Below the pieces are notes generated by a model. The model was given only the letters and a program-made list of their open reading frames with translations. It did no database searches and was not told where the DNA came from. From a virus, in the IMG/VR virus record IMGVR_UViG_3300025322_000107, positions 1-33,006 of that record: DNA of 33,006 nt; one strand, given 5' to 3'. Positions within the stretch are counted from its first letter, which is position 1, and the number at the start of each line of letters is the position of its first letter. Made by a program: the position numbers and the translations under genes. Below are positions 1-33,006 of the stretch, piece after piece.

Positions 1-174
1 CCTTTTCTCATTCTATAAAGGGAAAACCATGTCTTTGAAGGGTATGTCCTACCTAGGCATTCTCTTATCCTATAAAGTAAGATAATGTCGTATTAGTAAT
101 AAATACTATGCTCCCGCGCTGAGTGTGGAACATTCGGTAATATGTAAGGGAAAACCAAGGTTAAAAGCGCTCGG

Positions 175-222
175 AAAGGCGTCTCGAAGGCGTCTCGGAG
201 AGGCGTCTGGAGAGGCACCTCA
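175..222. repeat. Four degenerate 12-bp tandem repeats (iteron-like)
   Basis: Four consecutive units of about 12 bases share the core AGGCGTCTCG: 175-186, 187-198, 199-210 and a diverged fourth at 211-222 (AGAGGCACCTCA). Spacing is close to one helical turn, as in protein-binding iterons. Function is inferred only. Confidence 0.6.
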
Positions 223-296
223 GAGAATATCTTCTAACCTCTCGGAATTATGGGGGAATAGTCGCGCAAGTGAAACCCGTTGGCCCGTCCCTTGCC

Positions 297-324
297 CCGC
301 CCCAGGGGCGGAGGGCGCGTGCCC
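297..324. other. Two adjacent G+C-rich hairpins
   Basis: CCGCCCC (297-303) is the exact complement of GGGGCGG (305-311) around one A, so the terminal pairs probably open into a loop. It is followed by GGGC (313-316) pairing with GCCC (321-324). No U-run follows, so this is not a classical terminator. It is one of several stems in the leader and suggests a folded RNA or DNA element. Confidence 0.45.
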
Positions 325-512
325 CACGGTTCGCTAGCGCGAGAATACCCCTAGAAGACGAGAAAAGCAAGAGAGAAAAACCCGCAATCGATGCGGAACG
401 CTGGAATAAGGCATTACCCGGCATTATAGGATAATCCCTTAACAACAAAAGACGACAAAAGTACTTGCGCTGACCAGCGAAAGCTGCTAGGGTCGATTCC
501 GTGACGCGGCGA

Positions 513-542
513 ACCCTTATCCTCGTCCTGCTCTCAGGGTTT
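513..542 (+). other. Inverted repeat AACCCT/AGGGTT
   Basis: AACCCT at 513-518 pairs with AGGGTT at 537-542 across an 18-base loop. It is followed by a pyrimidine-rich stretch but no true U-run. It may be a weak terminator or part of the folded leader. Confidence 0.3.
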
Positions 543-602
543 CTTCTATCATCGTGTAGTTATTCCAAAACTATTCATAGAAGAAAAGAAATTGTTTGTC
601 GA

Positions 603-632
603 ACAGATAGATTTACGAAACAAACTATCTGT
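603..632. promoter_or_regulatory. Inverted repeat upstream of the first gene
   Basis: ACAGATAG (603-610) and CTATCTGT (625-632) form a perfect 8-bp inverted repeat with a 14-base spacer, ending 17 bases before the first gene. The spacer and flank carry a weaker TTGTTTGTCG/CGAAACAAAC symmetry. This could be an operator for a dimeric repressor or a hairpin in the 5' untranslated region. The Cro/C1-type protein at 9776 is a conceivable but untested partner. Confidence 0.35.
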
Positions 633-649
633 AGAGAAAGGTAAGATTA

Positions 650-889
650 ATGCCTTCATTTAGATATGCACGTAATTTCATCTTTGAATCTGAATTAGAG
701 AGCCTTGTAGTGCAAAGATGGCTTTGGAATCTTGGAGCTGAAGATATATGTTTGGTCTCAGCATGGATTAATCGAAATGAAAAAAAATTTGTTCTACAAT
801 GGCTTCAAGGCCCTGAAGAATATAGAGTTTGTGATTTTCTAGAGAGTAGCCAGTATCAGAGCGACTTGGATGAACTTAATAGGAGGTAA
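650..889 (+). CDS. Small hypothetical protein, paralogue of 2366-2566
   Basis: This encodes a 79-residue protein of unrecognised family. The start has a modest GAGAAAGG ribosome site. It is acidic and soluble, with no membrane segment. The C-terminal half contains WLQGPEEYRVCDFLE, which resembles WIDGPEIFDVYDIIE in the small protein at 2366-2566. The pair look like diverged copies flanking the helicase gene. The end of this gene carries the TAGGAGGT ribosome site of the helicase, so the two are probably co-translated. The function is unknown. Confidence 0.75.
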   Translation: MPSFRYARNFIFESELESLVVQRWLWNLGAEDICLVSAWINRNEKKFVLQWLQGPEEYRVCDFLESSQYQSDLDELNRR

Positions 890-894
890 GACTA

Positions 895-2355
895 ATGTCT
901 TCAGAAAAGATTTGGAATCAGTTTCAAAATAGTATTTTCTCTTTTGTTGAAGATTCGACAAAAGGAAATTTAATTATCGTAGCCCGGGCTGGAACGGGTA
1001 AGTCAACAACGATTCTTGAAGCCGGGAAAAGAATTAACGAAGTCAATCCTTCAGCTTCGATTCTTTATTCGGTGTTCAACAATGCTAATTCAAAAGAACT
1101 TAATTCCAAAATTAAGGAAAAGGGAATTAAGAATGCAAATGCTCAAACATTTCATTCTTTGGGTTTCGCTGCTCTGAAATCTGAGAGAGAATATGTTCTT
1201 GTAGAAAATAATAAGGTCTACAAGACTCTCAAAGAAATGCCACGGAATCTACAATCGAAGATTTGGCCTTTCTATTCGAAGGTCAATAGATTGATTTCAT
1301 TTCAACGAAATCTTCTAATAAATGATCTTGATTCTCTTGCTTCTGTAGCGGAAGCATTCAATCTTTGGTATCCGAAAGAGGCTGGCCCACGAGACATGGC
1401 TGATATGGCCATGAGCATTATCCATAATCTCGATGGAAATGATGATGTCATTAATTATGATGAGATGATTTATCTTCCGGCAAGAGCCGGAATGTTTGCT
1501 AAGAAGTATGACATTATTTTCATTGATGAAGCTCAAGATTTGAATCCAGCGCAAAATGCAATTATCATGGCATGTGTTCATGAGAATAGTAGAGTCATTG
1601 CCGTTGGCGATGATAGACAAGCTATTTATGGCTGGCGCGGAGCAAATTCAGATTCGATGAACCTTCTCCAAAATAAATTAAATGCTCAGATTTTGTCTTT
1701 ACCAATCACTTATAGGTGCGGCAAGAAGATAGTCGAGAAAGCGAAACTATTGGTCCCGGATTATGCTTTCGCTGAAGCTAATTGTGAAGGTAACATCGAA
1801 GATATAGATATGTCTTTAATGCTATCCAGGGCTTCGCCCGGAGACTTCATTCTTTCACGAACAAACAAAGCTTTGTCAAGCATCGTGTGTTCTCTTATTA
1901 AGAATAACAAGCCCTTCGTTATTCTTGGTAAAGATATTGGAGCGGCGATTCTTGCGCTGGTAAAGAAGTCAAAAGCTTCGTCTTTGGTTTCTCTGCTTAG
2001 ATTCATTGAATCTGAAAAGTCTCGGTGGATTAATGCTATCGAAGATAAAGACCCAGATAAATTGGGAAAACTTCTCGATGAGCTCTCTTCATATGGAGAG
2101 CTTGTCAATCAATTCATTGAAGAAAATTTGAGCATCGAAGATTTCAATACTCGAATTTCGTATCTATTTGGAGATGAATTTGAAGGTATTCCAGTTGGAA
2201 AAATTATTCTTTCAACTGTGCATAAGATTAAGGGTAAGGAATCGAAGTCAGTATTCATCATCAATAATACATTCAAAACTTCCTCGAAAGAGGAAGAAAA
2301 TATCTTTTATGTCGCAATCACGCGTGCCATAGAAAACCTTTATGTTGTATCCTAA
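895..2355 (+). CDS. UvrD/Rep-type superfamily 1 DNA helicase
   Basis: This 486-residue SF1A helicase should unwind DNA 3'-5' using ATP in replication or recombination. Motifs appear in order: Walker A GTGKST (33-38), motif Ia with TFHSLGF (85-91), motif II DEAQD (211-215), motif III GDDRQAIYGWRGA (238-250), motif IV around ITYRCGKK, motif V STVHKIKGKE and motif VI FYVAITRA near the C-terminus. All catalytic motifs look intact. It is shorter than UvrD (about 720 residues), closer to compact phage SF1 helicases. The start is set by a strong TAGGAGG site 5 bases past the previous stop codon. Assignment to the UvrD-like family is firm; the specific cellular role is inferred. Confidence 0.93.
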   Translation: MSSEKIWNQFQNSIFSFVEDSTKGNLIIVARAGTGKSTTILEAGKRINEVNPSASILYSVFNNANSKELNSKIKEKGIKNANAQTFHSLGFAALKSEREYVLVENNKVYKTLKEMPRNLQSKIWPFYSKVNRLISFQRNLLINDLDSLASVAEAFNLWYPKEAGPRDMADMAMSIIHNLDGNDDVINYDEMIYLPARAGMFAKKYDIIFIDEAQDLNPAQNAIIMACVHENSRVIAVGDDRQAIYGWRGANSDSMNLLQNKLNAQILSLPITYRCGKKIVEKAKLLVPDYAFAEANCEGNIEDIDMSLMLSRASPGDFILSRTNKALSSIVCSLIKNNKPFVILGKDIGAAILALVKKSKASSLVSLLRFIESEKSRWINAIEDKDPDKLGKLLDELSSYGELVNQFIEENLSIEDFNTRISYLFGDEFEGIPVGKIILSTVHKIKGKESKSVFIINNTFKTSSKEEENIFYVAITRAIENLYVVS

Positions 2356-2365
2356 AGGAGAATAA

Positions 2366-2566
2366 ATGAAAAATGAAATTATTTATAAAACTTCAGATGA
2401 TCTTCTTTGGGAAAATATTAGAAAGGAAATAACTACTATGTTTAGTGGTTTTAATATTTCTAAGAAAGGATGCGCATATACGATTGAATGGATAGATGGA
2501 CCGGAAATTTTTGATGTTTATGATATTATAGAAAATGGGAAAGAGCACATGTTGCGAACTATTTAA
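2366..2566 (+). CDS. Small hypothetical protein, paralogue of 650-889
   Basis: This 66-residue protein follows the helicase after 10 bases, with a good AAAGGAG ribosome site. Its WIDGPEIFDVYDIIE segment resembles WLQGPEEYRVCDFLE in the product of 650-889, so the two probably share ancestry. No known domain or membrane segment is recognised. Its place beside the helicase hints at an accessory role, but nothing in the sequence proves this. Confidence 0.7.
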   Translation: MKNEIIYKTSDDLLWENIRKEITTMFSGFNISKKGCAYTIEWIDGPEIFDVYDIIENGKEHMLRTI

Positions 2567-2600
2567 TTGACAATTATCATCGGCATCATTGATTAGATTA

Positions 2601-2673
2601 CCGCTAATAGCTCAGGGGTTAGAGCGCCAGCCTTATAAGCTGGAAGTCGATGGTTCAATTCCATCTTAGCGGA
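2601..2673 (+). tRNA. tRNA-Ile (anticodon UAU)
   Basis: The 73-base gene folds as a full cloverleaf. The acceptor arm is CCGCTAA/TTAGCGG with discriminator A. The D-arm is AGCTC...GAGC, the anticodon stem CCAGC/GCTGG with loop CTTATAA, and the T-arm GATGG/CCATC with loop TTCAATT. The loop gives anticodon UAU, which reads AUA. AUA codons are frequent in this phage, so the tRNA likely supplements the host pool. CCA is not encoded. Confidence 0.95.
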
Positions 2674-2688
2674 CTAGGAGGAGAAGAA

Positions 2689-3309
2689 ATGTCAAGTTGG
2701 AATTGTGAGCAAGTGGAACGTATGAATGTTTTGGCAAATGATCCAGCAATGAAACTAGCATTTTATTGTTCGGACCAACATGGAAGGGCAATTAATGGAG
2801 GAACAAAAAATCTAATATGTTATGCTGGAGCTATTCATGAACTTGTAGAACCTTTGGAGCTATGTGGAAATGCATTGCACGCGACATATACGCCACATCA
2901 TTGGCGCGGGTGTCGTGTATGGGTTGTTGCTCTTCAGAACTCACGGATAGATGGTAATAAACTTGGAGCACTATACCGAGAAATAATTGGTGAAATATTA
3001 CCCGAAGATTGTATCTCAGCTTCAATTGGTGTACGTATTGGATTGCTTAATTTAAGCGGAGCAAGCCTTACGAATGCAAATCTTTCAAATGCAAATCTTT
3101 CAAATGCGAATCTTTCAAATGTAAATCTTTGGAATGCAGATCTTTCATATGCGAATCTTTCGTATGCAAATCTTTCAAATGTAAATCTTTCAAATGCGAA
3201 TCTTTCGTATGCAAATCTTTCAAATGTAAATCTTTCGTATGCAAATCTTTCAAATGTAGATCTTGGACATTGGTATCGAGCTTTAGATGGTTTCGCACGC
3301 CTAAAATAA
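2689..3309 (+). CDS. Pentapeptide-repeat protein with DUF7666-like N-terminus
   Basis: This encodes a 206-residue protein. Residues 1 to about 115 include CGNALHAT and [13 protein letters not shown], like the C-GxHA signature of DUF7666-type phage domains. The C-terminal third is at least 13 perfect pentapeptide units of the A(N/D)Lxx type, predicted to fold as a right-handed beta-helix. An in-frame ATG at 2650 lies inside the tRNA T-arm and is rejected. ATG 2689 follows a strong AGGAGGAG site. Some pentapeptide-repeat proteins mimic DNA and protect gyrase, but fewer repeats are present here than in typical gyrase-binding members, so no function is assigned. The repeat DNA is recombination-prone. 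Confidence 0.85.
3061..3270 (+). repeat. 15-bp tandem repeat array inside the pentapeptide gene
   Basis: Fourteen near-identical 15-base units, with consensus close to GCAAATCTTTCAAAT, encode the pentapeptide helix. Variation falls mainly at GCA/GCG/GTA and TCA AAT/TCG TAT positions. Because the period is a multiple of three, other frames also stay open here; these are not genes. Unit number could change by slippage without breaking the reading frame. Confidence 0.95.
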
Positions 3310-3310
3310 T

Positions 3311-4294
3311 ATGAAACAGAAACAAACATATCCTAATCTTGAGCCTGGAGGATATACTTCAGGCCGAGGTAGTTTTGTTTCTTTCTTAGGAAATATTCCG
3401 CCGGAACGTCGATCTTTACTATCTTATAAAGAATCTTCTATGCTAGCTTTAGGAACCACCGGAATGTTAGTTGCTCCCGGAGGCGTCGGGAAGACTCAGT
3501 TATTAACTCAGTTAGCAATTTCAATTTCTTCCGGTGAGGATTTTCTAAACAAATTCCATGTGGATTATCCTGGGCATGTATTCCTTTGTTGCGGCGAAGA
3601 AGATAATCATGAAGTTCATAGACGAATTCATCATAGTCTCGTAGCTCTAAGTGCTAAATCTCAACAAGAGGCTATGTCTAAACTTTGGGCTCAAGGTCTT
3701 GCATCTTATCCTCTTGCTTTAATAGAGCAGATGGATATTAAACTTCAATCTACAATTAAACGTGATTGGGTTCCTAGCGATGCATTCAAAGAGCTATATC
3801 AATTGCTTGAGAAAACTGCTCTTGACCGAGCATTTTTTTGGCGATTAATAATTCTGGAACCAGCATCTAGATTCATGGGCCCGGTGGCAGAAGCCGATAA
3901 CGGAGTAGCTACTAAATTTGTTCAAATCTTGGAACAATTTACTACTTTGCCGGGCGCTCCCGTCGTATTAATTGCTCATCATGCTAATAAAGGTTCAACT
4001 AAAGGTGAAACTGATCAAACGGCGGCAAGAGGTTCATCTGCTCTTACAGACGGAGTTAGATGGCAAGCAAATTTAGATAGAGTTTCTGTAGTTGATCCAG
4101 AGACAAAGAAGCTTAAAGTTGAACATTCATTTATTGATTTTAGAGTAGTTAAATGGAATTATGGACGTCTCCCGCCGGTCGTAGAATTAGAGCGGATAGA
4201 TAACGGGGTCTTAGTTCCAAGAGTTAATGATAAAAAAGAAGCAAAAGAAGTATTGAAAGCATCTAAGGAGAAGAAAAATGTCAGTAAGTTATAA
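3311..4294 (+). CDS. RepA-like hexameric ATPase/helicase (AAA_25)
   Basis: This 327-residue RecA-fold ATPase resembles plasmid RepA and phage SF4-like helicases. Walker A is APGGVGKT (55-62). FLCCGEED (91-98) matches the strand carrying the catalytic glutamate. LIILEPASRF (179-188) sits at Walker B, and VLIAHHANKG (219-228) is the sensor-like strand. The Walker B acidic residue is Glu rather than the usual Asp. The start is 1 base past the previous stop with no clear ribosome site, so translational coupling is likely. It may be the replicative helicase or a loader-type ATPase. No primase domain is fused and none is seen nearby. Confidence 0.85.
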   Translation: MKQKQTYPNLEPGGYTSGRGSFVSFLGNIPPERRSLLSYKESSMLALGTTGMLVAPGGVGKTQLLTQLAISISSGEDFLNKFHVDYPGHVFLCCGEEDNHEVHRRIHHSLVALSAKSQQEAMSKLWAQGLASYPLALIEQMDIKLQSTIKRDWVPSDAFKELYQLLEKTALDRAFFWRLIILEPASRFMGPVAEADNGVATKFVQILEQFTTLPGAPVVLIAHHANKGSTKGETDQTAARGSSALTDGVRWQANLDRVSVVDPETKKLKVEHSFIDFRVVKWNYGRLPPVVELERIDNGVLVPRVNDKKEAKEVLKASKEKKNVSKL

Positions 4295-4520
4295 GCCAAC
4301 TGAAGTGATACTTCATACAGGTAAACGTATTCAATTTCCAATTCGTCCATTTAGTTGGACAGATTTGGAAAAATATGTTCCGGCGATTGGAGAAATGATT
4401 GAAGTTTTCTTTGATGAATTTCATTTTTATATGCGTGTTGAATGTATTGAACAGCATGAACAGTTTTTGACTGCACAGATTTATGGTACAGTCATTGGCT
4501 GGCAAAGATTGGATATTTAA
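4278..4520 (+). CDS. Hypothetical protein
   Basis: This 80-residue protein starts within the end of the RepA-like gene, overlapping it by 17 bases, behind the strong ribosome site AAGGAGAAG. It is rich in aromatic residues and predicted to be mostly beta, with an acidic middle (EMIEVFFDEF). No domain is recognised. Its stop codon overlaps the next start (TAATG), so it is translated as part of the same tight operon. Confidence 0.75.
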   Translation: MSVSYKPTEVILHTGKRIQFPIRPFSWTDLEKYVPAIGEMIEVFFDEFHFYMRVECIEQHEQFLTAQIYGTVIGWQRLDI

Positions 4521-4762
4521 TGATAAAGCATAGTCTAAAGACAAAAGTTCCTTGTGCAGTACGCGGTTGTACTGGAATTAGAATTCTTTATGTACCAGTT
4601 TGTAAGAATTGTTGGGCAATCGTGCCCGACGAATTAAAGCAGAAATTAGGAGAAGCTCTTTCTGTATGGAATGAAGAAATTATTACTTCTCTAAATAGAG
4701 AAGTATTGAAACATGGCACGGCGCGACTAGAAATTATGCGCCAGAATGGAATTAAAATATGA
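4520..4762 (+). CDS. Small protein with zinc-finger-like CxxxxC...CxxC
   Basis: This 80-residue protein begins at the overlapping TAATG of the previous gene. The N-terminal half holds CAVRGC and CKNC, a four-cysteine arrangement suggesting one bound zinc ion. The rest is a charged, probably helical tail. Such small zinc proteins are common in phage early regions and may bind DNA or host proteins. No specific family is recognised. Confidence 0.75.
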   Translation: MIKHSLKTKVPCAVRGCTGIRILYVPVCKNCWAIVPDELKQKLGEALSVWNEEIITSLNREVLKHGTARLEIMRQNGIKI

Positions 4763-4896
4763 AGACTGTTGGTTATATTAAGCAAGGAAACAGATATATT
4801 GAAATAGAACTTCCTTCTAAGCAGAAGGATGATTTTTGGGTTCCACTATGTGTTATTACTCTTGTCGGAGCATTAGTTTTTGTCTATGGATTCTAG
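4759..4896 (+). CDS. Small single-pass membrane protein
   Basis: A 45-codon frame starts at the ATGA overlap with the preceding gene. The first 25 residues are polar. They are followed by a hydrophobic stretch, WVPLCVITLVGALVFVYGF, long enough for one transmembrane helix, ending at the C-terminus. The tight overlaps with both neighbours and the sharp polar-to-hydrophobic pattern support a real gene. Its role is unknown. A small inner-membrane protein in an early operon could modify the host envelope, but that is a guess. Confidence 0.65.
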   Translation: MKTVGYIKQGNRYIEIELPSKQKDDFWVPLCVITLVGALVFVYGF

Positions 4897-5065
4897 CGAT
4901 CTCTTGTATCTTATTTCTCGTCTTCAGTTTGAACTAGAGGAGTTACTTCATGAAGCTAAACATATGAATTTATCTATAATAGCACGAGATAGATATGGTA
5001 AATCTATTTCTGTTGATGAGTTTAATGTTTTAGTTCAATTTTCAGCTAAAGAACATAAAGTATAA
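4886..5065 (+). CDS. Small hypothetical protein
   Basis: This encodes 59 residues from ATG 4886, overlapping the membrane protein gene by 11 bases. An upstream TTG at 4880 is less likely. The N-terminal half is predicted helical (LLYLISRLQFELEELLHEA), possibly a coiled coil. No domain is recognised. Translation is probably coupled to the preceding gene since no ribosome site is evident. Confidence 0.6.
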   Translation: MDSSDLLYLISRLQFELEELLHEAKHMNLSIIARDRYGKSISVDEFNVLVQFSAKEHKV

Positions 5066-5070
5066 AATTT

Positions 5071-6669
5071 ATGAATAAAGCTTATATCACATATGTTAAT
5101 ACTTCATTTTTTGGTATAAAGATACCATATAATGAACATTTTAATAAAGATATAAGACTTATTCCCGGCGCTAGATTTTCGAATAAATTAAAGACTTGGT
5201 TATTTCCTAAAGAACTTGTTTCAAGTATTGAAACACTAGCTAAAAACCATGAATTTAGTATTGCTAGCATTCCGAATACAAGTTCTAATCCGGGAATTCA
5301 GCAAGAATCAGCGCTATTCTTATTTCAAAAGCAGGCCGTAGATAAGATTCTAGAAAATCATGGTGGTTTACTTTCCTTTGAAATGGGGCTCGGAAAAACT
5401 CCAACATCCATTATTGCAATTAATTCTCTTTTAGGTTCGGCGAAGAACATATTAGTAGTTTGTCCAGCGAATGTTAGACTTCAATGGATGAATCAATGGA
5501 AAAAATGGTCTCCAAAGGAATCTAGAAAAATATTTATCATTTCAAAGGGAAGTGATTATAGGTATATTGAAAATACGAATACGATTATAATTGTATCTTA
5601 TGGCTTGCTCAATGTAGATATTCTCAAAACCATACCTTTCGGCGCAATAATTGCAGATGAATCTCAGGAAATTAAAAATTCAAAAGCTAAGAGAACTAAA
5701 GGTATGCTTGAACTTGCAGAGTTAAATAAAAATGCAATTAAACTTGCTTTGACAGGTACACCAATAAATGAGCCTAAAGATTTTTGGTCACAATTGAATT
5801 TTATTTATCCAGAAAGGTATGGTACTTATTGGACTTTCGTTCGGCGCTATTGTAACGTCTTTGATAATGGATATGGTTTAACTATTCAAGGGATTAATGA
5901 AGACAATAAATTAGAATTTGAGAATAGAGTTACTCAAGTTTCTTGCCGAGTAACACGTTCAGATCTTCCACCGGGAACTATTCCACCATTGAATATCCAT
6001 GTTGAGCATATTGTTCCGGATGGAAATATTTTTATGGATGAAAAGCAATTTCAATCCCATAAAAATGTACTTGATTCTCATGTTCTTCTATGCGGATATA
6101 AGAAGATAGCATCGGCCAGAGATAAAGTAAATAAATTACTTATTGAAGATAAAGAATCTCCAATATGTATACTTACATACCATATTGAAACAGCTAAACT
6201 CTTGGCTGATTTCTTTAATACATCGTGCATAACGGGATTGACTTCAATTACAGAAAGGCAGCAAATAGCTGAATCAGTCATTAATAAGGAAGATGGACCA
6301 AGAATTTTGGTCTGTTCAATGAAGTCTATTGGAGTCGGCGTAGATTATCTTACACCATTTACACGAGTAGTCTTCGCTGAACTATATTGGTCTCCTATTG
6401 TTATGACTCAGGTAATTGGTCGTTTCAGTCGTCTATCTTCTCTATCGGGAACAGATATTTATTTTCTAGTTCTTCAAGGCACTATAGATGAATTAATTTC
6501 TAGTACCTTAAAGAGGAAAATAGATAATCTTAGCACAGTTATGAAGACAACAGAAGCTGAGCAGGCATTATCTAATACTTTCTCTATATCAGAGGATGAA
6601 GAAGAACAATTTATATTAGCTTTAACTGATATAGCTTCTAGTTATGTAAGAACTGAATATGATGATTGA
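5071..6669 (+). CDS. SNF2-family superfamily 2 helicase
   Basis: This 532-residue SNF2/RapA-like ATPase probably translocates on double-stranded DNA or remodels forks. The first 60 residues resemble the HARP-type domain of SMARCAL1-like proteins (IPGARFSNKLKTWLFP). Motifs: Q-motif FQKQAV (85-90), Walker A GLGKT (106-110), motif II DESQ (196-199), motif III LTGTP (227-231), motif V near SMKSIGVGVDYL and motif VI QVIGRFSRL. All catalytic positions look intact. Phages often carry such helicases beside recombination genes, as here with the Cas4-like nuclease and Sak4-like ATPase. The start has no clear ribosome site, so coupling to the previous gene, 5 bases away, is likely. Confidence 0.9.
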   Translation: MNKAYITYVNTSFFGIKIPYNEHFNKDIRLIPGARFSNKLKTWLFPKELVSSIETLAKNHEFSIASIPNTSSNPGIQQESALFLFQKQAVDKILENHGGLLSFEMGLGKTPTSIIAINSLLGSAKNILVVCPANVRLQWMNQWKKWSPKESRKIFIISKGSDYRYIENTNTIIIVSYGLLNVDILKTIPFGAIIADESQEIKNSKAKRTKGMLELAELNKNAIKLALTGTPINEPKDFWSQLNFIYPERYGTYWTFVRRYCNVFDNGYGLTIQGINEDNKLEFENRVTQVSCRVTRSDLPPGTIPPLNIHVEHIVPDGNIFMDEKQFQSHKNVLDSHVLLCGYKKIASARDKVNKLLIEDKESPICILTYHIETAKLLADFFNTSCITGLTSITERQQIAESVINKEDGPRILVCSMKSIGVGVDYLTPFTRVVFAELYWSPIVMTQVIGRFSRLSSLSGTDIYFLVLQGTIDELISSTLKRKIDNLSTVMKTTEAEQALSNTFSISEDEEEQFILALTDIASSYVRTEYDD

Positions 6670-6697
6670 AGCTATAAGAATATGAAAGGGCTAAATC

Positions 6698-7015
6698 ATG
6701 GATTCATATCTTGGATCTTTACATCAAGATCTTCTAGCTACACGAACAACTCAAGCATTAAAGTTAATTAAAATACATAACTATTTTCCTAGTACAGAAT
6801 TAGCGTTTCCAGAACCTTTTTTATATAAAGAAGTTGAAGACTGTGCTTTGCATGTATTATACGCTAGTGTAAAAGGTGAATTTGTTCTTAGTTGTGTTAT
6901 ACTTCATAGACAAGCTAAAATTCCTTCGATAGTATGTTATGATCTTACAGTAGAAGAAATTCAAGGTCTATTTGAGCAGTTTTTGCTAGATGCGGAGAAG
7001 GTAAATGGAATATAA
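6698..7015 (+). CDS. Hypothetical protein upstream of Cas4-like nuclease
   Basis: This 105-residue protein has no recognised domain. It has a mixed alpha/beta pattern with a central beta-rich part (EFVLSCVILH) and an acidic helical C-terminus. The start follows GAAAGGG. Its end overlaps the nuclease start by 11 bases and carries the nuclease ribosome site (GGAGAAGG), so the two proteins may act together. Confidence 0.75.
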   Translation: MDSYLGSLHQDLLATRTTQALKLIKIHNYFPSTELAFPEPFLYKEVEDCALHVLYASVKGEFVLSCVILHRQAKIPSIVCYDLTVEEIQGLFEQFLLDAEKVNGI

Positions 7016-7808
7016 TCTTAAGCTTAGTGGATCAGGTAATGGCATTTCTAGTATTCTTCCTTGGTTTGGATGTTCTCTCCAAGCATCTTTTAATCAAGAA
7101 CGAACTAGCCCAGAAAGTCTTACTTTTACTAAGGAAGGTAAATATATTGGAATGCTATATCATGCATTTCTAGATATTTATTTTTCTAAAGGAGAAAGAT
7201 TTAATCCAACCCTGGTTAAATTTGTATCATCTACATGTGAACTTTCTATAAATGAAGATTGTAGAATTGAAGCAGAACGCCTTTTCCTTCACTATCAAGA
7301 AGATCATTTTACACATTCTTCTGGAGAAGTTATATCTACTGAAGAACATTTTACAATAGATTCTTCAGTATTTAATCAACCAGGGCTTACAGCACAAATA
7401 GATAAAGTAACTAGAGTTCTCGAATCTCATCTTCCAAATATAGAAAGGCAATATGGGCTTAGATTGACTCCAGGAATTTATTCTTGGGATTATAAACAAC
7501 ACGGCCGGCAAGATTCGACTTTGATAGAACAATATTTGAATTCAATTCAAGGATTCTTCTATCAGAAAGTATTACAGCATAAGTATGGAGATGGATATAA
7601 AGGCCATATTTTTGATGTTTGTATTCGTACTAAATCCCCACGATGCTTTTGTATTTACCAAGAATTGATAGATGAGCCTCAATCAATTTTGATAGATACT
7701 ACTGTTGCTAGAGGTTTAGCTCTTAGATTTGCTCCAATAGCTAATCCAACCCGGTGCTATGATTGGGGTAGATTGTGCTCATATTTTAATACATGTTCTA
7801 GATATTAA
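7005..7808 (+). CDS. Cas4/RecB-like PD-(D/E)XK nuclease with Fe-S cysteines
   Basis: This 267-residue nuclease is of the PD-(D/E)XK superfamily, Cas4/AddB-type. Visible landmarks are a helical YHAFLD with His53, Asp133 in GLTAQIDKV, and Asp162/Lys164 in SWDYKQ. The C-terminus has CYDWGRLCSYFNTC with Cys251, Cys258 and Cys264. With Cys23 near the N-terminus these match the four-cysteine 4Fe-4S pattern of Cas4 nucleases. It probably trims DNA ends for recombination or replication. No CRISPR array or other cas gene is present, so a CRISPR role is unlikely. The start has a good GGAGAAGG site. Confidence 0.85.
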   Translation: MEYNLKLSGSGNGISSILPWFGCSLQASFNQERTSPESLTFTKEGKYIGMLYHAFLDIYFSKGERFNPTLVKFVSSTCELSINEDCRIEAERLFLHYQEDHFTHSSGEVISTEEHFTIDSSVFNQPGLTAQIDKVTRVLESHLPNIERQYGLRLTPGIYSWDYKQHGRQDSTLIEQYLNSIQGFFYQKVLQHKYGDGYKGHIFDVCIRTKSPRCFCIYQELIDEPQSILIDTTVARGLALRFAPIANPTRCYDWGRLCSYFNTCSRY

Positions 7809-7816
7809 GGAAAACT

Positions 7817-8023
7817 ATGAACGACACTGAAAAATTTCAAGAAGAAGAAGAAACAGATCATATGCTTCTATCTGAAATGAAAAAACAATATCTTCAGGCA
7901 GTACATACGTTGGCTGTAACTGTAGATACTTGGATTTCACTTTCTGGTGAAGATGAAATCCCGAAAGTAGTACTAGAAGCTCTGCATCTATATCGTATAT
8001 CTTGTGCTAGGTATTTAACATGA
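7817..8023 (+). CDS. Small acidic hypothetical protein
   Basis: This 68-residue, mostly helical protein has a very acidic N-terminus (EKFQEEEETDH). The start has AAGGAAA. Its stop overlaps the ATPase start (ATGA), pointing to coupled translation. No domain is recognised. An accessory role for the neighbouring ATPase is possible. Confidence 0.7.
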   Translation: MNDTEKFQEEEETDHMLLSEMKKQYLQAVHTLAVTVDTWISLSGEDEIPKVVLEALHLYRISCARYLT

Positions 8024-8832
8024 TAAAATCTAGCAGAGAATTAACTCTAAAAGATTTGAATCTTTTATTCTATGGTCCGCCGGGAAGTGGTAAAACTTTT
8101 GTTGCTGCTTCAGCATCTAAGTATTGGCCAGAAGTACTTGAGAAAGTAAATACCTGGACAACACTTAAGGATCTACTGTCAATTTCAGTAGATGCGGGCG
8201 CGACTGATGGCTTGGCGCAATACAAACTTGAAGTACCTTCTATTTCTTTTACAGAAGTTATGAAGGAAACTGGTTCAGATGTAGCTGAGTCAATTAGAAA
8301 AATAACTGCCGAAGCTAAAAAGCATATTGAACTGGTAAATAAGACAGAATCAGATACTTGGATAGTAGTCGATACTATCTCTATGTTAGATCGGTATTTC
8401 ACGGATTTTTATGAGCCTTTATCTAAAGATGGATATACTCTTTACAGAAATGTATTAAATGCTCATAAGCGTCTATATTCATCTTTGTCTTTGATTCCAT
8501 GTAAAAAGATTTATTTATGCCATTCTAAAGCTTTTGTTGGTACAGATGACAAAGCAAAACTTCAAAGACAAGCAAAATCTGCTCTTGCCGCAGAAATATC
8601 TCCAGATATAACAGGACAAGCTAATGTAATTTATATTGGTAATTGTTCACTTGAAGGAATTGTCCTCACTTCATCTTCTGGTGGGGATAGTCCAGTATAT
8701 AAGAGGAAAATTTATACACAAAATGTAAAAGGTTTTGAAGGAAAAAATAGATGGGAATCAATTCTCGGTAGAGAATTGGAGCCTAATGTACGAAAACTAG
8801 TTCAAACAATTCAGAAAAATTTACAGGAATAA
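8020..8832 (+). CDS. Sak4-like RecA-fold ATPase (AAA_24)
   Basis: This 270-residue ATPase resembles phage AAA_24/Sak4 recombinases, a single-domain RecA-fold family that works with a phage ssDNA-binding protein in strand annealing. Walker A is GPPGSGKT (19-26) and Walker B WIVVDT (114-119). KKIYLCHSK lies at the sensor strand. Length and motif order match the family. The next gene is a plausible ssDNA-binding partner and a Cas4-like nuclease lies just upstream. That is the usual exonuclease/annealase/SSB grouping. The start overlaps the previous stop (ATGA). Confidence 0.85.
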   Translation: MIKSSRELTLKDLNLLFYGPPGSGKTFVAASASKYWPEVLEKVNTWTTLKDLLSISVDAGATDGLAQYKLEVPSISFTEVMKETGSDVAESIRKITAEAKKHIELVNKTESDTWIVVDTISMLDRYFTDFYEPLSKDGYTLYRNVLNAHKRLYSSLSLIPCKKIYLCHSKAFVGTDDKAKLQRQAKSALAAEISPDITGQANVIYIGNCSLEGIVLTSSSGGDSPVYKRKIYTQNVKGFEGKNRWESILGRELEPNVRKLVQTIQKNLQE

Positions 8833-8841
8833 GAGGAAAAT

Positions 8842-9432
8842 ATGGCCCCTAAGATTCAATACACCGATGAACAAGTTTCTGATGCGGCGGCACGTTCTCG
8901 CCTACGCGAGGGTTGGTATAAGTTTGTTATTAGAGATGCAGAAGCTACTATTTCGGCGACATCAAAGCATTTGATGCTAGTATCAAATGATCTTGCTATG
9001 GAAGATCATGATGATACAAGCTCGGCTGTTACTCCCGGAGTGAAGAATCGCTTGGTTCTTCCTTTTGCTAATTCAGATGAAGAAGGACATGTTGGTCCTA
9101 ATACTTCTGGATTTTGTATTCAATGGGCTCGGGCTTTGCTTGGGTCAAAGGAAATTCCGTATTATCCGAAGCGTGACCCTAAGACTCAAAAGCTTTCATT
9201 CGGTGATGAAGAAATCACTGAGGAGCAGGCCGGAACTATCAGAAAGCAAATCTTGAAGAAGGTTTTTGACCAAGTTATTGCTTGGTATGATGACCCGGCT
9301 TTGTTGACTGGTAAGGTCTATTATGGCCTTGTTGAGCATTCTGGAGATTATGCTCAGGTTGCAAAGATGGAATATTCACTGCCACCGAAGACTGAGTGTG
9401 TTCCTAAGGGGCATTTCATCGTAAAGAATTAA
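8842..9432 (+). CDS. Putative single-stranded DNA-binding protein
   Basis: This 196-residue soluble protein lies directly after the Sak4-like ATPase with a good AGAGGAAA site. The N-terminal part (LREGWYKFVIRDAEA) looks like the first strand of DUF669-type phage proteins, often considered ssDNA-binding. Codon choice is visibly more G/C-ending than in its neighbours, as in the capsid gene, which suggests high expression and fits a protein needed in bulk. It is followed by a strong hairpin. The assignment is by context and weak resemblance. Confidence 0.55.
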   Translation: MAPKIQYTDEQVSDAAARSRLREGWYKFVIRDAEATISATSKHLMLVSNDLAMEDHDDTSSAVTPGVKNRLVLPFANSDEEGHVGPNTSGFCIQWARALLGSKEIPYYPKRDPKTQKLSFGDEEITEEQAGTIRKQILKKVFDQVIAWYDDPALLTGKVYYGLVEHSGDYAQVAKMEYSLPPKTECVPKGHFIVKN

Positions 9433-9438
9433 GCTTGA

Positions 9439-9467
9439 ATGCGGATTATTTAATAGATAATCCGCAT
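9439..9467 (+). terminator. Strong hairpin between ssDNA-binding gene and tRNA-Leu
   Basis: ATGCGGATTAT (9439-9449) pairs perfectly with ATAATCCGCAT (9457-9467) across a 7-base loop, beginning 6 bases past the stop codon. No U-run follows, only CTT before the tRNA. It may be a weak terminator, a 3' stabiliser for the abundant upstream message, or a landmark for tRNA processing. Confidence 0.6.
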
Positions 9468-9470
9468 CTT

Positions 9471-9552
9471 GCCGAAGTGGCGAAATGGTATACGCAGAAG
9501 ACTTAAAATCTTCCGTTGAATAAACATGCGGGTTCGAGTCCCGCCTTCGGCA
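9471..9552 (+). tRNA. tRNA-Leu (anticodon UAA)
   Basis: This 82-base class II tRNA has acceptor arm GCCGAAG/CTTCGGC with discriminator A. The anticodon stem is GAAGA/TCTTC with loop CTTAAAA, giving UAA. There is a variable arm of about 15 bases and T-arm CGGG-TTCGAGT-CCCG. It reads UUA, the dominant leucine codon in this A+T-rich phage, so it probably supports phage translation. Confidence 0.95.
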
Positions 9553-9571
9553 TTGTATTGGAGGAAATTAA

Positions 9572-9783
9572 ATGTTGATATTAAAAGTCCCAAGTGTATC
9601 TATGCAAACACCTCTTGAGCGTATATATATATTTATCCTGGAGAAGCATTTACTGTATATCTTAAAGGAGAGGATAACCAAGTAGCAGTTGAGCTGCATG
9701 TTACACCAGAAGGCATTATAAATATTCTTCTTCAAGAAGAACATAAAAAGTATATTCATACATTTAGTGAGATTTATGAATAA
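9572..9783 (+). pseudogene. CsrA-like small gene broken by a (TA)n frameshift
   Basis: From ATG 9572, behind a strong GGAGG site, the frame reads MLILKVPSVSM...LER and then hits a TAG after the run (TA)5 at 9622-9631. One fewer TA unit restores one frame: ...ERIYIYPGEAFTV..., running to TAA 9781 for 69 residues. The rejoined product starts MLIL and has PGEAFTVYLKGEDNQV and LLQEEH. These align loosely with the CsrA/RsmA core (MLIL, GE, NQV, VHREE). The RNA-binding Arg is Gln in this reading. The similarity is a by-eye guess. The gene may be a real mutation, a phase-variable switch or a sequence error. It overlaps the next gene by 8 bases. Confidence 0.65.
9622..9631. repeat. (TA)5 dinucleotide tract at the frame break
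   Basis: Five TA units sit exactly where the two halves of the small gene fall out of frame. The halves rejoin if one unit is lost. Dinucleotide tracts are prone to slippage in replication and in sequencing. Confidence 0.8.
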
Positions 9784-10057
9784 ACAACATATAGATCAAG
9801 TAAATCGAGATATAAAAGCATTTACATGGAATGCTAAGATATTTCAAGTTAGATTTAAGGAGGTAGCATTAAGCTTAACTATATCTGAATTAATGCGCAT
9901 AACTGGATTAGCTATGTCTACAGCGCATCATTTAAGATTGAGTAAGGTAGCTACTCCATCAATTAGAACTTTAGCTATTATTTGTGGATATACTGGAATT
10001 TCTTTAGATTGGATTCTCGGATTGTCGGAAAGGAAGTATCAAGATGATTGTGAGTGA
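9776..10057 (+). CDS. Cro/C1-type helix-turn-helix regulator
   Basis: This encodes 93 residues from ATG 9776. A GTG at 9767 in the same frame is less likely. The C-terminal half carries an HTH_3/XRE-like domain: ISELMRITGLAMSTAHHLR is the HTH, followed by the typical PSIRTLAIICGY and the closing helix ISLDWILGLSERK. It lacks an obvious dimerisation domain, so it is Cro-sized. The start overlaps the end of the broken CsrA-like gene by 8 bases, so its translation may depend on that frame being read through. It probably controls phage transcription; the target is unknown. Confidence 0.75.
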   Translation: MNKQHIDQVNRDIKAFTWNAKIFQVRFKEVALSLTISELMRITGLAMSTAHHLRLSKVATPSIRTLAIICGYTGISLDWILGLSERKYQDDCE

Positions 10058-10280
10058 TTCTGTATCAGATTTTATTACGCATTATGAAGCTAGACAACAT
10101 GAAGAAATAGCTAGGAATGCTTTTATACAAAAAGAGCTTTTGAAAGCTATTACTAGTTTGATAGAACAGAATAGATTTTTGAATGCAAAAATTGATTTGG
10201 TTAAAGCCATGGCTGAATCTTTGGATAAAAATATTGAAACCATTAAAGCTGGTGTTATAATTGAAGTTTCTAAGGATTAA
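10044..10280 (+). CDS. Small coiled-coil protein
   Basis: This 78-residue, almost entirely helical protein has heptad-like spacing of Leu/Ile between residues 25 and 70, so it probably oligomerises as a coiled coil. The start lies 14 bases inside the end of the HTH gene with a GGAAAGG ribosome site. No domain is recognised. Pairing with the regulator just upstream is possible. Confidence 0.7.
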   Translation: MIVSDSVSDFITHYEARQHEEIARNAFIQKELLKAITSLIEQNRFLNAKIDLVKAMAESLDKNIETIKAGVIIEVSKD

Positions 10281-10282
10281 AT

Positions 10283-10879
10283 ATGAAAATTATTGGATTT
10301 TCTGGTAAGTCTGGATCTGGTAAAGATACTGGCGCTGATAATTTACAAACATTACTATCAGTTAATGGGTATGCGGCAAAATTGTTTTCTTTTGCAATAC
10401 CGTTGAAAGATATTGTTAATGCTTGTTGTGGTTTTCAAGAAAATAAAGATTCTCCAGCCTATACTATAGATGGTAAAGAATACACTCCTGGAGAAATGTA
10501 TCAAATAGTAGGTCAAGGTATTAGACAAGCTATTCCTGGATTCTTTGCTAATAGGTTACGGCATTGGATTAATACAAAGCATTTGAACACTGTTACTTCT
10601 GGGGCTAATATTGGAAATACATATTATACTGATCCAGATTATTTAATAATAACTGATGTCCGATTTATAAATGAAGCTCAACTTATACGTGATATGGGAG
10701 GTAAAATAGTACGTATCCACAGAAATGTAGTTAGTCTTAGACCACAGACTCATATTTCTGAGACAGAAATGGATACTCTTGAATTTAGAGATCTTGTTAA
10801 TTTTGATATCTATAATCACGGAGATCTTGCAGCTTTCTATAAATCTATTAAGGCATTATACACGGCGATAGTTGAATAA
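10283..10879 (+). CDS. Deoxynucleoside monophosphate kinase
   Basis: This 198-residue P-loop kinase resembles T4 gp1-type dNMP kinases, which phosphorylate dNMPs to dNDPs for DNA synthesis. The P-loop is GKSGSGKD (8-15). TDVRFINEAQLIRDMGGK is the characteristic central segment, followed by IVRIHR. Length suits the family. It sits directly before the DNA polymerase, consistent with local dNTP supply. The start is 2 bases past the previous stop, with AAGGA upstream. Confidence 0.85.
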   Translation: MKIIGFSGKSGSGKDTGADNLQTLLSVNGYAAKLFSFAIPLKDIVNACCGFQENKDSPAYTIDGKEYTPGEMYQIVGQGIRQAIPGFFANRLRHWINTKHLNTVTSGANIGNTYYTDPDYLIITDVRFINEAQLIRDMGGKIVRIHRNVVSLRPQTHISETEMDTLEFRDLVNFDIYNHGDLAAFYKSIKALYTAIVE

Positions 10880-10884
10880 ATTTA

Positions 10885-13281
10885 ATGGAAGACTTTGTTA
10901 AATATGCTCAATGTGAATCTTGTCCTTTACATGGAAAGCAGAAAGTTATTTCAAAAACATTAAATAAGAATGCTAGATTAATAATTCTAGGTGAAGGTCC
11001 CGGCGGAAGTGATGAAATAATGAAAGATGTATTTTCCGGCAAAGCCGGAATGTATCTTTCTATAGTCATGGAACGCCATGATATTCGTAAGGTAGATGTA
11101 TATAGAACTACAGCATTACTTTGTCGCGGAGATAAAACATTAAAAGAATGGGAATGGCGTCAAGCCGTAGCTTGTTGTCGGCCTAGACTTGCGGCAGAGT
11201 TAGCATTAATTAATACTAAATATGTTGCTGCTCTTGGTCAGCGGGCACTTCAAACTTTAACAGATAAGTCTAAAATATTTGATAATATTGGTACTCCTCT
11301 TAATGGAATAGATACTTTTACTGGATATAAATTTATTGCTTGTTTGAATCCTGCTTTTATTCTACGAACACCGCAATGGGGACCCGTATTTGAAATTCAT
11401 TTTACTAGAGCTTGGGCATTAGCTAATAATAATCTTCCAGAATGGAAATGGCCTAATATTATTTATGAACCTAATGAAGAAATGTTAGGTGCTCTGCATA
11501 AATTAAGGAATAATCAAAATGATAGAATCATCGCGGTTGACGTTGAAACGGCTGATAAAGATTACAAATCAAAGCTTTTGGATATTGGCTTTTCTAACAA
11601 AACGCAAGCTATTTCAGTTCCTTGGTTTGCTCTAGAGAAGAATAGTTTAATACATGAAGCTATAAGAAATGTAACAAAATCGATACTATCGGATATATCA
11701 TTAACAAAAGTACTTCAGAATGGGCAGTTTGATTCGGCTGTATTTGCTTGGAATAATCTTGAATTTTCTGGTACGGATTTTGATACATTATTAGCTCATG
11801 CTGTAGTCGCTCCACGATTAAAGCATTCATTAGATATAATTGGATGTATTGAATTTCATGCACCTAGGTGGAAGATTATCTTTAAGAAAGCTAAAGATGA
11901 TTCTGGTGGTAGCAGATACTTAAACGCAGATCCAATAGAACGAGCTATTTATAATGCTCGAGATTGTTATATAACCCGCCTTCTCTATGATGTTCTATTA
12001 GAACGCTTATACATAACACATAATGGTTTATCTTTATTCGAACAAAGTTTAGCTCTAACTAAAAGTTTAGCTTTACCTATGCGTTTATATGGAGTCCGGG
12101 TTGATGCATCTAAATTTGAATATCATAGAAAACTTCTTTCTGAAAAGAAAGAGCAAATTTTAGGAGAAATGTATAGTTTAGCTATACAGGCTGGATTTCA
12201 AACATTTTCTCCAACTAAAGATGTTCGAAAATTCTTTCAACATCTTGGAATTAAATCTACTAAATTAAGCCAAAAGACTGGGCAAGAATCCTTTGATGCT
12301 AAAGTATTAACTAGTCTTTGCGCTCATCCTAATGAAGTAGCAGCAAAGATGGCTCGTGCTATTTTAGTATTTCGTCGATATGCTAAGCTATTAGCTACAT
12401 ATATAGAAGGCTTAAATATAGATGAATCTGGAAGAATACATCCTACTTGGAATACTCATGGAACTAGAACAGGGCGTTGGTCTTCACAAGAACCAAATGT
12501 GATGAATATTCCTAAGCCTCAATATGGTAGAAATGAAGTTGGTGAAAAGATTATTATAAAATCTGGGCTTAGAGATTTATTTCAAGCATCAGAAGGAAAA
12601 TATTTAGTTTCAGCCGATTATTCGGCTCTAGAAGCTAGGATTATTGCCTTGATTTCTGGAGATAAAATTCTTTGTGATTGGTTTCTACATAATGTAGATG
12701 TTCATATAGAGACGGCTAAGATTTTATTTAAGACTAATAATCCAACATCTCAACAACGAGAATTAGCTAAAAAAGTACGTTACGGGTATCATTATGGCTC
12801 TTCTACTGAAACTGCGTGGCGTTCCTTAATTGTAGATTATCCAACACTACCAATGTCTTTTGTTGGAAGGCTATTTAAGGAATTAAAATCTTTACATCCA
12901 GGCATATCTAGCTATCAAAATCAAACTCTAAGAGATGCTAGAGAAAAAGGATATGTAGAATGTCCAATATCTGGTAGGCGACATCATTTTCATGGGCAAT
13001 TAGATCCTAGTGTTGCATTAAATGTACCTATTCAAGGTAGCGCAGCCGACGTTATAAACCCGGCGGCATTAAGATTAAATATGCGCCTAACTTCTGAAGA
13101 AAAATTCATATTTCAAATCCATGATGATTTAACTCTGGAAGGACCAGATTTTATTTCTTTAGGAAAAAAGTTAAAAGAAGAAATGGAACGTGAAATTCAA
13201 GTTAAAGATGCTAAAATGATATTTCCTGTAGATTTATCTTACGGTAAAAATTGGGGCGAGATGAAACACCTGGAGCTATAA
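10885..13281 (+). CDS. Fused UDG-like / 3'-5' exonuclease / family A DNA polymerase
   Basis: This is a 798-residue replicative polymerase. Residues 1-180 resemble family 4 uracil-DNA glycosylases: CESCPL (Cys10, Cys13), GEGPGG (36-41), and Cys80 and Cys97/98 for a 4Fe-4S cluster. The usual HPA motif reads NPA (155-157). The DEDD exonuclease has DVET (219-222), NGQFD (279-283) and YNARD (356-360). The polymerase has motif A DYSALE (578-583), motif B RELAKKVRYGYHYG (625-638) and motif C HDD (746-748). Tyr633 sits where E. coli Pol I has Phe762 and T7 has Tyr526. Exonuclease and polymerase sites look intact; glycosylase activity is doubtful. SPO1-type phages have a comparable UDG-like polymerase domain. 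Confidence 0.93.
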   Translation: MEDFVKYAQCESCPLHGKQKVISKTLNKNARLIILGEGPGGSDEIMKDVFSGKAGMYLSIVMERHDIRKVDVYRTTALLCRGDKTLKEWEWRQAVACCRPRLAAELALINTKYVAALGQRALQTLTDKSKIFDNIGTPLNGIDTFTGYKFIACLNPAFILRTPQWGPVFEIHFTRAWALANNNLPEWKWPNIIYEPNEEMLGALHKLRNNQNDRIIAVDVETADKDYKSKLLDIGFSNKTQAISVPWFALEKNSLIHEAIRNVTKSILSDISLTKVLQNGQFDSAVFAWNNLEFSGTDFDTLLAHAVVAPRLKHSLDIIGCIEFHAPRWKIIFKKAKDDSGGSRYLNADPIERAIYNARDCYITRLLYDVLLERLYITHNGLSLFEQSLALTKSLALPMRLYGVRVDASKFEYHRKLLSEKKEQILGEMYSLAIQAGFQTFSPTKDVRKFFQHLGIKSTKLSQKTGQESFDAKVLTSLCAHPNEVAAKMARAILVFRRYAKLLATYIEGLNIDESGRIHPTWNTHGTRTGRWSSQEPNVMNIPKPQYGRNEVGEKIIIKSGLRDLFQASEGKYLVSADYSALEARIIALISGDKILCDWFLHNVDVHIETAKILFKTNNPTSQQRELAKKVRYGYHYGSSTETAWRSLIVDYPTLPMSFVGRLFKELKSLHPGISSYQNQTLRDAREKGYVECPISGRRHHFHGQLDPSVALNVPIQGSAADVINPAALRLNMRLTSEEKFIFQIHDDLTLEGPDFISLGKKLKEEMEREIQVKDAKMIFPVDLSYGKNWGEMKHLEL

Positions 13282-13514
13282 TGACAATATTTATTTGTCC
13301 TATCTGTTTTGCTACTACTGCCGCTAAATGTCTTAAATGTAAAGTTTATGCCGAAGAAGTAAATTCTGGGGCTAGTACTATTCTTACTATGGCAAGAGCT
13401 CTAAATGGTTTACTGTTAAGTCGAAAACCTAGTATAAGAATTTTAACTAAGAATATTATTCTTGATGGATATTGTCAAGTTTGTGGGCAATCTAATTGCG
13501 CTCAACATCTATGA
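13281..13514 (+). CDS. Small zinc-finger protein
   Basis: This encodes 77 residues from ATG 13281, which overlaps the polymerase stop (TAATG). An upstream in-frame ATG at 13251 lies inside the polymerase gene and is less likely. Cysteines are arranged as CPIC...CLKC near the N-terminus and CQVCGQSNC near the C-terminus, enough for one or two zinc sites. It is probably a nucleic-acid or protein binder. No named family is recognised. Confidence 0.75.
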   Translation: MTIFICPICFATTAAKCLKCKVYAEEVNSGASTILTMARALNGLLLSRKPSIRILTKNIILDGYCQVCGQSNCAQHL

Positions 13515-13798
13515 AAATTACAGAAGAAGATAGACAGAAATTTATCTCTACCGAAAATGCAATGTTATTTCATGTTGGAAAATATAATATATATGTAGAG
13601 CAATATAAACCATACATACATAAAGCTATATCTTTTTTTAATTGTCCTATAGTAAGTACAGGAGATCATATACATCTTATCCAAGATGAATACTTATTTA
13701 AGCATAAACCAACCGTAATTAATGTAGGCTGTATTAGACAAGTTCAAGTAGTACTTATGTCTGAAGCTTGCATTAATAATGCTATTAGAAATAGATAA
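13511..13798 (+). CDS. Hypothetical protein
   Basis: This encodes 95 residues from ATG 13511, which overlaps the previous stop (ATGA). It is predicted alpha/beta with no membrane segment, no cysteine cluster and no known motif. The tight overlap supports it as a translated gene between the replication and packaging modules. Confidence 0.7.
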   Translation: MKITEEDRQKFISTENAMLFHVGKYNIYVEQYKPYIHKAISFFNCPIVSTGDHIHLIQDEYLFKHKPTVINVGCIRQVQVVLMSEACINNAIRNR

Positions 13799-13799
13799 T

Positions 13800-14096
13800 A
13801 TGCCAAAAATTTCATCTATTGCAGTTGATCCTGATGATTTACCTAAATTAAAAGCTCTAATTATGTTAGAAGCTAAATCAAAAACCGTTATAGGTAAGGA
13901 AACTATAGCAGAAACATTAGCTATGTTAATTTTGCAACAGAAAGTATTGTTTATTCGCATTATGGCCGGCGAGATTGGAGTAGATATTCAAAAAACATTT
14001 CCAGCATATTCAGTACGTATTCGTCAATGCCTTCTAAACTTAGGTTTAATTGATGTTCCACGAGAAGAAAATGCCGAAGATATACAACCGCTCTGA
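13800..14096 (+). CDS. Hypothetical helical protein before terminase
   Basis: This encodes 98 residues from ATG 13800, 1 base past the previous stop; an earlier ATG at 13779 is unlikely. It is mostly helical. The second half (GEIGVDIQKTFPAYSVRIRQCLLNLGLI) could form a winged-helix or HTH-like fold, but no family is recognised. Its place two genes before the large terminase makes it one of two small-terminase candidates. Confidence 0.65.
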   Translation: MPKISSIAVDPDDLPKLKALIMLEAKSKTVIGKETIAETLAMLILQQKVLFIRIMAGEIGVDIQKTFPAYSVRIRQCLLNLGLIDVPREENAEDIQPL

Positions 14097-14301
14097 TATT
14101 TTAGAACATAGATACATAATCAGTGATAAAGAACGCTATCAATGGTTTAAGCTTTGGTGTGATGGTTTATCTTGCCAAAAGATCAGCGAGAGATATGGTA
14201 GAAATTATAATACAATAGCTGATTTCATACGTACATTTTTAGGTATTGATGAATTGCCACAGACTTGTACTAGAACATTAAATACTGAACACGAGATATA
14301 A
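14071..14301 (+). CDS. HTH protein, candidate small terminase subunit
   Basis: This encodes 76 residues from ATG 14071, overlapping the previous gene by 26 bases. The central segment WFKLWCDGLSCQKISERYG followed by RNYNTIADFIRTFLG reads as a helix-turn-helix of the kind found in small terminases and resolvase C-termini. It ends 2 bases before the large terminase start. Small terminases bind the packaging site and usually lie exactly here, but this one would be very short and has no clear oligomerisation domain, so the role is tentative. Confidence 0.6.
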   Translation: MPKIYNRSDILEHRYIISDKERYQWFKLWCDGLSCQKISERYGRNYNTIADFIRTFLGIDELPQTCTRTLNTEHEI

Positions 14302-14303
14302 GC

Positions 14304-16049
14304 ATGGCGTCTGTAGAAGCAAAAATAAAATTTTTACAGAAACATTGGCTTAATCCAAAAGGGAAAAAATTTTCTATAGAAGGTCGAGAATGGGTATTAG
14401 ATTATTTTCGTTCCTTAGATGGGTTTAAGCTTTGGCCTGTTAATATAAATAAGGTTTGCCTTCTATGTAGAACTCAATGGGGAGCTATCATAGAAGATGA
14501 AAGTGAATCTAAATCTACTAGGACAGAAAAACATAGACAAGAAAATCAAGGCTGCGAAGGATTATCATCTGAACCAATTTTCTTTACTGTATTCAAGGCA
14601 GATCGTCGAACTGGAAAAACTTTTAATTTCGGTGCATATTGCGGCGCGTCTATGTTTCTTGAAACATGGCAAAATATAGGTTTTGTTTCTACATCTTTTA
14701 TGTCTTCAGAAGATTTAGTTCAGGAAAATTTTCGCGGGCCTATAGAAGCATCTAAAGCTCTGAATGCTAGAGCTACGATGATGAAACGTATTATTACTAT
14801 ACCAAGACAGCGTAGTAAATTACGTTTCTTTGGTACTATTCCGAAAGCCATGACTGGAAAAGGGTTTACATTATTAGGTATAGATGAAGCTCGTGATGTT
14901 GATGCTAAAGTTGCAATAGCTGTTTTACCATCTATTCAAGAATCCGGCGGCATTAGATGTATGCTTTGTGCTTATTTCAAAGCAGAAATACCAAGTCAAA
15001 CTATAGATAAATGCCCTAATTGTGGAGGAAATCTTAGGCATTGGTTTGGTCGAGCTTGTATTATGTCTTCATCTGGTATCATTAAAGAACGTGCAGTTTT
15101 AGATTGGTTTTTTCATCTTAAAAATCGTTTAGCGTCTGAGCCCGATAAAAATGCGCATTTAATTGAAATTGATAATGCTGCAGAAGCAAATCCAGATTTT
15201 AATATAGATGCAAAATCGGCGGCTCGACGTATTTTCTCAACTGTAGAAGGCCTAAAAGAATTAGTAGATATTGAATATAATTCGGAATTTCGACGCATTG
15301 GTGATCAATTTATATCTAAACAGGATATAGATGCCTGTGTCGATTCTGCATTAAATAATGATATTCTTCCTGCTCTAGAACCAACGGTGATGTTTTTAGA
15401 CACATCTCGTATTCAACATCTAACTTCATTAGTTGCTCTTTCATCAGAGTCTTTTGGTAAGAAAAATTTTGAGAAATGTTTTGTATCTCAAATTCATGTT
15501 TGGGATCCTCGAGAAAAAACAATTAGTGGTAAATTAGTTTTACCCTATGGTATAGAACCAAATTCAATCGAAGAAACTGTAGATATAATTTTACCACAAT
15601 ATCCAAATCTCATAGGATTATGGGTAGATTGTAGGAATGCTAAAGCTGTAACTTGGGCTAAGCCTTTTGTTAAAAAGTTAAAGGAAAAGTCTTATGGACA
15701 TTTAGTGCATAGTGTCTTCGAGTCTGAATATGGAAAAAACTTTCGTGACGCAGGATGGGCTGAGATAGAACGCCTTATTATGCATCGTTTAATTCGATAT
15801 CCAAATGTTTTAAGATTGCTTCAAGAATTAAATGGTGCAGTTTGGAAAATGTATAGAGGAAATATGCAAGTACGTGAATCTACAGCATCAAACCATTTAG
15901 ATGTTGCTGAAGGTTTAGCAAGTACAGCTATTTTAGCTTTAATGCATGGTAATAAAAGAATAGGAACTTTCAAACCAAGTGAAAATATTGAATCTAAACT
16001 TAAAGATATAAATGAAAAAGTTAAACAGAAGTTTCGTGGTAGTTTCTAG
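14304..16049 (+). CDS. terL: Terminase large subunit with inserted zinc ribbon
   Basis: This 581-residue packaging motor cuts concatemers and drives DNA into the procapsid. The ATPase has a variant Walker A, KADRRTGKT (98-106), and Walker B LLGIDEAR (190-197). The nuclease has RNase H-fold acids at MFLDTS (Asp366), LWVDCR (Asp442) and HLDVAEGL (Asp533). Between the domains, Cys219, Cys222, Cys237 and Cys240 (CMLC...CPNC) form a zinc-ribbon-like knuckle. A similar cysteine element occurs in GpA-type terminases, and a further CLLC pair lies at 52-55. The gene follows the small HTH gene directly. The assignment is confident; the headful or cos mode cannot be read. Confidence 0.88.
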   Translation: MASVEAKIKFLQKHWLNPKGKKFSIEGREWVLDYFRSLDGFKLWPVNINKVCLLCRTQWGAIIEDESESKSTRTEKHRQENQGCEGLSSEPIFFTVFKADRRTGKTFNFGAYCGASMFLETWQNIGFVSTSFMSSEDLVQENFRGPIEASKALNARATMMKRIITIPRQRSKLRFFGTIPKAMTGKGFTLLGIDEARDVDAKVAIAVLPSIQESGGIRCMLCAYFKAEIPSQTIDKCPNCGGNLRHWFGRACIMSSSGIIKERAVLDWFFHLKNRLASEPDKNAHLIEIDNAAEANPDFNIDAKSAARRIFSTVEGLKELVDIEYNSEFRRIGDQFISKQDIDACVDSALNNDILPALEPTVMFLDTSRIQHLTSLVALSSESFGKKNFEKCFVSQIHVWDPREKTISGKLVLPYGIEPNSIEETVDIILPQYPNLIGLWVDCRNAKAVTWAKPFVKKLKEKSYGHLVHSVFESEYGKNFRDAGWAEIERLIMHRLIRYPNVLRLLQELNGAVWKMYRGNMQVRESTASNHLDVAEGLASTAILALMHGNKRIGTFKPSENIESKLKDINEKVKQKFRGSF

Positions 16050-16203
16050 GGTTATTCTCATTGAGGGTTATCCCGCTATTGACATCCTCGGGGTTAGCCC
16101 CGTATCCTCGAATCGGTCGAATTGGTCGAATCAGTCGATGGTTCATAGTTTTCCTTTCTTGGTTTTAGATGGTATTTCCTTAAAAAAATCCATCATTAAT
16201 TAA
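16050..16203 (+). promoter_or_regulatory. Structured intergenic region after terminase
   Basis: The 154 bases between terminase and the next gene are locally G+C-rich from 16050 to 16140, unlike the surrounding genes. They hold a hairpin CGGGG-TTAG-CCCCG (16089-16102) and three 9-bp tandem repeats of the TCGAATCGG type (16108-16134) with a partial fourth. A second hairpin, GATGG...CCATC with inner ATTT/AAAT, lies at 16168-16194. No U-run follows either stem and the next gene has no ribosome site. The region may regulate the head operon or bind a protein. Confidence 0.5.
16108..16134. repeat. Three 9-bp tandem repeats TCGAAT(C/T)(G/A)G
   Basis: Units at 16108-16116, 16117-16125 and 16126-16134 differ at two positions, followed by a partial TCGATGG. 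The period of 9 is not explained by a coding protein, since the open frame across it has no start signal and unusual composition. It is a possible protein-binding array. Confidence 0.7.
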
Positions 16204-16422
16204 ATGACAGCTAAACGCGATAATGAAATTACTCCTGGAACATTAGCTGCTGTTTTGGAAATAGATCCTAGGACAGCGCAGCGTTGGGCAGAAAATGCTA
16301 TTAATGGTGAAACTTCACCATTGAATAAGTCTAAGGTTAGGCGTTCTATTACTGGACGTTACTATGTAGAACGAGATGAATTAAAGCGTCTCAAAGAGAA
16401 ATTTGGTCTTTATTCGTTCTAA
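16204..16422 (+). CDS. MerR/excisionase-like HTH protein
   Basis: This 72-residue protein has a winged-helix fold of the MerR/excisionase type. TPGTLAAVLEIDPRTAQRWA is the HTH and GRYYVERDELKRLKEKF the strand-wing and closing helix. It sits between terminase and portal, an unusual place for a regulator, so a packaging or head role is possible. There is no Shine-Dalgarno before ATG 16204 and a hairpin ends 9 bases upstream. The composition returns to the A+T-rich phage average inside the gene. Confidence 0.7.
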   Translation: MTAKRDNEITPGTLAAVLEIDPRTAQRWAENAINGETSPLNKSKVRRSITGRYYVERDELKRLKEKFGLYSF

Positions 16423-16442
16423 ATAGTCAATGTCAGGCATTC

Positions 16443-16521
16443 AGAAAACCAGGCTATCGGGCAACCCGACTAGGCAAGTCTTGTCTCGTGATATATCCTA
16501 TCCTCCGTGGGCTGGTTTTCT
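16443..16521 (+). promoter_or_regulatory. Three-stem RNA element over the portal start
   Basis: AGAAAACCAG (16443-16452) pairs perfectly with CTGGTTTTCT (16512-16521), which is codons 2-5 of the portal gene. Inside lie TCGGG-CAA-CCCGA (16457-16469) and a stem from AGGCAAG with CTTGTCT around 16472-16486. Together they make a three-way junction enclosing the GTG start at 16507. No Shine-Dalgarno is present; instead CCTCC precedes the start. The element could control portal translation. Confidence 0.5.
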
Positions 16522-17880
16522 AATTTATTTTCTAGAAAGAAAACTTTAGCAATAGCAGAACCGCAACATAAGCGGTTACGCGCTGGAGTTTCACAAAACA
16601 TTTCTTATTTTGGAAATGTTATAGAATCTCTAGAACATAATTCTGAAGTAAAAGGTTCTAAGTGGTATGGCTCGCCGACACAAATAGGTATTGTTCGGCA
16701 GATGCTCGTCGATCCTTATGTTCGAGCATCATTAAATTATAGAATTAATCCACTTCGGGCTGGATTATGGACTATTGAAGCTCCCACTAATAAACCAGAA
16801 GATATTGAATGCGCTCAATACATTCATTGGAATTTAACAGAACTTTTAGATTTTGATGAAGCTCTTAGAAATACTTGTTTATTTCATCGTGATGGATTTT
16901 CATTACAGGAATTTACTGATTCGGTAGCAACTTATCCGATAGATCGTTTTCCTTTGCATAAAGGCCGAGGAAATGGAATTTTATTTAATGGAATACATCA
17001 TATTCCTGCTTGGACAGTAGATTCTTTTGTATCTAATGCAAATAATGAACGTATTTTAGAATCTTTTTATCAGCATCTAACAAATAGTCCTAATTCGACT
17101 AAAGCTCTTAATGTAAAGAAGAATTTAATATTAAGAGTTACTCAAGAGCAGGAAGGTGCTATCTTTACTGGTTTTCCAACTGCAAGATCTGCTTTTGGTC
17201 CTTGGAAACTTAAAATTAGATATCTAATCATAGACGCAATTAAACATGAACGTTATGGTTTAGGTACTCCTTGGGGTAAATTACCAGAAGATTATTCTGC
17301 ATCTGATAGAGATAATTTTGAGTTAGCGTTAGCTGAACTTAGAATTAACGAGAAAGGGTTTTTAGTAACTCCTTCCGGGTTTGAAGTTAGTTTATTAGAA
17401 ACTAAACAAGATTCTGGAACAGATATAGAACAAGCGATTAACCGACAAAATACGGAGATATTCGTAAATGTTGGAGCACAACATAATTCCTTGGGTTCAG
17501 CAAAGTTTGGATCGTTTGCACTTGCCGATGTCATACACGGTGGATTCGGTATTAGTGTTATTGGCGACGCTAACTTTATTACTGGTAAGTTCAATTTTGG
17601 TGCTGATGGATGGTCTCCGATACGACATTTACAAGTAATGAATTATCCAACGGCTAATTGCCCAAAGCTTAAAGTAAGAAATTTACCAATAAAGAATTAT
17701 GAAGAATCATTAAAAACACTAGCAGTTTTAATTGATAGTGGTGTAGTGCGCCGTGGAGAACATCTTGAATCGGCGGCCCTAGAAAAATTAGGTTTACCAC
17801 TTCCTGAAAATGATACTATTATTGGTGAATTTATAAATGATCTTAATAAGAAAAGTGAGCCTGTAAATGAATCTGAATAA
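16507..17880 (+). CDS. Portal protein (DUF935, Mu gp29-like)
   Basis: This 457-residue portal should form the dodecameric ring at the head vertex through which DNA enters and leaves. The N-terminus MGWFSNLFSRKKT is typical of portal openings. The body matches DUF935-type portals, with DPYVRASLNYRINPLRAGLWTIE near residues 67-90 and GFSLQEF later. It lies between terminase and the protease/scaffold, as in Mu-like head modules. The start codon is GTG with no ribosome site and is embedded in a folded element (16443-16521). No in-frame ATG occurs nearby, so the start is chosen on protein grounds. The end overlaps the protease gene by 14 bases. Confidence 0.85.
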   Translation: MGWFSNLFSRKKTLAIAEPQHKRLRAGVSQNISYFGNVIESLEHNSEVKGSKWYGSPTQIGIVRQMLVDPYVRASLNYRINPLRAGLWTIEAPTNKPEDIECAQYIHWNLTELLDFDEALRNTCLFHRDGFSLQEFTDSVATYPIDRFPLHKGRGNGILFNGIHHIPAWTVDSFVSNANNERILESFYQHLTNSPNSTKALNVKKNLILRVTQEQEGAIFTGFPTARSAFGPWKLKIRYLIIDAIKHERYGLGTPWGKLPEDYSASDRDNFELALAELRINEKGFLVTPSGFEVSLLETKQDSGTDIEQAINRQNTEIFVNVGAQHNSLGSAKFGSFALADVIHGGFGISVIGDANFITGKFNFGADGWSPIRHLQVMNYPTANCPKLKVRNLPIKNYEESLKTLAVLIDSGVVRRGEHLESAALEKLGLPLPENDTIIGEFINDLNKKSEPVNESE

Positions 17881-19144
17881 TACACATTGGGCCTGTGAAT
17901 TTTCTTATCTTGAAACTTTTATAGGAAATCTTCCTAAAGAAATTTCAAGCCAGGCTCTTAATATTCAAGCTTCTGAAGATACAAAATATCAAGTAATTGG
18001 AAATACAGCAATTATTCCAATTAAAGGAATGATCTTAAAAACCATTCCTAAATATTTTAAGTATTATAGCATAGTTGCAACTTCAACTGTTGATACTCAA
18101 AATCTTTTGAAGCTCGCTGTTAATGATCCCAATGTTAAAAATATTACTCTAAACATGGATTCTCCAGGTGGGTCTATTTCCGGGCTTCTAGAACTTGTTT
18201 CTTATATAAAAGAAGTAAATAAGAAGAAGCCTATTGAGACTCATGTAGATGGAATGGCTGCTTCAGCCGCATATTGGATTGCTTCTCAAACTAAAAGTAT
18301 AAAAGCAACTCAATCATCTACTATTGGATCTATTGGTGTTTATACTGTTCTTCATGATTTCTCAAAGATGTATGGTGACATGGGTATAAAAGCCATAATT
18401 ATTCGTTCTGGTGAGCATAAAGGCGTTGGTACACCTGGAGTAGAAATTAGTCTTAATAACATAGATGCTCAACAGGATATTATTAATAATCTCGCAAATC
18501 AATTTATGTCATCGGTTTCTGATGGTAGAAATATTGATATCGAGAAACTTAAGCCTCTAGCGGATGGTCGCTGGTGGTTAGCAAAAGAAGCACAAAATTT
18601 AGGATTAATTGATTCTATTATAAATGCTTCAATTATACAAGAGGATAGTAAAATGGATGAGAACCAGTTTAATGCGCTAATGCAGGCTGTTACTGGTTTG
18701 ACGGCGACCGTCAAAGATGTAGCAGCGCGTGTAGATCAGATTGAGGATTCTTCTAAGAAGAATGAAGCTAAGACTTCTATTCTTGAGCAAGGATTAAAGA
18801 CTACTGTTGAAATGTCTAAGGAAGCTTCGATTAATAAGGCTTTAGCTGAAGGTAAGGCTTTTGCTGGAAATATTGAAGCTCTTAAGATGTTTGCTTCTAA
18901 GTCTTCGTTAGAGGAGTTAGATACTTTTATTGCAACCTTACCTAAGGTAACTAAGGAAATACTTGTGGCTGATATTCCAGAAGATAGGCGCCAGATTGAG
19001 AATGCTGGAGATAAGGAATTTTCTAGTAAGTTTCGTATCTCGATGAAGGATATTGCTTCGGCTGCTGAGATCATTACTATTTCAGCTGATGGCATGGCCA
19101 CTTTAGCTGATGGTACAGTTAAGAAACTATCGGAGGTAATCTAA
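17867..19144 (+). CDS. S49-family capsid protease with C-terminal scaffold
   Basis: This 425-residue fusion has protease residues of about 40-255 that match SppA/ClpP-like phage proteases. DSPGG (98-102) is the oxyanion-type loop, Ser133 lies in GMAASAAYW, and Lys185 lies in SGEHKGVG as the catalytic dyad. From about residue 263 the sequence becomes helical, charged and coiled-coil-like, as expected for a scaffold that the protease later removes. An internal start at 18653 would give the scaffold alone. This protease-scaffold arrangement is well known from lambda-like C/Nu3 modules. The gene overlaps the portal end by 14 bases. Confidence 0.87.
   Translation: MNLNNTHWACEFSYLETFIGNLPKEISSQALNIQASEDTKYQVIGNTAIIPIKGMILKTIPKYFKYYSIVATSTVDTQNLLKLAVNDPNVKNITLNMDSPGGSISGLLELVSYIKEVNKKKPIETHVDGMAASAAYWIASQTKSIKATQSSTIGSIGVYTVLHDFSKMYGDMGIKAIIIRSGEHKGVGTPGVEISLNNIDAQQDIINNLANQFMSSVSDGRNIDIEKLKPLADGRWWLAKEAQNLGLIDSIINASIIQEDSKMDENQFNALMQAVTGLTATVKDVAARVDQIEDSSKKNEAKTSILEQGLKTTVEMSKEASINKALAEGKAFAGNIEALKMFASKSSLEELDTFIATLPKVTKEILVADIPEDRRQIENAGDKEFSSKFRISMKDIASAAEIITISADGMATLADGTVKKLSEVI
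18653..19144 (+). CDS. Nested scaffold protein (internal start)
   Basis: An in-frame ATG at 18653 within the protease gene is preceded by AAGAGGATAG, a good ribosome site at proper spacing. It falls exactly where the protease domain ends. It would yield a 163-residue helical protein with long coiled-coil stretches (KDVAARVDQIEDSSKKNEA), typical of capsid scaffolds such as lambda Nu3, which is also made from a nested start. Codon use becomes more G/C-ending after this point. Expression from this start is inferred. Confidence 0.6.
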   Translation: MDENQFNALMQAVTGLTATVKDVAARVDQIEDSSKKNEAKTSILEQGLKTTVEMSKEASINKALAEGKAFAGNIEALKMFASKSSLEELDTFIATLPKVTKEILVADIPEDRRQIENAGDKEFSSKFRISMKDIASAAEIITISADGMATLADGTVKKLSEVI

Positions 19145-19146
19145 CC

Positions 19147-19545
19147 ATGGGTGCTAGAGCATCTAAGGATCTAGGACAATTATTATCATATCCGATGGCA
19201 GCTACTACTACCATCACGGCTGGTGATTCAGTCATGATTAATAGTGCTGGATATGCCGTTGTTGCCGTTGCTGCTGCAGCAAACAAAGGTTGTGTTGGAG
19301 TTGCTGTAGCAACAGTTGTTAATTCTGGCGCTGCAGGAGCAGCGGAAATCCTTGTTCAAGAAGGTACATATCTATTCGTTGGTGTTGGTCTTACACAATC
19401 AGAGATTGGAGATATTGTATTCTTTTCGGACGCACAAACATTCTCTAATACACAAGCCGCTAATGAGCCTAGAGGTGGAATCTTAGTTAGGTATGTTTCT
19501 GCTACTAGTGGCTGGGTAAAGATGGGCGTGGCGTTAGCCAGCTAA
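19147..19545 (+). CDS. Capsid decoration/cement protein (DUF2190-like)
   Basis: This 132-residue protein is rich in Ala, Gly and Val with short beta strands. GYAVVAVAAAANKGCVGVA and IGDIVFFSDAQTF resemble DUF2190/decoration proteins that sit on the capsid surface. It lies just before the major capsid protein and after the scaffold, the standard place for a decoration protein. The ribosome site GGAGGT overlaps the end of the scaffold gene. A head-fibre or minor head role is an alternative. Confidence 0.65.
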   Translation: MGARASKDLGQLLSYPMAATTTITAGDSVMINSAGYAVVAVAAAANKGCVGVAVATVVNSGAAGAAEILVQEGTYLFVGVGLTQSEIGDIVFFSDAQTFSNTQAANEPRGGILVRYVSATSGWVKMGVALAS

Positions 19546-19567
19546 TTAAGGGAGAAAGGAATAAAAC

Positions 19568-20488
19568 ATGACTACTTTATATACTCCCTCGGTGCTAGCG
19601 CGCGGCATTCGAGGTACGTTTTTTAGAGCATTATCTGGCGCGGAGCGTTCTTCGTTAGTTCCACTAATTGCAGATACTATTCCGTCTGATGGTGCTGATG
19701 AAAAGTATGCTTGGATTGGTGAATCTCCTCAGATGGAGGAATTAGTTGATGAAGTGGCTTATAAGCCTCTCTCGGATACTACTTACACAATCACCAATAA
19801 AATCTTTAAGGCTGGCCTAGCGGTTAGACGTAAAGATCTTGATGATCAGCAATATACTGGAATTACACGACGCATTCAACAGCTTGCTTCTGTGGCCGTT
19901 GGTCATAAGAATAAGATGTTGATTAATGCTCTTGTAAACGGAACCTCAGCAACATTAGGTCTTTGCTATGATGGCGGAGCATTGTTTGCCAATGCTCATG
20001 CTGATCGTGGTGTCGCCGGTGTTGGTACTCAAGACAATTTGTTAGCGGGTAGTGGTACAACTACTGCTAATCTTCAAACTGATATCAATACTGGTATTCA
20101 AACTCTACTTTCCTTTAAGGCAGAGAATGGAGAGCCATTTATTGAGACCCTTTCTAACATTAAGATTGTTGCGCATCCGTCGTTGCGTAAGTCTTTGTTA
20201 GAAGCTCTCAATTCACAGTTAATTTCTAACACATCTAATGTCGGGTTTGCTGGATTAAATATTCAACCTGTTTTCAGTGCCAGACTTACTGATCTTGATG
20301 ATTGGTATATGTTAAATATGGACTCGGGAATGGCAAGTTTGCTACTTCAGGATAGAGATCCTCTTGAATTTTCATCGTTAGAAGAAGGTTATGCTGCGAT
20401 GAATCGAGAGCAGTTTCTATATGAAGCTCGCTGGCGCGGAAATGTTGGATATCAATTCTGGCAGTCTGCACTCAAGTTTGTTATTTAA
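19568..20488 (+). CDS. Major capsid protein (Mu gpT-like)
   Basis: This 306-residue protein matches the Mu-like gpT major head subunit family, which has the HK97 fold. The start MTTLYTPSVLARGIRGTFFRAL, the WIGESPQMEEL segment and KAGLAVRRKDLDDQQ (the E-loop/spine region) are typical, as is the C-terminal REQFLYEARWRGNVGYQFWQ. It has a strong GGGAGAAAGGA ribosome site and G/C-richer codons, fitting high expression. A long hairpin follows its stop codon. There is no sign of an N-terminal scaffold region, which is supplied by the upstream gene. Confidence 0.9.
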   Translation: MTTLYTPSVLARGIRGTFFRALSGAERSSLVPLIADTIPSDGADEKYAWIGESPQMEELVDEVAYKPLSDTTYTITNKIFKAGLAVRRKDLDDQQYTGITRRIQQLASVAVGHKNKMLINALVNGTSATLGLCYDGGALFANAHADRGVAGVGTQDNLLAGSGTTTANLQTDINTGIQTLLSFKAENGEPFIETLSNIKIVAHPSLRKSLLEALNSQLISNTSNVGFAGLNIQPVFSARLTDLDDWYMLNMDSGMASLLLQDRDPLEFSSLEEGYAAMNREQFLYEARWRGNVGYQFWQSALKFVI

Positions 20489-20500
20489 TATTTTGGGAGC

Positions 20501-20547
20501 GGAATTGGAGATTAGTCTTTAGCCTTTTCTTTCTAGTCTCCAATTCC
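20501..20547 (+). terminator. Long hairpin after the major capsid gene
   Basis: GGAATTGGAGA (20501-20511) pairs perfectly with TCTCCAATTCC (20537-20547), extended by a T-G wobble and TAG/CTA to about 15 pairs. The 17-base loop is pyrimidine-rich. No U-run follows. It probably attenuates transcription into the tail genes or protects the 3' end of the abundant capsid message. Confidence 0.65.
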
Positions 20548-20566
20548 AATCCCTCTAGGAGTTATA

Positions 20567-20809
20567 ATGTTTCATCTTACTTCGCGTGGAGCTAAATTTT
20601 TAATTCGGGACGGTAAGAGTGGAGAAATGAAGTGCGTAGAGCGTGGTAAGAAGACTTCATTTACCAATCTTAATCCTAGAGATTTTATTTATGATGCTAA
20701 TGTGCAGATTGTAGAAGTTGAAGAGCTTTTAGATAAGTTGTCAACAAAGCCTGCTTTAATTTCAAAACCTGCTTCGATTTCAAAACCTATTTCAGTTTCA
20801 AATTCCTAA
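20567..20809 (+). CDS. Small head-tail region protein with KP-repeat tail
   Basis: This 80-residue protein has a TAGGAG ribosome site. Residues 1-57 are polar and beta-rich, with no known domain. The C-terminus repeats SKPA/SKPI units (ISKPASISKPISVS), encoded by a near-tandem TTTCAAAACCT repeat at about 20759-20795. It sits between capsid and connector genes, so a minor head or adaptor role is likely. The low-complexity tail may be a flexible linker. Confidence 0.7.
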   Translation: MFHLTSRGAKFLIRDGKSGEMKCVERGKKTSFTNLNPRDFIYDANVQIVEVEELLDKLSTKPALISKPASISKPISVSNS

Positions 20810-20829
20810 ATTTAAGGAGGAAATATTAA

Positions 20830-21285
20830 ATGAGTCTTTATGCGTATCATCATAATGTTTCCTCTAGATTAAATAATATTTATACTGCAGGATTTTCTTC
20901 TTCAACACAACCAACCATCGAACAAGTCGCTGGCTGGTTGGATGAAGCAGAAGATTTAATAAATTCTACATTAAAAGCTATTGGATTACCCGCGCCATAT
21001 ACCGATGTTCAAGCTAAACGTATTCTCGGAAAATATGTTACTGATTATGCTGAGGGCCGGGTTAGACGTGTTTTAGCTGCTACTGGTGGTGATGGTAAAA
21101 ATCAAGATGGAATTGATCTTCTAAAGGATTTTGAAAAATTTCTATTAGATTTACAAGCTAGACAAGCTTTTTGGGCAGCAATTTTAGCTGAATCTGCTGT
21201 AACTGGAACAACTGCTGTAAGTGCTCCTGGAGTTGGAGTTAATGCGGCTATTGAACCGTGGTTTACTAGAGATACAAAGTTCTAA
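20830..21285 (+). CDS. Head-tail connector (Mu gp36-like)
   Basis: This 151-residue protein is predicted helical. The segment VAGWLDEAEDLINSTLKAIG followed by LGKYVTDYAEGRV resembles the helical adaptor family (Mu gp36/DUF1320, HK97 gp6-like) that extends the portal ring. Position, size and fold pattern agree, though sequence similarity is slight. The start has a strong AAGGAGGAAA site. The Ala/Gly/Val-rich C-terminus is probably flexible. Confidence 0.5.
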   Translation: MSLYAYHHNVSSRLNNIYTAGFSSSTQPTIEQVAGWLDEAEDLINSTLKAIGLPAPYTDVQAKRILGKYVTDYAEGRVRRVLAATGGDGKNQDGIDLLKDFEKFLLDLQARQAFWAAILAESAVTGTTAVSAPGVGVNAAIEPWFTRDTKF

Positions 21286-21289
21286 ATTT

Positions 21290-21802
21290 ATGATAAAAGG
21301 TGCACTTCTAATTCAAGATATGTTAGCTTTTCAACGAAGTATTAAAAGACTTCGAAAAGATATGTATGATTTTAGAGTTGCATGGAAAAAAATTCATCCA
21401 ATATTAATTCCAGAATTAAAAAAGCAGCATAAATCTGAAGGACAATTAGTTGGTCAAACTTGGGCACCATTAAATAAACAGTACGCAGCTTGGAAAATGC
21501 GTCAAGTAGGAAATAGTTCAGCTAATCTAATTCTTACTGGAAAATTAAAAGATAGATTTACTCCACTATCTATAACTCATACACGAATGCGTATTGGTAC
21601 TACTGGATTAAAATATGCGGCCGCTGTTCATTGGGGCGGTAAAATTAAACAGAAAATTGGTCCACCTACTGAAATGCCTAGACGTGCATTTATGCTATGG
21701 CGCCCGGCAACTGAAGAAATGGTTATTAATATATTAGCAACTTATACAGATACTAATATTAAATTAGCTTTTAGAAAATTTATTAAAAGTAGTATAAAAT
21801 AA
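21290..21802 (+). CDS. Virion morphogenesis/tail completion protein (Mu gpG-like)
   Basis: This encodes 170 residues from ATG 21290; an upstream frame extension to 21221 is rejected as overlap. It matches the phage virion morphogenesis family (Mu gpG, lambda gpZ-like), with GQTWAPLNKQYAAWK, LILTGKLKDRF, MRIGTTGLKYAAAVHWGG and PRRAFML in the usual order. It helps complete the head-tail interface. The start is 4 bases past the previous stop with weak ribosome signals, suggesting coupling. Its stop overlaps the next start (TAATG). Confidence 0.8.
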   Translation: MIKGALLIQDMLAFQRSIKRLRKDMYDFRVAWKKIHPILIPELKKQHKSEGQLVGQTWAPLNKQYAAWKMRQVGNSSANLILTGKLKDRFTPLSITHTRMRIGTTGLKYAAAVHWGGKIKQKIGPPTEMPRRAFMLWRPATEEMVINILATYTDTNIKLAFRKFIKSSIK

Positions 21803-22281
21803 TGGTAGCTAGATATATATCCAGAGCTATTGATGTGCTACATACTACTGTAGCTAATAATTATGCTACTTATTTAGCTGCTGTTGAAGTAGATGAAGGT
21901 CTAGCTAATAATACTATTCCTAGACCAGTAAAATATTATAAAGGTTTAGCTCCAGATCTTAATTTTAATCCAATTGTATTTATCTATGCCGAAACAATAG
22001 AGCCTTATGATATTAGAGAAAAGATATGGCGTATCGAATGTAAAATGGCTCTCAAGTATAGAGGCACATCTATTGAAGATGGTCAGAAAATGATGGATAG
22101 ATATGCTTCTGCTTGTATAGATATGATTTATGCTAATCTATCTTTAGGAAATACAGTTATTGAAGCTATTCCAGGAAAGATAGATACCTTATTCGCTACT
22201 ATAAATGAAAGCGATGATTCAGATACACTCTTTATTTTAACTTTCGATATTTCTATTTTATATGATAGAAATGGAGTTTAA
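21802..22281 (+). CDS. Putative tail terminator protein
   Basis: This 159-residue protein begins at the TAATG overlap. It is alpha/beta, with a beta-rich centre (IVFIYAETIEPYDIREKIWRI) and a C-terminal strand (LFILTFDISILYD). Size and fold pattern, together with position after the completion protein and before the tail tube, fit tail terminators such as lambda gpU. Assignment is from order and size rather than clear homology. Confidence 0.5.
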   Translation: MVARYISRAIDVLHTTVANNYATYLAAVEVDEGLANNTIPRPVKYYKGLAPDLNFNPIVFIYAETIEPYDIREKIWRIECKMALKYRGTSIEDGQKMMDRYASACIDMIYANLSLGNTVIEAIPGKIDTLFATINESDDSDTLFILTFDISILYDRNGV

Positions 22282-22282
22282 T

Positions 22283-22486
22283 ATGTTTGCATCTAATGAA
22301 GATGTTTTTATGTTACCTCCAAAGCATCTAAAGGATGCAATATATGGTAATCAAAAATTTATTGGTAATCCTATGCCTATAGCTGAAGTAGATGTTCAAG
22401 ATCTATTAAATATGGGTTGGATTTTATATCAAAATCAAGATCATGAAATAACGGCAGAAGGGCCGGAAATGGAAAGTGAGGAATAA
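22283..22486 (+). CDS. Small hypothetical protein
   Basis: This encodes 67 residues. Upstream in-frame ATGs at 22262 and 22271 lie inside the previous gene. ATG 22283 has a GGAG site 5 bases ahead and is preferred. It is acidic at the C-terminus with no domain recognised. It lies just before the tail tube gene and may be a small tail-assembly or joining protein. Confidence 0.65.
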   Translation: MFASNEDVFMLPPKHLKDAIYGNQKFIGNPMPIAEVDVQDLLNMGWILYQNQDHEITAEGPEMESEE

Positions 22487-22488
22487 TT

Positions 22489-23670
22489 ATGGGACAAACA
22501 CCAATTACCGGCGATGCCGATGTATTCTTTGCAAAGTTAGAATCTACTTATGATATGATTACTAATGATGCAGCAAATATTACTTTTGCTGCTGGAGATG
22601 CAATTAGATTTACAGCTCTTGATTCAGAGCCAGTGCAGGATTGGCATGAAATTAATGAATTTAATGGCTCTCCTTCATTAGAAGGTTTAGTTGAAGGTAA
22701 ACGCCATGGCACGCTATCTGGTACTGCCGGAATTAGAACTAATGCTGCAGGAACTGAAAGCCCATTATCGCCTATTTGGCAAGCAGCTTTAGGTGGCACT
22801 GTTGCGATTTCCGGTGGAATTAGTTGTACTTATGTTATGGTAGCGACTACACCAAAGTCGCTTATGATTCTAAAGCACAATTCTAGAGAATCTAAGACTG
22901 AATTATTATCTGGGTGTTGGATTGCAAATCTAAAGGCAGATATTCCTGGTGAAGGAAATATACCGTCTGAGGCGTTCGACGGTGGATTTTCTGTTATGTC
23001 TTTTATTTATGGTAATCCACACGGAGATACATATGCTGGTGGTACTTCACCTCCAGTACTTTTAGCTGATAGACAAAAGCTTAATCCCGTTGGACTAAAG
23101 CTTAAGTTTGGAGCTTTAGATAATGGTGGAGCTGGATTTCTTTGTACGGCATATAATGCAACTACTGGAGTTTTAACTATTACTCCGGCCGTAGGTGCAA
23201 CTACGTCGGCCGATGTTATTGCTGCTGTAGTTCCAACTGCAACATTTGATGGAACTATTCAAGGCGGTACTGCTTGTGGACTTTCAATCGGCGGAACTTC
23301 TCTCGGATTTATTTCTTATAAAGATTCCGTAGTTACTGGAATTGGTCCACTTCTAAAAGAAGCTAATACAGCTAGAGTTTCTGGATTAGAACTTATAGTT
23401 CCTCGCCGAGTTACTGGTGAAATTTTATTCTATTTTAAGGATGAAAACGTAGCTTATTTAGGAGATGCTTGGAATGGTACTACAGCTGAAGTTATAGCTC
23501 GAACCGGGCCTAATATAGCGGGAAGTAGAATTAAATATATTTCTCGTAAAGCCCAGCTTAAGGTTTCTAAGGTAGATGCACCTAAATCTGATGTAGCTAC
23601 CTGGAATGCAACATTTACTGATATGCGATATAGTGCTTCAAACGATGAATACTATATCTTAGAGGATTAA
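22489..23670 (+). CDS. Putative major tail tube protein
   Basis: This 393-residue, Gly/Thr/Val-rich, strongly beta protein lies immediately before the tail assembly chaperones, where the tail tube gene is normally found. It has a GAGGA ribosome site. Residues about 50-100 and 250-330 have the regular strand pattern expected of tube proteins. It is longer than simple tubes, so an extra domain is likely. No sheath gene is present beside it, so the tail is probably non-contractile. The identification rests mainly on gene order. Confidence 0.65.
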   Translation: MGQTPITGDADVFFAKLESTYDMITNDAANITFAAGDAIRFTALDSEPVQDWHEINEFNGSPSLEGLVEGKRHGTLSGTAGIRTNAAGTESPLSPIWQAALGGTVAISGGISCTYVMVATTPKSLMILKHNSRESKTELLSGCWIANLKADIPGEGNIPSEAFDGGFSVMSFIYGNPHGDTYAGGTSPPVLLADRQKLNPVGLKLKFGALDNGGAGFLCTAYNATTGVLTITPAVGATTSADVIAAVVPTATFDGTIQGGTACGLSIGGTSLGFISYKDSVVTGIGPLLKEANTARVSGLELIVPRRVTGEILFYFKDENVAYLGDAWNGTTAEVIARTGPNIAGSRIKYISRKAQLKVSKVDAPKSDVATWNATFTDMRYSASNDEYYILED

Positions 23671-23673
23671 AGT

Positions 23674-24024
23674 ATGAGAAAAGCAAAAGGCAGACCGTCT
23701 GGAAGTATATATACATTTATTCCTACAGCGTTTGATAATCATAAAGATTCAGATCCTGTAACTTTTCATCTTAAAGCACCTAATGATGCTCAGCGCCGAG
23801 ATATAGTATTATTAGAAGCCAATTCTATGCACGAGCATCTAAAAGCAGTTAAGAAGGCAGTTTTGAATCATGTTATAAAAGTAGAAAATTATCAAGATAC
23901 TACAGGTCAAGAAATTAAAGATGCTAAAGATTTATTAACTCATGGTGAAACTCAATTCTTACTTGAGATTTATCAGGAGTTAGTTGATTCAACATCTGTA
24001 ACTGAAGCACAAAAAAAAGAATAA
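23674..24024 (+). CDS. Tail assembly chaperone, unshifted form (gpG-like)
   Basis: This 116-residue protein has the size and place of lambda gpG-like tail chaperones, between tail tube and tape measure. It is charged and helical. Its last codons are CAA AAA AAA GAA TAA, ending in a run of eight A that forms a frameshift site. Most ribosomes would stop at 24022. A fraction should slip -1 and make the longer product described separately. The start has AGGATTAAAG upstream. Confidence 0.8.
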   Translation: MRKAKGRPSGSIYTFIPTAFDNHKDSDPVTFHLKAPNDAQRRDIVLLEANSMHEHLKAVKKAVLNHVIKVENYQDTTGQEIKDAKDLLTHGETQFLLEIYQELVDSTSVTEAQKKE

Positions 24025-24371
24025 GCAGGATTGCAAGTCTGCATTTAACTAATCATTCAGCGGTCACTTGGGATTGTAAATCCTGCAAGAAACAAAAGCT
24101 TCAAAACGAGAGAGGTTGTATAGGAAAAGCAGAAAATCCAATCATTACTAAGAATGGATTTAAGTTTGATATTTGTCCTATTAGATATCAATTGAAATAT
24201 AAAGAAGAAGTAGAACTTTTTGCATTATGGTTTAACTATAAAAGATTTAAGTGTTTACCGTATTCAGGTGGATTCTTAGAACAAGATCATAGATTCTTAG
24301 AGACAGTAAATATCTTAGATCCAATATTAGAATATATTCAAGAGATGCAACGAAAGGCTAATGCAGGCTAA
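23674..24371 (+). CDS. Tail assembly chaperone, -1 frameshifted fusion (gpGT-like)
   Basis: Reading join(23674..24018, 24018..24371) gives a 232-residue product. The 117-codon extension has no stop from 24018 to TAA 24369 and no start codon of its own near its beginning. It contains WDCKSCKKQK, GCIG and FDICPIRY, four cysteines spaced like a zinc site, then a helical end LEYIQEMQRKANAG. The slippery heptamer A_AAA_AAA at 24012-24018 and the stem at 24025-24086 sit at classic spacing. The arrangement mirrors lambda G/GT, where the fusion binds the tape measure, encoded here next. Frameshifting is inferred, not measured. Confidence 0.8.
24012..24086 (+). promoter_or_regulatory. Programmed -1 frameshift signal
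   Basis: The slippery site A_AAA_AAA_G lies at 24012-24019 in the correct phase. Six bases later GCAGGATT (24025-24032) pairs perfectly with AATCCTGC (24079-24086), and the loop contains TGCA-AGTC-TGCA (24032-24043). This is the standard slippery site plus downstream structure of tail chaperone genes. Confidence 0.8.
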
Positions 24372-24373
24372 TA

Positions 24374-27091
24374 ATGGCTAAAAATTCAGAAGCTAGAGCT
24401 ACATTAGCAATCGTCGCTAAAGTTGTCGATGAATTTTCTGTTAATTTAAGTAAATTAAGTCAAGCGGTTAAACAAAGCGCAGGAACTTCTATTCCTGCTG
24501 ATGCAAAAAAAGCTGAATCAGCATTCAAAGCATTAACTGCTTCATTTGGTGCAGCAACATCTAAAGCTTCAATTTTACAAGGTATTGGTTTAAGTTTAGG
24601 CTATACTCTAACTCAACTTCCTATAAATATAGTTAGAGAATTAGCTGATACTTTTGCAAAAGCAACAGATGAAGCATCTAAATTTCAGTTAAAAATTGCT
24701 CAAATAAAAACTATCGCCGGTAAAGGTGGTTTAGTTCCAGAAGAATTAGGACAAAAATCAATAGAATTTGCTGGAAGATTTGGTCAAGGCCCACAAGCTC
24801 AAGCTGAAGCTTTTTATAATGTTGTTTCATCAGGTATTAAAGAAGTAACTGATGCAACAAATATCATGGTTTCAGCTAATAAATTAGCAACAGTCGGTTT
24901 ATCAACAACCGGCGATGCTATGACTGGTTTAATCGGTCTTTCTCGAGGATTTGAACATAGTTTATCTAATGTTAATGATGTCGCTGATGCCTTATTTGTA
25001 ACAGTTGATCGCGGATTAAATGTTACATTAACAGATTTAGTTAGAAATATTGGTTTTATTGGCCCAGCGGCTCATGCAGTTAATGCTAATATGGATGAAA
25101 TGTTAGCTGTATTAGCTGCTGTAACTAATAGAGGTATAGCTACAGAAAACTCTATTATTGCCTTAAATCAAATATTTACAGCTTTACAAAAACCTTCAAA
25201 AGCAGCTAAAGATGAAGCTGCTAGACTAGGAATTGAATTTACTTCTTTAACTCTTAAAACTAAGGGGTTAATTCCATTCTTACAAGAAATCGTATATAAT
25301 ACAAATCTTACAAATGAGTCAATCGGTAATCTTTTTGGAAACGTTCGTGCGATGCGTGCATTCTTCGGCGCGGTGATTGATGGTGGATTATTAGCTGAAG
25401 ATGTCTTACTAGACATGGCTAATAAAACTGGTCGTGTCGCTGAAGGGTTTGATATTATTACTCAAACCTTAAGTTTTCAGCAAGATAGATGGGATGCTTT
25501 ATTTGAAAGTTCTAGTATAGTATTAGGCAGTATGATTACTGATAGTACTTTACTTCGCGGAGGACTTACAGCTGTAAATGATGCTCTAGAAATATATCTT
25601 GGATTAGTATCTTCTAGTGCAGGTAAAACTAATGATTTATCTGATGCGATACAAGTATTTAGAGATATTTTAGCTGTTATTCTTGAATTCATTGGAAATT
25701 TATTAGTTTTATTGCAAATGATAACTACTCCTTTACGTCAAATATATAGAGATGTAATGTTGGTAGCTAAGGGATTTGGTTATTTATTTCAAAAACTTAT
25801 TTCATTACCAGATATTCCTTGGCTTACTACTACTGGGCAACGAATATCCGATGCTGTAGATAAAACTTTATCTTGGAATGATGCATTAGATAAAGTAGCT
25901 GAAAAATTAAGAAATAAACAACTTATTGATTCAATGTTTAATATGATGGAGAATCCTCCATTAAAAGAGGAATCAACTGTTCGCCCGCCTTGGCGAATGA
26001 TAGATATTAAAAAGTGGGAAGAACCTGAAGATAAACCAAAGAAAAATTCATTTCCAGGTTTAGATGCTGCTATGCGTCGTATGGAAAAAGAAATGCTACG
26101 ACGTAAGAAGGCAGCACATGATTTTTTCAAAGCAATCATATTAGATATGAATATGATGGTTACTGTTGAATTAGCTAATTTAGAAACAATAGCTAATGCT
26201 CAACGTGAACATAATGAATATTTACAATCCTTACGAGATGATGAAGCGGAGAGACAAGAAGAGCATCAAAAAGAATTAATAGAAAAACAATTAGAACGAT
26301 CTGAAGAATTAACTCAATCTCTTATGGGTATGTTTTCAGGTCCTTTTGAAACTTTATTCGATGGTATAGTAGATAGTTTTAATGATGCTACTGTAGATAT
26401 AGGGAAGCTATTTAAGAAATTTATATCTGGAATGGTTTTAGATTTAATTAAATCAGGGCTTCTGTCATTACTTGGCGCACTAATAAGTGTATTAACTGGA
26501 GGTCCTGCTTCTGCTGGATTAACTGGTATATTTGCATCATTTAATAAAGCCGGGCCGGCTGTACCTAATACTGGTATTCCAGCAAATAATCTTCCTACAG
26601 GAAATGCAAGTTCTCCTACATTTATATCTAGATCTAGTAGTGGGCTCACATCATCTTCTAGTGGGTTTGGTACATCTTCTAGTAATCTTATAGCGGATAC
26701 TTCTGGAACTCCGCAAACTAGAAATTATGGATATACAACTACTGGAGATACTAATGCTGTAGCTGAGCGAGATACAAGACTTCGTGATTTTCTATTAGTA
26801 GCTGGTATTGCTGGGGCTACTGCAGCTGGTGGAGCTTTAGGCGGCGCTATTGGTGCAGCAGCAGGGTCAACTATTGCTGGTGCTGGTGCGGGAGGTATAA
26901 CTGCCGCTGATGATTCTGCTTATGCAAATAAATTAAAAGAAAAGAAAGCCTTTGGCACTACTTCTTCAGGTAGTGGTGCTCCAGTATTACAACCTGTAAT
27001 GATGTTGCCATCACAAGCTCAAGCTGAGCGTTGGTTTGCCGATGTATTTATGCCTTTATGGCGGGATGCTGAATCCAGAGGAGATGTATAA
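24374..27091 (+). CDS. Tail tape measure protein
   Basis: This 905-residue protein sets tail length and is ejected ahead of DNA. Residues of about 50-400 match the TP901-type tape measure core (LGQKSIEFAGRFGQGPQAQA, NVNDVADALFVTVDRG, TNRGIATENSIIALNQIF). The remainder is helical and coiled-coil-rich (EYLQSLRDDEAERQEEHQKE). Near the C-terminus are hydrophobic helices (LLSLLGALISVLTGG and a Gly/Ala-rich LLVAGIAGATAAGG...) fit for membrane insertion, and a Ser/Gly linker. It starts 2 bases past the chaperone stop. Length would predict a tail of roughly 130 nm by the usual 1.5 angstrom per residue rule; this is a rough inference. Confidence 0.9.
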   Translation: MAKNSEARATLAIVAKVVDEFSVNLSKLSQAVKQSAGTSIPADAKKAESAFKALTASFGAATSKASILQGIGLSLGYTLTQLPINIVRELADTFAKATDEASKFQLKIAQIKTIAGKGGLVPEELGQKSIEFAGRFGQGPQAQAEAFYNVVSSGIKEVTDATNIMVSANKLATVGLSTTGDAMTGLIGLSRGFEHSLSNVNDVADALFVTVDRGLNVTLTDLVRNIGFIGPAAHAVNANMDEMLAVLAAVTNRGIATENSIIALNQIFTALQKPSKAAKDEAARLGIEFTSLTLKTKGLIPFLQEIVYNTNLTNESIGNLFGNVRAMRAFFGAVIDGGLLAEDVLLDMANKTGRVAEGFDIITQTLSFQQDRWDALFESSSIVLGSMITDSTLLRGGLTAVNDALEIYLGLVSSSAGKTNDLSDAIQVFRDILAVILEFIGNLLVLLQMITTPLRQIYRDVMLVAKGFGYLFQKLISLPDIPWLTTTGQRISDAVDKTLSWNDALDKVAEKLRNKQLIDSMFNMMENPPLKEESTVRPPWRMIDIKKWEEPEDKPKKNSFPGLDAAMRRMEKEMLRRKKAAHDFFKAIILDMNMMVTVELANLETIANAQREHNEYLQSLRDDEAERQEEHQKELIEKQLERSEELTQSLMGMFSGPFETLFDGIVDSFNDATVDIGKLFKKFISGMVLDLIKSGLLSLLGALISVLTGGPASAGLTGIFASFNKAGPAVPNTGIPANNLPTGNASSPTFISRSSSGLTSSSSGFGTSSSNLIADTSGTPQTRNYGYTTTGDTNAVAERDTRLRDFLLVAGIAGATAAGGALGGAIGAAAGSTIAGAGAGGITAADDSAYANKLKEKKAFGTTSSGSGAPVLQPVMMLPSQAQAERWFADVFMPLWRDAESRGDV

Positions 27092-28045
27092 GTGGCTTTT
27101 TCATCTGCTGCTATACCTGCTGGTGAATTAAATGCTCTTGGTAGAGCAAAACCAATTTTAGGTGGTAAGAATGCTTTTGATGATTATAATCAAGTACCGC
27201 AATGGTCTGCTAGTGGTTCTTGGGCAGATTCTGGTGTAGGTGGTCCAGAAAATAGAACTAATACAGCTGTTCCTCCTAATTTTTTACATGATGGATTTAC
27301 ACATTTAACAACCTACCCGAGTTCAATATCCGGTAATGTTACTGTTTATATTTTATTTGATCTAAAAGAATCTATAAATATAGATTCTATGCTAGTATTA
27401 AATCATAATTTTGGAACTATAGCTACAGCTCTTAGTGCTACATTAAGTATATTTTTAGAAGTAGCTGATAATTCGACTTTTACTACAAATTTAACTACAG
27501 TAGCTAGTGCTACAGGAATAACTACAAATAATAGAAAATGGCTTTTAGCTGGAGCATCGTTACGATTTTCTAGTGTAAGATATGCAAGATTGCGTATAAC
27601 TTCTACAGTAGCATTTACTGGAGCTCAATATCCTAGAATAGGAGAAATTTGGGTCGGGCAGCGTTACCATTTATCTAGAAATCCTGAAATTCCTTGGGAT
27701 CCAGATCATAAAGTTAGTAAGACTAAAACTAGTGTTTCTACGGCTGGGATTAGTGTTACTTTACTAGACTTTGCTGGAAGATATGAGTTAGCCCCATCAT
27801 GGATGCCTACAGCTGGAGATATACATACCGGACTAAATGATAGACAAACATTATTAGATTGGTATCAAAGTATTGAATATAGTTCTATACCGTTTCCATT
27901 TATATTAGATCATGGATTAGGAACACAAAAACCTTTATTTATGTTCTTAGAATCTTCTAATTTAGATATGAAATATCAAGGGCCGAGGCATAGCACTGTT
28001 TCTTTATCGCTTATTGAACAGTATGGATTTCTAAGCGAAGAATAA
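27092..28045 (+). CDS. Distal tail protein with carbohydrate-binding-like domain
   Basis: This 317-residue protein begins with GTG 27092, directly after the tape measure stop, behind a good AGAGGAG site. The first 200 residues are beta-rich, with YILFDLKESINIDSMLVLNHN and RYARLRITST, like galactose-binding jelly-roll domains of tail-tip proteins. The second part (SRNPEIPWDPDHK...FPFILDHG) resembles minor tail proteins at the tail-tube end. By position it is the distal tail or lambda gpM/L-type protein. The exact family is uncertain. Confidence 0.6.
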   Translation: MAFSSAAIPAGELNALGRAKPILGGKNAFDDYNQVPQWSASGSWADSGVGGPENRTNTAVPPNFLHDGFTHLTTYPSSISGNVTVYILFDLKESINIDSMLVLNHNFGTIATALSATLSIFLEVADNSTFTTNLTTVASATGITTNNRKWLLAGASLRFSSVRYARLRITSTVAFTGAQYPRIGEIWVGQRYHLSRNPEIPWDPDHKVSKTKTSVSTAGISVTLLDFAGRYELAPSWMPTAGDIHTGLNDRQTLLDWYQSIEYSSIPFPFILDHGLGTQKPLFMFLESSNLDMKYQGPRHSTVSLSLIEQYGFLSEE

Positions 28046-28071
28046 TATAAATAATTCTAAGTAGGAATAAT

Positions 28072-29931
28072 ATGCTTACTACAACAGCGGCCTGGAAACG
28101 TTCTTTTAATAAGAAGAACATTAAAAAAGTATATTTAGTTAGAATTACCGTTGATGCTCTCGGCTCTGAAGGAAATGGTATTTATACTTTTCTACATGGA
28201 CGTAATACTAATTTAGGATATCCTAATAGTGTATTATCTATTGCATCTATCAGTGGAAAACTTGATGCTTTAACTAGAAAATATAGCCAAAGTGATTATG
28301 AAATTATTTTTGCTGATGATGGCTATATTAGAAATTTAATCACACTTGGTAAATACCTACGGCATAAAAAATTAACTATAAAATTAGGTACAAGTGAATT
28401 AACTAGTGAAACAGATTTTACAACAACATATTTAGGTGCTATAAAAGATCTCGTGGCTGATTCCGAAGCTGGTACTATATCACTTACTGGAATAGATGCA
28501 TCGGCTTTTACTAATTGGCCAATCTACGATAAAGTATTCTTTACTCAATACCGGCGTGGCGGTGGAGATCCTAATTTAGCTAGAGGTATTGCTAGAAATC
28601 ATCCTCTAGAAGTTGTGTCTAGATCTTTAGATGCTCTTAATATACCAACAGAATTATATAATGCTTCAAGCTTAGATGCTGAAACTGATACTACACGTAG
28701 TCACTTTGTTATTACTAGGCATAATGATAATCTTATACCGGTTGGGCTAGAAACAGATTTTAATTTAGATAAACCAGTTAAAGATCATATATCTGAAATG
28801 ATGTTTTTGATGTATGGCGCATTTATTCCCGATTCAGATGCTCGATTCACATATAAACAATTTGATAATACAGCGCCGCCAGTTACACATTGGACTACAA
28901 AAGATATTATTTCTGTACGACAAACAAGTACATATAAAAATCTATATAATCGTATAGAAATGGCACATCCGATATTTGCAGAACCATATCAAGTGTCTTC
29001 CATTGAAGATAGTATATCTGCTGCAAATAATGCTTATCCTGGGGATGATGGAACTTCCGTATTTAGAAAAGAAAGTGAATATCTAAATGCATTTGCTACT
29101 ATAGTTCAAGTTTTAGATAATTTAGATGCCCCTGTTGGTATACTTCCAGCTGGAGTTACAGATCATAAAATTACTAGTACTTATGTTTTGCATAATGGAT
29201 TTTCTGGATCTTTAGTAAATAATCATGCTAATTGGTATGGACGCGGTGATAATAGTATTCGTGGCATTAATAATACTACTAGAAAAGCATATTTATTACT
29301 AATTAATCCGAGAACTAAAGTCCTGGAAGTGGTAGCAGCTACATTAATAACAGCTCCATCTGGAGCATTTGGTACTACTAATGCTCCTACTGAAGCTTTA
29401 TCTGCTGGAGTTGGATCTTTACGTTTAGCGCATACAATACAATTTAATATAACTGAACGTGGATTATTTGGTACAACATCTTTAGAATGGAATTCATTAT
29501 ATACACCCATTAGGATTATAGATATAACAATTCCAGTTATGTCTCGAGAAATTGTATTACAACGATATACTAATGGAGCTCCAGAATTAGAAGTAGTTAC
29601 ATTACCACATACAGCGGACATACAAGTTGGAGATTTTATTTCTTTAGATTACAATAAGTACATAGGTTATAATCGTACGGTTTGTGATGCTAATGTAATT
29701 TTTGAAGTTACTAAACGAACTGAGAATTTTACAGAATCAGCTAGTATGGCTTGGCAACTAACCTACGCCTATGAAGTTCCAGCTGTAATTTACACTCCTG
29801 TATATGATCCTCCGATAATGATTCCAGTCTTTGAGGTAACTTTTCCTGATGAACCTCTGAAAGAACGATCAACTCAAGAGGATATGTATCTTAAATCTAC
29901 TGGTGAACTTATTTATGTTAGAAATTTATGA
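28072..29931 (+). CDS. Tail tip/baseplate hub protein
   Basis: This 619-residue, mostly beta protein follows the distal tail gene. The first 150 residues (VYLVRITVDALGSEGNG, LGAIKDLVADSEAGTISLTG) match the opening of phage tail-tip proteins that form the hub. The central part (SEMMFLMYGAFIPDSDARFTYK) resembles hub domains found in gp27-like proteins. Its place before the fibre gene agrees. It has a TAGGAAT ribosome site. No enzymatic motif is evident. The call rests on position and general pattern. Confidence 0.6.
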   Translation: MLTTTAAWKRSFNKKNIKKVYLVRITVDALGSEGNGIYTFLHGRNTNLGYPNSVLSIASISGKLDALTRKYSQSDYEIIFADDGYIRNLITLGKYLRHKKLTIKLGTSELTSETDFTTTYLGAIKDLVADSEAGTISLTGIDASAFTNWPIYDKVFFTQYRRGGGDPNLARGIARNHPLEVVSRSLDALNIPTELYNASSLDAETDTTRSHFVITRHNDNLIPVGLETDFNLDKPVKDHISEMMFLMYGAFIPDSDARFTYKQFDNTAPPVTHWTTKDIISVRQTSTYKNLYNRIEMAHPIFAEPYQVSSIEDSISAANNAYPGDDGTSVFRKESEYLNAFATIVQVLDNLDAPVGILPAGVTDHKITSTYVLHNGFSGSLVNNHANWYGRGDNSIRGINNTTRKAYLLLINPRTKVLEVVAATLITAPSGAFGTTNAPTEALSAGVGSLRLAHTIQFNITERGLFGTTSLEWNSLYTPIRIIDITIPVMSREIVLQRYTNGAPELEVVTLPHTADIQVGDFISLDYNKYIGYNRTVCDANVIFEVTKRTENFTESASMAWQLTYAYEVPAVIYTPVYDPPIMIPVFEVTFPDEPLKERSTQEDMYLKSTGELIYVRNL

Positions 29932-29939
29932 GGTTATAA

Positions 29940-32900
29940 ATGGCTTGGCATGATGAAGCTACTGGTACTGATCTACATTATCCTCGTGGAACAATGGGTG
30001 CCGCACAGGCATTTATAGCATTAGATTTAGTTGATAATACCCTTAAAGCATATCAAATTACAGATGCGGCCGGTACTTCTGATTTATTTACTATTAAAAC
30101 AAATAACAATGATGAATGCTTTACATTTGGAGCTAAAGCAGTTATTCAAGATGTATACGCATATGCTGGAAGATCAGATGCATTATTAACTATAACAAAT
30201 GGTGCTACAGCCCTTACTTCTGCGGGAAGTGCTATTGTAGTTAATTATGCTGGTGGAAGTATAAATGTAGCACAAAATGTTTATGGACTATATTTATATG
30301 GGCAATCTAATGTTGGTACACAATATTCTATTGGTGTATATGCAGACTCTGGATGGGATTATGGGGCTCGTTTCGATAGTCCAGTAAATTTCACATCTAC
30401 TATTCTATTAAATAATGGTGCTGGAGCTAGTGGAGAAGTTTTAACTAGTCAAGGCGCTGGAGTTGACCCGATATGGGCGGCGGCTGGGGCAGCAACAGAC
30501 CATGGTAGTTTAACCGGACTTGGAGATGATGATCATACCCAATATGCTCTCTTATTGGGTAGAGCTACTGGACAAACATTAATAGGTGGAACCGCCAGCG
30601 GCGATGATTTAACTTTTGAATCGACATCACATGCAACTAAAGGATCTATTTTATTCCGAGATTCAGATATTCAATTTAATTCAGATGCAGCAGTTGGAGT
30701 TAGTACTAGTAGTACATTAACTCTTAAAGGTGCATCTGGTACTGAATTATTCCTTACTACAGTTGCTGCTACTCAAAATACATTAACAATAATTCAACGC
30801 CGAGGTGCTACTGGTGTTGATGCCGGACAATTAGATTTAATTCTTGGAGAAGTATCAATAGTTGGTAGATCTACTGGCATTATTATGAATGCTGGAGATG
30901 CGATCAATTCGACTCAAGGTTCTTGTTATTTAGAAGGAGATGGAAGTCTCACTCTTTCAGCTTATATAGATATTACTCCAACATTCATTGGTTTAGATAT
31001 TTCTGGATTGTTATTTAGAAATGAAGCTGGAAGTGATCTTGCTACTGCAGCTAATGAAGGTGCTTTATATACTAAAGACACGGCTGGAACTACACATCTT
31101 TACTATAGAGCTAATTCAAATGGTACTGTATATCAAATTACTCCAGGTGGAGCTGCAACAGATCATGGTAGTTTAACCGGTCTTGGAGATGATGATCATA
31201 CCCAATATGCTCTTCTACTAGGTAGAGTTACTGGTCAAGTCTTAATAGGTGGAACCGCCAGCGGCGATGATTTAACTTTTGAATCGACATCACATGCAAC
31301 TAAAGGTTCAATCTTATTTCGCGACACTGATATTCAACTAAATTCAAATGCTGTTGCTGGTACAGATGAGGATGTTTTATTAACACTTCTCGGTGGTGAT
31401 GGAGCAACGGCTCTTTGGCGTTCTATTATCTATCACGACGGCGGACTTGGAATTGCAGGTATATATCAAAATCTAAATGGTTCTGATAGAACTAATGGTA
31501 CTAGATTTGATATTGATAGAGCAGATGTTGTAACTGCCAGAGGTTCAGCTTTATATCTTAATGCTGGTTCTGGAGCAGCCAATTTAACTGCATATATTCA
31601 ATTAGCTTCTTCAGGAGCAACTCTGTTTGTTGGTTCCATCAGTGGCATGACTATTCGTGGTGGTACTGCTTCTGGAAATGATTTAACTTTCGAAACAACA
31701 TCACATGCTACAAAAGGTACATTTATTTGGTCCGGTGCATGTGATTGGAATGTTGGTGGTGGTGTTGGAAGTGCGGCGCAAGTATTAACATCTAATGGCG
31801 CCGGAGCCGCGCCTACTTGGCAAGCTAGTGGTGGTGGAGGTGGTACTTTAGATGCTGCTTATGATTATGGTGGTGCTGGTGCTGGCCGTACAATTATAGC
31901 GGATACCAATGCTGTTAGAATATATGATGGAACTGTAGGTTCTACAGCATATTTATTACAAATAGATAGACCGGCCGGAGTATATACTGGAACTCCACAT
32001 GGAATCTTAGTTGATTTTTCTGCAGCTACTAGTTTTAGTAATGCAGCAGATATTTATGGTATTAGATTAATTGGAGAAACAAATATTGATACTGGGGCTA
32101 GTATTGGAGTTTCAGTTGATGGTGGATGGGATGTTGGAATTGAAATTACAGTTGCAAATCATGCATTGAAGCTTCCTGATGGATTTATTAATGGATCTGT
32201 AACTGGATTAACTGCAGTTGCAGGTACATTAGCATTTCTTACTGGAACATTTGCTGGAACTTATGCTCCAGGTAATGGTTGTGTACATATCGGTGATGAC
32301 CTCGGTAATGCTAGTGCAACATCACAAGGTGCGGGTTGCGTTGTTATTGGTTCACAGGGAGCTTATGCTAGAAATACAGCATCTTACGCGGTTGCAATTG
32401 GTTACACGGCAAATGCGGCTTCTAGTTCTATTGCAATCGGACATCTTGCTACAGCCTCAGCAACTGAATCAATTGCGATCGGAAATAGTACACCTTCAGC
32501 GGGTGGAGCACGATCAATAGCTATTGGTCGTGGAGCTACTATTGGAGGTTCTGGATCTGAATCAATTGGCATTGGCTATGGAATATCTATAAATAATGCT
32601 TATTGCTTAGGATTTGGTCGTGGAGCTACTTCAACAGCAGCTAATCAAATTATATATGGTTCTAATGGATATGAATATTCTCAAGTATTTTTTGGTGAAG
32701 GCGTAGTTGCTGCGACCGTTCCGACTTCAATCTCAATTAACCCAACTGGAGCTAGCGGTACTGATATTGCGGGCGGATGCATATTCTATATCAATGGTGC
32801 GCGTGGAACTGGAACAGGTATCGGCGGTGATTTAGTATTTCAAACTGCACCACCGGGCGGAACTGGAAGCACACCAGGGGTATTAACAGAGAGAATGCGA

Positions 32901-33006
32901 ATTGACGATGATGGAATTGTCACTTTCGCATCTACTGCGAGTGTTCGTCACAATGGATTGACGCTCGAATTGAATGCCGACGCTGCTGCTGGAACAGCTG
33001 AAACAG
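29940..33006 (+). CDS. Tail fibre with repeated modules, 3' end outside window
   Basis: An open frame of at least 1022 codons runs from ATG 29940 (after GAGGT) off the window edge. I checked the frame line by line and saw no stop. Residues 186-245 and 407-466 are near-identical 60-residue modules with DHGSLTGLGDDDHTQY and GGTASGDDLTFESTSHATKG. A third partial copy is at 574-597. Residues about 802-880 have SIAIG-type YadA-head repeats, giving a trimeric beta-roll. Near residue 986 is RMRIDDDGIVTF, typical of fibre ends before a receptor-binding tip. It should bind the host surface. The C-terminus, which sets host range, is not visible. Confidence 0.88.
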   Translation, partial: MAWHDEATGTDLHYPRGTMGAAQAFIALDLVDNTLKAYQITDAAGTSDLFTIKTNNNDECFTFGAKAVIQDVYAYAGRSDALLTITNGATALTSAGSAIVVNYAGGSINVAQNVYGLYLYGQSNVGTQYSIGVYADSGWDYGARFDSPVNFTSTILLNNGAGASGEVLTSQGAGVDPIWAAAGAATDHGSLTGLGDDDHTQYALLLGRATGQTLIGGTASGDDLTFESTSHATKGSILFRDSDIQFNSDAAVGVSTSSTLTLKGASGTELFLTTVAATQNTLTIIQRRGATGVDAGQLDLILGEVSIVGRSTGIIMNAGDAINSTQGSCYLEGDGSLTLSAYIDITPTFIGLDISGLLFRNEAGSDLATAANEGALYTKDTAGTTHLYYRANSNGTVYQITPGGAATDHGSLTGLGDDDHTQYALLLGRVTGQVLIGGTASGDDLTFESTSHATKGSILFRDTDIQLNSNAVAGTDEDVLLTLLGGDGATALWRSIIYHDGGLGIAGIYQNLNGSDRTNGTRFDIDRADVVTARGSALYLNAGSGAANLTAYIQLASSGATLFVGSISGMTIRGGTASGNDLTFETTSHATKGTFIWSGACDWNVGGGVGSAAQVLTSNGAGAAPTWQASGGGGGTLDAAYDYGGAGAGRTIIADTNAVRIYDGTVGSTAYLLQIDRPAGVYTGTPHGILVDFSAATSFSNAADIYGIRLIGETNIDTGASIGVSVDGGWDVGIEITVANHALKLPDGFINGSVTGLTAVAGTLAFLTGTFAGTYAPGNGCVHIGDDLGNASATSQGAGCVVIGSQGAYARNTASYAVAIGYTANAASSSIAIGHLATASATESIAIGNSTPSAGGARSIAIGRGATIGGSGSESIGIGYGISINNAYCLGFGRGATSTAANQIIYGSNGYEYSQVFFGEGVVAATVPTSISINPTGASGTDIAGGCIFYINGARGTGTGIGGDLVFQTAPPGGTGSTPGVLTERMRIDDDGIVTFASTASVRHNGLTLELNADAAAGTAET
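30495..30674 (+). repeat. 180-bp direct repeat, copy 1, in fibre gene
   Basis: This copy and the one at 31158-31337 are 663 bases apart, equal in length and nearly identical, including a long exact run from GGTGGAACCGCCAGCGGC onward. They encode the DDDH/GGTASG module. Confidence 0.9.
31158..31337 (+). repeat. 180-bp direct repeat, copy 2, in fibre gene
   Basis: This is the second copy of the fibre module, in the same frame as copy 1. Recombination between the copies would delete 663 bases, or 221 codons, without changing frame, shortening the fibre. Confidence 0.9.

Follow-up and report, generated by a model that had tools for sequence, protein, structure and literature searches.

A small early gene of a poorly sampled tailed phage, probably put out of frame by slippage at a (TA)5 tract

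A small early gene of a tailed phage is genuine, and its reading frame is broken at or beside a short (TA)5 tract. The reading that best accounts for the locus, to which a probability of about 0.6 is given, is that of an orphan gene of some 69 codons, thrown out of frame by a recent slippage of two bases at the tract and encoding a probably all-beta protein that is not CsrA. As it is known, the locus is one out-of-frame allele of this orphan gene.

The split gene and its coding signal

The window, i.e. the whole stretch of DNA analysed, is a 33,006-base virus record of IMG/VR with a G+C content of 36%. The features of the locus are the following:

9470..9553, plus strand: tRNA-Leu (anticodon TAA), with no encoded CCA, directly upstream of the split gene (ARAGORN; Rfam RF00005, 62.5 bits)
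9560..9564, plus strand: Shine-Dalgarno GGAGG of the split gene, from sequence
9572..9685, plus strand: 5' frame as assembled, 37 codons from ATG to TAG, with a post-tract tail (9632-9682) non-coding by score
9619..9783, plus strand: 3' frame, 54 codons and TAA, strongly coding by score; C-terminal portion of the split orphan protein
9622..9631, plus strand: (TA)5 tract, site of the frame break
9776..10057, plus strand: Cro/C1-type HTH gene (Pfam HTH_26 PF13443, 26 bits for a cut-off of 22; phrog_8, E 8e-7)
10044..10280, plus strand: next operon gene, 78 aa, without confident family, overlapping the HTH gene

The ATG at 9572 is preceded by TTGGAGGAAATTAA, and the end of the GGAGG lies eight bases upstream of it. 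From this ATG, frame 0 runs for 37 codons up to the TAG at 9683-9685, while in the second frame, shifted by two bases, a TGA at 9616-9618 precedes an open stretch that begins at 9619 and ends with the TAA at 9781-9783. The two frames overlap in 9619-9682 only, and the tract, read directly as (TA)5 at 9622-9631 and followed by TT, falls inside this overlap. A preliminary description of this DNA had proposed a gene with a strong ribosome site going out of frame at (TA)5 and a rejoined product of 69 residues; both proposals hold, given the GGAGG, the two frames, a likeliest switch point on the tract and their joining into a gene of 69 codons.

Regarding coding potential, codon statistics were trained on thirteen early genes of the phage. 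Over 9634-9780 the second frame scores 16.4 bits, above 72% of true 49-codon segments (mean 12.8 bits, SD 5.7), open off-frame segments having a mean of -7.9 bits; this score was reached by none of 131 open off-frame or antisense segments, and of the 49-codon windows read off-frame in the early genes, only 1.2% stay open. Past the tract, frame 0 drops to -9.5 bits. The 19 codons at the 5' end carry a weak coding signal of 1.6 bits, so that the start rests mainly on the ribosome site. By codon likelihood the frame most likely switches within 9617-9638, on or beside the tract, and together with the coding signal of the second frame this establishes that the gene is real and that its break is at or beside the repeat. 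Initiation inside the second frame was rejected, as no ATG, GTG or TTG in that frame lies at a usable distance after the internal GGAGAGG (9667-9673).

Among the dinucleotide repeats of the window (TA)5 is the longest, four-unit tracts lying at 13587, 21813 and 23706, and (TA)5T is the longest alternating AT run. Since 0.43 alternating AT runs of at least 10 bases are expected per window under a first-order model, the tract by itself is mildly unusual at most.

The ATG of the HTH gene, at 9776, overlaps the stop of the second frame by exactly 8 bases, in agreement with the downstream Cro/C1 gene and overlap that had been described at the outset; in the mechanical ORF list this gene starts at GTG 9767 instead. 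Stop/start overlaps of this kind are typical of translational coupling, and by analogy the split gene and the HTH gene are probably coupled. On the tRNA side, the phage carries two such genes, for Ile(TAT) at 2601-2674 and for the Leu(TAA) listed above, reading AUA and UUA, respectively, two codons that the early genes use frequently.

Source phage, second record and search for relatives

The source is a tailed phage, in which a UvrD-like helicase, a Sak4-like annealing protein, a nucleotide kinase and a DNA polymerase are recognisable, as are the terminase, the portal, the head protease, the major head protein and the tape measure. Its terminase gene is the following:

14304-16046: terminase large subunit, by profile only (phrog_2, E 1.6e-7)

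Among 50,697 phage records, no match was found for the DNA of 7000-16000, nor any tblastn match for the terminase protein, and the DNA polymerase is some 22-31% identical to the polymerases of phage records. By these comparisons the phage is isolated, and its terminase, recognisable by profile only and without a tblastn match in this collection, places it in a poorly sampled lineage.

Three further IMG/VR records stem from the same phage, namely 3300025313_000071 (36,769 b), 3300025314_000182 and 3300025146_000226, each of them 1-2 SNPs away from the window, contig ends aside. At base 19431 all three have T, the window having C. Only IMGVR_UViG_3300025313_000071 spans the split-gene locus, and it carries an identical (TA)5; two records thus cover the locus, both with (TA)5. 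In a pattern scan of viral contigs allowing 4-16 bases between the flanks, no tract of another length was found.

Homologues of the rejoined protein were found, the same phage excepted, in none of the phages, viral contigs or genome contigs searched, by pattern-based scans that are sensitive to close relatives only and that distant ones could escape. Queries with the neighbouring genes (SSB-like, polymerase, terminase, capsid and HTH) returned from viral contigs further records of the same phage only, with the exception of distant polymerases, which were recovered with an alignment, and the terminase query had no matches in genome contigs. No counterpart of the split gene was seen in three related loci, the flanking ORFs of which were read fully; of a fourth locus the gene table was read.

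Besides the locus under study, the record shows several other peculiarities. Near its left end, over 126-500, the G+C content is 56-57%, compared with 36% overall; positions 1-500 match nothing in plasmids or Rfam, and this end is possibly chimeric or foreign. A gene with pentapeptide-like repeats (ANLSN) occupies 2650-3309, and the other assembly ends inside it. A 204-base direct repeat, 88% identical between 30485-30688 and 31148-31351, lies within a long ORF starting at 29940.

Slippage and other accounts of the frame break

Slipped-strand mutation at the repeat is the simplest account of the frame break. A slippage of two bases at (TA)5 would have put the gene out of frame, and since the second frame bears no other lesion, the event would be recent. 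Ribosomes starting at 9572 would then make a truncated peptide of 37 residues and stop at 9683, leaving the remainder untranslated unless the frame changes, presumably with loss of function. As they would be released some 90 bases short of the start codon of the Cro/C1-type gene, coupling to that gene would probably be lost or weakened. The slippage reading is supported by the population of the phage, whose four records differ by only 1-2 SNPs per contig, taken together with the assembly that has the same tract. An ancestral in-frame state is suggested by the coding signal alone, as the searches yielded no homologue with the unbroken form.

Alternatively, the tract length could flip reversibly in the population, switching the small protein and, via coupling, the Cro/C1-type regulator. 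As in phase-variable genes governed by simple sequence repeats (SSR), for instance those of Campylobacter, the break in the frame coincides exactly with a short tandem repeat inside a coding region, and the length of this repeat sets the frame, as SSR-mediated phase variation has it; the repeat is also the longest of its kind in the window and sits in the 5' third of a gene that is otherwise undamaged. Unlike them, this is a phage gene with a tract under the usual length and of equal length in both records spanning the locus. Chance alone would give about 0.4 tracts of this length or more per window. A survey of phase variation sets the cut-off for dinucleotides at six units or more, against five here, a value chosen for Campylobacter rather than a law, and cautions that tracts may be too stable to switch even when they satisfy its cut-offs (PMC6321876). 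A phase switch is not favoured and is judged unlikely, a selected switch being possible. Were the tract to vary in the population, the phage would carry a repeat-driven phase variation of which its own regulator is the target. The fuller proposal of a contingency locus, where (TA)n and the 8-base overlap jointly switch the small gene and the Cro/C1 regulator, so that phages in two regulatory states coexist in one population, is clearly improbable.

Scarcely likely either is that the ribosome or the RNA polymerase shifts frame at or near the tract, the full protein being made at some level. The coding signal of the second frame would fit such recoding, and so would the sequence of the tract, within which re-pairing from AUA to AUA two bases along is perfect; Weiss et al. 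reportedly described +2 shifts in 1987. In contrast, -1 re-pairing at ATA or TAT would be mismatched, and the RNA fold at the site is not unusual (z 0.42). The motif for programmed -1 frameshifting is X_XXZ_ZZN or Z_ZZN at the frame switch (PMC4066793). No X_XXZ_ZZN heptamer occurs in the frame overlap, whereas one is present in the tail pair of the same phage, and the two Z_ZZN tetramers of the overlap, T_TTA (9649) and A_AAG (9664), lie away from the likeliest switch point, codon likelihood favouring the second frame already by about 6 and 10 bits, respectively. Judged by these motifs, canonical -1 recoding is not supported. The locus resembles the -1 frameshifting of phage tail chaperones (lambda gpG-gpGT type) in that two overlapping frames would jointly make up one gene, but differs from it by the lack of a slippery heptamer and of an unusual RNA fold, and because re-pairing on the tract requires +2 (or -4). 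Under the slippage reading, the full product could still be made by rare or regulated frameshifting.

The tail pair itself lies at 23674-24371, where an A_AAA_AAA heptamer (A8 at 24011-24018) lies at the end of a 116-codon ORF and a second frame continues up to 24371, shortly ahead of the tape measure gene. The A8 run is probably the site of a -1 frameshift of a tail assembly chaperone pair, and neither half matches any PHROG.

An error of consensus or assembly at the repeat, with a genome that is in fact in frame, is improbable as well. The record is a metagenome assembly and the gene is otherwise intact, as such an error would have it; against this, (TA)5 is read in two separate records, which are told apart by base 19431, making an assembly error confined to the window unlikely. 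A dinucleotide tract of 10 bases is, besides, well within short-read accuracy.

Identity of the protein

The protein is an orphan, probably with an all-beta or beta-rich fold, as judged from a single-sequence model of the 54 residues of the second frame, which form a four-stranded beta sheet (pLDDT 75, pTM 0.52, i.e. moderate confidence). At E of 0.001 or less, the model of these C-terminal residues has no match in the PDB or in viral predicted structures. The rejoined protein has no match in Pfam up to E = 10, nothing better than E = 0.4 in PHROGs and no significant family in NCBIfam.

The preliminary description had taken the product for a CsrA-type RNA-binding protein, which would make it a phage regulator of this kind, and had proposed a profile check against PF02599. 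Small, beta-rich and beginning with MLIL, the protein does bear some likeness to CsrA/RsmA (PF02599), phage-borne copies of which occur in Pseudomonas and Vibrio phages, and it contains GE, NQV and EEH in that order. The identification nevertheless falls. Besides the negative Pfam search of the rejoined product, the PF02599 profile (family cut-off of 27 bits) retrieved nothing from either phage record at E up to 10. Against a CsrA profile built from ten sequences of the phage collection (nine phage records and one Salmonella contig found there), with filters off, the rejoined protein scores -0.8 bits for a mean of -0.7 in shuffles, is equalled or beaten by 787 of the 1,809 shuffles listed and comes 27th among the ORFs of the window. 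The spacing of the MLIL-GE-NQV motifs is wrong too: the GE stands 22 residues in, whereas the conserved GE of CsrA comes about 8 residues after the start and is followed by IG, which the orphan lacks, and QEEH stands where the ten CsrA sequences have HREEI with Arg44. Arg6 and Arg44 are the known RNA contacts of CsrA, and at neither position does the rejoined protein have Arg. CsrA forms an intertwined dimer of five-stranded subunits; the model of the 54 residues, a monomer, shows a four-stranded sheet and, as stated, lacks any significant fold match. A CsrA-type regulator is accordingly very improbable. As a matter of caution, MLIL and a few matching residues are insufficient for a CsrA identity.

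Two other identities were discarded. A toxin-antitoxin pair, which a small gene lying ahead of an HTH gene might evoke, has no family support, and the beta-only model is not suggestive of a RelE fold. A weak resemblance to the archaeal PCNA sliding clamp (residues 20-59, one beta-rich stretch, E 0.02; NCBIfam E 0.08) is not significant and was dropped as chance, the orphan being far too short for a clamp.

Beyond the question of identity, the locus matters for annotation, insofar as calling the 37-residue ORF here would mask a genuine gene some 69 codons long.

Follow-up and report, generated by a model that had tools for sequence, protein, structure and literature searches.

Most portal genes in a clade of Mu-type head gene clusters start without a Shine-Dalgarno sequence

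Background

The portal of tailed phages is present at 12 copies per head. It is needed in small amounts, and how phages keep it low is seldom addressed. Two described systems come closest to the locus considered here: the late genes of phage lambda, where translation initiation reportedly determines how much of each head protein is made (Sampson et al. 1988, as cited in PMC5712128), and head genes 2 and 16 of phage SPP1, which lack an RBS and for which a role of this lack in setting protein ratios has been proposed (PMC6316719). The likeness to lambda, as the citing article presents that phage, is that differing amounts of head proteins are attributed to differing initiation on shared messages; the likeness to SPP1 is that essential head genes are without an RBS (PMC6316719). 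There are also differences: what was shown experimentally in lambda (on the account in the citing article) is inferred from sequence for the present phage, and in SPP1 the start codon touches the upstream stop codon and coupling was proposed (PMC6316719), whereas here a gap of 46-115 nt intervenes and the gene in question encodes the portal. If, within a clade, it is mainly the portal start that lacks a Shine-Dalgarno sequence (SD) while adjoining head genes have one, this would offer a simple and testable form of dose control at initiation.

Organization of the head gene locus

The analysed DNA, hereafter the window, comes from an uncultured phage (IMG/VR virus record, 33,006 bases) and carries a block of head genes for terminase, a helix-turn-helix (HTH) protein, portal, protease, a decoration-like protein and capsid. 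The large terminase gene (14304-16049) is followed by a gene for a 72-aa winged-HTH, BldC-like protein (16204-16422, plus strand, as are all features marked + below), which lies just upstream of a non-coding gap of 84 nt (16423-16506, +) that reaches from the HTH stop to the portal start. The portal gene (16507-17880, +) is of the Mu gp29 type (Pfam PF06074 Portal_Mu, 85 bits; PHROG 113), begins with GTG without an SD, and encodes the N-terminus MGWFSNLFSRKK. Its stop is overlapped by the start of the S49 head protease gene (17867-19144, +), which served as the comparison gene for SD strength; the decoration-like protein gene lies between the protease gene and that of a gpT-type capsid (19568-20488).

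Searches among isolated phages found no nucleotide relatives of the window and none by terminase protein. Alignment-guided searches gave a set of relatives (L022-L024, L099-L107, L110, L119 and L120); their portals share 30-39% identity with that of the window, and those whose contigs reach far enough keep the order terminase, (HTH), portal, S49 protease. L022, L023, L103, L104, L106, L107, L110 and L119 all have the HTH gene between terminase and portal. In each of the 13 loci compared, a non-coding gap of 46-115 nt precedes the portal gene and the protease start overlaps its stop. In two relatives (L024, 3817-6288; L110, 4386-6749), the S49 protease ORF runs in frame into an apparent decoration protein, the two being separate genes in the window.

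Translation initiation at the portal gene

The GTG at 16507-16509 is the sole ATG, GTG or TTG in the portal frame upstream of position 16702, and the next in-frame start, ATG 16702, falls beyond residues that align with the relatives; GTG 16507 is therefore the only canonical candidate. A check of the 20 nt upstream for anti-SD complementarity found no SD, which would place it among non-SD starts: its duplex energy with the anti-SD is about +0.5, whereas the protease, decoration and capsid genes reach -4 to -11. Directly 5' of the GTG stands CCTCC (16502-16506, +), the opposite of an SD. An earlier note on this DNA had described a GTG start without an SD, preceded by CCTCC, and both observations are borne out by reading the sequence.

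The missing SD is a real trait common to most portals of the clade. The comparison comprised 13 loci; L106 and L107, whose start codons are uncertain, were omitted, as was L023, a near-duplicate of L022. The 13 are not fully independent, L105, L110 and L119, for example, being about 62% identical to one another. Portal starts were without an SD (weaker than -4) at 11 of the 13 loci and protease starts at one of the 13, with median SD energies of -0.9 and -7.9 kcal/mol, respectively (Wilcoxon p 0.0004, 13 loci). This contrast was stable over four anti-SD sequences and four search intervals. The SD at decoration and capsid genes resembles that of the protease. Against a weaker portal start, opening energies are alike at portal and protease starts, and L099 and L105 are exceptions with a portal SD. 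Of the distant Mu-type portals outside the clade, most show a strong candidate SD; in that comparison several start codons were considered and the best was taken, which favours detection. The assigned portal starts are credible because the N-termini match from the assigned ATG, being homologous from there on in L102, L103 and L024 and similar in L110 and L119; the portal start in L104 is uncertain, yet is counted among the 13 loci.

Two relatives have unusual sequences at this junction. In L104 (690-745), the portal frame lacks an ATG ahead of the conserved region and offers just a GTG with no SD there; an A_AAA_AAG heptamer occurs in an overlapping phase right after the HTH stop. In L106 (2898-2925), the sequence after a good SD reads GTG ATG CGG TAG, which is in the wrong phase and lies just 5' of the conserved portal region.

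RNA structure of the portal leader

The earlier note had proposed that the portal start is built weak by RNA. The weak start has gained support from the absence of an SD in distant relatives; the part assigned to RNA has not fared as well, the fold being ordinary and not shared. The pairing itself is confirmed by reading, as the note had it: a perfect 10-bp stem joins a 5' arm (16443-16452, +) to its inverted repeat (16512-16521, +), which extends from the final base of codon 2 to the end of codon 5 of the portal, and an inner hairpin, TCGGG-CAA-CCCGA, lies at 16457-16469 (+). The minimum-energy fold of 16430-16549 has -30.8 kcal/mol (z -2.3; 4 of 200 shuffles equally good) and pairs the start codon GTG, the G+C of the 40 nt upstream of the start is 0.47 versus 0.36 for the window, and at the portal position alone P is about 0.02 for a 10-bp stem that reaches the first codons. 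All of this would suit a functional structure, translation-limiting or switching, formed by the stem (16443-16521) and specific to the species of the window phage. A P of about 0.02 is nevertheless unremarkable, because picking one of 34 gene starts gives roughly that, and a predicted fold that looks striking at a single gene start can prove ordinary against other starts of the same genome. By fold z the portal start comes ninth among the window's 34 gene starts (z about -1.7 when measured this way), and the pairing of its -15 to +15 region is about average among them. The window contains 10 perfect stems that are 10 bp or longer and have arms at most 100 nt apart, versus 5.1 +/- 2.5 in shuffles, which is not clearly above chance; by rank and by stem count, the fold is no more stable than expected for the genome. 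An Rfam scan of the window and of the leader returned nothing relevant.

Comparison with relatives points the same way. A stem of at least 8 bp into the first portal codons is missing in 11 of 12 relatives (portals 30-39% identical); the only one with a comparably long stem into these codons is L100, where it has 9 bp and an unrelated sequence. The portal gaps could not be aligned in a multiple alignment, and the folds of the relatives also differ. Relatives without the pairing were what the earlier note itself had named as speaking against its proposal, and such relatives, albeit distant ones, are what was found. Contigs from other metagenome samples are essentially identical to the window, and the leader is unchanged in the two that cover it, so that these near copies offer no covariation. 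The fold at the portal leader is, on present evidence, ordinary. The predicted stem is not the clade's common mechanism, but it may lower initiation further in the window phage; that it is a dedicated, species-specific structure is unlikely.

The BldC-like protein and upstream DNA

BldC is the best profile match of the 72-aa HTH protein (E 1.4e-4), and small terminase domains are weak profile matches. The predicted structure (pLDDT 87) has a winged-helix fold of the BldC type, with BldC-DNA complexes as the best PDB matches (TM by target 0.77-0.83, although the Foldseek E is no better than about 0.01-0.03); its NCBIfam BldC score is 21 bits versus a cut-off of 77, which leaves it outside the curated family. 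About 65 bases 5' of the HTH gene are 9-bp direct repeats, TCGAATCGG TCGAATTGG TCGAATCAG TCGA (16108-16138, +), which read as BldC-like (GATTCGACC AATTCGACC) on the minus strand and are the sole lag-9 repeat of such strength in the window. They begin where the -10 element of a promoter-like sequence ends (TTGACA-18-TATCCT, 10 of 12; 16079-16108, +), a class of sequence that is not above shuffled expectation in the window. The published BldC consensus is AATTxxxx(C) (PMC5859096), and it is matched exactly by AATTAGACC AATTGGACC between the HTH and portal genes of L103 (2872-2907). Looser versions of the repeats can be made out by eye in L022 and L106, where they are not significant at lag 9, and no such repeats were found in L100, L101, L110, L119 and L120.

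The phage protein thus resembles BldC of Streptomyces (PMC5859096) in size, in predicted fold, in the arginine before the conserved tryptophan, and in the 9-bp direct repeats near its gene; it differs in being phage-encoded, in its low family score, and in that the repeats are clear at two junctions only. It is plausible that the 72-aa protein acts as an operon regulator, adding a second, transcriptional layer of control through the predicted 9-bp sites.

Explanations for the portal start

The explanation that we consider probable is that weak, SD-independent initiation at the GTG holds the portal scarce, with transcription from near 16115 under the BldC-like protein. Ribosomes would initiate poorly at the SD-less GTG, so that the shared message would yield little portal compared with protease, decoration and capsid protein; for the HTH and portal genes, transcription would begin near 16115 and be controlled by the 72-aa protein on the 9-bp repeats. 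The weak start is supported because the absence of an SD is common to distant relatives, and not because of the RNA fold. A more elaborate, two-layer setting of portal dose, in which BldC-like oligomers on the 9-bp repeats control the operon and an SD-less start, sometimes aided by RNA, throttles translation, is a possibility of rather low probability.

Alternatively, an SD might be unnecessary, if the message for the portal started in the gap and were leaderless or very short. The gap is present in 13 of 13 loci and is frequently more A+T-rich than its locus, and in the window a TATCCT lies 4-9 nt 5' of the GTG; yet the gaps have no more sigma-70-like promoters than shuffles do, the spacing from promoter to start is inconsistent, and GTG, with which the window portal begins, is usually a poor start codon without a leader, which together make this route quite improbable. 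We give an equally small chance to the gap being mainly a DNA element, a site for the HTH protein or for the packaging enzyme, to which the RNA features would be incidental: the repeats adjoin the HTH gene in the window, lie within the gap in L103 and recur loosely in L022 and L106, and the weak matches to small terminase domains would fit a packaging role, but the window repeats precede the HTH gene rather than lying in the portal gap, and five relatives have no such repeats.

The earlier note had also raised the idea that the portal frame is fed by a -1 shift from an overlapping 39-codon ORF (16430-16549, +). The ORF exists, as does the A_AAA_C in its frame near 16541; it is out of phase with the portal, it has no SD, its codon score falls between those of genes and of wrong frames, and it is probably not a gene. 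In favour of ribosomes reaching the portal frame by this shift, the portal phase is -1 relative to that of the ORF, as required, ATG 16430 is only 7 nt past the HTH stop, L022 and L023 each have a short overlapping ORF that has an A-run and shares this relative phase, and L104 has a possible frame in the same phase, but without a canonical start. There is, however, no open frame in the required phase in L100, L101, L103, L024 and L105, and L110 has its overlapping frame in the other phase. As a slip site A_AAA_C is minimal, and AAAAC occurs 52 times in the window; the sole nearby hairpin includes the slip site; there is no downstream stimulator; and the plausible portal N-terminus would be lost. 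The three marks of a programmed -1 frameshift, a conserved zero-frame ORF, a slippery heptamer and a stimulator, are lacking. Frameshift entry into the portal was rejected as extremely improbable, given the lack of a common phase among the 13 loci, the commonness of AAAAC, the missing stimulator and the discarded N-terminus.

Other features of the window

The first 600 bases of the window have a G+C above that of most of it (0.43 over the first 1,000 bases), and there is no convincing gene upstream of position 650. ARAGORN found two tRNA genes, for Ile (TAT; 2601-2673) and Leu (TAA; 9471-9552), and nothing else in the window; both are away from the portal leader. A single protein encoded at 10885-13281 combines DNA polymerase A with an N-terminal uracil-DNA-glycosylase domain (Pfam).
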